Of a stretch of DNA of 64,000 bases, positions 1-64,000 are shown piece after piece (position 1 is the stretch's first letter; each line of letters opens with the position of its first letter). Origin of the DNA: Anaerolineales bacterium (GTDB lineage Bacteria; Chloroflexota; Anaerolineae; Anaerolineales; UBA4823); the NCBI GenBank assembly GCA_003105035.1, contig PQAL01000033.1, positions 79,613-143,612 of the forward strand, given 5' to 3'. The position numbers and the translations under genes were made by a program. The notes beneath the pieces are model-generated. The model was not told where the DNA came from. It saw only the letters and a list, made by a program, of their open reading frames with translations, and did no database searches.

Positions 1-1017
1 GTTGTCTGTGATGCGCCGCGACCTGCCCTGCATGAAATCGCCCACCCAATTTCCCGGTTGGGAGGCCTGCGGGTGGTCGAGTAAATCGGCATAGATGCAC
101 AGCTCCTTGAGCTTGAGGAACCGGGGTATCTGCCCCAACCAATAGGGGGAAATACTAAATTCCTTTCGGTAGCCAGCCAGGTAATTGGCAAGGAAGGTTT
201 GGGCAAATTCACGGGCATGCGCTTCGCTCGTGGGATTATCAAGCACCATGCTATCGAAGAGCGCCATGGCTATGTCGATGGCGAACCAGCCCCACTGGCA
301 ATCATCGAAATCGATGATGACCATACTGCCATCCGGTTTAATGAGGAAGTTGGCGAAGTGCAGGTCATCATGAATCATGCCGAAATCTTCCTGCGAGCGA
401 GGCAGCTGTTTGAGTTCTTCAATCAGGTCCTGCAGCTGCTGGCGCGCCGGGTCGGAGCTGCCAGTTAATTTTCGCGTAGCTTCCAGAATCTCGTAAGATT
501 CAAACCAGGTGGGGCGGGTGAGCCCCGGATCCTCTGGCTGGTACCTGGCAGAAATGCGATGAAACTTGCCTGCTGCCCTGCCGATGGATTGGAACAGACT
601 GGGTGTCCAGGCTGAGACGGGGATGGTTTCCGCCAGGGTACCTTCTACTTTTTCAAAGGCAGTCAACGTGTAGCGCGATCCTTCGAATTCCAGGCTCTCC
701 ATGAGCAAGCCGTTTCTTGATGTCAGTGGTGAGGTCACTGGCGCAGCGTTGTTCGCCAGGTAGCTGACCCAATCAAGCATGGCCAGGGTCTGGCTGGGGG
801 GGCAGTCTTCCACGCCAATACGCAGGATGGCCGCCTGATCACCCTGGGTAAATTGGTAGACTGCGTTGTAATGACCCCCGGAAAGCGGGACGAGGCTTTC
901 AGGCGTGGTGCCATACAGCTGGCAGGCGAGGGCAAGCAGGTCAGGGTGGAGCATATAGTTGAATTGTACCAGGAGCAGTGCCAGGCAGTTTGGCGAAATG
1001 ATACGTCTAGGTGACAT
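1..1017 (-). CDS. Phosphotransferase enzyme family (APH/choline kinase-like), C-terminus beyond window
   Basis: The frame is open from an ATG at 1017 down to base 1, giving at least 339 residues, and it continues past the left edge. The protein has the protein-kinase-like phosphotransferase fold used by aminoglycoside and homoserine kinases: a catalytic HDDLHFANFL loop (the HxDxxxxN pattern) followed by VIIDFDDCQWG, which carries the metal-binding Asp. A second in-frame ATG at 954 (MLHPDLLAL) would give a more usual N-terminus; neither start has a clear Shine-Dalgarno sequence. The substrate cannot be read from sequence: this family acts on small alcohols, sugars or drugs. The gene is divergent from the D-aminoacylase gene. 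Family assignment is firm, and a resistance role is not implied. Confidence 0.85.
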   Translation of the reverse strand, partial: MSPRRIISPNCLALLLVQFNYMLHPDLLALACQLYGTTPESLVPLSGGHYNAVYQFTQGDQAAILRIGVEDCPPSQTLAMLDWVSYLANNAAPVTSPLTSRNGLLMESLEFEGSRYTLTAFEKVEGTLAETIPVSAWTPSLFQSIGRAAGKFHRISARYQPEDPGLTRPTWFESYEILEATRKLTGSSDPARQQLQDLIEELKQLPRSQEDFGMIHDDLHFANFLIKPDGSMVIIDFDDCQWGWFAIDIAMALFDSMVLDNPTSEAHAREFAQTFLANYLAGYRKEFSISPYWLGQIPRFLKLKELCIYADLLDHPQASQPGNWVGDFMQGRSRRITDN

Positions 1018-1050
1018 TTGAATATGCCCGCTAACCTGTGTGTCAGAATG

Positions 1051-1078
1051 GCGACAGAAAATTAATCTCTACTATAAT
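1051..1078 (+). promoter_or_regulatory. Candidate promoter of the D-aminoacylase gene
   Basis: GCGACA at 1051-1056 and TATAAT at 1073-1078 are separated by 16 bp. The -10 box is perfect, while the -35 box matches TTGACA at four of six positions. Transcription would begin near 1085, placing the 1099-1127 palindrome in the 5' untranslated region of the gene at 1161. The region also drives a divergent gene, so part of it may serve the other strand. Confidence 0.4.
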
Positions 1079-1098
1079 TAATCCATCCGTGGATGGTC

Positions 1099-1127
1099 GT
1101 AGAGACGCAGCACTGCTGCCTCTCTAC
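1099..1127. repeat. 13-3-13 palindromic repeat, copy A
   Basis: GTAGAGACGCAGC and GCTGCCTCTCTAC form a hairpin with a 3-nt loop and one C-C mismatch. A second copy of the same length and plan lies at 57489-57517. The two agree at 21 of 29 positions, and several differences are compensatory within the stem. No T-run follows this copy, so it is unlikely to be a terminator here. It lies between two divergent genes. Confidence 0.6.
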
Positions 1128-1160
1128 GAATGACATTATTAAAGACATTGGTTAAAAACT

Positions 1161-2813
1161 ATGATCTCCTATGATATTGTGCTTAACAATGGACGCATCC
1201 TGGATGGCTGTGGCAACCCCTGGTATGAGGGTGACCTGGCGATCCAGGCGGGGAGGATCGCCAAGATTGCCCCACCCGGCACAGCGCGGGGGAAACGAAT
1301 TATCGACCTGGCAGGCAGGTTCGTCTCACCCGGTTTTATTGATATCCACACCCATTCCGACCTGTCCATTCTGGTCAACCGGCGGGCAGAGAGCGTAATC
1401 AGGCAGGGAGTAACCACAGAGCTGATTGGTAACTGCGGGATGAGCCCGGCACCTGTCGCTGAATCCCACCAGGTTGAGCTCAAGCGCTATTGGGGTCCGA
1501 TCTCCGAGCAGGCAGATGTGACTTGGAGCTGGCGTACGTTCGGTGAATACCTGGACACCCTGGAGCAAGGCGGGCTGGGAATCAACATTGCATCATTGGC
1601 GGGGCACGGCGCGCTGCGCATGGCAGTGGTAGGGTTGGAGGAGTGTGCGCCTTCGAAAGCTGAATTAGAGCGCATGCAAGTCATGTTGGAAGAAGCGCTA
1701 CAGGCAGGTGCAGTCGGTTTGTCGACTGGGCTGGTGTATCCACCGGGGTGTTTCGCTAAAACCGAAGAGATTATCGCCCTGGGTAAGGTGGTCGCCAGGT
1801 ACCATGGCTTTTACGCCTCGCACATCCGCGGTGAGCGGGAGACCATCCTGGAGGCCGTAGCAGAAGCAATCCGCATTGGAAAGGAAGCCGGTATCCCGGT
1901 GCAGATCTCGCACAATGCCCCAAAATTTGGGGCATCCCAGGATGCCAGCGCCAACCTGCGTTTGGTGGAGCATGCCCGCCTGGGCGGGCAGGATGTGACT
2001 GTGGATAATGACCTACACACCGACCTGGGTCCTTCGCTCACCGGTGGGCTGCCGCAGGAATTTGAAGACCTGCCAGCCGAGCAGATTGCAGTCCTACTCA
2101 ATGATCCTGAAAAGCGAGCCTCGATTCGCCAGGAGATTGTGGAGGATAAAAAGCCCGCATTTGGGCCTGTGGGGTTGCTCAAGCATGGCCAGTGGCACAG
2201 GATCACCATGCTTCACGCACCCCACAGCCAAGAGGTGGTAGGCAAAACCATCCAGGCTATTGCCACGGAGCGAGGCGCTGATCCCTTTGATGTTTATTTT
2301 GACTTGATCATCGCCAATGGGCACCAGGCGGAGGCGATCTTTGACTATATCGATGAAGCCAATATCCGCATCCTGCTACAGCACCCGGCAGTGATGATCT
2401 CATCCGATGGCCAGGTGCTGGCACCTTACGGTTTCCTGAACGACCCGCCGCCTTATTCCCCGTGCAGCTACGGAGAGTTCCCTGGCGTGCTGGAGCGGTA
2501 TGTGCGCGACAACCCGGTGTTGAGCCTCCAGGAAGCCATCCGTAAAATGACCTCCTTCCCCGCCCAGCGCCTGGGGATGCTGGATCGCGGCGTGTTACGC
2601 CCTGGGGCCTTGGCAGACGTGGTGGTATTCGACCTGGAGCGCATGCACGACCGGGCGACCAACCTATACCCCCACAACTACCCGTTTGAGAACTTCCCCC
2701 ACCAGTACCCGGAAGGGATCGATGTGGTGCTCGTTAATGGGGAGGTGGTGGTGGAGAATGGTGAGCATACCGGCGCATTACCTGGCAGGGTTTTGCGGCA
2801 TGGCAGGGGATAA
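1161..2813 (+). CDS. N-acyl-D-amino-acid deacylase / D-aminoacylase family amidohydrolase
   Basis: A 550-residue metal-dependent amidohydrolase of the D-aminoacylase branch, which removes the acyl group from N-acyl-D-amino acids; some relatives act on other cyclic amides. GFIDIHTHSD at residues 58-67 holds the first metal-site histidines. The branch-typical bridging Cys is in GNCG (Cys92). Further ligands are His221 (SHIRGE), His251 (ISHNAPKFG) and the catalytic Asp416 (SSDG). This order and spacing match the Alcaligenes D-aminoacylase. Length is close to the family's larger members. No signal peptide is seen, so a cytoplasmic enzyme is expected. No clear Shine-Dalgarno precedes the ATG. Exact acyl-amino-acid preference is not predictable. 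Confidence 0.9.
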   Translation: MISYDIVLNNGRILDGCGNPWYEGDLAIQAGRIAKIAPPGTARGKRIIDLAGRFVSPGFIDIHTHSDLSILVNRRAESVIRQGVTTELIGNCGMSPAPVAESHQVELKRYWGPISEQADVTWSWRTFGEYLDTLEQGGLGINIASLAGHGALRMAVVGLEECAPSKAELERMQVMLEEALQAGAVGLSTGLVYPPGCFAKTEEIIALGKVVARYHGFYASHIRGERETILEAVAEAIRIGKEAGIPVQISHNAPKFGASQDASANLRLVEHARLGGQDVTVDNDLHTDLGPSLTGGLPQEFEDLPAEQIAVLLNDPEKRASIRQEIVEDKKPAFGPVGLLKHGQWHRITMLHAPHSQEVVGKTIQAIATERGADPFDVYFDLIIANGHQAEAIFDYIDEANIRILLQHPAVMISSDGQVLAPYGFLNDPPPYSPCSYGEFPGVLERYVRDNPVLSLQEAIRKMTSFPAQRLGMLDRGVLRPGALADVVVFDLERMHDRATNLYPHNYPFENFPHQYPEGIDVVLVNGEVVVENGEHTGALPGRVLRHGRG

Positions 2814-2819
2814 ATTTTA

Positions 2820-3530
2820 CTAGCCGACGGGATTGTGGCTGCCGAGGAAGCGGTATGCCCCAATCGATTGAATGAAGATGCTGATGATAGAAGCGTAGGC
2901 GATAATCTTTTGGCCAACCACCTGAATGACCAACCCCTGGGGTGAGTCGAAGCTGGGACCGTTGGTGAGCAGCAGGTAATACCCAATCAGCATCAAGCAG
3001 AAAACGGTGAATACCCAGGCGTACACCTTGGGATAGTGCTTATCAATGAACATGGCCGGCAGGTAGCATAGCACGGCCAGGGGGAACAAGCGGAAGGCCC
3101 AAATGACAAAAAACACGTGGGCAGATCGGGCTACATCGGCGGGTGCGAAGGCGATGCCCATGAAGCAAATTCCAGCCACTATTCCCAGGCCCGAGCCGAC
3201 CCAGCTGAACACTTGTTGCAAGCGGCTGGTCCGGAAGAAGCGCGGGAAGATCACAAAAAAGAGCACCAGGCAAGCCCCCGCGGCTCCCAGCGAGATGATG
3301 AATAATCTGGCAGAGGTCCAATTAGGCTTGCCGGATAGGGCTGTCAGCATTCCCAGGTTACTCAGGAAGCTGTGGGTAAGCGAGTAGCCAGAGCGGGAAT
3401 GATCGTCCACCGAGCCACCGGCATAGGTGAGCATGGCAAGCAGGGTGAGAATCACGAAGGCACCGCAGCCAATTGCGATTGCCAGGTACGAACGGCGGAG
3501 TTTTTGTTTGGAAGCTGCGTTTATCATCAT
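2820..3530 (-). CDS. DUF998 family integral membrane protein
   Basis: A 236-residue multi-spanning membrane protein with about six hydrophobic segments. The loop after the first segment contains HSRSGYSLTHSFLSNLGM, the kind of GY..SFLSxLG sequence typical of the DUF998 family, whose function is unknown. The gene is convergent with the D-aminoacylase, with only 6 bp between the stop codons. Its promoter at 3538-3566 is close to consensus and sits so near the ATG that the mRNA would have essentially no leader. A second ATG follows immediately (codon 2). Confidence 0.8.
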   Translation of the reverse strand: MMINAASKQKLRRSYLAIAIGCGAFVILTLLAMLTYAGGSVDDHSRSGYSLTHSFLSNLGMLTALSGKPNWTSARLFIISLGAAGACLVLFFVIFPRFFRTSRLQQVFSWVGSGLGIVAGICFMGIAFAPADVARSAHVFFVIWAFRLFPLAVLCYLPAMFIDKHYPKVYAWVFTVFCLMLIGYYLLLTNGPSFDSPQGLVIQVVGQKIIAYASIISIFIQSIGAYRFLGSHNPVG

Positions 3531-3537
3531 AATCAGG

Positions 3538-3566
3538 ACTATACACGTGTGTCAGGGGTGTGTCAA
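3538..3566 (-). promoter_or_regulatory. Near-consensus sigma-70-type promoter, predicted leaderless
   Basis: Read on the minus strand, TTGACA (3566-3561), a 17-bp spacer and TATAGT (3543-3538) make a nearly perfect promoter. Seven bases separate the -10 box from the ATG at 3530, so the expected first transcribed base is at or next to the start codon. Confidence 0.7.
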
Positions 3567-3828
3567 GGAAGTGCGGGTAGAGTCACCTGGGTTGAGACTC
3601 TTGGGCAGGTATTTTTATCAGGTACCTGCATCATCGATGGCCTGAGAATATTGGCTCGACCGAGCCAGGCGGATGGCAAACTTGAGGTAGGTGCAGCACA
3701 GGCAGAAATATGAATGACCTGCCTAGTGCTAAAGTCATTAAACGAAAATTCATGCAACATGGTATATATATAGGCAAGCATAATCTACGGAGATACTGCG
3801 GAAGGCTGTTACAGAGAGAGGAATATTC

Positions 3829-4698
3829 ATGGAAGCCAGTGTGCCAGTGAAATATCGGCGGACGGTGGGTGAAGAGCTGCTCAGGCCGTATGGCGTCACC
3901 CTGGATGTACAGGACCAGATGTGGGTGACAGAGGCAGGCGGTGGAAGGGTGACCCAGCTGGATGGGGATGGAAAGCGGCTCAGGTCATTTGGCCGAGGGG
4001 AAGGCAGCCTGCTCAAGAAAATTGGCAGGTTGCACCAGCCAGCAGCAACCGCAATGGATAAGATGGGTAATTTTTATGTGGCTGATTTTAAATTGAGCCA
4101 GGTGCTAAAATATGACCCACAGGGCCACTTCATCAAGGCTATTGGGCAACACGGCAAGGAAGAGGGCCAATTCATCCATCCCTGGAGCATTAAGACCGAT
4201 CCTGAAGGTTACCTGTGGGTGGTGGACCGGGATAACCATCGCCTGCAGAAATTTGACACTGAGGGTAACTTTATTGCCAAGATTGGCAAGACCAAGCAGG
4301 AAGGCCCGGGAGGTGGCGGGTTCAACCAGCCCAGTGACCTGGCATTCGACAGCGAAGGCAATATCTACGTGACTGACAAGCTGAATTGCAGGGTGGTGAA
4401 ATTTGACCCGCAGGGGAATTACCTGGCAAAGTTTGGCAAGGTCGGCCAGGAAAAAGGACATTTTTCTGACCCGCGCGGCATTGCCATCGATCGTAACGAG
4501 CGCGTGTTTATCACCGATGCCTACCTGGATTACGTGTTGGTCTTTCACACCAGCGGGCGCTTCCTCTTCTCGTTTGGCGGCCCGTTCGATGTGGGCGGCT
4601 CGCTGTACCGGCCGATCGGGATCGCAGTAAATAGCCAAGGGACCATTTACATCTGTGACAGCCGCAACAACCGCATCATGATATTTGATAAAAAGTAA
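3829..4698 (+). CDS. NHL-repeat beta-propeller protein
   Basis: A 289-residue protein built almost entirely of NHL repeats of about 45 residues. Each has a pattern such as GVTLDVQDQMWVTEAGGGRV, DLAFDSEGNIYVTDKLNCRV or GIAVNSQGTIYICDSRNNRI, so about six blades. Such propellers bind ligands or partner proteins and have no common catalytic role. There is no signal peptide or lipobox, which is unusual since many bacterial NHL proteins are exported. A good Shine-Dalgarno (GAGAGAGGA) precedes the ATG. The substrate or partner is unknown. A stand-alone cytoplasmic sensor or scaffold is an inference. Confidence 0.85.
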   Translation: MEASVPVKYRRTVGEELLRPYGVTLDVQDQMWVTEAGGGRVTQLDGDGKRLRSFGRGEGSLLKKIGRLHQPAATAMDKMGNFYVADFKLSQVLKYDPQGHFIKAIGQHGKEEGQFIHPWSIKTDPEGYLWVVDRDNHRLQKFDTEGNFIAKIGKTKQEGPGGGGFNQPSDLAFDSEGNIYVTDKLNCRVVKFDPQGNYLAKFGKVGQEKGHFSDPRGIAIDRNERVFITDAYLDYVLVFHTSGRFLFSFGGPFDVGGSLYRPIGIAVNSQGTIYICDSRNNRIMIFDKK

Positions 4699-4721
4699 GC
4701 CAGCTACCACCCACATTGTGA

Positions 4722-4757
4722 TATTGCCAACTCGGTTTTAAGTATTTATTGGCAATA
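4722..4757 (+). terminator. Weak stem-loop after the NHL gene
   Basis: TATTGCCAA (4722-4730) and TTGGCAATA (4749-4757) are perfect 9-bp arms around an 18-nt loop. The loop is T-rich but there is no T-run after the stem, so termination is uncertain. A TATAAT at 4763-4768 directly follows and may be the -10 box of the acetyltransferase gene at 4853. Confidence 0.3.
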
Positions 4758-4852
4758 GCTAATATAATCTACAATGAACCGCCATCCAGTCCTGTTGCTG
4801 AGCGGCTTGATTCGAGCGGGCGGGATCATTATTGCCGGAGGGAGGCTGATCA

Positions 4853-5491
4853 ATGAGAATTGTTGATATGCAAACCTGGCCGAGGCATGAGCATTACCAG
4901 TTTTTCAAAGGCTTTAATCACCCACATTTCAACATGTGTGCAAATGTCGATCTGACGCACTTACGGCCGTACATCAAGTCGCATCAGATCTCATTCAGCG
5001 TTGCCATCACCTATCTCATCTCCAGGTCAGCCAATGCCATCCCCGAGTTCCGCTACCGCATGCGGGATGGTGTGCTCGTGGAGCATGAGACCGTCAGCCC
5101 ATCGGTAACCATCCTGGTGGAAAATGACCTGTTCAGTTTCTGTTTACTAGAATATACCCATGACTTCCAGGTATTTGCCAACCAGGCAACGCAGCTGATC
5201 GCCTTGGTGAAGGAGAACCCTACCCTGAAAGACCCACCGAATCGCGACGACCTGCTATACATGACCGCCATCCCCTGGGTGTCGTTCACCAGTTTTACCC
5301 ACCCGATGCGCCAGCACCCGGCCGACTATATCCCACGTTTCGCCTGGGGCAAAATTACTGACAATGGCGGGAGGAGCCAGATGCCATTAAGCGTGCAGGG
5401 TCATCACGAGCTGATGGATGGGATCCACATGGGCAGGTTATACATGATTTTGGAGGATCTCCTGGCCCATCCGGAGACAACCTTAGGATAA
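4853..5491 (+). CDS. Chloramphenicol acetyltransferase-like (CatA fold) O-acetyltransferase
   Basis: A 212-residue acetyltransferase of the classical CAT fold, normal length for the trimeric enzyme. The active-site motif HHELMDG (residues 184-190) corresponds to HHAVCDG of CAT-I, with catalytic His185 and the structural Asp189. The N-terminal RHEHYQFFKGFNHPHFN is also typical. The family moves acetyl from acetyl-CoA to a hydroxyl acceptor, chloramphenicol in the known resistance enzymes. Environmental relatives often have unknown acceptors, so drug resistance is possible but not shown. A strong Shine-Dalgarno (GGAGGGAGG) precedes the ATG. No mobile element flanks it. Confidence 0.88.
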   Translation: MRIVDMQTWPRHEHYQFFKGFNHPHFNMCANVDLTHLRPYIKSHQISFSVAITYLISRSANAIPEFRYRMRDGVLVEHETVSPSVTILVENDLFSFCLLEYTHDFQVFANQATQLIALVKENPTLKDPPNRDDLLYMTAIPWVSFTSFTHPMRQHPADYIPRFAWGKITDNGGRSQMPLSVQGHHELMDGIHMGRLYMILEDLLAHPETTLG

Positions 5492-5959
5492 GAATCCAGC
5501 TGCTTGCTGAGCAGGCTCCTGGCTACACAAAATGGGGCAGGAACAGCCATTCATGCTTTAAGAGAATTCACCTGTTGTCCATGATAAATCGCATCGTGAA
5601 GATTTATCGACGATATGCTCGTCGGAAATGAGCTTAGGGAAACCGTTACTGAACCGGTTGCCAGGATAAACCGATCGATGCCCCAGCCCGCCAACTCGAA
5701 CGAACCGATATCAGGACCACTGCCCTCCAGCCACTGTTAGCACCAATAAGACGATTTTCTTACTTGTGTAAGTCATCTATCCTGTAGAACCCGGGCATGT
5801 GTTCGCACTTATGATTGCGATACGATGCGGTGATGAGCTCAGAGGGATACGATGGGTATCTTTTAACTGTAGCGAATATTTAGGTTGAGAGCCAGAAATT
5901 TTTAGATATCAATTTACTTTGGATGTATACTAGATAGCCATGGCAGGGCGTGTCCAGAT
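5492..5959. other. Gene-free 468-bp intergenic region
   Basis: No convincing reading frame is present. It holds a perfect 6-bp hairpin (CGACGA/TCGTCG, 5608-5624, 5-nt loop) without a T-run. A possible -10 box TATACT lies at 5926-5931, about 30 bases before the next ATG. Composition becomes AT-richer toward the right, like the following GT39-like gene. Confidence 0.5.
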
Positions 5960-7507
5960 ATGAATAAGAAGTTATTACCGATCATTCTGGTAGGGGTGAT
6001 TTTTTTATCGGTGGTGATATTTTATGCTCCCACCAATAATTGGAATTGGGATCCTTCTTTTTATTACGCCCAGATCAGGTCTCCGATCATCGAGAATGAT
6101 CTAAATTTTCGAAACGAGACGATCACGCGCGATATTTGTACACCCGCTACGGTGACCGGGCTGCAGGGGAGCATTTGGCCAATCGGGCCAGGCATATTAT
6201 GGTCACCTTTTTTCCTATTGGCACACCTGTTCGTGTCTATCGTAATCCCTGCAAAAGCAAATGGTTTTTCTGTTCCCTATATTGCACTGGTTTCATTCGG
6301 CTCGGCGTTTTATGGAATGGCCGGTGTATTTATACTGTATAAAGTTTGTCGTTATTATGCTGGGAGATTCTTGTCCATAATCACCGTCTTGCTCACCCTT
6401 TTTGCCACGCCAGTGTTCTATTACATCTATCGCCAGCCGATTATGCCGCATTCTACCGGCTTTTTTATTGCCGCACTCTTGTTACTTTGTACCATCATGT
6501 TGATAAAGAACCAGATTGACCAGAAATGGAGTGGATTGATATTCGGCGTACTGGTCGGGTTATCTTTCCTGTTACGCTGGGCAGGCATCCTGGTGGTTAT
6601 CTTCCCCCTGGTGTACTTCATTAGTGCGATTACTCAATCCGTTAAAGCCAGGGATCCGCGTGAGTTACGGCGTTGGATTATTCAGATATTCGTGGGGGTA
6701 CTCAGCTTTGTCCTGACGATATCTCCTCAATTGGCCTTGTGGCAGCGTTTATATGCGAATTTTCTGGTCATGCCCCAGGGAGCCGGCACATTTGTCGACA
6801 ACCTCCTGCCGATTAACCTTTTCAAAGTCTTTTTTGATACCAATCGAGGCATCATATTCTGGTGCCCGTTTGTGTTAATTGGCATGCTTGGCATCATTCG
6901 CATTCCTGAACTAAAGCTTCGCATTCCAGGCCTGATTTATCTGGTCAGCCAGATCATCATCATTGGATATCGTCTGGATTGGTTCAGTGGGGGTGGCTTT
7001 GGTGCACGATATTTTGTGGAGCTACTCCCCATGCTTGCCGTGGGTTTCATCTGCCTGGTGCGTGGTTTTTCGGAGAAGCCAGTTGCGCGGGTGGCTTTAG
7101 CCATCCTGGCCGCCGCCCTGATCATACATCAATTCGTTTTAGTCTATGTAGTTGAGCAAGCGATCAATAATTGGCTGAATTTTGCTGATTATCTCAAAGG
7201 ATTACCGCTCGGGAAGCGCTGGCAGCTCAACAGCTTGATCCGGCTGGTGAAAAATCCAGGATTGTGGTTCGAGTTCCGGCCTTATACCAGCTTACTCAGG
7301 CAATCGATCCTGGTCAACCTGGTTTCAGGTGTGCTTGACCTTCGTGCTTATTTAATATCTGCAACCGCCGCCGTATTAGCACCCTTGGCAGTTGTACTCG
7401 TTTTATGGACGAAAAAACTGAAACGGAGTATGCTGCTACCTTATATACCGATAGGAGTAGTCATGTACATGGTTACCTGGGCAGTATATTTGACGGTGGT
7501 AGGTTAA
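5960..7507 (+). CDS. GT39-like multi-spanning membrane glycosyltransferase
   Basis: A 515-residue protein with about ten to eleven hydrophobic segments. A lumenal/periplasmic loop after the first segment contains NNWNWDPSFYYAQIRSP, where the conserved acidic residue of GT-C enzymes is expected (Asp in WDPS). These polyprenyl-phosphate-sugar-dependent transferases decorate lipids or proteins outside the membrane. Sequence outside the topology is weakly diagnostic, so the exact family is uncertain. The Shine-Dalgarno is poor. The gene is noticeably AT-richer than its neighbours, with many TTT/ATT codons, which may point to different ancestry. It stands alone between intergenic regions. Confidence 0.6.
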   Translation: MNKKLLPIILVGVIFLSVVIFYAPTNNWNWDPSFYYAQIRSPIIENDLNFRNETITRDICTPATVTGLQGSIWPIGPGILWSPFFLLAHLFVSIVIPAKANGFSVPYIALVSFGSAFYGMAGVFILYKVCRYYAGRFLSIITVLLTLFATPVFYYIYRQPIMPHSTGFFIAALLLLCTIMLIKNQIDQKWSGLIFGVLVGLSFLLRWAGILVVIFPLVYFISAITQSVKARDPRELRRWIIQIFVGVLSFVLTISPQLALWQRLYANFLVMPQGAGTFVDNLLPINLFKVFFDTNRGIIFWCPFVLIGMLGIIRIPELKLRIPGLIYLVSQIIIIGYRLDWFSGGGFGARYFVELLPMLAVGFICLVRGFSEKPVARVALAILAAALIIHQFVLVYVVEQAINNWLNFADYLKGLPLGKRWQLNSLIRLVKNPGLWFEFRPYTSLLRQSILVNLVSGVLDLRAYLISATAAVLAPLAVVLVLWTKKLKRSMLLPYIPIGVVMYMVTWAVYLTVVG

Positions 7508-7580
7508 AAATAATCTTTAGAATAATGAAGCTGATATAACAATTTACGCTGAATAACTGCTAAAGGGAGGAAGTAATCTC

Positions 7581-8342
7581 ATGTATACCACAGATCTATA
7601 TGAAGGCATGCTTGCAGAGACCGTTATCCTGCCGGGTTACCACGCAGACCTGATCAATGCATATTTTGCCCGGCCGCTGGGGGCGGGGCCATTCCCCGGC
7701 ATGCTGCTCATTCACCACCTGCCCGGTTGGGATGAATGGTACCGCGACACGGCCCGCAAGTTCGCTGAGCATGGCTATGCCACCCTGTGCCCAAACCTGT
7801 ACTTCAGGGATGGGCATGGCACCCCTGAAGATGTCGCTGCCAAGGTCCGTGGTGCGGGAGGTGTCGCTGATGACCAGGTGCTGGGCGATGTAGCAGCTGC
7901 CCTGGCAATGCTGCTGGCCTTACCGTATGTGAACGGCAAAGCAGGTGTCTTCGGGACGTGCTCAGGCGGCCGGCATGCCTATCTATCGGCCTGCCGCATC
8001 CCGGGGTTCGCCGCCCTGGTGGACTGTTGGGGTGGACGGGTGGTGATGGCACCCGAGGAGCTGACCCCCAAGCAACCAGTGGCGCCAGTGGATTACACCA
8101 CCAGCCTGAGCTGCCCGGTGCTGGGGATCTTCGGCAACGATGACCGCAGCCCCACGCCACAGCAGGTGGATGAGCTGGAAGCCGCGCTGAAGAACCACGG
8201 GAAAAATTATGAATTCCACCGTTACGACGGTGCCGGGCATGGTTTCTTCTATCACAACCGGCCCAATTACCGCCAGGCACAGGCCGTGGATGGTTGGGAC
8301 AAGGTCTTTACATTCCTTAACAAACACCTGAAAGGAAGCTGA
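7581..8342 (+). CDS. Dienelactone hydrolase family protein
   Basis: A 253-residue alpha/beta hydrolase. The nucleophile elbow GTCSGG carries Cys127, the cysteine nucleophile typical of dienelactone hydrolases. Asp187 or Asp188 in GNDDRSP and His220 in DGAGHGF complete the triad. Known members open the lactone ring in chlorocatechol degradation, but most genomic members have unknown substrates, and no catechol pathway genes are nearby. A strong Shine-Dalgarno (GGGAGGAAG) precedes the start. The next gene (DUF6295) begins 2 bases after the stop, so the two are co-transcribed and probably functionally linked. Confidence 0.9.
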   Translation: MYTTDLYEGMLAETVILPGYHADLINAYFARPLGAGPFPGMLLIHHLPGWDEWYRDTARKFAEHGYATLCPNLYFRDGHGTPEDVAAKVRGAGGVADDQVLGDVAAALAMLLALPYVNGKAGVFGTCSGGRHAYLSACRIPGFAALVDCWGGRVVMAPEELTPKQPVAPVDYTTSLSCPVLGIFGNDDRSPTPQQVDELEAALKNHGKNYEFHRYDGAGHGFFYHNRPNYRQAQAVDGWDKVFTFLNKHLKGS

Positions 8343-8344
8343 GC

Positions 8345-8617
8345 ATGTGCACCATGATTGCCAAACAAGTGAGCGTCACGGGGAGTGGGAAGGCTACAAA
8401 CAGTTGGTTCGCGGTTGACCAGGCCAGCGTGAGCTATGACCATCCTTTCGATATGCCCCTGGAATACAGCCTGAACCTCGACTTCACCAACCAGGGCAGC
8501 GGACCAGGCGCTCGCGTGGCTGTGGAGCTGGATGCCGAGTCGGCTCGTAAGCTGGTGGCTGCGATCCAGGAAGTGCTGAGGCAGGCGGAAGCGGGTGGAT
8601 TCCTGATAAGAAGTTAG
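8345..8617 (+). CDS. DUF6295 family small protein
   Basis: A 90-residue protein starting MCTMIAKQVSVTGSGK and including a central SYDHPFDMPLEYSLNLDF segment and a C-terminal helix (ESARKLVAAIQEVL). This matches, from memory, the DUF6295 family of short uncharacterised proteins. Its Shine-Dalgarno (AAAGGAAG) lies in the last codons of the dienelactone hydrolase gene, so translation is probably coupled. The conserved Cys at position 2 and His in YDHPF could bind a metal or ligand, which is speculation. Cytoplasmic. Confidence 0.75.
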   Translation: MCTMIAKQVSVTGSGKATNSWFAVDQASVSYDHPFDMPLEYSLNLDFTNQGSGPGARVAVELDAESARKLVAAIQEVLRQAEAGGFLIRS

Positions 8618-8768
8618 CTGGTGTTAGGGACAGCCCGCGTGCGAAGGGTAATGTTAATATGCGGGCATGGGGAACCAAACCTGCCCGGCGTTTTGGTATC
8701 TATACGCTTGCGAACGAGTACCCGCACTCTTGAGCAAATAGCAGTTTTTTGAGGAGGCACTTACCCCC

Positions 8769-9335
8769 ATGGTAGAGATCGTACCTTATAAAGACAGCTG
8801 GCCAGCTGAATTTTATAAAATCGGATCGGCGCTGAGGCAAGGGTTGGGTGAGCTGGCATTGCGCATCGATCACATCGGCTCCACCTCGGTCCCCGGATTG
8901 GATGCCAAGGATATCATCGATATCCAGGTGACCGTCGCTGCGCTCACAGAGACGGTACGCCAGGCGATGCTGGTGCTGGGATATACCCCGCTTGAGCACA
9001 TCGCCAGCGATCACCGCCCGGCTGGGGCAATGGGGGCAGAGGAGGACTGGCAGAAATGGTATTTCCGCCCACCTCAAGGACAACGCCCCACCCATTTGCA
9101 CATGCGCGTGCAGGGGCGAGCCAACCAGGGCTATCCGCTCCTGTTCCGCGACTACCTGCGGGTACACCCGGCGACTGCCCAGGCTTATGCAGAGCTGAAG
9201 CGCCGCCTGGCAGCCAACCTGGCTGACCCGGAGACATACCCTGATGTGAAAGACCCCGCCGTCGACCTGATCTACCTGGCGGCCGAGGAATGGGCAGCAG
9301 CCACCAGCTGGGAACCTGGTGGGTCGGATTGTTAG
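8769..9335 (+). CDS. GrpB family protein (UPF0157 nucleotidyltransferase fold)
   Basis: A 188-residue GrpB-family protein with the signature RIDHIGSTSVPGLDAKDIIDIQV, in which GS and the Asp-x-x-Asp pattern resemble the catalytic centre of polymerase-beta-type nucleotidyltransferases. Members occur alone or fused to dephospho-CoA kinase, and their substrate is not established. GAGGAGG lies about 12 bases before the ATG, further than ideal. The nitroreductase gene follows 22 bases after the stop, so the two may share a transcript. Confidence 0.85.
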   Translation: MVEIVPYKDSWPAEFYKIGSALRQGLGELALRIDHIGSTSVPGLDAKDIIDIQVTVAALTETVRQAMLVLGYTPLEHIASDHRPAGAMGAEEDWQKWYFRPPQGQRPTHLHMRVQGRANQGYPLLFRDYLRVHPATAQAYAELKRRLAANLADPETYPDVKDPAVDLIYLAAEEWAAATSWEPGGSDC

Positions 9336-9357
9336 CGATGCTTGGAGAGGTAAAAAC

Positions 9358-9918
9358 ATGGAAACCTTGCAATCTATTCGTAATCGTTGCAGCTTGAAAG
9401 CACACATCTCCGCCCGGGAGATCGAGCCGGAAAAGATCAATGAGATCCTGGAAGCCGGCAGGCTGGCAGCTTCTGCCCGTAACTACCAACCCTGGCGCTT
9501 TGTCGTTGTCCACGATAGGCAAGTGGTCGGGGAGCTGGTCCAGGCGTTTTCTGAATCGAACCAGGTAATCAAGGATGCACCGGCTATCCTGGTCGTGTGC
9601 GGGCGGGCTGCGGACGATGTGATCCGCGATGGTCGGGAGTATTACCTGTTTGACATCGGCCTGGCAGTGGCGAACATGGTACTGGCTGCCACCGACCTGG
9701 GTATCATCACGCACCTGATGACAGCCTTTGATGAATCGCAGGTGAAGCAGGTCTTGCACCTCCCCGAGGATGTGCGTGCAGTGGTTGCTACACCGCTGGC
9801 TTACCCCCTGGAACCTACCTATGCACAGGCTGCCAGCGAGCGCCTGGCGATGCGTACGCGCAAAGACCTCAAGGAGCTGGTTTACTACAACCGCTGGAGT
9901 GAGGTTGAGCCGGCTTGA
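9358..9918 (+). CDS. Nitroreductase family FMN protein
   Basis: A 186-residue flavoprotein of the nitroreductase fold, at the short end of the family. The N-terminal METLQSIRNRCSLKAH carries the Arg-rich FMN-phosphate region. AGRLAASARNYQPWRFVVV is the typical first FMN-binding helix and strand. LAVANMVLAATDLGI is the conserved central helix. The start at 9358 was chosen because GGAGAGG lies at the right distance; a GTG at 9319 would overlap GrpB. The family reduces nitro groups, quinones or enones with NAD(P)H. The physiological substrate is unknown. Confidence 0.88.
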   Translation: METLQSIRNRCSLKAHISAREIEPEKINEILEAGRLAASARNYQPWRFVVVHDRQVVGELVQAFSESNQVIKDAPAILVVCGRAADDVIRDGREYYLFDIGLAVANMVLAATDLGIITHLMTAFDESQVKQVLHLPEDVRAVVATPLAYPLEPTYAQAASERLAMRTRKDLKELVYYNRWSEVEPA

Positions 9919-10038
9919 GGCGACTAGAATAATCTTATTAGCTGGTACCAATCACCAACTACCTCGCGCGTGGGTGGATTGTAACGCTTCAACCGTTGTA
10001 CACATCTAAAAACGTGAATCTGTCCATGGGAGGTAGCT

Positions 10039-10674
10039 ATGGATGTGACGATGATTGGTACTGGAAAAATGGCGCGCGGTATCTCCACCCGCCTGTTGGT
10101 GGGGGGTCATCAAATAACTCTGGTCGGTCATACTGCCGGGAAGGCTGAGAGCCTGGCCGCCGAGCTTGGTGCGATCGGTAAAGGACGCATCGAAGTCGCC
10201 CATGCTGGCGTGCTTGGTGGCGAGGTGGTTTTTCTGGCGGTTCCCTACGCAGCAGCGCAATCTGTTGTGGCCAAGTATCGTGAGCGACTGAAGGGCAAGG
10301 TCCTGGTAGATATCACCAATCCGATGAATTTTCAAACGCTGGAGCCGACGAGCCCCGATAACATTTCCGGTGCAGAGGGGTTGGCGAAGCTGTTGCCAGA
10401 CACCACGCAGGTGATCAAGGCATTTAATACTGTTTTTAGCCGAACCCTGCCCGAGGGGCAGAAAGCTGGTCAGGTACTGGACGTCTTCATTGCCGGGGAC
10501 GATGCCGAAGAGAAGGCAAAAGTATCCCGCTTAATCGAAAGTGGTGGCATGCGCCTGATCGATACCGGGCCGCTGAAACGTGCCCGTCAGCTGGAAGCGT
10601 CGGGGTTGTTGCACGTCGCCCTGCAGTCGCAGGTGAATGGGGGATACAGCACCGCCTTCAAGCTCATCATCTGA
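10039..10674 (+). CDS. NADPH-dependent F420 reductase-like oxidoreductase (F420_oxidored domain)
   Basis: A 211-residue Rossmann-fold protein. The N-terminal MIGTGKMARGISTRLLVGGH is the dinucleotide-binding turn (GTGxMA), followed by LVGHTAGKAESLAAELG. DITNPMNFQTLEPTSPDNISGAE and VIKAFNTVF match F420-dependent NADP reductases and the STEAP-like NADP oxidoreductase group. It may use NADPH to reduce a deazaflavin or flavin. F420 use is not proven because no F420 synthesis gene is in the window. GGGAGG precedes the ATG at good spacing. The gene is monocistronic. Confidence 0.82.
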   Translation: MDVTMIGTGKMARGISTRLLVGGHQITLVGHTAGKAESLAAELGAIGKGRIEVAHAGVLGGEVVFLAVPYAAAQSVVAKYRERLKGKVLVDITNPMNFQTLEPTSPDNISGAEGLAKLLPDTTQVIKAFNTVFSRTLPEGQKAGQVLDVFIAGDDAEEKAKVSRLIESGGMRLIDTGPLKRARQLEASGLLHVALQSQVNGGYSTAFKLII

Positions 10675-10807
10675 ACGGGAAACTTTGCCTGGTAAGCCAG
10701 CGTGGTTATCAACATCTCACCTGCCGGCTATCATATTCATTTATATTTGGAGGAGTAGACGGGTAATCCTCCCCTGGGTGGTCCCTGCCTGTGTGAATTT
10801 CGAATAA

Positions 10808-10816
10808 TGATAAAAT
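10808..10816 (+). promoter_or_regulatory. Extended -10 candidate before the split signalling genes
   Basis: TGATAAAAT is a TGn extended -10 element about 50 bases before the ATG at 10865. No good -35 box is seen at the normal distance. It is placed as the likeliest start site for the two-gene signalling unit. Confidence 0.35.
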
Positions 10817-10864
10817 AATCTGATTACTGTAACGGGAGTATTCCCTCGTTAGGAGAATTGGAAC

Positions 10865-12784
10865 ATGATCTGCCCTCACTGCCAGACGGATAACCCCGAT
10901 GCCGCCCACTTCTGCTTGCGATGCGGGCAGGAATTACTCCGTAAGTGCAGCAACTGCCATTCAGAGCTACCGATGGGGGCTCATTTTTGCATGCAATGTG
11001 GACAGCCAGTGCAGACCGAGACCAGCATTGACAGCCAGCGTTTGAGCCAGCTGGCTGCAGAAGCTCCCGGTGAGCTGGTGCAAAAAATTCGTACCGAACT
11101 ATCGCTGGTGGCGAAGCGGCCGGCTGGAGCACTGCGGGAACAGCGGGTAGTCACCACCCTCCTTGCAGATGTGGTCGGCTCAACCGGCCTGTCAGAGAAG
11201 CTGGGCCTGGAAGCCTGGACCGAATTGATCAACACCGCCTTCGATTGCATCGCCAAGGTTATATATAAATATGAGGGCACAATCGCCCGGATTCTGGGTG
11301 ATTCGTTGCTGGCGTTCTTCGGGGCGCCGCTGGCACATGAAGATGACCCTCAAAGGGCCATCTCAGCTGGCTTGGAAATTATCGAGCAAATCCGCCTCAA
11401 TTGCCATGAACATAATGCCACGCATGCTGTCGATTTTAAAATGCGTGTGTGCATCAATACCGGGCCGGTGATCATCGGCGCGGTGGGTGGAGACCTGACC
11501 TACGATTACAACGCGTCTGGCGCGACCATCAACCTCACCTCCCGCATCAAGTTTGCCGGCAAGCCGATGAGCGTATTAGTCACCGGTAACACCTATCCTT
11601 TTATATCCCCGTACTTCGAATGTCACGACTTGGGCTCCGTCAGTGTGAAGGGCGTGTCAAAACCGATGCGTGTCTACCAGGTGATCTCGGCACGCTCCAC
11701 CCTCGGGCGCACGCGTGGCTTTTCGGAACTGGCCAGCCCGATGGTCGGTCGCCAGCAGGAGTTGGAAACATTGATGAACACCTGCGATGCGGTGAGGGCT
11801 GGGTTAGGCCGGGCGGTCCTGATCACGGGTGAGCCGGGTCTGGGCAAAACTCGCCTGATCCAGGAATGGCAAAAAGCCGTTGAAGCGAAAAATGAGCGCG
11901 GTTACCGTCAGACCCCTGCCAGGAGCTGGGTGACTGGACGCTGCTTATCCTACCAGCAAGGCCAGGCTTACCAATTACTGGTAGATCTTTTACGTAACAT
12001 GTTTGGCGTGACAGCTGGTGACGATGAAGGGCAAACACGGGCCACGCTAGAGATGCAACTGCAAAGCCTTCTGGGTGATCGGGCAGGGGAGATATTTCCC
12101 TTCCTGGCTCACTTGCTGGGATTGAAATTAGAGGGGGAGGCCTGGCAGCGCACCCTGGTCACCGATCCGCAGGCAATGCAGATGCTCTATCTCAAGGCCA
12201 TGGAACAGTTACTGCAAGCTATCATGCAGCACACCTCCCTTATCCTTGTGCTGGAAGACCTGCATTGGGCGGATGACTCATCCATCGAGGTCTTCACCAA
12301 GCTGCTGCCGTTAGTGAACAGTGGGCCGATCCTTTTCTGCCTGGTGACGCGCATGGAACGCGAATCAGCGGGCTGGAAACTGGTCACGGCTGCCCGCCAG
12401 CTCTTGGGTGGAAGTCTGACCGAAATCAGCCTGCAGAGCCTGTCTGAGAAAGACAGCCGCTCATTGGTGGCCAACCTGCTGTCAATAGAAACGCTGGAGA
12501 ACAGGGTGCGTGGGCTGATCCTCGACAAGGCTGAAGGTAACCCCTTGTTCCTCGAAGAGGTCATCCGCATGTTGATCGACCGGGGGGCGATTTCTTTCAA
12601 GGATGGCGCCTGGATCACTGAGCAGGAGATCAGCCCACGTGACATCCCCGATAACCTGCAAGGGCTTTTGCTGGCCCGGATCGACCGCTTGCCATCCGAA
12701 GCACGCTACACCTTGATGGTGGCATCGGTGATCGGGCGCAACTTCCTGGTCAAGGTCCTGTCGCAAGTACTTGGAGGAGCATAA
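10865..12784 (+). CDS. Zinc-ribbon / class III cyclase-like / AAA ATPase, N-terminal half of a split signalling protein
   Basis: A 639-residue protein. Residues 1-48 are a double zinc ribbon with four CxxC pairs (CPHC, CLRC, CSNC, CMQC). Residues 92-275 are a class III nucleotidyl cyclase-like domain with metal-binding Asp102 (LLADVVGST) and Asp146 (ILGDSLLAFFG), and with Asn223 and Arg227 at the transition-state positions. The usual purine-selecting residues are not obvious, so cyclase activity is uncertain. From about 290 an AAA_16-type ATPase follows, with Walker A GEPGLGKT (322-329) and Walker B LILVLEDLHWADD (Asp465). The frame stops within the helical part of this ATPase; the expected continuation is the next gene, one base out of frame. 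Confidence 0.9.
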   Translation: MICPHCQTDNPDAAHFCLRCGQELLRKCSNCHSELPMGAHFCMQCGQPVQTETSIDSQRLSQLAAEAPGELVQKIRTELSLVAKRPAGALREQRVVTTLLADVVGSTGLSEKLGLEAWTELINTAFDCIAKVIYKYEGTIARILGDSLLAFFGAPLAHEDDPQRAISAGLEIIEQIRLNCHEHNATHAVDFKMRVCINTGPVIIGAVGGDLTYDYNASGATINLTSRIKFAGKPMSVLVTGNTYPFISPYFECHDLGSVSVKGVSKPMRVYQVISARSTLGRTRGFSELASPMVGRQQELETLMNTCDAVRAGLGRAVLITGEPGLGKTRLIQEWQKAVEAKNERGYRQTPARSWVTGRCLSYQQGQAYQLLVDLLRNMFGVTAGDDEGQTRATLEMQLQSLLGDRAGEIFPFLAHLLGLKLEGEAWQRTLVTDPQAMQMLYLKAMEQLLQAIMQHTSLILVLEDLHWADDSSIEVFTKLLPLVNSGPILFCLVTRMERESAGWKLVTAARQLLGGSLTEISLQSLSEKDSRSLVANLLSIETLENRVRGLILDKAEGNPLFLEEVIRMLIDRGAISFKDGAWITEQEISPRDIPDNLQGLLLARIDRLPSEARYTLMVASVIGRNFLVKVLSQVLGGA

Positions 12785-12788
12785 TATG
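12773..12788 (+). promoter_or_regulatory. Shine-Dalgarno and start that divide the signalling protein
   Basis: GGAGGAG at 12773-12779 is followed after 6 bases by ATG at 12786. The upstream stop TAA (12782-12784) lies one base before that ATG (TAATATG). Ribosomes ending on the first gene could restart at once. The strength and position of the site suggest real two-gene translation instead of a sequencing slip. Confidence 0.7.
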
Positions 12789-15305
12789 GGCTTATTCAAC
12801 AATCTGAGCGCATTGGAATCTGCCGGGTTGATCCAGGTGGCGAAGGTCGAGCCTGATCTCGAGTACCTGTTCCGGCATTCGATGGTTCAGGATGCTGCTT
12901 ATGCCGCCCTGCTGGATAGCGACCGAAAGCGCCTGCACCTGGCAGTCGGCAATGCCATTGAACAACTCTATCCAGGCAGGAAGAAGGAATTTGCTGCCAT
13001 TCTCGGCAACCATTTTAAACTTGCCGGTGAGGAAGAGCATGCCCTGAGCTATTTCATCCTTGCGGGCGATGAAGCCTTAAAGGTCTATGCCAACGCTGAG
13101 GCTGAGCTGCAATATCGCAGTGCCCTCGAGTTAAGCTGTTGCTCTGGGCTAGACATCGCCTGGCTTTATTCCGGGCTGGGTGAAGCGCTATACCGCCAGA
13201 ACCGTTTTGTGGAGTCAGCCGATGCTTTCCAGGAAGGGATAAAGATTTATCGTGCTTGTGGCGACAATGACGGGGTGGCACGCCTGTATGCCCGGCTGGC
13301 ACGCGTGGAGTGGTATGACAGTAAGCGACCTAAGGGGCTGCAAACCTGCCTGGTGGGCATGAAAGAAGTGCGCGATGCCCCCGATAGCCAGGGCAAAGCG
13401 ATGCTGATCCACGAGACTGCCCGTGCCTACTACTTCAATGGGAATTCAGAGAAAGCCCTTCCGTTGTGCCGGCAAGCCCTGAAAATCGCGGAGCAGCTTG
13501 GCGATACATATCTGCAGGCCGATAGCATGGCTACTCTGGGTATCCTGTCTGGCATCACCCCCGAAGAATCGCTGGAGGCTTTGGGTAAGGCGGTCGATCT
13601 TGCGGAAGCCAACGGCTACATGCAAGTGGCGCTCAGAGCTTATATCAACCTGGGCACAATGACCCGTACCTGGCGAGGAGATAACGAGACGGCCTTGCGA
13701 TGCTTTCGCCGTTCTGCTGAGCTGGGCAAGCTGCGCGGTGTTGCTTCGGAGGAGCAATTGGGCCTCTCAAGCTATATCAGCTGCCTGTTCGCTCCTGGAA
13801 GGCTAAAAGAGGTCAGGGCAGAGCTGCCAAATTTGGAAAAGCTGGCCAGCCAGATGCCCAATCCTGAGCCGAACCTGGTCTTGATCAGCTATCTTAAGGC
13901 GATCCTGACAATCCATGAAGGAGATTGGGATAGCGGTCTGGCAATCTTCTGGCAAATCCTGCAGCGTTATCGTGAGTTGAAAAACAAGGAATCAGAATTG
14001 AGCGTGCTTGATGAGCTTAGCTGGATGATCCTGGAAAAGCAACGCTGGGGAGAACCAGCCGACCTTGTAAAAGTGGAAGAGCTGCTTAATACCGTCCTGG
14101 AAATCGTCAAACACAAAAGTTCGAAGGAGCTGATCTGGGTTTACCCGCGCATGGCCATGCTGAAAGCCCGCCAGGGGAAAATTGAAGAAGCTGAACAATG
14201 GTTAGAAAGAGCACAGCAACGGATGCCAGGTTCCAGCTCGATTTGGGATGAACGCTTCATGCAGGAATGCACCATGGAGATCGATTTTGCCAGGCGAGAT
14301 TGGGATCAGGCCCTTAGCCAGGTTGAAAAAATCACCCGCACGGATGCGCGCCTGGGTTTCAGGGTAAATTATGCTCGCAGCTTACTGAGCTGGGGAGATA
14401 TGCTAATTATGCGAGGTCTTTCAGGTGACCTAGAAACAGCCGAAACCCTGTTACGGCAGGCAATCGAAGAGTGCAATGCCATGGGTATTGGTCACTACCC
14501 GGATATTGCCGGAGCTAAGCTGGAGGTCATCGGGGCAAGGCAGCACGCTCGCACGCTTGATCATGAGAAGATGACTAGGGAGCTGAAAAAAGCCCGCCGT
14601 GTGCAAGAAAGCCTGCTGCCCGATAAACCGCCCCAACTGGCCGGTTGGGATCTCACGGTGATGCTTGAACCTGCCCACGAGACCAGTGGTGATTTTTACG
14701 ATTTTCTGATGCTGCCGGATGGGAAGTTAGGCTTGATTATTGCCGATGTTACCGACAAAGGCACCGGTGCGGCTTTATATATGGCATTAAGCCGTTCCCT
14801 GTGGCGTACATTCGCGGTAAACCATCCCGAAGAGCCTCAACAAACCCTGGCTGAAACCAACCAACGCATTATGGCAGATACGCACGGCGGACTATACATC
14901 ACCCTGTTTTACGGAATCCTCGAGCCCCAGGAAGGTGCTTTTCGGTTTTGCAACGCCGGGCACCTGCCTGGATTACTGCAACGCGCGAAGGATGGTGAGA
15001 TAGAGCAGCTTAAACGCACTGGTATCCCGCTGGGTGTGCTGGAAGCCGCCGGGTGGAGCAAAGAAGGGCTGATCATGGAGCCGGGGGATGCTCTCGTGTT
15101 GTACACCGACGGGATTACTGAGGCACAAAACAGCGCTGAAGAATTCTATGGCCTGGAGAGACTGCTGAAAACTTTAAAACGGGCACAGGGTAAACCTGCT
15201 GTTGAAATTCGCGACCTGATTTTGAGCGACTTGCGGAACTGGGTGGGGCAAGCAGAGCAGTTCGATGACATCTCCCTGATGGTACTGGTAAGGGAGAAGA
15301 AGTAA
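12786..15305 (+). CDS. AAA helical tail / TPR / SpoIIE-type PP2C phosphatase, C-terminal half of the split protein
   Basis: An 839-residue protein that begins in mid-domain. LSALESAGLI and DLEYLFRHSMVQDAAYAALL are the sequences that normally follow the AAA_16 domain in one-piece relatives. Residues of about 90-590 are helical TPR-like repeats. The C-terminal 230 residues are a SpoIIE/RsbU-type phosphatase: RRVQESLLP linker, SGDFYD, DVTDKGTGAALYMALSRS, DGITEA and FDDISLMVL provide the metal-binding aspartates. The output is therefore probably dephosphorylation of an anti-sigma-factor antagonist. No such antagonist or kinase is encoded nearby. The start at 12786 has an excellent Shine-Dalgarno; an upstream in-frame TTG at 12771 is less likely. 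Confidence 0.9.
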   Translation: MGLFNNLSALESAGLIQVAKVEPDLEYLFRHSMVQDAAYAALLDSDRKRLHLAVGNAIEQLYPGRKKEFAAILGNHFKLAGEEEHALSYFILAGDEALKVYANAEAELQYRSALELSCCSGLDIAWLYSGLGEALYRQNRFVESADAFQEGIKIYRACGDNDGVARLYARLARVEWYDSKRPKGLQTCLVGMKEVRDAPDSQGKAMLIHETARAYYFNGNSEKALPLCRQALKIAEQLGDTYLQADSMATLGILSGITPEESLEALGKAVDLAEANGYMQVALRAYINLGTMTRTWRGDNETALRCFRRSAELGKLRGVASEEQLGLSSYISCLFAPGRLKEVRAELPNLEKLASQMPNPEPNLVLISYLKAILTIHEGDWDSGLAIFWQILQRYRELKNKESELSVLDELSWMILEKQRWGEPADLVKVEELLNTVLEIVKHKSSKELIWVYPRMAMLKARQGKIEEAEQWLERAQQRMPGSSSIWDERFMQECTMEIDFARRDWDQALSQVEKITRTDARLGFRVNYARSLLSWGDMLIMRGLSGDLETAETLLRQAIEECNAMGIGHYPDIAGAKLEVIGARQHARTLDHEKMTRELKKARRVQESLLPDKPPQLAGWDLTVMLEPAHETSGDFYDFLMLPDGKLGLIIADVTDKGTGAALYMALSRSLWRTFAVNHPEEPQQTLAETNQRIMADTHGGLYITLFYGILEPQEGAFRFCNAGHLPGLLQRAKDGEIEQLKRTGIPLGVLEAAGWSKEGLIMEPGDALVLYTDGITEAQNSAEEFYGLERLLKTLKRAQGKPAVEIRDLILSDLRNWVGQAEQFDDISLMVLVREKK

Positions 15306-15401
15306 CCAAGGTGTAAATTCAGCGTTACTGTGGGTGAGGAAATTACATCTTCCCCCTCCAACCTCCCCCATTGCGATGCTTAAAAATAGAGGAGGGTAAG
15401 A

Positions 15402-15983
15402 ATGGCGATCATTCTTGCAATCGAGTCATTTGATCGGTTTGTTATGCAACCACCCAGTATGCCTGAAATGAGCGCACAGGCTGCCCTCCAGCTGGTGAAA
15501 CTGTTCGATGAGCAGCACATCGCAGTGATCCTGGATGGGGGATGGGGGGTGGATGCGCTTTTAGGTGAGCAAACCCGCCGGCATGCCGACCTGGATATCG
15601 TCATTGCATATGACGACGTGATCCGTTTACGCAGCCTGCTTGAAGGTAAAGGATATGCAGATGTGCCTCGACCGGATACACGCCCGGTTAATTTTGTGAT
15701 GGGCGATGCTCAAGGCCACGAGGTGGATATCCACACCTATTCGAAAGACCGTCTTAATCACCCGGAGCAAGGGCTGGATTACCCACTCGAGTCATTCTAT
15801 GGCGAGGGTCGTATCCTGGATTACCCGGTCAGGTGTATCGATGCGATCAGCATGGTGCAATTTCACACCGGGTACGAGCTGGATGATAACGATTACCGTG
15901 ATGTAAAGGCACTCTGCCTGCGGTTTGGTATCCAGATGCCAGCCGAATATAACAGGTTCGAACAGCCTCAGCCCGACGAATAA
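15402..15983 (+). CDS. Aminoglycoside/lincosamide nucleotidyltransferase-like protein (ANT(2'')/Lnu type)
   Basis: A 193-residue minimal nucleotidyltransferase. LDGGWGVDALLG (residues 44-55) with HADLDIVIAYDD (61-72) supplies the G-G-W and DLD catalytic pattern of AadB and LnuA. EVDIHTY and the late YELDDNDYRDVKAL are also shared. Known members add AMP to drugs, but environmental homologues are common and untested. The start has GGAGGG at good spacing. A downstream ATG at residue 15 is possible. It is not part of an integron or transposon. Confidence 0.82.
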   Translation: MAIILAIESFDRFVMQPPSMPEMSAQAALQLVKLFDEQHIAVILDGGWGVDALLGEQTRRHADLDIVIAYDDVIRLRSLLEGKGYADVPRPDTRPVNFVMGDAQGHEVDIHTYSKDRLNHPEQGLDYPLESFYGEGRILDYPVRCIDAISMVQFHTGYELDDNDYRDVKALCLRFGIQMPAEYNRFEQPQPDE

Positions 15984-16037
15984 TCGCGGATTGCTTCAGC
16001 ATGGATATTCAAGTTGAAGTATGGAAGAGGAGATCTT

Positions 16038-16487
16038 ATGGAACCGAGTGAGATTTTTAGCCAGTGGGGTCAGGTGCGGGCAGACCTGATCACCACCATC
16101 GACATGTTCAGCGAAGACGAGCTCACTTTTACACCCTTTACGGGCTCATGGCCGGTGGGGCAGATTATGCTGCACATCGCCGACTGCGAAGATAACTGGC
16201 TGTATGGTGTGGTTCAACATCAGATACAACCCTGGATATCCTATGATTTAGCCGATCATCCGACCAAATCTGCGATCAAGGCGATCCTGGAGCGAGCGCA
16301 TCTCCGCACCATCCAGCTGCTTGAAGACTTGAACGAAGATGACCTGGATGATAAGTATAAGCTCCCGGATGGCAGTGTAATCCGATTGCGTGGGATCATC
16401 TGGCATGTGCTCGAGCACGAGATCCACCACCGCGGAGAGCTTTCGCTGGCATTGGGGTTGTTGGGCCGGGAAGGCCTGGATGTGTAG
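16038..16487 (+). CDS. DinB family protein
   Basis: A 149-residue four-helix-bundle protein of the DinB/YfiT family. Three histidines expected to bind a divalent metal occur in the usual places: MLHIADCEDNW in helix 2, and WHVLEHEIHHRGEL near the C-terminus. Some family members are thiol-dependent transferases using mycothiol or bacillithiol, and others have no known role. The ATG at 16038 was chosen over an upstream TTG because AGAGGAG precedes it. It lies in a run of same-direction genes but with 50-base gaps. Confidence 0.88.
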   Translation: MEPSEIFSQWGQVRADLITTIDMFSEDELTFTPFTGSWPVGQIMLHIADCEDNWLYGVVQHQIQPWISYDLADHPTKSAIKAILERAHLRTIQLLEDLNEDDLDDKYKLPDGSVIRLRGIIWHVLEHEIHHRGELSLALGLLGREGLDV

Positions 16488-16538
16488 ACACCCAGGTTAT
16501 GGCAATCTTGATTTGTAAAAGGATCTCAGGAAACCGGC

Positions 16539-17330
16539 TTGATTGAGATTAATCCCAGCCAGGTAACACCGAAATTTACCACCTTGTTTGAGAGAGGTAT
16601 CCCAACGGGCATCCGCTGTATCGCAGTGCTCGGGGGCGGCAATGCTGGCAGGATATTCGTTGACGACCTGGCAGATCCGCGGTTGGGTTATGTGTGGGAG
16701 CAGGATGATGGCACCTTGTACCAGGGTGGAGCAGTGGATGCGGCACAATTGCTAGAGATGGTTGCTTTGCTCAGGCAGACTGGCATCGTCGCCCTTGCCT
16801 TCCGCGAGAATGATCCCATGCTCGATATTTTTCCTCCGCAGCCGGATGCCGGGGCAGAATGCCTTGAGCTGGAGCGTGCCGCTTCAGGTAGCGACCTGAC
16901 GCCTCACCTGCAACTCCCCGCAGGCTACCAGGTTTTCCACCTGAGCTATGAGCTAATTGAAAAAAGCCCACGACTCGGAGATACCCTGGCCCGCTATGTC
17001 GGTCTGGAGAGCTATCTCGAAAGCGGATTAGGGATCTGCCTCCTGCACGGAGATGAATATGTATGTACTGCCCGGGCAGATATGGAAGTGGATAAGGTGC
17101 GAGAAGTGGGCATTATCACCGAGCCAGCCCACCGCGGGAGAGGGCTTGGTACGATAGCCGTCGCGCACCTGCTCAACTGGTGCGATGAGCTAGGCTGTTC
17201 AACTTACTGGGATTGCGCCCGGTATAATATCGGCTCAGTGAAGATCGCTCACAAGCTTGGTTATGGCAACCAGCGAGAGTATCGGTTACTCGCCTGGTTC
17301 CCACCCAGGAAAGAAGTCAGGATAGGATGA
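16539..17330 (+). CDS. GNAT acetyltransferase of the ZmaR (zwittermicin-resistance) type
   Basis: A 263-residue protein with a C-terminal GNAT domain. VGIITEPAHRGRGLGTIAVAHL is the acetyl-CoA-binding motif A, followed by YNIGSVKIAHKLGYGNQREYRL. The N-terminal half (AVLGGGNAGRIFVDDLADPRLGYVW) is that of the PF12746 GNAT group, which includes the zwittermicin A acetyltransferase. The start is TTG with AGGAAA upstream. The stop overlaps the dehydratase ATG by four bases (ATGA), so this gene, the dehydratase-like gene and flavodoxin form one operon. The acceptor is unknown. A link to CoA-ester metabolism is inferred from the operon only. Confidence 0.83.
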   Translation: MIEINPSQVTPKFTTLFERGIPTGIRCIAVLGGGNAGRIFVDDLADPRLGYVWEQDDGTLYQGGAVDAAQLLEMVALLRQTGIVALAFRENDPMLDIFPPQPDAGAECLELERAASGSDLTPHLQLPAGYQVFHLSYELIEKSPRLGDTLARYVGLESYLESGLGICLLHGDEYVCTARADMEVDKVREVGIITEPAHRGRGLGTIAVAHLLNWCDELGCSTYWDCARYNIGSVKIAHKLGYGNQREYRLLAWFPPRKEVRIG

Positions 17331-18778
17331 ACTTTCAACCCATTCGAAATACCCAGGATTTTTTAGACAGCTTGCGTGGCAGGCAACTCCAGGTGTACCT
17401 GATGGGCGAGCGCGTGGTGGAACCGGTTGACCACCCGCTGATCCGCCCATCGGTGAATGCCATGGCGATGTCTTACCAGCTGGCAACCGATGAGCCTGAC
17501 CTGGCGACAGCAACCTCACCCTTTACCGGACAAGCGGTGAACCGTTTCCTGCACATCGCCACGAGTGCGGAGGATGTCGTCTGGCAGAATAGAATGCAGC
17601 GCAGGCTGGGCCAGCTGACCGGCACGTGCTTCCAGCGCTGCGTCGGCATGGACGCCTTGAATGCGCTGTATTCGGTAACCTACGAGATTGACGCAAAGTA
17701 TGGCAGCTGCTATCATTCCAGGCTGAGGGCGTTCATCAAAGAGATGCAGGTAAATAATTACGTCATTGGTGGGGCAATGACGGATGTAAAGGGTGACCGG
17801 AGTAAAAGCCCATCTGAACAGGCGGATAAAGACATGTACCTGCATGTCACCCGGCGTAGCTCGCAAGGCGTGTACGTGCGAGGTGCCAAGGCACACCAGA
17901 CGGGATGTGTCAATTCCCATTGGCTGATCGTCATGCCAACCTTGCGCTTGAAGCCGGAAGAGGGCGATTTCGCCATCGTCGGGGCGATACCGGTTGATGC
18001 GCCGGGGATTACTTATGTGATCGGCCGGCAGTCGTGTGACACGCGCCTCCTGGAAGGGGAAATCGAGGCAGGCAACGCCAATTACAGCGGGCAGGAAGCC
18101 CTGATCATCTTTGAAGAGGTGTTCATCCCCAACGAGCTGATCTTCATGGATGGGGAGACGGAGTTCAGTGCCATGCTGGTGGAGCGCTTCACAGCCTTCC
18201 ACCGCCGCAGCTACGTGTGTAAAGCTGGCGTTGGTGATGTGCTCATCGGGGCAGCCGCCACCGCGGCAGCCTATAATGGGGTGGAGAGGGCCAGCCACGT
18301 GCGCGACAAGCTGGTGGAGATGACCCTGCTCAACGAAACCATCTATGCTACAGGCATGGCTTCATCGTATCAAAGCCAGGTCACGCCAGCCGGATCGTAC
18401 CTGTGTGACCAGCTGTTGGCCAACGTGTGCAAGCAGCAGGTGACGCGCATCACCTACGAGATGGCGCGCCTGGCGCAGGACCTGGCCGGTGGCTTGCTGG
18501 TTACCCTGCCCTCCGATGCAGATCACCGCACCGCCGAGACCGGAGCTCTGCTGGACAAGTATCTCAAGGGCCGGGTGGATGTGCCCACGGAAAACCGCAG
18601 GCGCATCCTGAGATTAATCGAGAACCTGACCCTTGGCCGCAATGCTGTCGGCTACCTGACTGAAAGCCTGCACGGGGCGGGCTCTCCGCAGGCCCAGCGC
18701 ATCCAGATTCAACGCCAGATGAACCTGGAGGTCAAGCAGAAACTGGCAAAAAACCTGGCAGGTATCAAAGAGGAGTGA
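17327..18778 (+). CDS. 4-hydroxybutyryl-CoA dehydratase / vinylacetyl-CoA isomerase-like flavoprotein
   Basis: A 483-residue enzyme closely resembling clostridial AbfD across its length: DHPLIRPSVNAMAMSY, CFQRCVGMDALNALYS, GAMTDVKGDRSKSPS, VRGAKAHQTG, RQSCDTR and TESLHGAGSPQAQRI. AbfD uses FAD and a [4Fe-4S] cluster bound by Cys99, Cys103, His292 and Cys299. The counterparts here are Cys101, Cys105, His292 and Cys298. The last two are therefore separated by one residue fewer, comparing from memory. The reaction would be dehydration of 4-hydroxybutyryl-CoA to crotonyl-CoA, as in gamma-aminobutyrate or succinate fermentation, or a related acyl-CoA. No other gene of that pathway is in the window. 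Flavodoxin follows after 3 bases. Confidence 0.87.
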   Translation: MNFQPIRNTQDFLDSLRGRQLQVYLMGERVVEPVDHPLIRPSVNAMAMSYQLATDEPDLATATSPFTGQAVNRFLHIATSAEDVVWQNRMQRRLGQLTGTCFQRCVGMDALNALYSVTYEIDAKYGSCYHSRLRAFIKEMQVNNYVIGGAMTDVKGDRSKSPSEQADKDMYLHVTRRSSQGVYVRGAKAHQTGCVNSHWLIVMPTLRLKPEEGDFAIVGAIPVDAPGITYVIGRQSCDTRLLEGEIEAGNANYSGQEALIIFEEVFIPNELIFMDGETEFSAMLVERFTAFHRRSYVCKAGVGDVLIGAAATAAAYNGVERASHVRDKLVEMTLLNETIYATGMASSYQSQVTPAGSYLCDQLLANVCKQQVTRITYEMARLAQDLAGGLLVTLPSDADHRTAETGALLDKYLKGRVDVPTENRRRILRLIENLTLGRNAVGYLTESLHGAGSPQAQRIQIQRQMNLEVKQKLAKNLAGIKEE

Positions 18779-18781
18779 TTT

Positions 18782-19258
18782 ATGGAGATGTTAGTGGTCT
18801 ATGATTCCCAATATGGGAACACCGAAAAAATCGCCCAGGCGATTGGGAAGGTCTTGCAGGAGCATGGGAACGTGACGCTCGTCAGGTTGGGGGAAGTGAA
18901 GCCTGATCAGCTGGCCGGGTTGGACCTGCTGGTGATTGGCTCTCCAACCCAGCAATTCCGGGCAACGGAAGCCATGCGGACTTTTTTAAAGGCTCTCGCC
19001 CCAGGTGGTTTGAAAGGCGTGAGAACCGCGGCCTTCGATACCCGCCTGACCCAGGCTTTTATCGATAAACATCCTCCCCTGGGAATCTTCGAGAGGATTT
19101 TCGGATATGCCGCGGGGCGGATCGCCAAGGCCCTGAAGCAAAAAGGTGGTCAGCTGGTACTGCCTCCGGAAGGATTTTATGTGGAAGACACGCCCGGGCC
19201 ACTGGTGGAAGGTGAGCTTGAGCGGGCGGGGATGTGGGCGGGCAAGATATTCGCATAG
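18782..19258 (+). CDS. Flavodoxin family protein
   Basis: A 158-residue flavodoxin. The N-terminal VVYDSQYGNTEKIAQAIG is the FMN phosphate-binding loop, and VIGSPTQQFRATEAMRTFL corresponds to the flavin-stacking loop. Its Shine-Dalgarno (GAGGAG) lies in the last codons of the dehydratase-like gene and the gap is 3 bases, so the two are coupled. Flavodoxins carry single electrons at low potential. In this context it could reduce or activate the radical FAD/[4Fe-4S] enzyme, which is inference from neighbourhood. Confidence 0.9.
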   Translation: MEMLVVYDSQYGNTEKIAQAIGKVLQEHGNVTLVRLGEVKPDQLAGLDLLVIGSPTQQFRATEAMRTFLKALAPGGLKGVRTAAFDTRLTQAFIDKHPPLGIFERIFGYAAGRIAKALKQKGGQLVLPPEGFYVEDTPGPLVEGELERAGMWAGKIFA

Positions 19259-19302
19259 CCGTATTTGTTGGTTGAGATATCAGGCAAAAAGAGGTCACAC
19301 AC

Positions 19303-19815
19303 ATGAAAAAATCGATGGGATTATTTATTTTGCTACTGTTCGCATTGCTGCTCCCTGCCTGCTCCCTGGTTGGCAGCCAGGGTGGGATGATAAAGCCAGG
19401 TGATAAGGTGGGAGACTTCCTGGTAACCCAGGGACAGGAAGGCAACTTTACCTATGGATTTACCGTGGCGTGCGCTCAAATGAGTGATGCAACTACCTAC
19501 ACCTGTGAAGCCATAGTGGGAGAAAACATTTACGTCTCCACCGGGATCTATGTAACCGATAAAAATGCGAGCCAGGAAGATATACTGACCAATTCCAAGT
19601 ATCAGCTGTTCATCAACGACCAGCCAGTGGACCTGGAATCCTTTGGCTTGGTTGAGTACACCCACCCGGGCGCGGAAGAGCTGGGGATGATCCACTTTGC
19701 TAACGTGGTGATAACCACCGATAGACCCGGCGAGATCACCGTTCGAGATGAAGGGGTGTATGATAATGGAGAGCCGTTTTCATCCACTTCCACCTATGTA
19801 TTCAGCCAGCCGTAA
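19303..19815 (+). CDS. Small secreted lipoprotein, unknown function
   Basis: A 170-residue protein with a lipoprotein signal: KKSMGLFILLLFALLLPAC, with the lipobox Cys at residue 20. The mature part is predicted beta-rich (TYGFTVACAQM, YQLFINDQPVDLESFG, EITVRDEGVYDNGEPF) and contains two further cysteines, Cys59 and Cys68, that could form a disulphide. No known family is recognised. AGAGG precedes the ATG. It begins 44 bases after flavodoxin, so it may be on the same transcript, but a functional link is doubtful. Confidence 0.7.
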   Translation: MKKSMGLFILLLFALLLPACSLVGSQGGMIKPGDKVGDFLVTQGQEGNFTYGFTVACAQMSDATTYTCEAIVGENIYVSTGIYVTDKNASQEDILTNSKYQLFINDQPVDLESFGLVEYTHPGAEELGMIHFANVVITTDRPGEITVRDEGVYDNGEPFSSTSTYVFSQP

Positions 19816-20061
19816 GCAAGCAGGTAAAGAACTGTAACCATCGTGTAACTAGCATTTTGTGGCTAATGGGAAACCTGGCCTTTTACCACTGGGAAATATC
19901 AGAAGCTGGGGAGGCGGTCGAGCCCGTCGCCATGGCGTTCATGTAAGACCTACTGTGCATATATGTGCTGCCGAATCAGCACACCAGGTTTGGCACGCGC
20001 AAGTAATTCTTCAAGGCATTTGTTGGATTGAATATTCAATCATAGCGAGGCGATGGGGTAG
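19816..20061. other. Intergenic region before the GNAT remnant
   Basis: No intact gene is visible. A short frame at 19866 ends after about 26 codons and has no recognisable relatives. The stretch may be the eroded 5' part of the acetyltransferase remnant that follows. Confidence 0.4.
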
Positions 20062-20244
20062 GTAATCTCCCTGGGGGCAGCTGATCAGCTGCGTGTGGAG
20101 GTGCACACCGCCACAGTGACGCGCAGCAACGTCCGCCTTTATGAGAAATTCGGCGTCAGGTGCATGGAAGCAAACACGGTATGGCAAACTGGCATTACCG
20201 TCTGGGCATCGCTAAAGCCAGCTCAGTCAGGGTTTGCAGGATAA
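20062..20244 (+). pseudogene. Possible C-terminal remnant of a GNAT acetyltransferase
   Basis: The open frame 20062-20244 has no plausible start codon but encodes about 60 residues with TATVTRSNVRLYEKFGVRC near the middle. That is the motif-B sequence by which GNAT proteins end (N..xxLYEKxGF). The rest of the domain is absent upstream, and a stop precedes the frame. It reads like a decayed gene end. The short match makes this tentative. Confidence 0.4.
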
Positions 20245-20280
20245 TATTTTACAAAAACAGGAGAATTATTTGACGTTGTG

Positions 20281-20307
20281 CTCACTACCTAAATGGGGAG
20301 GCTGATC
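20281..20307 (+). promoter_or_regulatory. Operator-like motif, copy 1 (core ACCTAAATGGGG)
   Basis: Shares the 12-base core ACCTAAATGGGG with the site at 39228-39250 and a close variant with 40540-40562. Here it lies about 32 bp upstream of the -35 box of the 7TM gene, where an activator could bind. The flanks are less palindromic than in the other copies. Confidence 0.4.
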
Positions 20308-20338
20308 GAGGGGGATGCAAATGCATGCTGAAACGTTG

Positions 20339-20366
20339 TTGACTAAGCTTATTTTTGGAGTATAGT
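20339..20366 (+). promoter_or_regulatory. Promoter of the 7TM membrane gene
   Basis: TTGACT (20339-20344), 16-bp spacer and TATAGT (20361-20366) form a strong sigma-70-type promoter. Transcription would begin near 20373, giving a leader of about 65 bases before the ATG at 20439. Confidence 0.65.
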
Positions 20367-20438
20367 GAAGTTACAATTTTTCAGATTCATTGGTTAAGCT
20401 CTACAACAAAAGCACAGAAGCTTCATGGGGAGGAGAAC

Positions 20439-21362
20439 ATGTCGCCTACCGTTGCCATTACGATGATCGAATCCGGTCTCGGCAGCATATTAACCGGCAC
20501 TGTCCTTTATCTGGTGCTTTCACGGGGGAAACAAGCCTACCACTATGTGTTTGCTGCATTTTTATTTATCTGTTTTATCTGGGATTTGGGGACCTGCCTG
20601 CTCATGATCAGGAACGATCACCTGAACGAGCTGCCGCTTATTGGAATGATCGCTATCCTACCCTGTATTTTCATCCCAGCATTAATCTTCACCTTCGCGA
20701 ATTTATATACGGAACGACCGATCAAATGGGCGCTCATACTGGTGTGGGTATTGACAGCTTTGACTTGGGTTCCGATTTTCATGGGTCTCATATACAAGAT
20801 AGAAGGTATTTATTTTTATGATTGGGGAAACATCTTCCGCGTAAAACCTACGATCCTCAATTATTTCATCTTCATTTTTTGGTTTGGGATCAACCTCCCG
20901 GCGATATGGCTGCTTTACAGAGGCATGCAACGTGAAAAATCTCCGGTGAAGCACCGCCATTATGTATATATTATTTCTGGCTTCTTGGTGGTCACCTTTT
21001 CTGTCGTCAAAGCGCTTGTGACAATGAATATAAACGCAGCGTTCCTTCTCCCCTTGGGGATGTTTTTAAACGATATCCTTGTAGCTATCATTGGGCTGGC
21101 GATCATTAAAGATCAGCTGTTCGACATCACCGTAATCGTCAAGAAAGGCACGATTTACTCGATCCTGGCGGCCATCCTGATCTTCGTTTACAGCTTCGTC
21201 GAACACATCCTGGTGACCTATGTAGGTGAAAAGGTGGGCGAGAATTCGACTCTGCTACACCTGCTGGCAGTGGGGGTTGGGATTGCCGTGCTGATGCCAC
21301 TCAAGAGCCGCATTGAACGCAGGATTGAGGGGTATTTCGCCCACCGCAGCCTGCAGTTCTAA
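20439..21362 (+). CDS. 7TM histidine-kinase-type sensor module without kinase
   Basis: A 307-residue protein whose first two thirds form about seven hydrophobic helices separated by short loops, resembling the HisKA_7TM sensory region (IESGLGSILTGTVLYLVLSRG, PLGMFLNDILVAIIGLAIIKDQLFD). It then has two more helices and ends at RIERRIEGYFAHRSLQF, with no kinase or other output domain. It could be a truncated sensor, or a sensor whose partner is elsewhere. The ATG at 20439 was chosen because GGGGAGGAG precedes it. The next gene, 23 bases on, is another small membrane protein. Confidence 0.65.
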   Translation: MSPTVAITMIESGLGSILTGTVLYLVLSRGKQAYHYVFAAFLFICFIWDLGTCLLMIRNDHLNELPLIGMIAILPCIFIPALIFTFANLYTERPIKWALILVWVLTALTWVPIFMGLIYKIEGIYFYDWGNIFRVKPTILNYFIFIFWFGINLPAIWLLYRGMQREKSPVKHRHYVYIISGFLVVTFSVVKALVTMNINAAFLLPLGMFLNDILVAIIGLAIIKDQLFDITVIVKKGTIYSILAAILIFVYSFVEHILVTYVGEKVGENSTLLHLLAVGVGIAVLMPLKSRIERRIEGYFAHRSLQF

Positions 21363-21435
21363 TCTTATCTGAGAAGGGATGCTGATGGATATGATTGGAA
21401 TATGAAACGCTTATACAGATATCTATCTCATCGTA

Positions 21436-21780
21436 GTGGGGGTAGCCATGCTGTTTACTTTTGGCTTACCTTTAATCCTGGCGCCGATGAGCTTTCTCAG
21501 GCTTTTCCGCTGGGAGATCCCCGAACAAAAGGCACTGGCAATCTCCCTGGGCAGGTCACTGGGGGTCTTCATCGCCATCATGGCTATCTTCGCGTTTAAA
21601 GCCGCGCAAACACCAGCAGCACAGCTCTTCTTTTTCGACCTGATGCTGTGGATTTTTGGTGCGATGTTGCTGCTGCACATTTATGGGGCGTTGCGTAAAG
21701 TCCAACCGGTCTTAGAAACTGCAGAGATATTTATGTGGCTGGTGTTAGGCCTCGTCACGCTGGGCTTTTATCCGGCATAA
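21436..21780 (+). CDS. Small membrane protein with an interrupted 5' end
   Basis: A four-helix membrane protein (about 110 residues) of no recognised family. The start is unclear: GTG at 21436 lacks a ribosome site, while ATG at 21448 has GGGGGT just upstream. The same frame is protein-like further upstream (AYTDIYLIVVGVAMLF), back to an ATG at 21385 with AAGGGA before it, interrupted only by TGA at 21403-21405 (codon 7). The original gene therefore probably began at 21385, and a Trp codon (TGG) may have become TGA. The product may now begin by reinitiation. Confidence 0.6.
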   Translation: MGVAMLFTFGLPLILAPMSFLRLFRWEIPEQKALAISLGRSLGVFIAIMAIFAFKAAQTPAAQLFFFDLMLWIFGAMLLLHIYGALRKVQPVLETAEIFMWLVLGLVTLGFYPA

Positions 21781-21873
21781 AGGTGTTCGTCACATCCCAA
21801 CCAACCTAGCTTGCCAGTCTGCAACAAGACTGGTAGACTGTTCCTGACGAAATGTAATCTTAATCAGGAAGAT

Positions 21874-22758
21874 ATGTTTGATCCCAACGACCAACCCGAA
21901 CGCTGTGAACGCTATCTACGCCACCACCTGGGGAAGGCGGTGCAATTCATCAGAGGAACTAGGCTGGTGCAGAGCTCGCGTGAAGCTCCCTGGCGCCTGG
22001 ATACGCTGATCAACGGAGTGGAGCGATCATTCGTCCTGCAGGTGGATGCGCACAGCCTGGAGCATGAATATCGCGTGCTCAAAGCCATGCAAACCATCCC
22101 TATACCCACGCCGCATGCCTACGGGTTGGATCTGGATGGCGAAATGCTGGGTATCCCCTGCTTTTTCGAGGATTTCATCCCCGGGGAACCCCTGCTGGCG
22201 CCGGTGCTTGAAGGCGAAAGCTGGGCGGAGGAGCTGTTCCTTGACACCGTCTGCGCATTAAACGCGATGGCTGACGAGCAGCTGGGAGAGATCGCGGCGA
22301 TGCTGGAACGGTATGATGTGCGGGATATCCTCGAAGAGACCTATACCCGCTTGAGCGACAAAGCCCTCCCGCTGGTTGAACGGATGTACCAGGCGTTGAA
22401 AGCTGGCATGCCGCAGCAACTCACGGTGAAATTCAGCAACGGTGACTTATGGCTGGAGAACTTCATCGTCCAGGACCATCACCTGGCCGGGGTGATCGAT
22501 TTTCAAGGAGCGTCATTCACCGACCCGCTCTATGAATTCCTGCTGTCCTTTTTCGTATCCCCTGAGCTGCAGGGACGTGGCCTCGAAGAGCGCTTCTGCC
22601 AGCGCATCGGCTGTGACCCGGCCATCCTGGCATGGTACCATGGGCTGGAGTTTTTCGAGACCTACCGCTATGTACTGCTTTCAGGCAAGGATTTCGTCCA
22701 CCACTCCGTACACAGCCTGGAAGCTGACATGGTAAGATGGCTGGACAAGCCTGCATAA
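21874..22758 (+). CDS. Aminoglycoside phosphotransferase-like (APH family) protein
   Basis: A 294-residue kinase-like phosphotransferase. KFSNGDLWLENFIV holds the catalytic loop with Asp, in which the usual His is replaced by Asn (NGDLWLEN). VIDFQGASFTDPLYEF is the metal-binding DxD/G-equivalent. The N-terminal strand containing SFVLQVDAHSLEHEYRVLKAM supplies the nucleotide-binding side. The start at 21874 has AGGAAG at good spacing; an upstream TTG frame extension is unlikely. The substrate is unknown. It is distinct from the phosphotransferase at the left edge. Confidence 0.8.
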   Translation: MFDPNDQPERCERYLRHHLGKAVQFIRGTRLVQSSREAPWRLDTLINGVERSFVLQVDAHSLEHEYRVLKAMQTIPIPTPHAYGLDLDGEMLGIPCFFEDFIPGEPLLAPVLEGESWAEELFLDTVCALNAMADEQLGEIAAMLERYDVRDILEETYTRLSDKALPLVERMYQALKAGMPQQLTVKFSNGDLWLENFIVQDHHLAGVIDFQGASFTDPLYEFLLSFFVSPELQGRGLEERFCQRIGCDPAILAWYHGLEFFETYRYVLLSGKDFVHHSVHSLEADMVRWLDKPA

Positions 22759-22839
22759 TCATTGCCCAGGAGTCAGGCACTTCGATTAGCACAATGGGAA
22801 ACAGGCAATCCGAAATCCGCAATAAGCGGCAAATAAAAT

Positions 22840-24684
22840 TCAGGGGGTGGGGGTTCCTGATGGCTCCAGTGTGGGAGTAGGGGTGGGCGGGAAGGGGGCA
22901 AGCACTTCGATCTCGCGCCAGGAGACCCAGGAAGGGCTCTCAGTGGTGACCACACGCACGTAGCGGATGTTGCTAAGTGAAGTTGCCGGCAGATAATCCA
23001 GGACATCATAATCAAATTCACTGCCGCGGAATTCAGCCACTTTCTGCAGCTTGTCGCGGCTGGCTCCCACCCACAGCTCATGCACGGTTTGACCGGCTGG
23101 CCACATGCCCACTGTCAGGCGGACTTCACCCACATCGTAGAAGGCGCCCAGATCAACTTCGATCCACTGGGGTGGGAAAGCACCCGCGCTCCACTGGGTG
23201 TTCGAGTCTCCGTCCACGGCCATCTGGGCGGTCTGGTCGGCCAGCGCTTCTGTGACCTGCACGGGCTTGCCCAGGGCCAGATTACGGCCTGGCAAGGGAG
23301 AAGTGGCACAGGCATCCGGTTGGTTCTCGGGTGAGAGAGCCTTAAGCAGGTAATCCTGGTTATCCACGAAACCCCAGGTGGCATCCGGCAGTCCGGCAGG
23401 GACGGGGTAGAAGCCCTCGTAGGCCCAACCGGTAAAACCAAGTGTGCAAGAGCTGGCAATCCAGTCCTGGATGGCGACCGCCCCATCGGAAGCTTCAGGA
23501 TATACCCAGGTGGAAGCCCCTACAGATCCCATCAATACCGGTGCTGAGACGTGCTCATCCAGGCCAAAATTCTGGGCCAGCTCCGCAAGGGTCAAACCTG
23601 CAGCTGGGTCGGTGTGGAGGTCAAAGAAGTCAAGCGGGGAGAAAACCAGCAAGCCAGCGGTTTCAACATAACGGTTATCACCTTCCCGCCAGGTGTTGGG
23701 TTCGTCAGGGGCGAAGAATCCCATGGTCACCAGGGCAGTTGGATCATAGAGACGGATCATCTGCCCCACCTGCTCGATGTAGTAGCGCATCCCTTCCACA
23801 GCCATGGCTTGCATTTGCGCAGGCTGGAAGAGGTGGTAGGTCTTGCCGTTCACCGGGGACACTTTCTGCGTCTGCAGGGTGAACGGTGGTTGGTCAGATA
23901 GGTAATAGGCTTCATCCATCAGCTCCCAACCCAGGATGGCATCGAAGGGTGCCCCACGCACAGCCAGGCCTCCCAGGAGATCTGACCAGTATTTCTGTGA
24001 GGCGGTGATCCCTGCCCGGGTGAGGAATTCTGCATTACGCCCAGCGGCATAGCTGGGGCTGGCCTCCTGGTTGGCAAGGGTCCGGTAACCACCTAGCTCA
24101 GGCAGGTCTTGGGAGACCATCAGCAGGAAGATGCCTGCTTCCTTGGCCAGGCTCATCAGGTCAGCCATGTTATCCATGTAAACCGGGTTCAAGCCCTGGC
24201 CATTCACCAGGCCGATACACACATCCGAGCTGGAGCATCCATCGAAGATGATGCGCACGGTGTTGTAGCCAGCTGCCGATAGCTCAGCGAAATCAGCCTG
24301 GGTGCGGGCGTGGTCGTATACTCCTGGGGCAAACAAACGGTTTTCGTAGTGGTCCTGCACTGGCGCCAGCACCGAATAATTCACTCCACGTGGGATGAAA
24401 TCCTGCAAAGTCTGGCGGTCGTAAAATGCAGCCAGGCCATAGATGCGGTGTATGGCGATGCGGTGTTTGGCCACAATGGGCGGAGGCGTGGGGCGAGGCG
24501 TATCCGTGCTGGCTAGCGCGGGGATCTCCGATGGGGCGGGGCTTTCGTTCGCTGCGCCTACAACGACCGTCTCAGGCGAGGCGGCAGGGGTTGGTGAGGC
24601 GGACTGGGGCAGGGCACAGGCGAGAGCGGCCAGGATGAGCACAGCCAGGACGATAAATATGGGCTGATTACGCCGTGGGGTCAT
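22840..24684 (-). CDS. Lipoprotein with cellulase-like TIM barrel and F5/8 type C (discoidin) domain
   Basis: A 614-residue exported protein. The signal ends in a lipobox (LAALAC, Cys23), followed by a Pro/Thr-rich linker to about residue 72. Residues 90-450 look like a GH5/GH42-type barrel (IPRGVNYSVL, FAELSAAGYNTVRIIFDG, ILGWELMDEAYY). Residues 465-590 are an F5/8C carbohydrate-binding domain (GRNLALGKPVQVT, DGDSNTQWSA, YVRVVTTE). The tail is again Pro/Thr-rich. The acid/base site reads WELMDE (Glu258) in place of the common W-E-x-x-NE. The nucleophile loop reads LMGSVGAS, with Ser387 where GEFG is usual, so catalysis is doubtful. Co-directional with the upstream membrane gene, with a 15-base gap. 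Confidence 0.75.
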   Translation of the reverse strand: MTPRRNQPIFIVLAVLILAALACALPQSASPTPAASPETVVVGAANESPAPSEIPALASTDTPRPTPPPIVAKHRIAIHRIYGLAAFYDRQTLQDFIPRGVNYSVLAPVQDHYENRLFAPGVYDHARTQADFAELSAAGYNTVRIIFDGCSSSDVCIGLVNGQGLNPVYMDNMADLMSLAKEAGIFLLMVSQDLPELGGYRTLANQEASPSYAAGRNAEFLTRAGITASQKYWSDLLGGLAVRGAPFDAILGWELMDEAYYLSDQPPFTLQTQKVSPVNGKTYHLFQPAQMQAMAVEGMRYYIEQVGQMIRLYDPTALVTMGFFAPDEPNTWREGDNRYVETAGLLVFSPLDFFDLHTDPAAGLTLAELAQNFGLDEHVSAPVLMGSVGASTWVYPEASDGAVAIQDWIASSCTLGFTGWAYEGFYPVPAGLPDATWGFVDNQDYLLKALSPENQPDACATSPLPGRNLALGKPVQVTEALADQTAQMAVDGDSNTQWSAGAFPPQWIEVDLGAFYDVGEVRLTVGMWPAGQTVHELWVGASRDKLQKVAEFRGSEFDYDVLDYLPATSLSNIRYVRVVTTESPSWVSWREIEVLAPFPPTPTPTLEPSGTPTP

Positions 24685-24699
24685 GCTGGGGCTGCCACC

Positions 24700-25128
24700 T
24701 TACTGGATCAACAGTCCGTTTAAAACGAATAGCAGGCTGCCACCCAGCAGTAATAAACCGAGAATGGCACCGGCCAGCTTCAGCCGGCGGTCTCGCGCAA
24801 GCAGCAGGGCACCGATGATGAACACCGGTATGCTGGAGAGCAAAGTCAGCCTGCCCCAGTTGTACACGGCTGAATCCAACCAGGGAAAGTGCATATGCAG
24901 GAACGACATTGCCTCCAGCAGGAAAAAGCCTGGGAATACCATGGCAATTAACAGGGCATGCAAAAAGGTGAGGGGCTGGGCGCTCTCCAGATGATAGATT
25001 TTTATCGTGAATGGCACCCCCCACTGATCAAGCAGGATCAGGTGCAAAGCACCCAGGCTGATAGCATACAACAGCCAGGCGAGCGTGCCTCCGATCAGCC
25101 AGAGGGGGAAGCGTGAAGGTTTGGACAT
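24700..25128 (-). CDS. Small four-helix membrane protein, unknown
   Basis: 142 residues with four hydrophobic segments (about 10-32, 55-77, 88-107 and 114-140), consistent with an integral membrane protein of no known family. It ends 15 bases before the start of the glycosidase-like lipoprotein, so the two are probably co-transcribed. No good Shine-Dalgarno is seen, and the start is the only ATG that gives a complete first helix. Confidence 0.65.
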   Translation of the reverse strand: MSKPSRFPLWLIGGTLAWLLYAISLGALHLILLDQWGVPFTIKIYHLESAQPLTFLHALLIAMVFPGFFLLEAMSFLHMHFPWLDSAVYNWGRLTLLSSIPVFIIGALLLARDRRLKLAGAILGLLLLGGSLLFVLNGLLIQ

Positions 25129-25311
25129 GTGGATGGAAGTCTTCCCGGTTGGGTCAATTATAGCGCAGAAGAAAGGTAGCCTGGATGGCGAGGCACTGGC
25201 ATATTGTTAGAAATACCCGCAGGGAAGGAATTCACTGCTGATAAACTGAGCATGAATCAACTTGACATGTGTGTGGGAATGCTATATAAACCGATTGAGG
25301 AGAACTTGCCC

Positions 25312-26022
25312 ATGGATACATCAACGATTGAAACTGTACCACCCGCACAGCCATTAAACAGCAAATGGTATGAGATTTGGCTCGATGTCTGGGCACACCC
25401 AGGTGAGGAGGCATTCAGGGGCATCCTGAAAGAACGCGACCACAGCATTGGCAGGGCGTTCATTTGGGTCGCCATCACCTCTCTCGTCATTGCCATAGCA
25501 AGCATTATCGGTTATGTGCCTCTTTATAAAAGCCTCGTCTCGCAGATTGGTCCTGTCCAAAGTTTTGAGTTCTTCAACACAACCACGATCTTTACTTTTG
25601 GCCTGTGCTCAGTCATCCTCGCGCCAATCTCTGCAATTCTCGGGCTGGTTATCTCTACTGGCATCTATCACCTGATATCCAGGTTGTTCGGTGGCAGTGG
25701 CGCCTGGAGCGACCTGGTGTTCTGCATGGCAGCAGTTACTGCACCCGCCTCGATCATCAGTGGCATCTTGATGATCCCATATCTCCTGTTTGGTAATTTC
25801 CCCGCCATCTGGTGGCTGGTGGCGATTTTCATCGGCATTCTTTCGGTGGTTGTGGCGGTGTATGTGCTCGTGATGAACGTGAACGCCATCCGGGCAGCGG
25901 AGCAGATCGGCACCTGGCAATCAGTCTTGACGATTTTCCTGCCCATTATCATCGTTGGCGTGTTAACTGTGTGCTGTGTATCCCTCACCATACCCAGCAT
26001 AATCAGCAGCAGCGTTCGCTAG
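25312..26022 (+). CDS. Yip1 family membrane protein (paralogue 1)
   Basis: A 236-residue protein of the Yip1 type. A short cytoplasmic N-terminus (YEIWLDVWAHPGEEAFRGIL) is followed by five hydrophobic helices, including SGAWSDLVFCMAAVTAPASIISG and NAIRAAEQIGTWQSVLTIFLP. In bacteria the family is uncharacterised; it is often proposed to shape or traffic membranes. The ATG at 25312 was chosen because GAGGAGA precedes it; upstream in-frame codons lack a ribosome site. A clear duplicate follows at 26338. Confidence 0.8.
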   Translation: MDTSTIETVPPAQPLNSKWYEIWLDVWAHPGEEAFRGILKERDHSIGRAFIWVAITSLVIAIASIIGYVPLYKSLVSQIGPVQSFEFFNTTTIFTFGLCSVILAPISAILGLVISTGIYHLISRLFGGSGAWSDLVFCMAAVTAPASIISGILMIPYLLFGNFPAIWWLVAIFIGILSVVVAVYVLVMNVNAIRAAEQIGTWQSVLTIFLPIIIVGVLTVCCVSLTIPSIISSSVR

Positions 26023-26040
26023 TCTGTCCCTTGGAAGAAA

Positions 26041-26067
26041 GAGGGTCTGGTATTGAGCCAGACCCTC
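26041..26067 (+). terminator. Perfect 10-bp hairpin after Yip1 paralogue 1
   Basis: GAGGGTCTGG and CCAGACCCTC pair perfectly around a 7-nt loop, 18 bases after the stop codon. There is an A-rich stretch before the stem but no T-run after it, so it may be a weak intrinsic terminator or an mRNA-stabilising stem. Confidence 0.5.
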
Positions 26068-26337
26068 AGCATATAACATATAGGGGGAGATCATTCTCGA
26101 TAATCTCAATAGGACGGTGATCTGGATCAATGAGCGTTCAGCCTTGGATTTGCTCATCGGGTGGCATCGAAAACTTGCCAGGCTCTACTCTCATATATTA
26201 TGACGATAACAAACCAAAAGGTGGTTCCAATAACGGAAACATTGCCTGGCTTCCGCTTTTATGAGAGCATCACATCACACGTTATCACAACCGGACGATG
26301 AAAGACTCGAAGCTGTATCAGTGAGGAGATTATTTGT

Positions 26338-27051
26338 ATGGCTGAGACACAGCCAGTAAATTATCTATCCGAAACGATGCTAGATAGGAAATGGCACGAG
26401 ATATGGCTAGATGTGTGGCTCCATCCTGGAGAAGCGTCTTTTGGAAACATGCTGACAGAGCGCAATCACAGCCCTGGAAGAGCGATCCTGTGGGTTACAG
26501 TTACATCCCTCATCTTTGGAGTGGTAGGATCATTGTTCTTTCCTTCCATGTATCTTGATCTCTTCACCCAGCTATTTAATCTCAACTTGTTTGCTGGAAC
26601 CAGGGATTTCAAGCTTTGGTTGTCTGGTGTCTGTTTTCTAGTTTCCTCTCCAATCCTTGGCATACTTTCATTGGTGCTCTCAAGCGGCGCTTACCACCTA
26701 GCATCCAGATTGTTCAAGAGCAGGGGAGCGTGGAGCAACCTTGCGTTCTGTATGGGCGCGGTTCATGCTCCCTTTACCATCATAAGTGGTCTCATATCGA
26801 TCCCGAGAATTATTTTCGGTAATGACCAATCGACGATATCACTTTTAAATTGTATCTTCTCGTTATTGTCACTGACTGTCTTTATCTATACGATAGTTTT
26901 ATTTACCAATGCCATCCGCGCGGCGGAGAAGGTTGGGACGGGGCAGGCAGTCTTAACCATCTTTATCGTGTTGCTTGTTCAAATCTTCCTGGGTATCTGC
27001 TTCGGCCTGTTAATCGTCCTCCCGGTGATCAGTAGCACACCATATCGGTGA
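26338..27051 (+). CDS. Yip1 family membrane protein (paralogue 2)
   Basis: A 237-residue protein aligned end to end with the preceding Yip1 gene: WHEIWLDVWLHPGEASFGNML, then SRGAWSNLAFCMGAVHAPFTIISG and NAIRAAEKVGTGQAVLTIF. The most conserved parts are the N-terminal helix entry and the amphipathic AW(S)xL/F segment. It is AT-richer than its partner, so the duplication is probably old or one copy was acquired. GAGGAG precedes the ATG. The genes are separated by 315 bases with their own hairpin, so they may be regulated separately. Confidence 0.8.
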   Translation: MAETQPVNYLSETMLDRKWHEIWLDVWLHPGEASFGNMLTERNHSPGRAILWVTVTSLIFGVVGSLFFPSMYLDLFTQLFNLNLFAGTRDFKLWLSGVCFLVSSPILGILSLVLSSGAYHLASRLFKSRGAWSNLAFCMGAVHAPFTIISGLISIPRIIFGNDQSTISLLNCIFSLLSLTVFIYTIVLFTNAIRAAEKVGTGQAVLTIFIVLLVQIFLGICFGLLIVLPVISSTPYR

Positions 27052-27086
27052 ATAAGCAGTGCAAAGAAAATTCTGCGCCGTATCAC

Positions 27087-27755
27087 TTACAGGAGAGATT
27101 TCCAGGAGAACGGTTCGCCGTGACCGGGGTAGACCATATTTATCGGTAGAGCTTTGAGGCGGGTAAAGCTGGCTTCACCGGCAGGCTTGTCATACATCAT
27201 CGAGTTCAGCGTGGGGTGGTCGCGGGCGTTATTGAACAGGTCCCCGCAAAACAGCTCACCTGAAGCGGTGAGAAAACACAATGAACCGGTCGAATGCCCT
27301 GGGGTGTTGAGGGCGGTGGCTTCCAGCCCGTATTTTGCCAGTGAAGCATTATCTTCCAAAAGGATATCGGGTTTACATTGCTCTTTTTCACCCAGGCGGG
27401 CAATCAAGGGGATCAGCTTTTTCATCAAGCCATTTTTGATCTTGCGGTTCCAGAACATATCGCCGTTTTCCAGCATTCCGGCATCTCCGGCGTGCATGGC
27501 GATCGGCACGTGGTACTTATCGCGCAGGTAGCGTGCGTTCCCGGTATGGTCGAAATCACCATGGGTGAGCAGGATGAGCTTGAGGTCGCCAGGCTGGCAG
27601 CACAGGTGCTGCAGGGCGTTCTCAAGCTGGTCCCGGGCATTGGTCATGCCGGTATCAACCAGGTAGCAGCCACCATCGCTATGAACCAGAAAGCTGTTCA
27701 CATAGCTGAGCTTGAGCGGCAGTGGCAGGCGGATAGTTGAGACTTTTATGGTCAT
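27087..27755 (-). CDS. MBL-fold metallo-hydrolase
   Basis: A 222-residue metallo-beta-lactamase-fold hydrolase. The metal-binding motif THGDFDHTGN has His65, Asp67, Asp69 and His70. The later ligands are in ATALNTPGHSTGS, LFCGDLF and VYPGHGEPF. The set matches glyoxalase II/RNase Z-like general hydrolases. The substrate is unknown. AAGGAG precedes the ATG. The gene ends convergently with Yip1 paralogue 2, 35 bases away. Confidence 0.88.
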   Translation of the reverse strand: MTIKVSTIRLPLPLKLSYVNSFLVHSDGGCYLVDTGMTNARDQLENALQHLCCQPGDLKLILLTHGDFDHTGNARYLRDKYHVPIAMHAGDAGMLENGDMFWNRKIKNGLMKKLIPLIARLGEKEQCKPDILLEDNASLAKYGLEATALNTPGHSTGSLCFLTASGELFCGDLFNNARDHPTLNSMMYDKPAGEASFTRLKALPINMVYPGHGEPFSWKSLL

Positions 27756-27844
27756 TACGGCTCCTTTTCTTCCCTAATAAGTACCCACATGCGATTTTAC
27801 CGTAATTTAACGTCCGCCAGGAATTACCTGCCAGATACGGCTGC

Positions 27845-28927
27845 TTAGCGGATGAGCTCCAGCTTTTTATCCAGGAAATTTGCATAATGTTGAGCAGCAT
27901 CCTGTAACTGATCCAGTTCAGCCTTAGCCAACGGTTGGAAGGGGCTGAGTTCGATGATCACGCGATCCCCCTTGAGGGTGCGCATCCAGGTCCCCACCAC
28001 TTGGCCATCTTTGAGCAGGATAGGCCAGAAAATGCCCCGATTGGAAATATCCTTCATATGCTGCTCGATGCCAGCTGGGAAGGATGCACCCCGTTCTGCA
28101 TAGCTGATGAGCAATTCGTCATATGTGGGCAGCAGGATCGGGTTAACCTGGGTGGCTCTCACGCTTTCCACATGGCGAGGCAACCAGTAGGTGACTCCAT
28201 CGATCACCTCCGTCGTGAAATCCTGCTTCACCGACTCCAGGGCTTGCTTCACTTCACTGGCAGGCAAACCAGACCACCAGGAAAAATCTTGCTGGGTGGC
28301 CGGGTAGCGGCTGGTGAAGTAACGCCTGGCGAGTTCGGCCAGGGCCGCCTCCCGGATCAGCCGCCTGGCCAGTGGCACGCGTTCGGAGAGCAGGGCATAA
28401 GTGGCCTTGCCGCCCTGGGTGGCGCCACTGCAGATGATCTCGTCCAGCTCGGCACGCATAAACAGGTGCGAAGCGCGGTTCTCATCTGTGCGAATCCCTG
28501 CCTGCTGCAAGGCGGCGATCAGCTCATTTCTGGTGCGCGACTGCCCCCCAGCCAAAGCTTTCTCGAGGGTGGCATTGCTTCGAGAAAACACATCTTTGGT
28601 CAGCTCCAGCTGCTTCTCACGGGCGGTCTCACCTGCCATGACCCACCTTGCGGTGAGGTCCAGCATCCAATAGATATCCTGGGCAGCCACGAAATGCCAG
28701 GTTGGCCGCAGCACATGCAGGCGTAGAATCTCAGCCCTGGTGATAGCGGCCTCGACCATTTTTTCAGTGGATCCTGGGATGCGCACACCGACTGCCCATT
28801 TGGCCATGGGGAAATCCTGGGCCTGCATGGCAACCATGTAGCTGACCAGCTCAACCGGACTGGTGTAACGTGGCTGGACGAGCTGCTGGCTAAACAGGCG
28901 CTGGATTTTAATCTCACGATGGTTCAT
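27845..28927 (-). CDS. Winged-helix DNA-binding domain protein (HTH_42 / AlkX-like)
   Basis: A 360-residue protein beginning IKIQRLFSQQLVQPRYTSPVELVSYMVAMQAQDFPMAKWAVGVR and continuing LHVLRPTWHFVAAQDIYWMLDL, typical of the PF06224 winged-helix family. Related AlkZ/YcaQ proteins are DNA glycosylases for interstrand cross-links, but many family members lack the catalytic QxQ or its equivalent. Here MQAQDFP retains a Q-x-Q pattern (residues 34-36). A DNA repair role is possible and untested. The Shine-Dalgarno is weak. Confidence 0.78.
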   Translation of the reverse strand: MNHREIKIQRLFSQQLVQPRYTSPVELVSYMVAMQAQDFPMAKWAVGVRIPGSTEKMVEAAITRAEILRLHVLRPTWHFVAAQDIYWMLDLTARWVMAGETAREKQLELTKDVFSRSNATLEKALAGGQSRTRNELIAALQQAGIRTDENRASHLFMRAELDEIICSGATQGGKATYALLSERVPLARRLIREAALAELARRYFTSRYPATQQDFSWWSGLPASEVKQALESVKQDFTTEVIDGVTYWLPRHVESVRATQVNPILLPTYDELLISYAERGASFPAGIEQHMKDISNRGIFWPILLKDGQVVGTWMRTLKGDRVIIELSPFQPLAKAELDQLQDAAQHYANFLDKKLELIR

Positions 28928-29101
28928 TATCTTTATGTCGCAGCATTATTTCCTGCCATCACTTTCCCCGGTAGACAATTATAACTTCAAGATACTTCCC
29001 TTCGGCCAAGGATTTAAAATTATCGATCCAGCACCAGCAAAAAAGGAGCAGTTACCCCCCAGCTTTTGCTGATATTTTGAGAAGTTGGGAGATGAACCTG
29101 G

Positions 29102-30007
29102 CTATGGCTGCTTTTCCAGCTCCATGGCCAGGGCGATACCACCCAGCACACCTGAGCGATATCCAAGGCCAGGCGGGACGATGTACTCGTCCAGCGGGCC
29201 TGTCAAAGTGGGGTGGTTCAGGTAATTGTTGAGCAGGCTGGAGACCTTATGGCGAACCAGGTCGAAGAGAAAGAGCCGGTGCATCACCCCTCCCCCCACA
29301 ACGATCTTCTTGGGCGGAAAAGTAAAGATATAGTTCACCAGGGCATAGGCGATATACCCGGCTTCGATTTCCCAGAATGGATCCTGGTCGGCGAGGGACT
29401 CTGGGAACTGGTTGAAGCGCTTGTGGATGGCTGGCCCATTTGCCAGGCCTTCGAAGCAATCGCCATGGTATGGGCAGGAACCTGGGAAGGGGTCACGCTG
29501 GCGGTTGTGGGGGATGTATACATGCCCCATCTCGAGGCTGACCAGGCCGCGAAGTGGTTTACCGTTGAGGATATAGCTCCCACCGATGCCGGTACCCACA
29601 GTCAGATACAACGAGGGGTCGATGCCCCGGCTGGCACCCCAGCGGTATTCTCCCAGGGCAGAGGCGGCCACATCCATGTCGATGGCGATAGGTACCTTCA
29701 GCTCACCTTGCAGGATTCCCAGGATGTTGGTAAACGCCCAATTGGGTTTGGGCGTGGTGGTGATGTAGCCAAAGGTGGGCGAGCTGGGGTCGGTGTCTAC
29801 CGGGCCGAAGGAGCCAAGCCCAATGCTTTTTATGCGTTGAGCCTTGATGTAGGGGGTGAAGAAGGCACATACCTGCTCGAGAGTCTCCTGCGGGGTGGTG
29901 GTGACAAAGCGGACCTCGTCGATGGTGGAGCCAGGATCGCTGGCCACCATGCAAATGAACTTGGTCCCCCCACCTTCAATACCACCATAGAACTGGCCTG
30001 TGCTCAT
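29102..30007 (-). CDS. ROK family sugar kinase, fructokinase-like
   Basis: A 301-residue ROK kinase. GGIEGGGTKFICMV is the N-terminal phosphate loop. IDMDVAASALGE contains the catalytic Asp112. The zinc site is His162, Cys178, His181 and Cys184, spread over EMGHVYIP and CPYHGDCFEG. GLANGPA and the C-terminal GYRSGVLGGIALA are conserved too. The sequence pattern matches the fructokinase subgroup, which phosphorylates fructose with ATP, though mannose or glucose cannot be excluded. GGAGGATCTC precedes the ATG. No transporter or other sugar gene is adjacent. Confidence 0.88.
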   Translation of the reverse strand: MSTGQFYGGIEGGGTKFICMVASDPGSTIDEVRFVTTTPQETLEQVCAFFTPYIKAQRIKSIGLGSFGPVDTDPSSPTFGYITTTPKPNWAFTNILGILQGELKVPIAIDMDVAASALGEYRWGASRGIDPSLYLTVGTGIGGSYILNGKPLRGLVSLEMGHVYIPHNRQRDPFPGSCPYHGDCFEGLANGPAIHKRFNQFPESLADQDPFWEIEAGYIAYALVNYIFTFPPKKIVVGGGVMHRLFLFDLVRHKVSSLLNNYLNHPTLTGPLDEYIVPPGLGYRSGVLGGIALAMELEKQP

Positions 30008-30274
30008 TGAGATCCTCCATGATGCCCTAGATGTTCGGTAAAGCGGGTTGTAAGCTGTATCCTGCGTACCTTAGGGATTTTTTTCATCTGAATTATATAA
30101 TAGAACGCAGATTAGTTGAGAATGACGCGGATTACAGCAGGCTAAGAAGCAGAGGCAGCTCAGGGTTGCGATCATAAATCCCTTGGGGTGCCTCACAGTC
30201 CAAAGGTGAGGTCTACCGCGGAGGGCGTGGACTGGATAGGATTGATTGGTTTAGCGGGGTCGATGAGGCGTGGG

Positions 30275-30676
30275 CTACTGGCTGGATTCAACCCCTTGGG
30301 GTTGTGTGGTTACCCTGGGTCGAAAATACCATTTGCGGTCGAGAATGAGCAGCACCACCGGGACAATGTTGAGGGCCAGCACAACCAGGTCTGCCACACC
30401 TACATCATCCAGAATGGTCAACGTGGCGGTCAATAAAAAGAACGCCAGGGTGAGATAATAGGCAATGCGATTGCCCCGCAACAAGAAAATCCACAGACCG
30501 AGCAGGATGAGAGCCATAAGAATGGATATGGTCGCCATGATGCCCTTCATCAGCGGGGGGACCGGGAGGGCTGGATGGGCATTCACGGCGATGATGATGC
30601 CAAGGATAAGCCAGATGAGAGTATTCAGCAGGATCAACACTGCGGTCAGGGTCACAGTCCAGGGACGATGATTCAT
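30275..30676 (-). CDS. Small membrane protein with four helices, unknown
   Basis: 133 residues with four clear transmembrane segments (about 9-31, 45-66, 72-88 and 95-112), ending in a short basic tail. AAAGGA precedes the ATG at good spacing. No family is recognised. Confidence 0.65.
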   Translation of the reverse strand: MNHRPWTVTLTAVLILLNTLIWLILGIIIAVNAHPALPVPPLMKGIMATISILMALILLGLWIFLLRGNRIAYYLTLAFFLLTATLTILDDVGVADLVVLALNIVPVVLLILDRKWYFRPRVTTQPQGVESSQ

Positions 30677-31028
30677 GGGTTATCCTTTCTTCAAGCCAGT
30701 AATTCAACCGTAATTCTTGTGGGTTAACCGAGCCACTCAAGAGCCTGGGAGCAGATCGCTTCCCGGCGCTTCGTAAATCCATTGGTTCCGGGTCGTTTGA
30801 GGTAGCGCTCGCTAAATAAGTATTTCTCATTGATTCGATCAAGTGTGTTAACCAGGGAATTTGAAGCAAGATTCACCTTTAGCTCCATGGCATCGCCAGA
30901 TGAGAAAAACATTGGGGAATGCCGGTCACTTGCCTGACCTATTATCGCCGAAACTCACGTAGAATTTCCAATTTCGTTATCCAAATTATAACGCCAGAAA
31001 TTTAGGATGATTGTATTGCCTGGATATG
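30677..31028. other. Gene-poor region with one doubtful minus-strand frame
   Basis: A frame of about 60 codons at 30724-30912 on the minus strand ends SERYLKRPGTNGFTKRREAI and has no Shine-Dalgarno. It could be the eroded end of a gene, but no family is recognised. Otherwise nothing is seen. Confidence 0.3.
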
Positions 31029-32228
31029 CTACGCTACCAGCCTTGTTTTACTTTCCCCTTTACCAGCAGGCGGTTCAAGCAGGCCCTGGTAAAGCTGCTC
31101 ATACTTCACAAAGGTGACGGTTTCGTCGTGCTCCGCAGCAATTTCCAGCGAAGCCCAGCCCATCCTGGAGCGTTCTGCTGCATTACCCAGGATATGGAGG
31201 ATCGCACCACCATACTCAGCCTCATCTGTGGGGTCAACCAGGTAACCATTCACTCCGTGATGGACCAGCTCCGGCAACGCAGCCGAGTTTGCCGCCACAA
31301 TGGGGATACCCGTCGCCACAGCTTGCAGGGCAGGAATGCTTTGCACTTCCACCATGGAAGGAATGGTAAACAGGTCGCAGGCGCGATATATGGCCGGAAG
31401 ATCCCCTTCAGGGAGGTAACCCAGCAGGTGGATATTCTGTTCCAACTCCAGTTTTTTGATGAGACTTCTCAATCTTTGATGCTCACTGCCTCGCCCCACC
31501 ACCAGTAAATGGGCATCCATCTGGTCGCAGACCACCCGCATGGCTTTCAACAGCAAGTCAAGGCGCTTATCTTTCATCAGGCGTCCAACGGACAGGAGTC
31601 TAGGTGAAGGGGGCAGGTGATACCGCTCCACGATGTTTTCGTTCACCTCTTTTTCAGTGCAATAGCGCTGGATGTTCACTCCGTTGGAAATTACCGTCGT
31701 AGCTGGTTGCAGCCCATGGGCTTTAAAAGCCTGTTCATGGGTGCGGGTGCAGAAAACCACATGCTGGTAGCGGTTCAAATTTCCCAGGTAATAATTCCAC
31801 ATCAGGTTGTCTATCCCGGTTTCGAAAGCACCCAGGCGAGTGAATTGGGTGAAGAAGGATGGCAGGGTATAGCAAGACGTGATCACACGGGTGGACGGCG
31901 GGCAGCGCAGCCTGGAAAGCAGGATACCCTGGTAAGCGTTATCATGGGTGTGGATAACACCAGGTTGGAAACGGTCAATCAGCCGATGTAAGGTACTGGG
32001 TAGGCTGAAGGGCATGGGGCCTTCCCACCAGAATGGATTGGGAATGCCCAGAATACGATGAACATGCACACCCTGGTCTTCAGCTTGGTAAGGTAGGTGC
32101 TTCTCGCTGGCGGTGACGACCAGCACGGCGTGGCCGCGCTCAGCCATCGCCCGGGCAATCTTTTGCACGACGAGTGTCACCCCACTCAGCGTGGGTGGGT
32201 AGCCATGGCTTAATAGCATGAGGCGCAT
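31029..32228 (-). CDS. Glycosyltransferase family 4 protein
   Basis: A 399-residue GT-B enzyme. The N-terminal MRLMLLSHGYPPTLSGVTLVVQKIARAMAERGH is the acceptor-side Rossmann domain. VISNGVNIQRY, LLSVGRLMKDKRLDLLLKAM and VVGRGSEHQRL form the hinge and donor side. IPSMVEVQSIPALQAVATGIPIVA is the nucleotide-sugar site, although the usual E-x-F/Y-G-x-x-x-x-E reads as SMVEVQSIPALQ (Glu present). The ATG at 32228 was chosen because GGTGAT lies just upstream; a TTG at 32249 is less likely. The sugar and acceptor are unknown. Divergent from the DUF169 gene. Confidence 0.87.
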   Translation of the reverse strand: MRLMLLSHGYPPTLSGVTLVVQKIARAMAERGHAVLVVTASEKHLPYQAEDQGVHVHRILGIPNPFWWEGPMPFSLPSTLHRLIDRFQPGVIHTHDNAYQGILLSRLRCPPSTRVITSCYTLPSFFTQFTRLGAFETGIDNLMWNYYLGNLNRYQHVVFCTRTHEQAFKAHGLQPATTVISNGVNIQRYCTEKEVNENIVERYHLPPSPRLLSVGRLMKDKRLDLLLKAMRVVCDQMDAHLLVVGRGSEHQRLRSLIKKLELEQNIHLLGYLPEGDLPAIYRACDLFTIPSMVEVQSIPALQAVATGIPIVAANSAALPELVHHGVNGYLVDPTDEAEYGGAILHILGNAAERSRMGWASLEIAAEHDETVTFVKYEQLYQGLLEPPAGKGESKTRLVA

Positions 32229-32456
32229 TACATCACCAGCGGATATCAAGACAGGAAACGTTGGTTAATGTCATACTGATCATTCACCTGGAAGACCAAA
32301 GAAAGTCACCTGGTATGAGGTTGCATTTGAGGATATTAAGCCGCCTGTCATCACCGGTTGCCTGGCCCGCCTGGGACCGTTGACAATGCGATTATACCTG
32401 AAGCGCTATTCTTTCTGAATCGCAATATAATCAATTCATCCAGAAAGGACCTAATT

Positions 32457-33203
32457 ATGGACATGGATAATCAAAATCACTTCATCAGCCAGTGGCGCAA
32501 GTACTTCAGCTCAGCAGAGCTGCCGATCACGTATTATTATTCTAACCAGGTGAGCGATGAGGATTCAGGTGCCAGCCAGGTGGTGGATCGTTGCTTAATC
32601 GCCAATTTAAGACGGGTGAGAGAGGGTTTCCCATTTGTCTATGAAGCTAAAACCCAGGGGTGTGCGGGTGGGAAACGTTACAGCGGTTTCAGCCAGTCCT
32701 TGCGACCCAGATTCGAATATTTCCTGTCCTGTGGGATTCCAGGTGAGCTCGAAGGTGAGCGCTATAAGCGTGACCCCGATCTGGTCAGCCAGTACTTGCT
32801 CCAGCACCCACCATTTGAAGCTCCAGCAAGCTACCTGGTCTTTAAGCGTTGGGATAGGCTTACAGAAAATGAAACCCCTCTGGCAGTCGTGTTCTTCGCT
32901 ACCGGGGACGTGTTAAGCGGCCTGTTTGCGCTGGCGAATTACGATATGCTCGAGCCAGATGGGGTGATCACACCCATGGGGGCAGGCTGCGCTTCGATCA
33001 TCGGGTATGCACTTGAGCAGGCAGGGGCTGCCCACCCGCGCTGTGTGTTGGGGATGTTCGATGTCTCCGTTCGTCCCCACGTCGGCAAGGATGAGCTGAC
33101 CTTTGCAATCCCTTTCCAGCGCTTTATACAGCTGGTGAATTATATGGATGAGAGTTTCTTGATTACCAGTTCATGGGACAAGGTCAGGGCACGGCTTACC
33201 TGA
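32457..33203 (+). CDS. DUF169 family protein (COG2043)
   Basis: A 248-residue protein of the DUF169 family, found in many anaerobes and archaea. Typical features are the early LPITYYYSN, then CLIANLRRVREGFPFVYEAKTQGCAGGKRYSGF with three conserved cysteines, the central RWDRL..ETPLAVVFFATGDVLSGLFALANYD, and GAGCASIIGYAL. Conserved cysteines suggest metal or redox binding, but the function is unknown. The start at 32457 has AAAGGA; the upstream frame lacks a ribosome site. A strong terminator follows. Confidence 0.85.
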   Translation: MDMDNQNHFISQWRKYFSSAELPITYYYSNQVSDEDSGASQVVDRCLIANLRRVREGFPFVYEAKTQGCAGGKRYSGFSQSLRPRFEYFLSCGIPGELEGERYKRDPDLVSQYLLQHPPFEAPASYLVFKRWDRLTENETPLAVVFFATGDVLSGLFALANYDMLEPDGVITPMGAGCASIIGYALEQAGAAHPRCVLGMFDVSVRPHVGKDELTFAIPFQRFIQLVNYMDESFLITSSWDKVRARLT

Positions 33204-33223
33204 GTGTATAAAAAAAAAGAAAG

Positions 33224-33269
33224 CACCACTGGGCATCCGTTATTTTGGAGTGAACCCAGTGGTGTTTTT
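33224..33269. terminator. Bidirectional intrinsic terminator
   Basis: CACCACTGGG (33224-33233) and CCCAGTGGTG (33255-33264) pair perfectly around a 21-nt loop. TTTTT follows on the plus strand, and a run of nine A precedes it, giving a T-run for the minus strand. It separates the DUF169 gene from the convergent inhibitor gene and probably serves both. Confidence 0.9.
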
Positions 33270-33293
33270 ATTTATTATTATCTGAGTGTTAAG

Positions 33294-33824
33294 CTATTGC
33301 ACTTCCACGATAATCGTCACTGTCTTCTCAGGCGTTACGCCAGTCTCCCAACCACGTTTATATTCCATTGTCAGCGTGCTCAAGCCACTCTCTGCAGCCT
33401 GGAAGAAAAAGGTTTGTGTGCCAGCTGCGCCGATCACAGGCGTAGATGAGCTCGACGCAGGTTCCTGGTACTGAGGCTCACCCATCTGTACCAGGACTTT
33501 CGGGTCGGAGATGGTAGCATACCAGGCATATCCCGTGGATGGGTTGGATTCAAGTCTGATAGCCATAACCTCCCCCTTCTTAAGCTGCTGGGTGGTGCCG
33601 TCAGCCATGGCATCCAGGGTGACATTGGAGACATCTCCGGAGATGATCGGCAGCATGATCTCATTCCCAGTGGAGTATTCTCCAGCGGGGGTGCCAGCGG
33701 GGGTGCCCTGTGAGGTCTCCCCCGATTGAACGGAAGCTGTGGGGGAGGCGGTTTTGGTCCCACAGCCTGTCAGGGATACACTCATAATAAGGGCGATGAT
33801 AATCAGGCAAATTTTGGTAAACAT
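33294..33824 (-). CDS. Chagasin-like cysteine protease inhibitor (I42), lipoprotein
   Basis: 176 residues. The signal is MFTKICLIIIALIMSVSLTGC with the lipobox Cys at 21, then a Ser/Thr/Gly linker to about 50. The mature domain is an immunoglobulin-like inhibitor of the I42 family. LESNPSTGYAW (91-101) is the first inhibitory loop (NPTTGY). GAAGTQTFFFQAAESG is the middle loop region. YKRGWE (155-160) corresponds to the third loop (RPWE). It would block C1 papain-type proteases outside the cell. No such protease is in the window. A TATAAT on the minus strand at 33905-33900 may be its -10 box. Confidence 0.85.
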   Translation of the reverse strand: MFTKICLIIIALIMSVSLTGCGTKTASPTASVQSGETSQGTPAGTPAGEYSTGNEIMLPIISGDVSNVTLDAMADGTTQQLKKGEVMAIRLESNPSTGYAWYATISDPKVLVQMGEPQYQEPASSSSTPVIGAAGTQTFFFQAAESGLSTLTMEYKRGWETGVTPEKTVTIIVEVQ

Positions 33825-34221
33825 TCTGCTCTCCTTTTTTCTTTTATCGGTATTCGAGCATAAGACGCACTTAGATGCAGCCTTGTTCCGACCATATAAA
33901 TTATAGTGTATTTATGCGATGCTCCTTCAGACGTGATTTTTATTGAGTTTGCGCCAGATATGCAGGTGAATTTTCATCAAGGAACAAATCAAGGGAAGAT
34001 CAATCATTAAAGGCTTCAAAGCTGTAATTTATGTTAATGCGGGTGTAAATAATTTTCAAAGATTCTAATGTAATCCATAGATCACGAAATATGATTGAAA
34101 AGGTGTGAAATTATGTTAGAGTTAAGCGAGCTCCGCTACAGCACTTGTTTGAATGGATTAAGAAGTTGGCGAAGCTTGTTTGATGTGGGATTTTGGGTAT
34201 TAGCAGAAAGGAGTTGGATAT
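33825..34221. other. AT-rich 397-bp intergenic region between divergent genes
   Basis: No gene is supported. It holds the likely start site of the inhibitor gene (TATAAT on the minus strand, 33905-33900). On the right, AAAGGAG lies before the ATG at 34222. The middle has only short frames. Confidence 0.4.
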
Positions 34222-34998
34222 ATGCCGGATGCAGACTTAGTCAAAGAAAATCATGCTTCGTTTGTTGCCCAAATCCTGATGCCACTCCCTGACCACGATT
34301 TCGATCCTACCGAAGCTGCCATCCCATGGATGGAATGCACCGCCCGGGGCTGGAATGTGGCAATCAGCACCGAGCTAGGAAATATCCCACAAGCAGATCA
34401 AAATAAGCTAAAAGGGCCTTTACCAGGGTTGATCAGTGCAAGCGCAACAGCCCGAGAAGCATATAGACAGATGAGCCAAGATGCTGCCTTTCTGCATCCC
34501 ATCCCGTATGCTGAGATTACCCCGACCCAATTTGATGCACTCTTGCTTCCGGGAGGTGATGGATTACGTGTGCGACAGTACCTGGAAAGCAAAATTCTCC
34601 AGGGTAAAGTCCTGCAGTTCTACCTGCAGGATAAAATGATTGGCGCGATATGCCATGGAGTTTTGGTGCTGGCGCGAACACTTGACCCTGAGACCGGTCA
34701 CAGCATTTTGTTCGCGCACAAAGTCACAGCCGTGCCTAAATTACTGGACAGGATGGGATTTAATGTGGACCGCTGGTTTATAAAACATGGATATATCATG
34801 TACTCCAGCTGTGTAGAAGATGAGGTCCGAGCGACTTTACAAAATCCAGCTGATTTTTCCACTGGTAATTTACTTTCACCGTATGTGGTATGTGATGGTA
34901 ACCTGGTTACATCACGCACGTATATGGATGCAGAGGTCTTTGCCAGGCGTTTCGCTAATGCGCTGCAGAAGAAAATGCAACAGCCATCGAGTGGATAA
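34222..34998 (+). CDS. DJ-1/PfpI superfamily protein (class I glutamine amidotransferase-like)
   Basis: A 258-residue protein of the DJ-1/PfpI group. DHDFDPTEAAIPWM has the conserved acidic residue. LLLPGGDG and AICHGVLVLAR (Cys144, His145) form the nucleophile elbow. The inserts around 55-95 make it longer than PfpI (about 170) and like the larger uncharacterised group. Known relatives are deglycases, chaperones or hydratases, and the activity here is open. AGAAAGGAG precedes the ATG. The gene stands alone. Confidence 0.82.
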   Translation: MPDADLVKENHASFVAQILMPLPDHDFDPTEAAIPWMECTARGWNVAISTELGNIPQADQNKLKGPLPGLISASATAREAYRQMSQDAAFLHPIPYAEITPTQFDALLLPGGDGLRVRQYLESKILQGKVLQFYLQDKMIGAICHGVLVLARTLDPETGHSILFAHKVTAVPKLLDRMGFNVDRWFIKHGYIMYSSCVEDEVRATLQNPADFSTGNLLSPYVVCDGNLVTSRTYMDAEVFARRFANALQKKMQQPSSG

Positions 34999-35391
34999 CT
35001 TGGTAGCAAAGAGAATTCTCGTTCGGTTGATTTACATTGCTGCGGTAATCGATACATAACCAGGCAAGTCTTACCGGGATTGAGGTATAAGCATGATAAT
35101 GCAGGGTGATACCATCAAGGAATGATGATCGTTACAAAAGGAATAATAATTTGAAAATACTGCTGATCAGGTGATCACTACGCATGGGACTATTGGGCAA
35201 GGATAATTTCCAATTCCGACAAGGAACCGAGCCGACAAGGTTATCTGGCTTGGGCATGACCTAGACTGGATGTACAAAGCTGGAAAATCGGTGGATATAC
35301 CACAACCGGAGTACTTATCGTCTCAATGATCGAGTGAGAGCCGGTACTCCATTCCGAAGTTCAGTGAGCGAAGAATCTTTGGAGATATTGC
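34999..35391. other. Intergenic region with a possible gene remnant
   Basis: No intact gene. A frame ending at about 35327 reads RADKVIWLGHDLDWMYKAGK followed by a short tail to a stop; it looks protein-like but is not recognised. GGAG about eight bases before 35392 is the ribosome site of the next gene. Confidence 0.3.
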
Positions 35392-36477
35392 ATGAAAACA
35401 AGGCGGAAACTATTCTTTTGGAAGCTGATCGAACGGGAGGGTGCCGTCCGGTATTTGATGATCTCCCTGTTCAGCTTTGTTGCCACCATCGGTGTCGTGC
35501 GGACTTTCCTGGCGCTCACCGGATACCCACAGATCGGTAGTGGAACGTTGCATATCGCTCACGTGCTATGGGGTGGGCTGATCCTGTATATCGCCGCCAT
35601 CCTACCGCTTATTTACATGAATCCACGTCTACATTACCTGGGGGCGGTGTTAGCAGGGGTTGGGATGGGCTTATTCCTGGATGAGGTGGGCAAGTTCATC
35701 ACCCGCCAGTATGACTACTTTTTTCCGGCCGCAGCGCCCATCATGTACGTCTTCTTCTTGCTGATCATTGTTTTAGCGATCATGATCCGCCGACCGGAGG
35801 CAGTGGACGGTCGTACTGAGCTGGTCAAAACGCTTGAAATTGTGCGCGAGCAGCTTTACCGTCCACTAGATACTGTTGAAAGGGAGCATGTAGAAGCGGA
35901 TTTGAATCGGGTGCTTGAGACAGACAAAGACAGCCTCCACCAAGATCTGGCCAGGAGGCTGTTGGACATCATACGCTCGGATACACGCACTGCTCCGGTT
36001 GAGGAACCGGTATGGTGGAGGCGCTTCATCACTAAGGTAGAAGCCTGGCTAACGGAAGTACGCTTGCTTTGGCTGATTGGCGCAGGGATGGTGCTCCTCG
36101 GATTCATGACATTGAAAAATCCGCTCCAGGTGTGGTTGGGGCTGGCTTTGCCCGATTCAACCATACTAAATTTCTTCAATGCACATTTTGGCAGGCAAAT
36201 TTCGCCTGTGGATGCCCCCTCGCTCTACGGTACCCGTTTGATTTTAGAAGTAGTGGTAGGCTTGCTTTTGTTCGTTTCTGCCATCCTTTTAGCGATGGGG
36301 AAGAAGCGCCCTGCAATTAACCTGGGATATCTTAGCCTGCTGATATCGCTTACCGTGTTGGACATGCTCTTGTTCTACTTCGAACAATTTTCAACAGTGT
36401 TCATTGTCCTGGTTCAGTTCCTGGTCTTGTTTGGTATCATCTTTTACCGCAGGCGCTATCTGCAGATCAACACCTGA
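35392..36477 (+). CDS. Multi-spanning membrane protein, unknown
   Basis: 361 residues in two membrane halves. Four helices lie in residues 20-135 (LMISLFSFVATIGVVRTF, VLWGGLILYIAAILPLIY, LGAVLAGVGMGLFLDEVG, PIMYVFFLLIIVLAIMI). A soluble loop of about 80 residues is rich in charged residues (REQLYRPLDTVEREHVEADL). Four to five more helices follow. No known family is recognised. GGAG precedes the ATG at normal distance. The region after the gene is convergent with the DUF5667 gene. Confidence 0.65.
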   Translation: MKTRRKLFFWKLIEREGAVRYLMISLFSFVATIGVVRTFLALTGYPQIGSGTLHIAHVLWGGLILYIAAILPLIYMNPRLHYLGAVLAGVGMGLFLDEVGKFITRQYDYFFPAAAPIMYVFFLLIIVLAIMIRRPEAVDGRTELVKTLEIVREQLYRPLDTVEREHVEADLNRVLETDKDSLHQDLARRLLDIIRSDTRTAPVEEPVWWRRFITKVEAWLTEVRLLWLIGAGMVLLGFMTLKNPLQVWLGLALPDSTILNFFNAHFGRQISPVDAPSLYGTRLILEVVVGLLLFVSAILLAMGKKRPAINLGYLSLLISLTVLDMLLFYFEQFSTVFIVLVQFLVLFGIIFYRRRYLQINT

Positions 36478-36626
36478 TCCTCAGAGATACTGTTTGCTAA
36501 TACGGGCTCATTAACGGGATTCCCATGTGGAGCGGGATTGGATTCAGCAGCTGGATAGCTCTCAAGATGCGTCTATCCATACTTGCTGACATGCGGTTTT
36601 CGATCAAACTACCCCCGGGGGTAGAT

Positions 36627-37607
36627 TCATGGTTTAGGAGTATGCTGCGGGTCCTGGTCATGGTTGCCACCCCCAGGAGAGGGTTGCCCCTGACCATTCC
36701 CCGGCGTCGCTTGCACTGTGCCTGGATCAACCGGTTCTTGCCGGACTTCGGTGGGGGTATTACCCAGCGGCTGCATATTATCATTCTCCGATTGGGGAGT
36801 GCCCTGAGGATTTCCAGGGGAATTTTCAGGCTCTTCCGTTGTGAAATTATGCTTGATTTGCTGCTGGTTACGAGCACGCTCGCGAACCCGCTCCCTGAAC
36901 CCTTTCGGATCTGCTTCTCCGTAGTTACTTAGCTGGACCTGTTCGTCCAGCCTTTGCTGCAGCTGGATCGCGGCAGGCTCAGCTTGGGCGGGTAGCTGGA
37001 TGATCAAATCCTGCAGGGTAATCCCCTGGTTTTCCGCATTTCGCTTGATATTTTCAAGCGCTTGGATCATCTGTGTGTCATCCAGTTGGGTTGCATACTG
37101 CAGCGCTTCTTCCAGCTGCTGTTGGAAGCGTTCAGAGCTTTGCTGGCTCACCGGAATACCTTGATCCATCAAGGTAGAAATTTCATTCATCCTGCGGTTG
37201 GTGTATTCCAGGGTAAGCCTCAGTTTTGCCTGGGGTGAGCCAGTGAGGGATAAGCGCAGGTCTTCACTCCAGGATTTGAGCGGGTAAAGCGGTTGACCCG
37301 GCAGGCTATCCTGGGCAGCGTACACCGTCAGGCTGCTGCCTACCAACAGGATTAACAACGCCAGCATAGCGGCAGTCAGAACTTTCAGGATAGGACGAGT
37401 CTTCCAGAGGCTCATTCCCTTCATGCTCGCTGGAGAGACAGACTCTGTACTCGTCTCAGCTACGCGGGCCTGGCGGAACCCTTCTGACTGTTTGAGATAT
37501 TTTGCCTTGATCTCATCAGCTGTAGCTGGATTCAACGGCGGGGTGGGGTGTAGTGGGGAGAATATTCGCTTTCCAAATTCGTCGATTTCTTTATCGGTTC
37601 TGCTCAT
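36627..37607 (-). CDS. DUF5667 domain protein, probable anti-sigma-like membrane partner of the ECF sigma
   Basis: 326 residues. A soluble N-terminal part of about 70 residues is followed by one transmembrane segment (LTAAMLALLILLVGSSLTVYA) and a DUF5667 domain that begins AQDSLPGQPLYPLKSWSEDLRLSLT. A long outside region of coiled helices and a Pro/Gly/Asn/Gln tail of about 80 residues complete it. The ATG shares a base with the stop of the sigma gene (TAATG), so translation is coupled. By position it is the probable regulator of that sigma. No zinc anti-sigma motif (HxxxCxxC) is present, which argues for an unusual mechanism. Confidence 0.82.
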   Translation of the reverse strand: MSRTDKEIDEFGKRIFSPLHPTPPLNPATADEIKAKYLKQSEGFRQARVAETSTESVSPASMKGMSLWKTRPILKVLTAAMLALLILLVGSSLTVYAAQDSLPGQPLYPLKSWSEDLRLSLTGSPQAKLRLTLEYTNRRMNEISTLMDQGIPVSQQSSERFQQQLEEALQYATQLDDTQMIQALENIKRNAENQGITLQDLIIQLPAQAEPAAIQLQQRLDEQVQLSNYGEADPKGFRERVRERARNQQQIKHNFTTEEPENSPGNPQGTPQSENDNMQPLGNTPTEVRQEPVDPGTVQATPGNGQGQPSPGGGNHDQDPQHTPKP

Positions 37608-38158
37608 TATATGCTTTCCTCATCGCCACCCAGGATACGCCGTAAGGCTGCCAGCCCGCGGTGTTGTAGGGCTTTTATTGCGCTGATCGGTTTGTTCAAG
37701 CTTCGGGCGATGTTTTCATTCTCCCATTCTTCAAGATATTTCAAGACAATTACCTGGCGTTGCTCCGGAGTAAGCAGGGTCAATGCCTGCCTGAGCTGTT
37801 GCCTTTCCTGGGAAATCGAGGCTTGCAGGTGAGGGTCATCTGTGTCACCGGATGGCAGGTCAGCCTCCAGCGCTACGATTAGCGGTACCTTGCTGCGATA
37901 ATAATCCGTCACCCAATTGTGGGCAATCCGGTACAGGTAAGCCTGCAGGTAAGTGTCGGGCCCATTCTCGTGCTTGAGTGCAACTAAAAAACGACTGAAC
38001 GTCTCAGACATACACTCTTTCGCCAAATCCTCATCACCCAGCAGGCGGTAGGCATAGCGGAAAATTCCTGGGCTGAGGGTGTCGAAAATCTCTTCGAGTG
38101 CTTTGCTTTCGAAGTTTTTCGCTCGTTCCAAGATTGCCTTGTCTGGGCTCTTCTTCAT
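37607..38158 (-). CDS. RNA polymerase sigma factor, ECF subfamily
   Basis: 183 residues with both ECF regions. Region 2 is LEEIFDTLSPGIFRYAYRLLGDEDLAKECMSETFSRFL with AYLYRIAHNWVTDYYRSK. Region 4 is LRQALTLLTPEQRQVIVLKYLEEWENENIARSLNKPISAIKALQHRGLAALRRIL, with the recognition helix near NKPISAIKALQHR. Its stop overlaps the DUF5667 start by one base. The regulon is unknown; the DUF5666 gene just upstream on the same strand is a candidate target. No clear Shine-Dalgarno precedes the start. Confidence 0.92.
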   Translation of the reverse strand: MKKSPDKAILERAKNFESKALEEIFDTLSPGIFRYAYRLLGDEDLAKECMSETFSRFLVALKHENGPDTYLQAYLYRIAHNWVTDYYRSKVPLIVALEADLPSGDTDDPHLQASISQERQQLRQALTLLTPEQRQVIVLKYLEEWENENIARSLNKPISAIKALQHRGLAALRRILGGDEESI

Positions 38159-38244
38159 ATTCTATGACGTAAATAACCGCGGAAAGAAACGGGTACTCCC
38201 AACCTTATCATTGTAATTGCGAATCATCCAGGTCAATAATTATA

Positions 38245-38279
38245 AATCAGCGGTGTGGATGACATCCGCACCGCTGATT
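38245..38279 (-). terminator. Strong hairpin after the Gln/Asn-repeat DUF5666 gene
   Basis: A 16-bp stem with one G-T pair and a 3-nt loop, arms 38245-38260 and 38264-38279. On the minus strand it lies 20 bases after the stop of the 38299-39036 gene and is followed by TTATAATTATTG, moderately T-rich. It probably ends that transcript before the sigma gene. Confidence 0.7.
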
Positions 38280-38298
38280 AGCGTTTGTTAATTTCGGA

Positions 38299-39036
38299 TT
38301 ATCCTTGGTCACCCACCGGCTCGCCAGCCGGCATGCCCACATATACGGTGACCAGTGTGGCTGTAAAGACACCATCCAGCAGGTTACCATGGATCGCCAC
38401 TCGATCACCGACGGCGAGCTGTTCGAATGGAATTGCCACCCTGTTTGAACCATCCTCTGCACTGCCTTCGGTTTCCGGGTTGCCCATGTTAAGGGCACCA
38501 GGCTCACCCATCTCTGACCCTTCATCGTTCCCCTGAGTGATCTTATAGATCTGGGTAGTATCAGTGAATTGTAGGGCTAATGTTTCACCGATATACTGCT
38601 TGACTTGGGCGTTCCCGTGGGTTAAGGTGACGGTGATGGTTTGAGTTGCAGGGTCAATCGCGCTGATCTCCCCCTGCAAGTAGAAAGGGCTGCGCATTCG
38701 CGATTGTGCTTGATTTCCATTGCCCTTTTCACCGTTGTTCCCATTCCCCCTGACGCCATTATTCCCATTTCGATCCTGGGTCTGCTGCTGCTCTTGTTCC
38801 TGGTTTCTATCCTGGTTATGCTGTTGGTCTTGTTCCTGGTTTCTATCCTGGGTCTGCTGCTGCTCTTGTTCTTGTTCTCTCACCTGATTTTTATCCCCCG
38901 AAGAGACAACGGTAGAATTCCCATTGCCAGGATTGGCAGCTACACTGTTCGGATTACCTGGTGTTTTTGCCATGACCGGGACAGCAAGAACTGCGAGCAT
39001 GATCAGGATGGTGCCGATAACGGTCACTTTTTTCAT
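38299..39036 (-). CDS. Exported DUF5666 protein with Gln/Asn-rich 12-residue repeats
   Basis: 245 residues. A signal peptide (about 1-23, ending AVPVMA) is followed by an Asn/Gly linker, then three near-identical 12-residue repeats of the form QEQ(E/D)QQ(Q/H)(T/N)QDRN at residues 55-90 and another Asn/Gly linker (NGNNGVRGNGNNGEKG). The DUF5666 domain follows: YLQGEISAIDPATQTITVTL and AIPFEQLAVGDRVAIHGNLL with FTATLVTVYVG. DUF5666 is an OB-like beta fold of unknown function. AAAGGAG precedes the ATG. A relative without repeats lies at 49907-50344. The gene may be controlled by the adjacent ECF sigma, which is inference. Confidence 0.82.
   Translation of the reverse strand: MKKVTVIGTILIMLAVLAVPVMAKTPGNPNSVAANPGNGNSTVVSSGDKNQVREQEQEQQQTQDRNQEQDQQHNQDRNQEQEQQQTQDRNGNNGVRGNGNNGEKGNGNQAQSRMRSPFYLQGEISAIDPATQTITVTLTHGNAQVKQYIGETLALQFTDTTQIYKITQGNDEGSEMGEPGALNMGNPETEGSAEDGSNRVAIPFEQLAVGDRVAIHGNLLDGVFTATLVTVYVGMPAGEPVGDQG
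38767..38874 (-). repeat. Three 36-bp tandem repeats inside the DUF5666 gene
   Basis: Exactly three copies of a 36-bp unit encode residues 55-90 of the DUF5666 protein. Copies 1 and 3 give the same 12 residues (QEQEQQQTQDRN) and copy 2 differs at three. Such a unit can change copy number by slippage without shifting frame, so the length may vary between strains. Confidence 0.85.
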
Positions 39037-39227
39037 TTCATTGGTCTCCTTTCACATTTCACCTGTGGAGTAGGTCTTACACTCACAATATTTATGACGC
39101 AGAATAACTGGCTGAGATATGGGACTGCGGGAAATCTCATAAAAGGTTAATCATGCATAGAGTTTTTTGATGCATGCATCCTAACTACCACGATTGGTGC
39201 ATGATTATCCTAGTTAATACCCCTTAA

Positions 39228-39250
39228 AATCACCTAAATGGGGGATGACC
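39228..39250 (+). promoter_or_regulatory. Operator-like palindrome, copy 2
   Basis: ATCACCTAAATGGGGGAT followed by GACC. It matches the site at 40540-40562 at 20 of 23 positions. Taken with that copy it predicts a perfect inverted repeat ATCACC(N)5GGTGAT. It directly abuts the -35 region of the promoter at 39267. Confidence 0.5.
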
Positions 39251-39266
39251 TTTCATCAATAATTTC

Positions 39267-39272
39267 TATAAT
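39267..39272 (+). promoter_or_regulatory. -10 box of the lipoprotein hydrolase gene
   Basis: Perfect TATAAT, with GATGAC (39244-39249) at 17 bp in place of a good -35 box. Because the palindrome 39228-39250 overlaps the -35 position, an activator bound there may replace the weak -35 contact. The leader would be about 24 bases. Confidence 0.5.
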
Positions 39273-39302
39273 GTAATGGAAATAATCTGATAGGAGAATC
39301 AT

Positions 39303-40460
39303 ATGGCATTCAAACAACGCTTTATATTAACATCATTGGTAGTATTATTACTCGTAGGCTGCAGCGCGAAAAGGCCTACTCCTACTAGTACCAGCCCATG
39401 GACCGAAGAAACCGTAACCTTCACTAGCGCAGCAAACCAATTACGTGGTATTCTTACATTACCAGGCACACCCGGCCCTTATCCAGCCATTGTCCTCATC
39501 TCAGGCTCAGAAAACGAAGACACAGGTTTACGCCCCGGTGTATATGATTTATTCATGACGCATCAGGCTCACAATATGGTCCAGGCTGGGTTTGCCATCC
39601 TACGCTACGATCCACCTGGTGTTGGCAAGTCTACAGGTGACTCGCACTTCGAGACGTTGGATGACCGTGCCAGAGAATCGATGGCAGTCGTAGATTACCT
39701 CCAAACTCGGCGGGATATCCAGCTTGATCGAATCGGACTTTGGGGTATTAGCCAGGGAGGCTGGGTAATAGAAATGGCTGCTGCAGATAATCCCCAGGAT
39801 ATCGCCTTTATCATCTCGGTTTCAGGCTCTGGTGTGTCGGTGGCAGAGCAGCAGGTGTGGGGCGTTGAGACACAGAGTAGGGCAGCCGGCTTGTCTGAAA
39901 GTGATATCGCTAAGGCAGTGTTATTCGCCCGTTTACTGATTGACTGGCAGCTCACAAAACCGGTTTACCAGACAGCCAATGAAACTGCTGCAGCAATGCT
40001 CGGTGAAGGCCCGTGGCAAGATTTTAAGAAATTGATCTATGAACCAGGAGAAATTACACGATACGAGTCACTTCAGGCGGGGATTGGTATCCTGGAAACA
40101 ATCCAGGATGAGCCCTGGACGAGCGCTTTGTATATAAAACAATTATATCTACCCCAGCTTCGCAGCATCACACCTGACCAGGCAGATGTCCTGCAAGGAT
40201 CCTATGGAGATACTCTGCTCACTGACCCCAAAGATTTCTTACCCAGGGTCACATCACCAGTTCTCGCCTTTTTTGGAGAAGCTGACCAGCTAGTGCCCGC
40301 GCAAAAGAGCGCGGAGTTATACAAGATGTACCTCAACCAGGCTAGGAACAAGAATTTCAAGATCGTCGTATTTCCTGACGCTGATCATGGGCTTAATGGC
40401 GCGACTGATGAATATTGGAAGACACTATTTGAATGGCTTGGTGAGTTGTACAATACTTAA
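39303..40460 (+). CDS. Alpha/beta-hydrolase lipoprotein
   Basis: 385 residues. The signal MAFKQRFILTSLVVLLLVGC ends in a lipobox Cys at 20. The hydrolase core has the oxyanion turn LISGSENEDTG, the nucleophile Ser150 in GLWGISQGGW, an Asp in FFGEADQLVP and a His in FPDADHGLNG. It resembles COG1073-type peptidases/esterases with an inserted helical lid (residues 190-290). The product is anchored outside the cell membrane. AGGAGAATC precedes the ATG. It is controlled by a promoter with the palindromic operator-like site. The gene is AT-richer than average here. Confidence 0.85.
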   Translation: MAFKQRFILTSLVVLLLVGCSAKRPTPTSTSPWTEETVTFTSAANQLRGILTLPGTPGPYPAIVLISGSENEDTGLRPGVYDLFMTHQAHNMVQAGFAILRYDPPGVGKSTGDSHFETLDDRARESMAVVDYLQTRRDIQLDRIGLWGISQGGWVIEMAAADNPQDIAFIISVSGSGVSVAEQQVWGVETQSRAAGLSESDIAKAVLFARLLIDWQLTKPVYQTANETAAAMLGEGPWQDFKKLIYEPGEITRYESLQAGIGILETIQDEPWTSALYIKQLYLPQLRSITPDQADVLQGSYGDTLLTDPKDFLPRVTSPVLAFFGEADQLVPAQKSAELYKMYLNQARNKNFKIVVFPDADHGLNGATDEYWKTLFEWLGELYNT

Positions 40461-40539
40461 TAAACCTTCATTGGAGAAATAGCTTTTGCGAGAAATCATT
40501 GCCTTTATGGTGAGGAATTTATTTATTAATACAGTCTCC

Positions 40540-40562
40540 AATCACTTAAATGGGTGATGACC
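40540..40562 (+). promoter_or_regulatory. Operator-like palindrome, copy 3
   Basis: ATCACTTAAATGGGTGAT is a near-perfect inverted repeat (ATCAC...GTGAT), followed by GACC as at 39228-39250. A possible -10 box TATAGT lies at 40581-40586, so the distance between site and -10 box is within two bases of that in copy 2. It precedes the decayed gene and ABC transporter. Confidence 0.5.
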
Positions 40563-40615
40563 AATCATCCACCCAGCGGATATAGTTGAGAAAACCTCAT
40601 CAATTGGAGAGTATT

Positions 40616-40855
40616 ATGAGCAATGGACATGGATTTGACCAACCCAGCGCATACCAGATCCGTCTTAAATGTATACTTGACCTTTCCTGGTTAATGGTTT
40701 GATGGCTTCACCATAATCACCGAGGTGATGAGACCGTCCTGGTTGGTGTCGTTCTCAATCGATCAGCTTTACAGGGCATCCTGGCCAAGATCAACGACCT
40801 GGGATTAACGATTGTTTCGATAGTAAAAATTAGTAAACTTGAAAGGGAGGAATGA
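40616..40855 (+). pseudogene. Decayed small conserved gene upstream of the ABC transporter
   Basis: The frame begins ATG at 40616 and reads MSNGHGFDQPSAYQIRLKCI then LDLSW, reaches TGA at 40700-40702, and after it reads GDETVLVGVVLNRSALQGIL followed by AKINDLGLTIVSIVKISKL to a stop at 40853. Both ends match a family of about 75-residue proteins found in Chloroflexota next to ABC transporters (YQIRV..LD..W..WF, then a DQAALHGLL helix). The missing centre WFDGFTIITE is present in another frame at about 40694-40723. Two small deletions, of 2 and 1 bases, would explain this. The last codons contain the ribosome site of the ABC gene. Confidence 0.72.
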
Positions 40856-40858
40856 ATT

Positions 40859-41791
40859 ATGGATAAAATGGCGATCCGTGTTCAATCACTGACGCGCGAC
40901 TTTGGTAATGTGCACGCCCTGGATAGCCTTTCGCTGGAAGTCCCTGCCGGGATCGTTTTTGGTTTCCTGGGACCCAATGGTGCTGGTAAAACTACCACCA
41001 TCCGTTTGTTATTGGGGTTACTTGAGCCCACATCGGGTCAGGCTGAGGTGCTGGGCTATGATACCCGGACACAGGGTGGTCAGATCCGCTCCCAGGTGGG
41101 CGCACTGCTCGAAAATAATGGCATTTACGAGCAAATGAGCGCTGAGGATAACCTGGAGTTATATGGCAGGGCGAACTTGATTCCAGCTGCGGACCGGAGG
41201 CAGCGAATCCAGCAGTTGTTGAATGAGATGGGCTTATGGGAACGACGCAAAGACCTTGCTGGAAGCTGGAGCAGAGGTATGAAGCAACGGCTGGCGCTTG
41301 CCCGGGCCATCCTGCATCATCCCCGTCTGGTCTTATTGGATGAGCCGACCGCAGGATTGGATGTGCAGGCGGCAGTGCAAGTGCGTGAGAGTCTGTCCAG
41401 TCTAGCGGAAAGGGAAGGGGTGACCGTCTTCCTGACCACCCACAACATGGCCGAAGCAGAAAAGATCTGCACTCAAATCGCGGTCATCCGCCGGGGGCGG
41501 CTGGTTGCCCTGGGTGCTCCCGATGAGCTGCGAGCAAAAGCGGGCAAACTGCAGGTGATCATCAGCGGAGGAGGATTTTCTGAGCAGGTGCTGGATATGC
41601 TGCGGAAACGGCCTGATGTGGAATCGGTTGAAAAGCAAAACCACCAGCTGGTGATTCAGATGCACACTACCCCAGACATCCCAACCTTGGTTAACCTACT
41701 CGCAGGCGAAGGGGTGCAGGTGACTGAGGTAACCCAAGGAAAAGCCAGCCTGGAGGAAACCTACCTGCTATTGATGGAGGAAGAAAAATGA
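40859..41791 (+). CDS. ABC transporter ATP-binding protein (DrrA/CcmA-like)
   Basis: 310 residues. Walker A is GPNGAGKTT (39-47), the Q-loop lies in GALLENNGIYEQMSAEDNL, the signature is SWSRGMKQR (137-145), Walker B is LVLLDEPTAGLD, and the switch His is in FLTTHNMAEAE. The extra C-terminal domain of about 80 residues (after 225) is usual for the DrrA group, which exports drugs or lipids. GGGAGGAA precedes the ATG and lies inside the decayed gene. The stop overlaps the permease start by 4 bases, so they form one transporter. Confidence 0.92.
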   Translation: MDKMAIRVQSLTRDFGNVHALDSLSLEVPAGIVFGFLGPNGAGKTTTIRLLLGLLEPTSGQAEVLGYDTRTQGGQIRSQVGALLENNGIYEQMSAEDNLELYGRANLIPAADRRQRIQQLLNEMGLWERRKDLAGSWSRGMKQRLALARAILHHPRLVLLDEPTAGLDVQAAVQVRESLSSLAEREGVTVFLTTHNMAEAEKICTQIAVIRRGRLVALGAPDELRAKAGKLQVIISGGGFSEQVLDMLRKRPDVESVEKQNHQLVIQMHTTPDIPTLVNLLAGEGVQVTEVTQGKASLEETYLLLMEEEK

Positions 41792-42516
41792 TCACCGATA
41801 TCATGACAATCATTTGGAAGGAAAGTAAGGGCTTGCTAAAGCAGGGCAAGGGTCGTTCCAAGCCCATCCTGATCCTGCTGACGCCGGTTTTGATGTTTGG
41901 GATCATCCTCCCGATCCAGTTCCGGGAAGAATGGCTGACAATGGCCTGGTCACTGGCTATAGCATTATTCACACCATTGATTCTGATTGCGCCAACCATT
42001 TGTGAATCTTTTGCCGGCGAGCGCGAGCGACACACACTGGAGACTCTGCTTGCCAGCCGCTTGCCAGATCGCAGCATTCTTTTTGGGAAGATGATCATCC
42101 CCATTCTTTACGGTTTTGGAATGACGGTCTTTCTTTTGTTAATGAGCTTGATGGTTGTGAACCTATTGATTGGGGAAGGAAAGTTTCAATTCTACCCAAT
42201 GAATATCCTGATCACTGATCTTGGATTTAGCGCTTTATTCTCAGGCTTGATGGCGACCCTGGGCATCCTGGTTTCACTTCGATCAGCAACCGTGCAAAGT
42301 GCTCAGCAGATGCTGATGATGATCGTCATCATTCCAATTTTTGGGCTCCAGGCGCTTATCTTCTTGTTTCCCATGGAAAAAACCAGGGAATTCCTGGGGA
42401 GATTCGATCTCAACCAGTTCCTGCTGATTTTTCTAGGAGCCATGCTGCTGGCAGATGTTGTCTTGCTCTTGGCTGCCATGGCCAGGTTCAAGCGATCCCG
42501 GCTCATGCTCAATTAG
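41788..42516 (+). CDS. ABC-2 type transporter permease
   Basis: 242 residues with about six membrane helices and an N-terminal amphipathic part (IIWKESKGLLKQGKGRSKPILI). ICESFAGERERHTLETLLASRLPDRSILFGKM is the conserved cytoplasmic loop of ABC-2 (NatB-like) permeases, which couples to the ATPase. It overlaps the ATP-binding gene by ATGA. Substrate unknown; NatAB-like sodium export or drug export are both possible. Confidence 0.87.
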   Translation: MITDIMTIIWKESKGLLKQGKGRSKPILILLTPVLMFGIILPIQFREEWLTMAWSLAIALFTPLILIAPTICESFAGERERHTLETLLASRLPDRSILFGKMIIPILYGFGMTVFLLLMSLMVVNLLIGEGKFQFYPMNILITDLGFSALFSGLMATLGILVSLRSATVQSAQQMLMMIVIIPIFGLQALIFLFPMEKTREFLGRFDLNQFLLIFLGAMLLADVVLLLAAMARFKRSRLMLN

Positions 42517-42656
42517 GACGGGGTAAGTCGCATATATTCCTCACCGGTCAAACTTAAGCAAATCGACGATTCGGCAAATGCTTCAACGAAATTGCCTTAA
42601 GAAAAGTGGGAATATCGATTTTACAAGGAGAAAAACGTCTCTAATAGGAGGCTCCT

Positions 42657-43502
42657 ATGGAAAACAGCGAGAGAAATGTGAAGATTGACATCCCAACGCT
42701 GGTGGCAATATCGATCATTACCTGGGTGTTAGCGGTTTCTTTGCATGAAGTTGTTGGCCACGCGCTGACTGCAGTTTTTTTGGGGCTGGATGTCAAACTG
42801 GCAACGTCTACTGGAGTGGAAATTCTTTCAGACCAGGTGTCGTATGACCTATGGAGTACATCGAATGTAAGGACGCTCCTTGCTGCGGGGACGGTGATTA
42901 ACTTTATCACCGGGGCAGCCGCGTTACTTATTCTGCACTTTCGGAAACCAACCTCCAAAGCGAAGCAATATCTCTTATGGCTGTTCGCAACATTCAGTTT
43001 TGTTATTGTGATCATGTACCTTGTTACCACAACTGCCATTGGCGCAGGTGATTGGATTGTCGTTGTACAAAATTTGAATCCGAGAAACCTATATATAGGC
43101 ATCATCATTGGCATAGGGATTTTGCTTGCCCTTCCATGCTACGCATTGCCATTAAAGGAATGGATGCCTGACATGAAAGGCAACCGCCTGACGCTACTCA
43201 AAATTACCTTTATACCCGTAATAGCACTCACCATAACTCAAATTCTTTCGACTTTGAGAAGCCCTTACCTAAAAGAGTTGGGAGGGCAAAATCCAATGCT
43301 GGCTTCTACCTTTGTCTGTATTCACCTTGTTTTATGGGCGATCCTGGTAAATTTGATCCCTGTTCCCCGTTCATTGAGGGAAATTGAGAGCATTAGTTTA
43401 GGGCGATCCCCGATCTGGCTCGTCACTGGCATCGTGTTTTTCATTTTCTTTGTATTCATTCTTGGTGCTGGCATCGGACCTCTTAGCGGGTTGGGAGATT
43501 GA
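42657..43502 (+). CDS. Membrane protein with HExxxH motif, possibly zinc-binding
   Basis: 281 residues with seven or eight hydrophobic helices. In the first helix SLHEVVGHALTAVFLGLDVK has His30, Glu31 and His35 (HEVVGH), i.e. HExxxH instead of the HExxH of site-2 proteases, followed by a G-L pattern like that in M50 enzymes. No NPDG motif is found later. It could be a divergent metalloprotease, an inactive relative or another membrane metal protein. AGGAGG precedes the ATG. The gene is AT-rich and not in an obvious operon. Confidence 0.6.
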   Translation: MENSERNVKIDIPTLVAISIITWVLAVSLHEVVGHALTAVFLGLDVKLATSTGVEILSDQVSYDLWSTSNVRTLLAAGTVINFITGAAALLILHFRKPTSKAKQYLLWLFATFSFVIVIMYLVTTTAIGAGDWIVVVQNLNPRNLYIGIIIGIGILLALPCYALPLKEWMPDMKGNRLTLLKITFIPVIALTITQILSTLRSPYLKELGGQNPMLASTFVCIHLVLWAILVNLIPVPRSLREIESISLGRSPIWLVTGIVFFIFFVFILGAGIGPLSGLGD

Positions 43503-43578
43503 GGTGGTAATCGAGCTGCCAAACACAAGCATTCTACTTATTCAATCCTTGCATATTGATTTATGATATTGTACAGGC

Positions 43579-43692
43579 ATGAGCGAAGTTCTCATCAGAT
43601 TTGCAGATGATGTGTGGACACAGTTGACTTCATTAGCAAGGGGCTATTTCGAAAAGTTGATGTTGGATGGAGTATTTAGTCGAAGAGGGTAA
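43579..43692 (+). CDS. Possible 37-residue leader peptide upstream of the beta-lactamase-fold gene
   Basis: ATG at 43579 opens a frame of 37 codons (MSEVLIRFADDVWTQLTSLA then a basic end) that stops in TAATATG, one base before the next gene's ATG. This is the same stop/start arrangement as in the split signalling gene. It has a poor Shine-Dalgarno and no known relatives. It may be chance or a remnant. Confidence 0.2.
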   Translation: MSEVLIRFADDVWTQLTSLARGYFEKLMLDGVFSRRG

Positions 43693-43693
43693 T

Positions 43694-44812
43694 ATGACAG
43701 ATCTTCCAAAGGTGATAGAAACAATTGAACATGGCTTGCTGAAACCAAGCGGTAAAAGTAGCCGACCACGAAAGAAAATGGAACTAAGCCAGCGTATGGA
43801 ATATTATAAAGTACCTGGCATCAGCATTGCCATCGTGGACCAGGGAGAGCTGGCCTGGGCAAAAGGGTATGGCGTAATGGAGGCTGGCAAGGAGAGAGAA
43901 GTAGCTGCAGAAACGATCTTCCAGGCTGCTTCGATCAGCAAGCCGGTGACAGCCATGCTCGCTCTGCACCTGGTGGAGGCGGGGCTGCTTGACTTGGATG
44001 CAGATATCAATGATAGCTTACGCTCTTGGAAAATACCGGATAATAAATATACCCGGCTGCTTCCGGATGGTACACAATTGAAAGTCACTTTGCGCGGTTT
44101 GCTTTCCCACACCGCTGGGATGGGAATCAGAGGCTACGTCGGCTACCCAGCTGGTAGGTCACTGCCTACCTTGCTGCAGATTCTGAATGGCCAACCACCA
44201 GCAAACTCAAGGCCTGTGCGGGTGGTTCAGGCACCTGGGAAAGCTTTTAGATACTCTGGCGGTGGATATGTTGTGGTTCAACAACTGATCGAAGATGTGA
44301 CAGGCAGATCCCTGACCGATCTTGCTCAGGAGAATATTTTCGACCGGCTTGGCATGTCAAGCAGCACATTCAATCACTTGCTGCCCGAAATTTATCTCCC
44401 AATGGCTGCCACTGCCCACCGTAAGAGTGGGGAACCAATTCCAGGTAAATGGCATACCTATCCTGAGAATGCCCCCGCGAGTTTATGGACTACCCCATCG
44501 GATTTGGCACGCGTGATCATCGAAATGATCAAATCTTATAATAATGAGTCAGCCCAGGTACTCTCACCACAAATGACTCAACAAATGCTCACACCGCAGA
44601 TGGGCATCGCTACCATGGGATTGTATATAATCAAGTCGGGCGGCAGGATCAGGTTCGAGCACCCTGGATGGAACGAAGGTTTCCACTGCCTAATAATCGG
44701 TGACCTGACCACTGGCCAGGGACTGGTCTGGATGACCAATGGGGAGAATGGTAAGACCCTGGGTTGGGAGGTGACCCGTGGTGTGGCCAATATCTTTGGA
44801 TGGTCGTGGTGA
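43694..44812 (+). CDS. Serine hydrolase of the beta-lactamase class C / PBP4* fold
   Basis: 372 residues. Ser80 and Lys83 are in ASISKPVTA (SxxK), Tyr187 in FRYSGGGY (YxN equivalent, here YSG), and His323 in EHPGWNEGF (HxG). Together with LLSHTAGM and LGMSSSTF they mark the class C beta-lactamase-like superfamily, which also contains esterases and D-aminopeptidases. There is no signal peptide, so an intracellular esterase or peptidase is more likely than a true beta-lactamase. The ATG at 43694 was chosen for its GAGGG, instead of the ATG at 43667. Confidence 0.82.
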   Translation: MTDLPKVIETIEHGLLKPSGKSSRPRKKMELSQRMEYYKVPGISIAIVDQGELAWAKGYGVMEAGKEREVAAETIFQAASISKPVTAMLALHLVEAGLLDLDADINDSLRSWKIPDNKYTRLLPDGTQLKVTLRGLLSHTAGMGIRGYVGYPAGRSLPTLLQILNGQPPANSRPVRVVQAPGKAFRYSGGGYVVVQQLIEDVTGRSLTDLAQENIFDRLGMSSSTFNHLLPEIYLPMAATAHRKSGEPIPGKWHTYPENAPASLWTTPSDLARVIIEMIKSYNNESAQVLSPQMTQQMLTPQMGIATMGLYIIKSGGRIRFEHPGWNEGFHCLIIGDLTTGQGLVWMTNGENGKTLGWEVTRGVANIFGWSW

Positions 44813-44857
44813 GCTGCCTGTGGAAAATCCTTTACGGAGATATATTCAGTACCTCAA

Positions 44858-45826
44858 ATGATGGAATCGCGTAGATTGGGACGGAGTGGCATTATCGTCA
44901 GCCCATTGGGATTAGGTACCGCTCGCATGGCGGGATTGGGCTGGCGCGAAGACATCGCGCCTCAAGTCACTCCTGATGCAAAAAGGGAGGCTGTTCGTGG
45001 GATTCAGGCAGCGGTTGACATGGGCATCTCCTTATTTGACACCGCAGAAAATTATGGCCAAGGTGTGAGTGAGAGCATTCTGGGAGAGGCGTTGCAAGGC
45101 CGTCACTCCGGAGTTGTGGTGGTAACTAAGTTCGGCGAAGATCCCATCCCGGGCCAGGAGGATCCAAGGTCGTTGGAGGCTGCAGTCGTTCAGCAGAAAT
45201 GCGAAGCCAGCTTGCGTCGCCTGATGTTTGATTGCATCGATCTTTATCTATTGCACCGCCGGGATTACCCGCTCGAGCGAGCTCCGGAGTTGATGCAAGT
45301 GCTCGAAGACCTGGTACACGCAGGCAAGATCCGCTATTATGGCTGGAGCACTGATGACATTGAGCGGGCCAGGCTGTTCGCAGGCGGAGAGCACTGCACT
45401 GCCATCGAGCATCGCTTGAATATATTCAACGATAATCCAGGTATGCTCGAGCTCTGTCAGGCACAGAACCTGGCCAGTCTGAACCGAGTTCCACTGCTCA
45501 TGGGAGTGCTCTCCGGCCGCTGGTCGACCTCCACGAAGCTTAAAAAGAGCGACCCGCGTGCGGTATGGTTTAGAGACGAGGGCTTCTTGAAGCTGTTAGC
45601 CTGTACGCAGCAAATTGAACCGTACCTGCGAGCTGATGGTCGTTCATGTGTACAAGGAGCGTTGGGGTGGGTATGGGCACGCTCTCCTGTAACAATTCCG
45701 CTGCCAGGGTTTCGCAATATGAAGCAAATGAAAGAAATAGCGCAAGCACAGAAATTTGGCGCGCTGCCTGTAAATGCTATACAGGCCATCAACGCGCAAT
45801 TGATGGTAATGGGGATATTTAGCTAA
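44858..45826 (+). CDS. Aldo/keto reductase
   Basis: 322 residues with the (beta/alpha)8 NADPH-dependent reductase pattern. The tetrad is Asp61 and Tyr66 in LFDTAENYGQG, Lys91 in VVTKFG and His133 in LYLLHRRD. RRLGRSGIIVSPLGLGTARM is the usual start, and LPGFRNMKQMKEIAQA the C-terminal cofactor part. The substrate is unknown. It begins 45 bases after the hydrolase and may be co-transcribed; GGAG is rather far from the start. Confidence 0.88.
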   Translation: MMESRRLGRSGIIVSPLGLGTARMAGLGWREDIAPQVTPDAKREAVRGIQAAVDMGISLFDTAENYGQGVSESILGEALQGRHSGVVVVTKFGEDPIPGQEDPRSLEAAVVQQKCEASLRRLMFDCIDLYLLHRRDYPLERAPELMQVLEDLVHAGKIRYYGWSTDDIERARLFAGGEHCTAIEHRLNIFNDNPGMLELCQAQNLASLNRVPLLMGVLSGRWSTSTKLKKSDPRAVWFRDEGFLKLLACTQQIEPYLRADGRSCVQGALGWVWARSPVTIPLPGFRNMKQMKEIAQAQKFGALPVNAIQAINAQLMVMGIFS

Positions 45827-45998
45827 AGTTGGTGCTTATTAATTCCATGTCGATCATGGGCGATAAAAGATATAAAAGACGATAATTTTCTTGTTCCTTT
45901 TATTTTTCTCTATAGCACCAACAAGCAGAGGTTATGCTCGCAAGTGTTACAATTCACTTTTGATAACAGAGTGCGACAGTATTGAATGTAGATCAGAT

Positions 45999-48650
45999 AT
46001 GACAATTTGGCATAATCTAAGTGTTCAACAGGTTTGTGACCAGTTAGAAGCACCAGCAGTGGGGCTATCAGATGAGGAAGTCCAGGCAAGGCTGAGGCGC
46101 TGGGGCAGCAACCGTCTGCAAACCCGTAAAACGATTTCCCCAATAAAACTGTTCTTCAAGCAATTTGCGAACTACTTCATCCTCGTGCTCATTTTCGCAG
46201 CCGCCCTGGCTTTCGCAGTCAGCTTCCTGCCCGGGCAAGGTGAGCGTAAGCTGACCGCCTACTTCATCCTTCTAATTATCCTGGTCAGCGTGTTGCTGAG
46301 CTTCTTCGAGGAATATCGCTCGCAGCGCGAGCTGGAAGCACTGGGAAAGCTCTTGCAGTTCCACACGACTGTGTTGCGCCAGGGAGTACGGCGAGAGGTT
46401 GACGCTGAGCAGATCGTTCCTGGAGATATTTTAGTCTTATCACAGGGCCAGAAAGTAGCAGCGGATGCCCGTTTAATTGAAGCACACAGCTTACGGACGG
46501 ATGAATCGACATTAACTGGTGAAAGCCTGGGGGTTGATAAGGGCGTTGAGCCAGTCCCGACCGATACAATCCTGGCAGAGCGCTCGTGTATGGTATATGG
46601 GTCAACATTCGTCACCCACGGTAGCGGGCTGGCGGTGGTGGTGGGCACCGGGAGTGCTTCGGAAGTAGGGCAGATCGCCACCGCCCTGGGAGTGATGAGT
46701 GAGCGGATGACACCCTTCCAGGTGGAGGTACGCAAAATGGCGCGCCAGATGACCTGGATCATCGGTTTTCTGGCGGTCCTGGTGGCAGCTATCCTGTATT
46801 TCGTTATGCATGAACCCCTGGTGGATGTGGCACTGAACACCCTCAGCCTGGCGGTTGCCACGATCCCTGAGAGCTTGCCGATTGTGCTGACCTTCGCCTT
46901 ATCGCTGGGAGCGCGACAGATGAGCCGCCGTGGGGCGGTGGTGAGGAACCTGTCGGTGGTCGAATCGCTGGGGAGTGTGGATACGATCTGCACTGATAAG
47001 ACTGGCACCCTCACCCAGAACCAGATGGCCGTGCAGCAGCTGATGGCTGGCGGTCAGCTGGTGAGCCTGGATAAAGATTTAAATTACGATGGGGCAGTCA
47101 ATGCCTTGCTGCAGTCAGCCGTCTTATGCAATGAAGCTTCGATCGATGGCGGGGAGGGTGGAAAAGCATTGGGCGACCCGGTGGACACCGCTCTGCTTAC
47201 CGCTGCCCAACAGGTGGGGATGGATATCGACCAATTACGTACCAGCGCTCCACGGGTGCAAATGATCCCGTTCAGCTCGGAGCGCAAAATGATGACCAGT
47301 GTCCATGAGCTGGACGGGCAGCTGGTTGCCTTCACCAAAGGTGCCCCAGGGATCGTCCTGGCTCACTGTTCTGTGTGTGAAGCTGGGGGGCATAAGTACT
47401 CGATGGATGACCAGCGCTGCCAGATTGTGCGGAAAATAATCCAACAGCTGCAAGGGCAGGGAATGTACGTGCTGGGCATGGGAAAAAAGCAATTGGCCAG
47501 TGACTATGATCGCTCCCAGGTGGAGCAAGAAATGAGCTTCATGGGATTGCTGGTGCTCATGGATCCGCCGAGACCGGGTGCGGATGAAGCCATCGCCAGG
47601 GCGAAAACAGCCGGAATACGCGTGGTGATGATCACCGGCGATAACGGCCTGACTGCCCAGGCGGTGGCAGGCAGGGTGGGGATTGGTCAGCATGTGGTGG
47701 ATGCCCGAAACCTGGAGGGACTGACTAATTCCGAGCTATTTGAAGAGGTGCGGGATGTAGATATCGTCGCCCGGGCAACACCCCAGGTCAAGCAGATCAT
47801 CCTGCAGGAGCTGCAGAAAGAGGGTCACTTCGTCGCCATGACTGGCGATGGGGTGAATGATGCCACTGCCCTCAAGCAGTCGGACGTAGGGGTGGCGATG
47901 GGCATGCGTGGTACCGATATCGCCAAGGAATCATCCATGATGGTGCTGCTGGACGATAATTTTGCCACCATCGTAGATGCCATCCAGGAAGGCCGGCGCA
48001 TCTTCGATAACATCCGCAAGTTCACCAACTACCTGCTCAGTACCAGCCTGGGGGAGGTGTTCGTGGTGCTGATGCTATCGATTTTCGGGTATTTCCCCCT
48101 TTCAGCGGTCATGCTGCTGTGGATCAATGTGGTCACAGACCTGATCCCGGCCAGCGCCCTGGCAGCTGACCCGGCAGTGAAAAATGTGATGAAACGCAGG
48201 CCTCGTCGCCACAATGAACCGATCATGAACAAGGCGATTTATGCCACCATTGCTGGGAGCATCTTCCGCACGTTGATTGCTTACGGGCTGATCTTCTGGG
48301 TAGGCCTGCAGCTGGGTGGATTGGTCTACGCCCGCACGATGTTATTCACTGCCATCGTGTTGCACGCCTTCACTCGCGTAATGGTGGTCAGGCAGCTGGA
48401 TGACCTTTCAATCTGGTCGAACCCGGCTTTACTGGTTAGCTATGCTGTGGCCGTAGGCTTGCAGGTGCTGGCACTATACACCCCCCTGCGTAATGTCTTC
48501 GGCGTGGTGCCGCTTGGCTGGCAGGCTTGGGTGGTTATGGTCGCCGTTACTGCTGCCTCATCATTCTTTGGAGTATATATGACGCGCTGGATCCTTAAAT
48601 TAGTGCCACTGTGGGATGATAAAGGGCCCGCAACCGAAGGGCAGGTGTAA
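45999..48650 (+). CDS. P-type cation-transporting ATPase (P2A/Ca2+-type)
   Basis: 883 residues, normal for the PMR1/LMCA1 type. TGES at 173-176 is the dephosphorylation loop, DKTGTLT at 333-339 (Asp333 phosphorylated), and TGDGVNDATALKQSDVGVAMG the hinge. The M4 motif is PESLP (290-294) instead of PEGLP. M5 has SLGEV with the site-I Glu, and M6 has WINVVTDLIPASAL with the Asn and Asp of the calcium sites. Calcium or manganese export is the likely role. The N-terminal LSVQQVCDQLEAPAVGLSDEEVQARL matches the cation-ATPase N domain. The frame is open 36 codons further upstream (45891), but ATG 45999 fits the family start. Confidence 0.9.
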   Translation: MTIWHNLSVQQVCDQLEAPAVGLSDEEVQARLRRWGSNRLQTRKTISPIKLFFKQFANYFILVLIFAAALAFAVSFLPGQGERKLTAYFILLIILVSVLLSFFEEYRSQRELEALGKLLQFHTTVLRQGVRREVDAEQIVPGDILVLSQGQKVAADARLIEAHSLRTDESTLTGESLGVDKGVEPVPTDTILAERSCMVYGSTFVTHGSGLAVVVGTGSASEVGQIATALGVMSERMTPFQVEVRKMARQMTWIIGFLAVLVAAILYFVMHEPLVDVALNTLSLAVATIPESLPIVLTFALSLGARQMSRRGAVVRNLSVVESLGSVDTICTDKTGTLTQNQMAVQQLMAGGQLVSLDKDLNYDGAVNALLQSAVLCNEASIDGGEGGKALGDPVDTALLTAAQQVGMDIDQLRTSAPRVQMIPFSSERKMMTSVHELDGQLVAFTKGAPGIVLAHCSVCEAGGHKYSMDDQRCQIVRKIIQQLQGQGMYVLGMGKKQLASDYDRSQVEQEMSFMGLLVLMDPPRPGADEAIARAKTAGIRVVMITGDNGLTAQAVAGRVGIGQHVVDARNLEGLTNSELFEEVRDVDIVARATPQVKQIILQELQKEGHFVAMTGDGVNDATALKQSDVGVAMGMRGTDIAKESSMMVLLDDNFATIVDAIQEGRRIFDNIRKFTNYLLSTSLGEVFVVLMLSIFGYFPLSAVMLLWINVVTDLIPASALAADPAVKNVMKRRPRRHNEPIMNKAIYATIAGSIFRTLIAYGLIFWVGLQLGGLVYARTMLFTAIVLHAFTRVMVVRQLDDLSIWSNPALLVSYAVAVGLQVLALYTPLRNVFGVVPLGWQAWVVMVAVTAASSFFGVYMTRWILKLVPLWDDKGPATEGQV

Positions 48651-48660
48651 AGACTTCAGG

Positions 48661-48695
48661 GCGGATGGTGTGGTCAGTCGGGGTGAAGCATCCGC
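48661..48695. terminator. Hairpin between convergent genes, uncertain
   Basis: GCGGATG and CATCCGC form a 7-bp stem with a loop of 21 bases between the ATPase stop and the convergent gene's stop. There is no T-run on either side. Confidence 0.3.
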
Positions 48696-48752
48696 AACTG
48701 GTAATCATGGAATCTTCGACCCAAATTGGGTATGCTTTGCTCTTACATTGAG

Positions 48753-49772
48753 TCAGGGGGAAGCTTTGAGCCTCAGCATGCGGAAGGTGGATTCAAGCTC
48801 GAGGGCGTGCCGGTTGCGCGGCATTTCTCCCAACCCCATGTGCATACCGCCATACAGGTAATAACCCTGTTTTTCGCTCAGGTAGCGGGGTGGGAAGCAG
48901 TAGGTGCCGCGCTCAGTCCGGAAGGTTTCCAGGTGGGCCAACCCCTGGCTGAACCAGGCACTTTTTCGGCCGCTAGCAAAATGCGCCATCAGTTCGAGGA
49001 ACAGCACCAGCTTCTCGGGCAGGTTATCACCCGGTAAACAAGCCAGGAATACGCGCCCGGCTGCATAGGGGCGGTGTAAATGGGCGTTCCAGATATAACC
49101 ATCGGAGATTTCCTGGAAGCGGGGATCGAGCAGATACAGGACGATCTGCTCAACCTTCTGCTGGGTGAGTGGATCATCTTTGGGCAGATAAGCCATCAGA
49201 TACAGGTCATAGCAGGTGGGTAAGCCGAGATATCCCCAATGGCTGTTGAAGTGTGGCCGATAAAAGAGTTTTGTGTCGCTGTGCATCGAATGTTGGCTGG
49301 GTGGCAAGCGCTGGCGTTCTGTTGCGCTCATGAAGAAATCGTAATCCTGCCTGCGAGCCAGCTCATAGAGCAGGTCGATGCGTTGTGCGATCCAGTATGC
49401 CACTCGCGGCTCAGCAAAGTACCCCAGACGCACCAGGAATGGTACCAGAATAAGGGCTTCTGCGTGGTAAGCCTCGCCATCCGCGATGGCAAAGTAAGGT
49501 GATACGTGTTCATCCAGGTCAGCCATCCCAGCCCGGAAGCCATATTCAGCCAATTTCGCTAGCACATTCTCAAGCGAGGCATCCATCGAGTGGTGCACCG
49601 GTCCACTGCCGAGCAGACCCAGCCAGTGATGCACTTCCTCGCAAACCAGCAGGTCGGCCAGAAGTGCCTGCCTGTTCTGGGAGTGATCCTCCACCTTTAA
49701 TTGTGATGCTGTCAGCCAGCGCAGGATTGGACCACTTTCGTTCAATAAATGATTAATCGGTGAAGTATCCAT
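48753..49772 (-). CDS. Uncharacterised protein, possibly alpha/alpha-toroid fold
   Basis: About 339 residues, mainly helical with repeated aromatic-rich motifs (ILRWLTASQL, GYLGLPTCYDLYLMAYLPKDDPLTQQKVEQIVLYLLDPRFQ, YYLYGGMHMG). The pattern of helices with aromatic residues recalls terpenoid cyclase/prenyltransferase-like toroids seen in uncharacterised Chloroflexota proteins, but no catalytic DxDD or DxD is seen. The start is uncertain: ATG 49772 or GTG 49793, neither with a Shine-Dalgarno. No operon partner. Confidence 0.7.
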   Translation of the reverse strand: MDTSPINHLLNESGPILRWLTASQLKVEDHSQNRQALLADLLVCEEVHHWLGLLGSGPVHHSMDASLENVLAKLAEYGFRAGMADLDEHVSPYFAIADGEAYHAEALILVPFLVRLGYFAEPRVAYWIAQRIDLLYELARRQDYDFFMSATERQRLPPSQHSMHSDTKLFYRPHFNSHWGYLGLPTCYDLYLMAYLPKDDPLTQQKVEQIVLYLLDPRFQEISDGYIWNAHLHRPYAAGRVFLACLPGDNLPEKLVLFLELMAHFASGRKSAWFSQGLAHLETFRTERGTYCFPPRYLSEKQGYYLYGGMHMGLGEMPRNRHALELESTFRMLRLKASP

Positions 49773-49849
49773 AGGGAGGGTTGGTAAGAACACCGTTAAC
49801 TATAACATGATGGGTCAAATATCAAATATGGGAGTAAATTTATTAATAA

Positions 49850-49888
49850 AAAGCAGCACTATGGTTCGGAGCTCCACAGTGCTGCTTT
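49850..49888 (-). terminator. Intrinsic terminator of the second DUF5666 gene
   Basis: Arms AAAGCAGCACT (49850-49860) and AGTGCTGCTTT (49878-49888) pair over 11 bp, with three further pairs across a mismatch. On the minus strand the stem is followed by TTTTATTAATAAATTT. It lies 18 bases after the stop of the 49907-50344 gene. Confidence 0.85.
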
Positions 49889-49906
49889 GAAAACTACCCT
49901 TTGTTC

Positions 49907-50344
49907 TTATTGAATGCAAGTCAGCTTAGCACCTGCCGTAACACGCGTGGCTGTGTAGGTTCCATCGAGTAACGTCGCATGGACGCTAACCTTTTGGTCG
50001 ACAAGAAGTTCATCGAAGGTGATTGGTGTAGCTGCACCATCTGGATTGCGCAGCAGAAAGCGCGTGCCATCCGTGGTTTGGATGGTCACCGTCTGACTTA
50101 TTGAGGGATTTCCGAGACGGTTTCCACAAGCCACATTAACAGTGATAGTGCGAGCATTAGAATCCAAGCTGGTGATCGTACCGGAAAGGGCAAAGGGAGT
50201 ACGAACCCCATTTCCAAGTTGAACACCAGTACTGTTGCCATTTGCTGAGCCATTATTTGCCGGTCCGGGACCTTTGGCAAAAGCCGGGACAACTGCGAGG
50301 GCCAGCATGAGAATTACCAGGCCTATTCCTAATAGTTTTTTCAT
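49907..50344 (-). CDS. Exported DUF5666 protein (short paralogue)
   Basis: 145 residues with a signal peptide ending AVVPAFA at about residue 23, then an Asn/Gly linker and a DUF5666 domain. FALSGTITSLDSNARTITVN and ITFDELLVDQKVSVHATLL with YTATRVTAGAKL align with the C-terminal half of the protein at 38299, but the Gln-rich repeats are missing. Two cysteines (CGN and the C-terminal CIQ) could bond outside the cell. AAAGGAAT precedes the ATG at 50344; an upstream TTG is unlikely. Confidence 0.8.
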   Translation of the reverse strand: MKKLLGIGLVILMLALAVVPAFAKGPGPANNGSANGNSTGVQLGNGVRTPFALSGTITSLDSNARTITVNVACGNRLGNPSISQTVTIQTTDGTRFLLRNPDGAATPITFDELLVDQKVSVHATLLDGTYTATRVTAGAKLTCIQ

Positions 50345-50439
50345 AGCTATTCCTTTCAAGAAATGAGATGGGTAGTGCAGTTTTGCACTTTTCTACTTAC
50401 TATGACGTGTATTTAGATAATTAGATATGGGATGAATAT

Positions 50440-50460
50440 AATATTCACAGAATATTCACA
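50440..50460. repeat. Two direct 10-bp repeats in a divergent promoter region
   Basis: AATATTCACA occurs twice with one base between, one helical turn apart. It lies between the DUF5666 gene (minus) and the nucleotidyltransferase-like gene (plus), upstream of a TATAAT at 50472-50477 flanked by CCGCAT/ATGCGG arms (50463-50486). This could be a binding site for a dimeric regulator. Confidence 0.35.
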
Positions 50461-50500
50461 ACCCGCATGGTTATAATTGCATGCGGAGTGAAAGCATGTC

Positions 50501-51094
50501 ATGGAAACTTCTCACGATAGTCTGATGCATCGCCCTGAACAGTTACGGCGCGAAGCTGATACCCTGCTGGAAAGGGTCAACTTGCTTTCTCTGGTCAGCC
50601 CATATGGCCGGGTGGTATTCACCGGTAGCTACTACTTGAACGTCATGGTGTATCCTGACCTGGATTTATACCTGCCGTTGATCACGCTACCGCAGTTATT
50701 TACGATCGCAGCGCAAATTGCAGAGTGCAAGCTGGTGACCCAAGTAGTGTATGAGCCGAGTGATGATCCTGTGAACCTGCCCGGGGGTCTTTATTTAAAG
50801 GCGCGTTTTAATTACGGAGAATGGGGCAGACCATGGAAAATCGACATGTGGTGTCTGCCGCAAGATGTGATCCGGCGCAAGATGGCAGAGATGGAGCATT
50901 TTCGAGAGAAGCTGAGCCCAGAGATACGAGAGAAAATCATTCAATATAAATTATCGATCCTCACCCTCCAACACCGCACCCCCATGTATAGTGGGTATTA
51001 CATATATAAAGCATTCATCGATGAGAACCTGGAGGATTATGAGCGTGTGACTCACTACCTGGAGGCAAACGGTATCCATATGGAGACTCACTGA
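50501..51094 (+). CDS. Nucleotidyltransferase-fold protein, unknown substrate
   Basis: 197 residues. VVFTGSYYLNVMVYPDLDLYL (residues 38-58) gives the GS...DxD pattern of polymerase-beta-type nucleotidyltransferases (Gly42-Ser43, Asp53, Asp55). The third acidic residue may be Asp114 in WKIDMW. It belongs to an uncharacterised group common in environmental bacteria and could modify a small molecule. The TATAAT at 50472 is about 24 bases upstream. The start has only a weak ribosome site. Confidence 0.72.
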   Translation: METSHDSLMHRPEQLRREADTLLERVNLLSLVSPYGRVVFTGSYYLNVMVYPDLDLYLPLITLPQLFTIAAQIAECKLVTQVVYEPSDDPVNLPGGLYLKARFNYGEWGRPWKIDMWCLPQDVIRRKMAEMEHFREKLSPEIREKIIQYKLSILTLQHRTPMYSGYYIYKAFIDENLEDYERVTHYLEANGIHMETH

Positions 51095-51199
51095 TTTAAC
51101 CAAATCTTCAATGCTCAAGTTTAATCTATTCATAAGCTTTTTGAAGCTAATTATCGACGATACTAAGGCATAATAGAAATTAGTACTTGGGAGGCAATG

Positions 51200-51544
51200 A
51201 TGCCAGATACTGATACGGTGCTCTTATTTACCCACAATGGCCTTGGGCACGGGGAGCAGGCTTTACAACATAAACTGGCAGGTACATACCTGAAGCTTTT
51301 GGATGAGCACAACCTGCTGCCAGGGGCGATATGCTTCTATACCGAGGGTGTATATCTGGCTGTTGAAGGCAGCCCGGTGATTGAAACGCTGCAATCCCTT
51401 GAGCGCAAGGGTGTGCCACTGATCTTGTGCTCCACCTGCTTGAATTATTACAATATTATGGACAAGGTGAAGGTGGGTATCGTGGGTGGGATGGGCGACA
51501 TCCTGGAGGCACAGCAAAGGGCTGCCAAAGTGATCAGCCTCTGA
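51200..51544 (+). CDS. DsrE-like protein similar to the C-terminal domain of YedF
   Basis: 114 residues. FYTEGVYLAVEGSPVIETLQSLERKGVPLILCSTCLNYY is the pattern of the DsrE-fold domain in the selenium-metabolism protein YedF, with two cysteines near residues 77 and 80 (CSTC). YedF has an N-terminal TusA domain that is absent here. A role in sulfur or selenium transfer is possible; no selenium genes are in the window. GGGAGG suits the ATG at 51200 better than the one at 51197. Confidence 0.75.
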   Translation: MPDTDTVLLFTHNGLGHGEQALQHKLAGTYLKLLDEHNLLPGAICFYTEGVYLAVEGSPVIETLQSLERKGVPLILCSTCLNYYNIMDKVKVGIVGGMGDILEAQQRAAKVISL

Positions 51545-51584
51545 TCAGCCTCATCCGGGGGAGAGCGTATTCGGGAGGTGTGTG

Positions 51585-52703
51585 ATGAAAAAGAATACGA
51601 TTTACCTGTTCCAGGTGAAGGGCATCCCGATCGGGCTTGACCCGTCCTGGTTTCTTGTATTCGCCCTGGTGACCTGGATCCTGGCGGTTAATTATTTCCC
51701 ATCAGAATTCAAGCAGTGGAGCCTGGTTCAATTTTGGTTGGTGGCTGCAGTGACAGCCATCCTGTTCTTCGTGAGCGTATTCCTGCATGAGCTGGGTCAC
51801 TCGCTGGTTGCCTTGGGCTACAAGTTGCCCGTGAAGAGCATCACCCTGTACATATTTGGAGGGATTTCGGAGATAACTTCCTCGCCGGCCAGCCCGCTGC
51901 AGGAATTTGTGGTTGCCGTAGCTGGCCCGTTGACGAGCTTGCTTTTGGCAGCGTTTTTCTATGTGATACAGGTGCTATTTCAGGGTATCGCCCCGGTGTA
52001 TGCCTCTGCCAAATACCTGGCTTACATCAACGCTTTGCTGGGCGTCTTCAACCTCATCCCGGGATTCCCGTTGGATGGGGGTAGGGTGTTTCGGGCCATC
52101 GTATGGGCGGTCACGCGTAACTTGCGCCGGGCAACGGAGATCGCCGGTTACCTGGGGCAGGCGATTGCCTTCATTTTCATCTTACTGGGGGTGTGGCTGT
52201 TATTCCGGGGAGACTGGATCAACGGCTTATGGATCGCCTTTATCGGCTGGTTCCTTGAGAGCGCGGTGGTAGGACAGGTGCAGCAGGAACGCATGCATGA
52301 CCTGCTGGCTGGCCATACTGTGGATCAGATCATGAGCCGCTCGTGTGTGATGTCCCCGGCAGAGATCACCCTGCAGGAGCTGGTCAATAGTTACTTCCTG
52401 GGCCAGGGGCAGCGCTGCGTGGTGGTCATGCGCCTCGAGCAACCCGTGGGATTCCTGACCCTGCATAATATTCGTGAGCTGCCGCGTGAGCAGTGGGCCT
52501 CCACCCAGGCCTGGCAGGTGATGACCCCCATGGACAAGGTGAAGGTGACCGGTCCCAAGGTGGAGCTGGTGAAAGTTTTGGAGGAGATGGGGACTGATGG
52601 AGTGAACCAGATGCCGGTGATGCAGGATGGACAGGTGGAGGGCATGCTGACCCGCGAAGATATCGTTAATTACATGAAAACCCTGCAGAAACTGGAGAAG
52701 TAA
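51585..52703 (+). CDS. Site-2 protease family (M50B) with C-terminal CBS domains
   Basis: 372 residues. Six membrane helices contain HELGH (68-72) and NLIPGFPLDGGRV (156-168; Asp164), the two zinc-binding motifs of intramembrane metalloproteases. Residues of about 245-370 are two CBS domains (VDQIMSRSCVMSPAEITLQEL, WQVMTPMDKVKVTGPKVELVKVLEEM), which bind adenosyl ligands and may control activity. Such proteases cut membrane anti-sigma factors or other membrane substrates. The ATG at 51585 was chosen for GGGAGG; a GTG lies just before it. It follows DsrE by 40 bases and may share its transcript. Confidence 0.9.
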   Translation: MKKNTIYLFQVKGIPIGLDPSWFLVFALVTWILAVNYFPSEFKQWSLVQFWLVAAVTAILFFVSVFLHELGHSLVALGYKLPVKSITLYIFGGISEITSSPASPLQEFVVAVAGPLTSLLLAAFFYVIQVLFQGIAPVYASAKYLAYINALLGVFNLIPGFPLDGGRVFRAIVWAVTRNLRRATEIAGYLGQAIAFIFILLGVWLLFRGDWINGLWIAFIGWFLESAVVGQVQQERMHDLLAGHTVDQIMSRSCVMSPAEITLQELVNSYFLGQGQRCVVVMRLEQPVGFLTLHNIRELPREQWASTQAWQVMTPMDKVKVTGPKVELVKVLEEMGTDGVNQMPVMQDGQVEGMLTREDIVNYMKTLQKLEK

Positions 52704-52826
52704 GCTTGATTTCAGCCAGGTGATGTGGAGTGCTGATTGGATTTCAGGGGAATATTCCTTAGGCCTGATTACCAGGGTCGGTGCTACAGCCCTTCATCAT
52801 AAACCATTTGCCAGGCATGCAAGCTC

Positions 52827-53297
52827 TTACAGGTCGATGCGCATTACGGCTTCATTGCCCATAAACTCACCCGTGAGGGTGAAACCATAATGGCGGTAAA
52901 ACGGCTCGGGACCATCGTCACCTGGGTGGCAGCTGAGGGAGAGCGCGTGGGCATTGGGCCGAGTGCGTACATGGGCGATCAACAGGTCAAGGGCTGTTTT
53001 GCCGAAGCCGAGTTTCTGATAATGGGCATCGACCATGAAACGCCACAGGAAATATTCGCTCTCTTCCGGGTTATCGTACAGCATCAGGAAACCCACCGGC
53101 GTCTCGTCGGCATAGATAGCCCGAAACCAGGCCTTGGGTTCGAAATAAGCCTCGGCAATGGAGACCGAGTTGGGTGCAACGAAATGCTTTTGCACCTCAC
53201 TAACATCCAGGCGGCAAATGACCCTGACGGTATCCGCGGTCACCTCGCGTAAACTGACGACCGAATTTCTGTTAATACTGGCGGGTTGATCGGTCAT
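52827..53297 (-). CDS. GNAT family N-acetyltransferase
   Basis: 156 residues. LWRFMVDAHYQKLGFGKTALDLLIAHVR is the acetyl-CoA-binding motif A (QKLGFGKTA replaces Q/RxxGxG/A) and PFYRHYGFTLTGEF is motif B. Similar to spermidine/diamine acetyltransferase-like and BltD-like enzymes. The ATG at 53297 was chosen because GAGGAG precedes it. The acceptor is unknown. The gene is convergent with the site-2 protease. Confidence 0.85.
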   Translation of the reverse strand: MTDQPASINRNSVVSLREVTADTVRVICRLDVSEVQKHFVAPNSVSIAEAYFEPKAWFRAIYADETPVGFLMLYDNPEESEYFLWRFMVDAHYQKLGFGKTALDLLIAHVRTRPNAHALSLSCHPGDDGPEPFYRHYGFTLTGEFMGNEAVMRIDL

Positions 53298-53435
53298 AGG
53301 ATACTCCTCGGGATTGTAAGTATGTTTCAAGTGATCGCATAAATGGACTACTTACTATACAAGACGATATGCATTTTGCCAAGGGAGATGCCAGCCAAAT
53401 GCGGAATTGCCTGGCGCAGTCCTATTTAGCCGGCA

Positions 53436-53444
53436 TGTTATAAT
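53436..53444 (+). promoter_or_regulatory. Extended -10 promoter of mntP
   Basis: TGTTATAAT is a perfect extended -10 element (TGnTATAAT). It predicts a leader of about 30 bases, too short for a manganese riboswitch, so control is probably by a protein. Confidence 0.55.
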
Positions 53445-53481
53445 CCAAACCTGCGGTAAAACCAAATATTAATAGGTTCAT

Positions 53482-54045
53482 ATGCCATTTTGGACTATCT
53501 TCCTCATCGCCATAGGCCTGGCCATGGACTGTTTTGCAGTCTCGCTGGGGGTAGGGACTGCCGGCACAGCTGCAGGACCACGACCAACCTTCCGTTTGTT
53601 TTTCCACTTTGGCCTGTTCCAGGGTGGGATGACCTTGCTGGGCTGGCTGGCAGGCAAGACGGTTGTAACCTATATCTCCAACCTTGACCATTGGGTGGCG
53701 TTTGGTCTGCTGACCTTTGTGGGCGTGCGCATGATCATCGGCGGGCTGCGTAAGGAAGGGGAGCAGCCAACCATCCCCGATCCGTCACGCGGTCTGACCC
53801 TGGTGATGTTGAGTGTGGCCACCAGCATTGATGCTCTGGCGGTTGGGTTGAGCCTGGCACTGCTCTCGGTGAACGTGTTTTGGGCGGCGCTGTTGATCGG
53901 CGGTGTATCGGCTGCATTATCGTTAGCAGGTTTAATGCTCGGAAACCAATTGGGGACGCGTTTCGGCAAGTCGATGGAGGTACTGGGCGGGATCATCCTG
54001 ATCGGGATCGGCTTGCGAGTGGTGATCACACACCTGGTAGGGTAA
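53482..54045 (+). CDS. mntP: Manganese efflux pump MntP family
   Basis: 187 residues, the exact typical length of MntP. Six helices in two homologous halves carry the paired metal motifs LAMDCFAVS (Asp16) and TSIDALAVG. The first motif has Cys where most members have Ala (MDAFAV). It exports Mn2+ to prevent toxicity. Regulation: an extended -10 promoter 38 bases upstream, and no yybP-ykoY riboswitch sequence. Single gene. Confidence 0.9.
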   Translation: MPFWTIFLIAIGLAMDCFAVSLGVGTAGTAAGPRPTFRLFFHFGLFQGGMTLLGWLAGKTVVTYISNLDHWVAFGLLTFVGVRMIIGGLRKEGEQPTIPDPSRGLTLVMLSVATSIDALAVGLSLALLSVNVFWAALLIGGVSAALSLAGLMLGNQLGTRFGKSMEVLGGIILIGIGLRVVITHLVG

Positions 54046-54284
54046 CTGGTCGACTGTAAGCGTCGTACCCTGGTCATAAACGATGTATCAACCTCATATA
54101 TAGCGCTTTCCTATGCAACCAATAAACAGTTTATAATTCCTAGAGTTCACAAGCATGGTTCCATACGGGCAATTGTCTGGGAATATCCCATATCTCACAT
54201 CCTGGGCGATCGGGCTCACCATTTTATTTAAACCAACCATGATAGAAGTCTTGCTTTTTTATTCTTATTTTGGGGGGTCATAGG

Positions 54285-55946
54285 ATGAGCGTGGGCGATC
54301 GATCCAGGTTTTCACCTATTCTTTCCATCCTGATCGTAATTGGGCTGGTCTTGATAAATTTCATCATTCAGATCGGCATGGTGCCCAATTATAAGAATGT
54401 GGGTGTGGATAGCGGCACTTTTGCCTACTGCGGGCAGGTGATTCACGATGGCGGGCTACTGTACCGCGATTGCTGGGATAACAAACCTCCCGGTGTCTAT
54501 TATCTGAATGCAGCGGCCATCAGCCTGGGTGGTTCAAACCCTTTCTCCATCTGGTTACTGCAGGCCGTCTGGCTATCGGTTGCTGTTGTGGTATTCTTTT
54601 TCATCCTGAAAAGTATCTGGGATCATAAAGGCCTGGCAGCCCTGGGTGCCTTCATCCTGCTGGTATACGTGCTTTATCCGGGCATCTTCATGGGGGGTAA
54701 TTTTACGGAAACATATGCTATCCTGCCGGCTGTGCTCTCGATTGGGGTGTTGTGGGCGTACCTGGGTTCAGGTCACAGGAGATGGCTGGTTATCCTGGGA
54801 GTGCTGGCTGCGTCTGGATTCCTGCTAAAGCCCACCTACATCGCCATGGGGTTGGCAACTGCCATCCTGGTCGGTTATCTGGAGATCAGGCGCAGGGATG
54901 CGAAACACCTGGTGATTAATCTGGCCATCCTGCTTGTCTCGGCTTTTATCCCCGTGCTCATCGTAGGCCTGTATTTTCTGGCCAAGGGGGATCTCGGTAA
55001 TTTATGGTTTGCAGTATTCACCCATAATTTTACTTATGTCAGTGAAGGTATCTCACTGCGCAGCTTGTATGCGACGGCGCGCATGTTCCTCATTGAGCAG
55101 CCCATGGCAGCCCTGACGGTGTTGGTGGGAATCTCAGCCGGGGTGTTCATCTTCCAGAACAGGCAGCTCGTATTTAGCTTCCGCCAGCCCGCTGGCAGCG
55201 AGATTGAGCGCTTTACTCCCGGGGCGATGAGCTTACCAGACAGGCGCACCTGGCTTCTGGCTGGGGTGATGATTGGCTTGATCCTGGATATCGCGTTCCT
55301 GGCTTCGTCTGGGAAGAATTTTGGGCACTACCTGCAGGTGTTGTTGCCCGAGATGGTCGTGGTGATGGTATACCTGTTCGACTACGTCCGCCAGTCGTTG
55401 AAAATCACACGCTTCAGCCAGGGCTTGCAGGCAGGCCTGCTGGCAGCCATCATTGTCTTGATGCTGAGTGGTGGCATGGAGATCGTCGCCAAGGAAGCGC
55501 CCAGCCTGAGTGAATTAAAAACGTTCATCACCTCAGATGTTACCCAATACCAGCCCACCGAGCTCGAGCAATTTGTGATCGATAACTCATCACCGGATGA
55601 CTCGGTCCTGGTTTGGGCTGGCCATCCCGGGATCAATTTTGTGACACAGCGCCGCTCACCCACCCGCTACATCTTTCTCCTGCACCTGTTTAACCCCACT
55701 CCGAATGGACCCAACGGTTTTGATGAATTCCTGAATGAGCTTAAGGCTGACCCACCTGAGCTGATCGTTGTCCAGCCGAATTCATCCGTTGGACTACCGA
55801 ACCTGGAGAGCTCAGCCGAAACAATCTGCCCAGCCTGTGATCCTTCCACACTGAAAGGCTTGCTGGCGTTTAAAGACTATCTCGAGACCAATTACCATCA
55901 AAAATTCGCCATCTGGGATTGGGTCATTTACCAACGCATTCACTGA
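54285..55946 (+). CDS. GT39-like glycosyltransferase (mannosyltransferase PMT_2 group)
   Basis: 553 residues with about eleven hydrophobic helices. The first periplasmic loop has VGVDSGTFAYCGQVIHDGGLLYRDCWDNKPPGVYYL: the acidic Asp42 and the DNKPPG motif are diagnostic of the PMT_2/ArnT-like GT-C transferases, which take sugar from polyprenyl phosphate. The soluble C-terminal 130 residues probably face outside. The frame is open upstream to a TTG at 54270, but ATG 54285 has GGGGGGTCATAGG just before it. Confidence 0.82.
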   Translation: MSVGDRSRFSPILSILIVIGLVLINFIIQIGMVPNYKNVGVDSGTFAYCGQVIHDGGLLYRDCWDNKPPGVYYLNAAAISLGGSNPFSIWLLQAVWLSVAVVVFFFILKSIWDHKGLAALGAFILLVYVLYPGIFMGGNFTETYAILPAVLSIGVLWAYLGSGHRRWLVILGVLAASGFLLKPTYIAMGLATAILVGYLEIRRRDAKHLVINLAILLVSAFIPVLIVGLYFLAKGDLGNLWFAVFTHNFTYVSEGISLRSLYATARMFLIEQPMAALTVLVGISAGVFIFQNRQLVFSFRQPAGSEIERFTPGAMSLPDRRTWLLAGVMIGLILDIAFLASSGKNFGHYLQVLLPEMVVVMVYLFDYVRQSLKITRFSQGLQAGLLAAIIVLMLSGGMEIVAKEAPSLSELKTFITSDVTQYQPTELEQFVIDNSSPDDSVLVWAGHPGINFVTQRRSPTRYIFLLHLFNPTPNGPNGFDEFLNELKADPPELIVVQPNSSVGLPNLESSAETICPACDPSTLKGLLAFKDYLETNYHQKFAIWDWVIYQRIH

Positions 55947-55994
55947 TTACACGCCAACCGAACGTCAGATTTGCACTATTTTGCTGCTCGACGG

Positions 55995-56003
55995 TGGTAT
56001 ACT
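55995..56003 (+). promoter_or_regulatory. Extended -10 before the PD40 lipoprotein gene
   Basis: TGGTATACT fits TGnTATAAT with one mismatch. It lies 70 bases before the ATG at 56073. Confidence 0.4.
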
Positions 56004-56072
56004 CAGCATTCGTGTATTCCCGTTCTGTTTGCATGCTTTCTCAAGTTTAATCATCATTTCGCAGAGGTCAAC

Positions 56073-57425
56073 ATGAAGGTCCATACCATCCGCTACTCAC
56101 TTCTCGCCATTTTGCTAATGGCATTATTGCTGTCAGGCGCCTGCACCAGCGTTAGCCCATTACAGGCGGGAACCCAGCGCATATCAATTGCCAACAATGG
56201 TGCACAGGCTGAACTACGCTCCAAGCAGCCTTCCATCTCTGCCGATGGCCGCTATGTGGCTTTCACCTCTGATGCCTCTAACCTGGTGAAAGATGACACC
56301 AATGGTGTATCGGATGTGTTTGTGCGTGATCTGGTGAAGAACACCACCACGCGGGTATCGGTATCGAGCAAAGGCACTGAAGGGAACAAATCATCCTATT
56401 GGCCGTTCATCTCAGCCGATGGCAGCTACGTCACTTTCACTTCCGATGCGGACAACCTGGTTGAGAATGATAAAAACGGTGCTGGTGATGTCTACATCTC
56501 TGATGTGCATAATGGTGTCACAGAGCTGGTGTCGATCGGACCGGATGGCAGCGCAGGAAATGATCTATCATTCTGGTCTTCGGTTTCAGAGGATGGGCGC
56601 TACGTGGTATATATGTCGAATGCCACTAACCTGGTACCGTCTGATATCAACGATTCCTGGGATGTATTCATGCGCGACCGGCAAAGCGGTGTGACCAGCC
56701 TGGTCTCACTTGGTTATGATGGCAGCCAGGCGAATTCGCAATCGGAATACCCGGTGATCTCATCGGATGGCCAGAGTATTGCCTACGCCTCCGATGCCAC
56801 GAATATCGTGAGTGATGACACGAATGGATACCGGGATGTGTTTGAATATGACCACAAGTCGGGTAAAACCATCCGAGTATCGCTGGCTACAGATGGGACG
56901 CAAACCAACGAAGGTACCCAGGCGTTTGTCATCTCCATTTCTGCCGACGGTCGCTATGTGGCCTTCCCATCCCTGGCCACCAACCTAGTGCCTGGAGACA
57001 GCAACCATGCCTGGGATATCTTCGTCCATGACCGTAACAAGCGTGAAACTGAGCGTGTGTCAGTTGCCAGTGACGGTTCCCAGGCAGATGCGGGTTCATA
57101 CGGTGTAAGCATCTCGGCCGATGGGCGTTATGTGCTCTACGGCTCGAATGCCACCAACCTTGTGGCTGATGACACCAATGGTGTGATGGATACCTTCCTG
57201 TATGACCGGCAAACAGGCAAAACGGAGCGTATATCCATCGCCACAGATGGCACGCAAGGGGATGATTCTTCAGGCCTCATGTTGATCGCCCCAGTTGGGA
57301 TCGATTTTGCTTACGGGACGTTGCTCTCATCAGATGGAAGCCGGGCGGTGTACATGTCGAATGCCACCAACCTGGTGACAGATGATACCAATACAGCACA
57401 AGATATCTTTATATTTGTGAAGTAG
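56073..57425 (+). CDS. PD40/TolB-like beta-propeller lipoprotein
   Basis: 450 residues. The signal ends LLLSGAC (Cys24), followed by a propeller of repeats about 50 residues long with the pattern ISADGRYVAFTSDASNLVKDD then DVFVRDL, six to seven blades. Each blade repeats SDxTNLVxxDTNG and DxFxxDR, which look like calcium-binding turns. It is anchored outside the cell and probably binds a ligand or cell-wall polymer; no enzymatic domain is seen. The ATG at 56073 was chosen because GAGG precedes it and the signal starts there. Strong terminator at 57489. Confidence 0.87.
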   Translation: MKVHTIRYSLLAILLMALLLSGACTSVSPLQAGTQRISIANNGAQAELRSKQPSISADGRYVAFTSDASNLVKDDTNGVSDVFVRDLVKNTTTRVSVSSKGTEGNKSSYWPFISADGSYVTFTSDADNLVENDKNGAGDVYISDVHNGVTELVSIGPDGSAGNDLSFWSSVSEDGRYVVYMSNATNLVPSDINDSWDVFMRDRQSGVTSLVSLGYDGSQANSQSEYPVISSDGQSIAYASDATNIVSDDTNGYRDVFEYDHKSGKTIRVSLATDGTQTNEGTQAFVISISADGRYVAFPSLATNLVPGDSNHAWDIFVHDRNKRETERVSVASDGSQADAGSYGVSISADGRYVLYGSNATNLVADDTNGVMDTFLYDRQTGKTERISIATDGTQGDDSSGLMLIAPVGIDFAYGTLLSSDGSRAVYMSNATNLVTDDTNTAQDIFIFVK

Positions 57426-57488
57426 TGCGCTGATTCGGGGATAATCAGGAAAGGAATCAGCATATAATAAGTTGGCGAGGGAAATTTT

Positions 57489-57523
57489 GTAAAGGCGCAG
57501 CGCGGCTGTGCCTTTACTTTTTT
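57489..57523 (+). terminator. Intrinsic terminator, also palindromic repeat copy B
   Basis: GTAAAGGCGCAGC and GCTGTGCCTTTAC form a 13-bp stem (one G-T pair) with a 3-nt loop, followed by six T. It ends the lipoprotein transcript. Its arms follow the same 13-3-13 plan as copy A at 1099-1127, with compensatory differences, so it may be a repeat recruited as terminator. Confidence 0.85.
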
Positions 57524-57557
57524 CGTGGGGTGGCGAGGGCGATCGACAGCAGCCGGA

Positions 57558-58256
57558 TTATTTCTTTAAGGTCAAATCAGTGAACAGCTCGTCCAGCTGC
57601 TGATACCAGGTTTCGTCCATTTTCGCCACATTGGTGGGGATTTGCTTGCGCAGCTTCTCCACCTTGACCACCGGTACAGGGGATGAATTAACCTCTAACT
57701 CGACCGCGGGATGGGTGAACACTACCACCGATTTTACGGGGACTTTCTCTTTGGGAATCTCCAACCGCTCGAGATGACCTTTAATCAGGCTTTCAGCACT
57801 ACGCGTGGCTTTAATTGGATCTCCCAGGTGCTCTTCAACGATATACCGTAATGCCCGGCCAATCGTCATGGACTCTTTCCATTTGTTGTTCTTGTAGGAA
57901 AATACCCCGGCCAACCCGATCGTTTCGAGAATGATCACCCCTCCAGGGGTCAGCAGCACATGGTCACATGGCAAAGACGGATAATGATAAATATGATAAC
58001 TGTCATTCAGCGATTTCAATGCTGCATCCAGCTTTTCTTCGGGGCGCGGTTTTCGTACCCAACGGTTGGCGAAGTAGATGCCCACCATGGATACCCCCAG
58101 GCCCGCCACCATCAGCACGAAGGAGAAGTTGGCTGTACTTTGCACGAACAAGGGCAACAACACACTGCCCAGTAAGGCGATCAGGCCTCCGATGCTCATC
58201 ACATTGGAGATGCGTGCCCGGCTTTTTATTCGCTGGTGATCGATGATTGTTTTCAT
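57558..58256 (-). CDS. NERD-domain membrane protein
   Basis: 232 residues. Two N-terminal transmembrane helices (SIGGLIALLGSVLLPLFV, FSFVLMVAGLGVSMVGIYFA) precede a NERD-like domain. Its markers are EEKLDAALKSLNDSYHIYHYPSLPCDHVLLTPGGVIILETIGLAGVFSYKNNKW. The NERD fold is related to Holliday-junction and phage nucleases, but substrates are unknown, and the pattern here (D-x-V-L-x-x-x-G-V) is only a rough nuclease match. It overlaps the kinase gene by four bases and ends the operon. Confidence 0.77.
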   Translation of the reverse strand: MKTIIDHQRIKSRARISNVMSIGGLIALLGSVLLPLFVQSTANFSFVLMVAGLGVSMVGIYFANRWVRKPRPEEKLDAALKSLNDSYHIYHYPSLPCDHVLLTPGGVIILETIGLAGVFSYKNNKWKESMTIGRALRYIVEEHLGDPIKATRSAESLIKGHLERLEIPKEKVPVKSVVVFTHPAVELEVNSSPVPVVKVEKLRKQIPTNVAKMDETWYQQLDELFTDLTLKK

Positions 58257-59782
58257 GGTACCCGGTATAACCTCTGGTGAATGGGGGTGAGCGCGTTATA
58301 CAGCTGGCGGTATTCTTTATAAAGGGCATCGTAACGGGGCCAGTTGGAAGTCTCGGGTTGTACCACCTGGCTGATCTCGACCAGCTGGTCGACCTCGTCC
58401 ATGCTGGAGTAAACGCCGAGCCCAACAGCCACCGCCAGGGCTGCGCCAGCCGCACCGGCTTCAAGGTGATTCTTCACCACGCTAACCGGCCGTCCGGTTA
58501 CATCACTGATAACCTGCACCCACAAACGGCTGTTACACCCGCCGCCGATCGCGTTGAAACCATTGATGTTGAATCCTACCTTTTCCATCGCCTCGGAGAT
58601 CCAGCGCAGGTGGTATGCCACCCCTTCCATCACCGCCCGCACCATGTGCCCCTTGGTGTGGCTCAGGCTCATGCCGATGAATGCCCCACGGGCGTAATGG
58701 TCAAGCACCGGAGCGCGCTCGCCCGAAAGCCACGGCAGGAAGATCAACCGGTCAGCACCTGCGGGGGTTGCCTCGGCCATGGCGCTGAGTATTTCATAAC
58801 TTGACCTGCCGCTGGCACTGGCCTGTTGCCTTTCGGCTTCACACAGGGCATCGCGAAACCACATCAAGGCCCCGCCGCCCGTCTCCATCTCGCCGGCGAT
58901 GATGTATTTGTTCGGATCGATGTGATTCAAACCCCAGAATGGCTTAACTGGATCATTGCGAAAGGTAGAAGTCGATACGCCGATCCAGGTGGCCGTCCCA
59001 ATGCACAGGTGCACCTTACCTTCCTGGTTGGCACCCGCTCCTGATTGGGCCACAGCCACATCGCCCGCACAGATCACTACCGGGGTGCCCTGCTCGAGGC
59101 CAGTCTCAGCGTCAGCCTGAGCAGTGATCTCACCGATCACGGTTGTGCATGGGTAGGCAGGCGGAAGTTTCTCCACCGGGATGCCCAGCTGATGGCAAAC
59201 TTCTTTCGACCACTGCTTGGTATACGGGTCAAACAGGAAATACACCGAGGCCCCCACCCAATCAATGGCGATCTTGCCTGTCAATTTGAAAAGGATATAC
59301 TCCTTGCAATCAAGCAGGTAGGCAGTTTTATCCCAAACCTGCGGCATCTCCTCCTTCAGCCAGAGGATCTTCGGGATGCTGTCCTTGGCGGTGGGGATAT
59401 TGCCGGTGTGCTGGTAGATTTGAGCAGCCATGTTACCGTGACCCACCCGGTCGGCTTGCTGCACGCTACGCAGGTCGAGCCAGCTCAGCATGGGAGTAAG
59501 CGCTTCCCCATGCTCATCGACGGGCAAGGTGTTCCACATCTGGGCAGAAACTCCCACGCCCAGCACCTCCGCTGGGTCGATGCCTGATTGTTGGATGACC
59601 TGACGTGTGGTGGCAGCCACCGCCCGCCATAGCTCATCCGGGTCTTGTTCAACCCATTCGGGGTGGGGATAGGATATCCCATAGGGTTGGTAGGCCGAGT
59701 GCAGAACCTGCCCGCGCAGATCGCAAAGCACAGCCTTGTTGCCACCTGTACCGGTATCGTGTGCCAGGATGTATTTTTTCAT
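58253..59782 (-). CDS. FGGY family carbohydrate kinase (xylulokinase-like)
   Basis: 509 residues. LAHDTGTGGNKAVLCDLRG is the first phosphate-binding loop (DxGTxxxK in relatives), followed by SYPHPEWVEQDPDELW, the FGGY N-terminal signature. GGALMWFRDALCE, FLPWLSGERAPVLDHYARGAFIGMSLSHTKGH and IGGGCNSRLWVQVISDVTGRPV are the C-terminal signatures. Family members phosphorylate xylulose, gluconate, erythritol or related polyols. The substrate is not fixed by sequence, but it is co-transcribed with an aminotransferase and a permease, so an amino-polyol or its product may be used. Confidence 0.86.
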   Translation of the reverse strand: MKKYILAHDTGTGGNKAVLCDLRGQVLHSAYQPYGISYPHPEWVEQDPDELWRAVAATTRQVIQQSGIDPAEVLGVGVSAQMWNTLPVDEHGEALTPMLSWLDLRSVQQADRVGHGNMAAQIYQHTGNIPTAKDSIPKILWLKEEMPQVWDKTAYLLDCKEYILFKLTGKIAIDWVGASVYFLFDPYTKQWSKEVCHQLGIPVEKLPPAYPCTTVIGEITAQADAETGLEQGTPVVICAGDVAVAQSGAGANQEGKVHLCIGTATWIGVSTSTFRNDPVKPFWGLNHIDPNKYIIAGEMETGGGALMWFRDALCEAERQQASASGRSSYEILSAMAEATPAGADRLIFLPWLSGERAPVLDHYARGAFIGMSLSHTKGHMVRAVMEGVAYHLRWISEAMEKVGFNINGFNAIGGGCNSRLWVQVISDVTGRPVSVVKNHLEAGAAGAALAVAVGLGVYSSMDEVDQLVEISQVVQPETSNWPRYDALYKEYRQLYNALTPIHQRLYRVP

Positions 59783-59821
59783 CAGCTGATCAGGCTTTCT
59801 TGGCAGTGATTTGCAGGATCA

Positions 59822-60919
59822 TTAATGGCGCACCTCATCGGCCAGCTCCCGGAACGCATGGATGAAACGCTGGTTTTGTTCAGGGGTGCCGATGGTGACG
59901 CGGATAAATCCGCGCGGCATATTGTGGCCGCTCATCGGCCGGATAAAAATTCCCCTGGCTTCCATGCGGTCGCGGATCTCAGCCGAGCTAAGTCCCAATG
60001 CGGAAGCATCGATGAGCACGAAATTCCCTTCGGATGGGTAGGCGCGTAGTCCGTCCATTTGATTGATCTCTGCAAAGATCGTGTCTCGCCCGGCGATGAC
60101 ATTCTGCCGTTTGGCTTCCAGGTCGTCGCTGTCCTCAAAGCCGACCAGGGCCGCCGCAATCGAGATCAAGCTGACATTCCAGGGGATGCGTACCCGGTTG
60201 AAATAACTGGCCAGGTGCGGGTCGCACAACAGGTAGCCAATGCGGAACCCCGCCAGGCCAAAAGCCTTGGAAAAGGTGCGGTTTACCATCATATGCGGGT
60301 ACTGTTCCACCATCCTGGCGCGGCTTTCCACTGTGTTCTCCAGCTCAAAGTAGGCTTCATCGAAAAACACGGGGATACCCAGTTCGAGGATGCGCAGCAG
60401 GTCATCCAGCCTGATCTGGTTACCGGTGGGGTTGTTGGGTGAACAGATGAAGATCAGCTTGGTCTTGGGTGTGACGGCATTCAGCAGGGCTTTCATATCC
60501 CAATAGAAGTCTGCGGTCATTGGTACTTGAACTGGCACTCCCCCGGCAACGCGCACGCGCGCTTCGTACATCGGGAAGGTTGGGATGGAGATCACCGCTT
60601 CATCTCCTGGCCCAACGAAGGTGTGCACCACGAAGTTAATCACATCGGTGGAGCCATTCCCCAAGACGACGTGCTCAGCACTTAACCCAGCGGCTTGCCC
60701 CAATTTTTGCCGCAGCTTTGGCCCTGATCCTGGGTACAGGTTTCCCAGCCTGGCAGCCTCAAGGATGGCTTCCACCACTTTTGGGGAAGGGGCAATCAGG
60801 TTTTCATTAGACATCAAGCGGATTACCTGGGGATTTTCCCAGGCGATATCCATGTGTTTATCGCTATAAGGTTCCGCAGCCTTTACCCACGGAACGACAT
60901 AATCTTCAACCAATTTCAT
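59822..60919 (-). CDS. HisC-like class I/II PLP aminotransferase
   Basis: 365 residues. SNENLIAPSP, GNGSTDVINF, PNNPTG (161-166), FFDEAYF (Asp187 binds the pyridine nitrogen), TFSKAFGLAGFRIGY (Lys218 binds PLP) and RPMSGHNMPRGFIRVTIG match histidinol-phosphate aminotransferases and threonine-phosphate decarboxylases. No other histidine or cobalamin genes are nearby, and it sits in an operon with a kinase and permease, so it may be a dedicated aminotransferase. The ATG at 60919 was chosen because GGAGAATGG precedes it. Confidence 0.86.
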   Translation of the reverse strand: MKLVEDYVVPWVKAAEPYSDKHMDIAWENPQVIRLMSNENLIAPSPKVVEAILEAARLGNLYPGSGPKLRQKLGQAAGLSAEHVVLGNGSTDVINFVVHTFVGPGDEAVISIPTFPMYEARVRVAGGVPVQVPMTADFYWDMKALLNAVTPKTKLIFICSPNNPTGNQIRLDDLLRILELGIPVFFDEAYFELENTVESRARMVEQYPHMMVNRTFSKAFGLAGFRIGYLLCDPHLASYFNRVRIPWNVSLISIAAALVGFEDSDDLEAKRQNVIAGRDTIFAEINQMDGLRAYPSEGNFVLIDASALGLSSAEIRDRMEARGIFIRPMSGHNMPRGFIRVTIGTPEQNQRFIHAFRELADEVRH

Positions 60920-60964
60920 TCCATTCTCCAATTATCAAAATTATGCGGATCACAATTGCACCGG

Positions 60965-61744
60965 TTAACGGTGCAGCTCTTCCACATCCTTATACCATTT
61001 GACCTTTTCGCCGATCCGCGCCCGGGCCTTCCACCGCAGGGTCTTGGGTGCAGCATCGATGCGTTGTTCGACCTCATGGATGCGATCACTGATCACCGTG
61101 CGGTCTGCCTCGGGCAGGCGGTCATAGCGCAGGAGGGCTTCTTCGAGCAGCTTGAGGTTGCCCGTCACCGTACGCCAGAAGCCCCAATCATTTGCCAGGG
61201 TCTGTGCGATGAGGCTGCCATTAATCGTTTCCTTGTCGCTGTCACCAATGGGATGCTCTCGCAGGAGCATGATCGTGTCGATCTGGTCTTTCTCGTTGAT
61301 TTGCACGATCTGCATTTTTTCAAGCAGCAGCTCAGCCAGGGGCAGGGTCAGCTGCTCAACTTCCAGACGACCGACGAAATGTATCGGATGGCAAAAATCC
61401 AGCACATTATAGAAAATGTCGATATGGCGGTCGAAGACATGGTCGTGGAACAGCATCCGCCGCTCACCGAACAGTTGGGTCACCTGCTTATCCTCGTGGT
61501 AGCCTAATTCAGTTAAAACTTGCTTGATCCCCTTGGAAAAGCGGGGATAGGAGGCAAAGTCAAGATCTGTAAACACCCGCCCCAGCTCATCTTGCAGGTA
61601 ACCAAATTGTGGGCAATGAGTCCTGAACGCCAGGGCACCAATCAAGCGCATGATGATGTTCGCATACGGTTCATCACGCAAGGCTTCCAGGATGCGGGAG
61701 CGTTCACTGTAAAAGTCTTCTAAAATTTCGCCATATTTTGCCAT
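60965..61744 (-). CDS. Nucleotidyltransferase-fold protein (AbiEii-like)
   Basis: 259 residues. RLIGALAFRTHCP... FTDLDF (residues 33-63; Asp60, Asp62) and RHIDIFYN (Asp109) give the metal-binding pattern of AbiEii/MNT-type nucleotidyltransferases. LTLPLAELLLEKMQIVQINEKDQIDTIMLLREH is a strong signature for a well-populated uncharacterised subgroup. The catalytic start motif is GA where G-S/G is usual. It is embedded in an operon, with only 14 bases to the metallophosphoesterase gene upstream, and no AbiEi antitoxin is present, so a toxin role is unlikely. Confidence 0.78.
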   Translation of the reverse strand: MAKYGEILEDFYSERSRILEALRDEPYANIIMRLIGALAFRTHCPQFGYLQDELGRVFTDLDFASYPRFSKGIKQVLTELGYHEDKQVTQLFGERRMLFHDHVFDRHIDIFYNVLDFCHPIHFVGRLEVEQLTLPLAELLLEKMQIVQINEKDQIDTIMLLREHPIGDSDKETINGSLIAQTLANDWGFWRTVTGNLKLLEEALLRYDRLPEADRTVISDRIHEVEQRIDAAPKTLRWKARARIGEKVKWYKDVEELHR

Positions 61745-61758
61745 AATCACCACCAATA

Positions 61759-62739
61759 CTAACCAGAGATTAAAAGGTGACCTTTCACCTTGCCATTTTC
61801 CAGGTTGATAATAGCTGCTTTCAGGATCCCTTCGGCATACTCACTGCCAGCATTAATCGCTAGGGTGTGCCCAATACGCACATGCCCGGGTGATTCATGG
61901 ATATGCCCGTGCAGGGTGAGCATCGGCTGTACTTTTTCGATCCATGCTTTTACTGCCGTCGAACCAGCCGATTTCATCACCACCTGGCCCCCCTCGGTAA
62001 TGATTTTCAAGTTCTTATCGAGATCCGGGCAGGTATCCAGGCCGGAGCTGAAGGGAGGCACATGCAGCACAGCAATGGTGTGTTCGGGATTGTGGATCAT
62101 CCCTGCCAATGTATCCAGCTTGCTGGCAAGCTGATCTTCTTCGATATCGCGGGCGCACAACCAGGGGGTCATGTTAGCATTTGAGCAGCCTACAATTTCG
62201 TACCCCTCCTCCAGCTCGAAGTGGGCCATATCGGGATTGCGGATATGCTGGAATTGACTGACCACTTCATCGATGGAAGCAAAATCGTCGTTACCTGCCA
62301 TAAAATACAGGGTGGAGTTCAATGGAAGCAGTTTTTCCTCAGCCAGGGTCATCCATTCCTGCACGCGCTGGCACATCTCGTCTTCAAAACGGTGAGCCAT
62401 TTTATCAGGCTGGTTTTCCAGCTCTTCAGCTTCCTCTTTTTCAAGCACGATGGGGTAGAAACCCACATTGCTGATGTTCTTTTTGATTTTGTCAAGCTCC
62501 TGGGGGGTGGTGGCGGTTTCTTCCTTTCCAAACCAGCTCCCAGTATAACGCCCGTGACCCTGGTGGATCACCGGCACCATGGCTTTGCCTGTCACATCCC
62601 CACCAACGATCAGGATATTCGCCTTATATTGCATGCTGGCAGACAGGAACTTGCGAAATACGACGTCTGAGCCATGGAAATCAGACCCGTATAGGATGCG
62701 GACCGGCTTGCCTGATTGAGATGATTTGCCAAATTTCAT
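61759..62739 (-). CDS. Metallophosphoesterase
   Basis: 326 residues. GSDFHGS (D-x-H), VGGDVTG, FMAGNDD (GNHD equivalent with Asp), LHVPPF and LTLHGHIHES (GHxH) are the five metal-binding blocks of calcineurin-like phosphoesterases. The large insert between blocks 2 and 3 (residues 55-150) is unusual for small members. The substrate is unknown. The ATG at 62739 follows GGAG; an upstream start is less likely. It is between the permease and nucleotidyltransferase genes. Confidence 0.87.
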   Translation of the reverse strand: MKFGKSSQSGKPVRILYGSDFHGSDVVFRKFLSASMQYKANILIVGGDVTGKAMVPVIHQGHGRYTGSWFGKEETATTPQELDKIKKNISNVGFYPIVLEKEEAEELENQPDKMAHRFEDEMCQRVQEWMTLAEEKLLPLNSTLYFMAGNDDFASIDEVVSQFQHIRNPDMAHFELEEGYEIVGCSNANMTPWLCARDIEEDQLASKLDTLAGMIHNPEHTIAVLHVPPFSSGLDTCPDLDKNLKIITEGGQVVMKSAGSTAVKAWIEKVQPMLTLHGHIHESPGHVRIGHTLAINAGSEYAEGILKAAIINLENGKVKGHLLISG

Positions 62740-62856
62740 TAACAACTCCAAATATCTTTACTCAACTATCATGGATCGGTGGGAACCACCCACCGATCCA
62801 TGAACTTTTCCTATCCGGGCAGAGATGATCTGGCGCAGATAAGAAGTAAACAGGTA

Positions 62857-64000
62857 TTATACAGGAGGAACCGACTGGAAGGTCCAGTTGATATCGATGC
62901 CCTCTTTTGATAGGCGGTACCAGCGGGCAACATAAAATACGATGATGCCACTGATCACGAAGCCTGCCAGGGTTCCGAGTGTGCCAACCCCGATACGGCC
63001 ACCGACCGCCGGGTATAAGAACGAGGCAATGATCATCCACAGCAAGTAGGTCATGGTGATACCGCCTACGATCGTGATGACTGGAACCTTGCCAATTCTC
63101 CGTTTTACGAACGCGCTGGCGTTCTCAAAGATATCAGGTTTTGTGAATGGCAACAGGGTAATCGCCAAGACGGGCACCAGCTGGGTACATACCGCGAAGA
63201 ACACAAAGTTGAGCTGGGCACCCATTACACCACCTGTGGCTGCATCGATCACGCCGACTTCGGCGATCAGGGTAATGATGAGGATGGCAATGATCGGGCT
63301 ATGCAGGGTTGGGTGGATGAAGCAGACTTTTTCGGGGATCAGGCGGTCGAATGACCAGGCGAAAATGATCCGGCTGCAATAGAAGAAGTAAGTCTGTGCC
63401 AGGTTAATCAGCGTGTATACCCAGGCAATTGCCACCACCCATAACAGGATCAAATTCGGTCTCAGGATGCTTGCGTAGAAGGTAATCCACGGCATAGGAT
63501 TCGCATCGGTCACCCCGGCATTGCTCAAGTAAGATTCTGCTGCGATCCATTCCAAAGGTACCAGTCGTTGGAGCAGCAAAGCGGCTGAGACGAAGATCGC
63601 CCAGGTGACTAGCAAGGAGGACCAGCTACCCGCCAGGAGGGTCTTCTCAGCCTGCTTCACCTCGCCAGCGAAGAAGGTCGGGATGTAATATCCATAAAAG
63701 ATCCAGAACCCCATGATCAATCCTGCCAGGGTCATGATCGCCACATTTGGATTGATCACCATACCATTGGCTTGTGCCAGGGCAATGCGTCCTTCGTAAC
63801 TGCCTGCCCCCATGAATTTATCCCAGGCGGCAGGGAAGGCATCCTTGCCTGCAGTGCCGAGCTGGAAATACAGGATCGCCCAGGCGATTAAGCCCAGGAA
63901 GAAGCCGACCTCAAGGATGCGCAGGATGGTGCGGGTAGGCAGGATCATGGTGATGAAGGTGATGATGGCACATATTGTGCCGATCACGATGATGCCTGTG
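62857..64000 (-). CDS. APC superfamily permease, N-terminus beyond window
   Basis: The reading frame is open from 64000 to the stop at 62857, giving at least 380 residues. About ten hydrophobic helices are visible, with the APC-typical conserved region GFWIFYGYYIPTFFAGEVKQAEKTL (the GExxxPxxxxP-like turn in helix 6) and SRIIFAWSFDRLIPE (SR..A.ARDG.LP in relatives). It should move an amino acid, amine or polyamine. It is the likely first transport step for the downstream operon, with a gap of about 117 bases to the next gene. Confidence 0.82.
   Translation of the reverse strand, partial: TGIIVIGTICAIITFITMILPTRTILRILEVGFFLGLIAWAILYFQLGTAGKDAFPAAWDKFMGAGSYEGRIALAQANGMVINPNVAIMTLAGLIMGFWIFYGYYIPTFFAGEVKQAEKTLLAGSWSSLLVTWAIFVSAALLLQRLVPLEWIAAESYLSNAGVTDANPMPWITFYASILRPNLILLWVVAIAWVYTLINLAQTYFFYCSRIIFAWSFDRLIPEKVCFIHPTLHSPIIAILIITLIAEVGVIDAATGGVMGAQLNFVFFAVCTQLVPVLAITLLPFTKPDIFENASAFVKRRIGKVPVITIVGGITMTYLLWMIIASFLYPAVGGRIGVGTLGTLAGFVISGIIVFYVARWYRLSKEGIDINWTFQSVPPV

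Follow-up and report, generated by a model that had tools for sequence, protein, structure and literature searches.

A probable two-chain STAND ATPase of Anaerolineales encoded by adjoining genes that divide its winged-helix domain

Introduction

The STAND switch, as represented by Apaf-1, NLRs and MalT, is thought of as a single chain whose winged-helix domain (WHD) clamps ADP. STAND ATPases with a TPR sensor (MalT, PH0952 and AfsR, with Apaf-1 and CED-4 as fold matches) are built in the order NBD-HD-WHD-arm-TPR (PMC6468293, PMC4381067). In PH0952, ADP lies between NBD-HD and the WHD; its phosphates are contacted by a WHD histidine, and helix H12 rests with its N-terminus against the P-loop (PMC6468293). 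The locus described here shares this order with them, along with the Walker A/B and GxP motifs, the WHD histidine and the predicted fold. In contrast to MalT, PH0952 and AfsR, its NOD is distributed over two chains cut inside the WHD, and its effectors are a cyclase and a SpoIIE phosphatase, one per chain.

A similar cyclase-ATPase-WHD-TPR backbone is found in the TOMM system kinase/cyclase fusion protein (TIGR03903), which aligns over both subunits. However, the score of 206.3 bits is far under the cut-off of 705.75 bits, the backbone is one chain there and two chains here, and a domain search of the N/C pair found no kinase domain. Closer are one-piece homologues in the genomes G017, G056, G401 and G947 and in family f14, which have the same domains in the same order at 33-55% identity, but on a single ORF. 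Natural gene fission, by which one ancestral chain is made as two fragments, is represented by split-Doa10, whose fragments were shown to reassemble (PMC3464245). Whereas split-Doa10 is a eukaryotic membrane protein with a 508-bp spacer, the genes studied here are bacterial, they touch (or overlap in relatives), the cut lies within a domain, and reassembly is what we infer. The junction resembles those of overlapping, translationally coupled gene pairs, which likewise have ATGA or TGATG junctions and a Shine-Dalgarno (SD) sequence before the stop codon (PMC6728339, PMC10666635; GeneTack clusters, PMC3711429). Such pairs usually join whole proteins or domains, whereas the boundary of the split STAND lies inside one. 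A search of the open-access literature returned nothing relevant on split STANDs or on this architecture.

Results and Discussion

Two adjoining genes encode the domains of a STAND ATPase

The window, i.e. the whole stretch of 64,000 nucleotides that was analysed, contains two consecutive genes, referred to as N-subunit and C-subunit genes, with the following features.

10865..12784, + strand: N-subunit gene, 639 aa; double zinc ribbon, class III nucleotide cyclase, STAND NBD-HD, winged-helix first half
11147..11683, + strand: class III nucleotide cyclase domain, two metal-site Asp motifs kept
11828..11851, + strand: Walker A GEPGLGKT of the N-subunit
12536..12544, + strand: GNP, the GxP motif that STANDs carry in their helical domain (motif definition from PMC6468293)
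12656..12772, + strand: winged-helix first half (H8, H9, S6, H10) at the N-subunit end, mapped from the model of a one-piece homologue
12773..12779, + strand: SD-like GGAGGAG, 6 nt 5' of the C-subunit ATG
12782..12788, + strand: junction TAATATG, a TAA stop and an ATG start with a single base between them; ATGA, GTGA, TGATG or TGAAATG in relatives
12786..15305, + strand: C-subunit gene, 839 aa; winged-helix second half, arm, TPR sensor, SpoIIE-type PP2C phosphatase
12786..12914, + strand: winged-helix second half (H11, wing, H12) at the C-subunit start, mapped from the model of a one-piece homologue
12876..12878, + strand: C-subunit His31, in FRH; corresponds to the WHD histidine with which STANDs contact the ADP phosphates (role from PMC6468293)
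14715..15287, + strand: SpoIIE phosphatase domain, metal-site Asp motifs kept

Both protein lengths are as given in the initial annotation. In the N-subunit, the Guanylate_cyc match scored 78.6 bits (cut-off 21.9), with the aspartates in LLADVVGST and ILGDSLLA. The AAA_16 match scored 80.3 bits (cut-off 32.6); Walker A GEPGLGKT and Walker B LEDLHWAD identify a STAND P-loop NBD, and the GxP motif was found in every row checked. The C-subunit has an arm and a repeat sensor, seen as TPR matches and as a helical solenoid in its model, and a SpoIIE match of 171.2 bits (cut-off 25) with the motifs SGDFYDF, IADVTDKG, LYTDG and FDD. FRH, with which the last WHD helix begins, is kept in each of the split members checked. 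Across the pair, every catalytic and nucleotide motif is intact. By these motifs, the locus product is a STAND ATPase of the Apaf-1/MalT type, with the domain order zinc ribbon, class III cyclase, NBD, HD, WHD, arm, TPR and SpoIIE phosphatase. PADLOC gave weak generic matches only, the best to Pycsar class III cyclases, and Rfam and tRNA scans of the whole window gave no matches.

The break falls inside the winged-helix domain

Structure was modelled for a fragment of the one-piece G401 protein (mean pLDDT 82.6) and for the C-subunit of the window alone. The best Foldseek PDB matches of the G401 model were Apaf-1, MalT and CED-4, and VIA-align placed PH0952 at Z 11.4, with many other AAA+ proteins (e.g. 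ORC) equal or higher. The WHD of the model begins with helices 329-338 and 342-354, strand 357-359 and helix 360-367; a loop separates these from helix 373-385, which is followed by a wing of two strands and by helix 405-413. It is this loop (368-373), the H10-H11 loop inside the WHD, that corresponds to the split position. As the Pfam AAA_16 match reaches no further than residue 491 of the N-subunit, the junction is located downstream of AAA_16 and not, as initially proposed, inside its helical part. A WHD that follows the HD and carries the ADP-contacting histidine is seen as a fold in the one-piece model and is divided over two chains in the window. A NOD on one polypeptide, a usual but not strictly defining STAND trait, is absent from these two ORFs. 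Little is missing at the break: against the one-chain TIGR03903 profile, the N-subunit match runs to position 799 and the C-subunit match starts at 810.

Since the cut lies within the WHD, it separates P-loop and GxP, carried by the N-subunit, from the ADP-contacting histidine of the C-subunit; the ADP pocket would be completed across both chains. When the C-subunit was modelled alone, the mean pLDDT was 88.2, while the first 30 residues reached 43-58 and the wing was absent. The same region of about 30 residues has a pLDDT of about 76-88 in the one-piece G401 model, a difference that may partly stem from the shallow alignment (13 rows) of the isolated half-WHD.

The same break recurs in related genomes

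The genus of the window is represented by a single genome in the collection, and relatives are only about 40-55% identical; full-length relatives of the C half in the family, order and class have about 40% identity. An N chain ending at the homologous residue was found in 12 genomes from 10 genera and 6 families. In G025, G003, G198, G183 and G447, a C open frame of about 865-942 aa is preceded by a separate N ORF. Searching with the N half added split N genes in G005, G026, G039, G101, G102 and G216, which were checked on the DNA. A search for related loci over genome contigs returned SpoIIE-domain relatives only, and a distant DNA search of plasmids gave no match. The C start occupies the identical alignment column in the window, G025, G026, G003, G198, G183 and G447. 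In 9 of the 12 split genomes the C gene starts within 5 nt of the N stop, mostly with overlapping stop and start codons (TAATATG, TGAAATG, ATGA, GTGA or TGATG; in G216, the ATG starts 5 nt past the last base of the stop).

Four of the split genomes (G005, G025, G026 and G183) are single contigs and the remainder are multi-contig drafts; as both kinds of assembly show the split, one kind of sequencing error is unlikely as its cause. According to the substitution ratios, purifying selection acts on both halves (dN/dS 0.10-0.11 for each between G198 and G183, and about 0.09 between G025 and G026). The initial annotation had suggested that the split may be real, giving a cyclase/ATPase and a TPR/phosphatase subunit, and had named conservation of the split point in related genomes as a check. 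That comparison bears the suggestion out, relatives being by no means all one-piece, and identifies the split as a real two-gene form conserved across about ten genera and not a sequencing error.

N and C genes stay adjacent while the other neighbours differ between most loci. A shared operon partner was considered and rejected, as neighbours vary; the exception is a cysteine desulfurase-like gene beside the pair in both G198 and G183. In G102 (L100 10506-12419) and G101 (L104 13373-15220), the N gene ends at the split point and no C gene is present in the flanks read; a partner encoded in trans or decay may account for this. The C gene of G026 (L103 9069-9848) is truncated at 259 aa past masked bases and is probably decayed.

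Start signals at the junction

TAA at 12782-12784 ends the N ORF and ATG at 12786-12788 opens the C ORF in the +1 phase, with one base between them and GGAGGAG 6 bases ahead, exactly as first annotated. The two frames overlap only at 12732-12784. An in-frame TTG at 12771 could give a C product of 844 aa; the starts of relatives match the ATG position instead. The SD duplex before 12786 has an energy of -9.3 kcal/mol; among 278 ATG/GTG codons that lie internally and off-frame, 1 equals it. The energies at the six N-to-C junctions that were measured ranged from -8.4 to -10.9 kcal/mol, within the top 1% of such codons, and only 10 of 445 off-frame stops combine an in-frame start at -4 to +8 nt with an SD of -6 or better. 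The view that a start site this good argues against a random frameshift is therefore sustained as far as the rarity of SD/start combinations among off-frame codons is concerned. It is weakened by the one-piece G401 gene, which reads CTG GGG GAA GAG (L-G-E-E) at the SD-like site: judging from these codons, the purine-rich stretch is partly a coding constraint. As one-piece relatives also have L-G-(E)-E codons there, the SD is by itself no proof of a split. By stop-start distance (start about -8 to +10 nt from the stop; PMC10666635), SD and conservation, the genes have the features of a translationally coupled heteromer pair, and coupled translation of N and C is predicted from them. Heteromer subunits are 4.5-8.1-fold enriched at short gene overlaps (PMC10666635).

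The phase of the junction is not conserved. The C frame is +1 in the window, G025 and G216 and -1 in G026, G003, G198, G183, G447 and G005; both phases thus occur within genus g20 (G025 and G026). As the phase flips direction, a conserved programmed frameshift is disfavoured and termination-reinitiation favoured.

Competing explanations

A recent single-base indel or assembly error in a one-piece gene, with SD and ATG arising by chance, would account for the downstream frame being one base off in a protein that has one-piece relatives, and the SD-like codons are in part explained by coding constraint. However, the break is repeated in 12 genomes, in single-contig and multi-contig assemblies alike, both halves are under purifying selection, and the C gene alone has been duplicated in tandem. 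This recurrence refutes such an error as a general account, and for the window itself we regard it as extremely improbable. Programmed ribosomal frameshifting, yielding a full-length fusion and a short N product as in prfB or dnaX, would be suited by the strong SD-like sequence just 5' of the stop and by the overlapping frames, but it is hard to reconcile with opposite C-frame phases even inside one genus or with an ATG or GTG start at the junction of every split pair, and no obvious slippery site is present in the window. We consider it very unlikely.

The split might also be real with proteins that work apart, a free cyclase/ATPase and a free TPR-phosphatase linked by co-expression only. N genes without a nearby C gene (G101 and G102), the free-standing C genes of G039 described below and the interchange of one-piece and split forms are all compatible with independent proteins. 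Nevertheless, the cut crosses a folded domain, so that half a winged helix remains on either chain; sequence is conserved in both halves, the FRH histidine included; the C half-domain is not predicted to fold alone; and the pair stays adjacent where other neighbours vary between most loci. Separate function is therefore judged unlikely, although less so than frameshifting. Our preferred reading is a STAND ATPase that is split by nature and probably works as an obligate heterodimer, with both subunits contributing at their interface to the ADP-closed state.

Proposed working of the split STAND ATPase

In such a heterodimer, ribosomes finishing the N-subunit would reinitiate at the touching start codon, and both chains would be produced jointly, keeping pace with each other. 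The two parts of the winged helix would then pair and rebuild the NOD. At rest, the P-loop and GxP of the N-subunit and the WHD histidine of the C-subunit would hold ADP between them. Ligand binding to the TPR sensor would open the NOD for ATP binding and oligomerisation, and this opening would control both effectors, the cyclase of the N-subunit and the SpoIIE phosphatase of the C-subunit. That the C part exists as a chain of its own is plausible, because the isolated arm-sensor polypeptide of MalT can be purified and binds its ligand (PMC4381067). As the sensor chain has its own gene, it could be duplicated, and one N-subunit would be served by two alternative C-subunits in some lineages.

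A conserved STAND cut in the WHD would allow closed, open and oligomeric states to be studied by mixing two proteins. It would also show how gene duplication could allow sensors to be exchanged, and would provide a clear natural case of a gene that was split within a folded domain, the split being maintained by start and stop codons that touch or overlap.

C genes as modules

In G447 (L045 6129-13125), two tandem C genes (838 and 839 aa) come after the N gene, and adjoining genes share 4 nt at each junction (GTGA, ATGA). The two C proteins are sisters (support 100/100), and the SD at the C1-to-C2 junction is weaker (-4.9 kcal/mol). In G005 (L101 8357-13835), N precedes two C genes in tandem (591 and 595 aa), both TPR-only and lacking a SpoIIE domain, with codon overlap at every N-C1-C2 junction. 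G216 has N and one TPR-only C gene. Two free-standing TPR-only C genes lie 6-8 kb from the N gene in G039 (L099 9372-13156). From these four layouts, we conclude that the C half, which starts with its part of the winged helix, acts as one unit in duplication and in the change of output domains. A combinatorial arrangement is put forward tentatively and is rather doubtful: a single cyclase/ATPase core, with its half of the winged helix, would be able to pair with any of several sensor subunits that supply the other half. If true, different TPR sensors and outputs would be exchangeable on one nucleotide switch, and dissociation of the sensor would be the on-signal. The free-standing C genes of G039 begin with half a winged helix, and broken N/C copies lie in between.

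One-piece relatives and history of the split

One-piece homologues, mentioned in the initial annotation, do exist: a single ORF of about 1430-1520 aa holds all domains in the four genomes named above and in ten genomes of family f14, every sampled member of which is one-piece. In the N tree, a clade of 20 rows (support 99/97) contains 11 split and eight one-piece rows and one cut by a contig end; G216 falls outside it. Because one-piece rows sit among split rows and the tree requires 6 changes of state, the two forms interconvert, and given this interchange the benefit of the split form may be little. The one-piece G017, placed beside the split G025, may be a re-fusion. A one-clade test of the SpoIIE type, which bears on a single origin of the split, gave a p-AU of 0.084.

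In the one-piece proteins of G324 (family f14; L049 4390-8736) and G947 (L051 4176-8471), the metal-site Asp motifs have disappeared from the cyclase domain, which is probably inactive in both. The genome of the window itself contains four one-piece cyclase-ATPase-TPR paralogues of about 1130-1230 aa (L009, L010, L011 and L012), two of them in tandem and none split.
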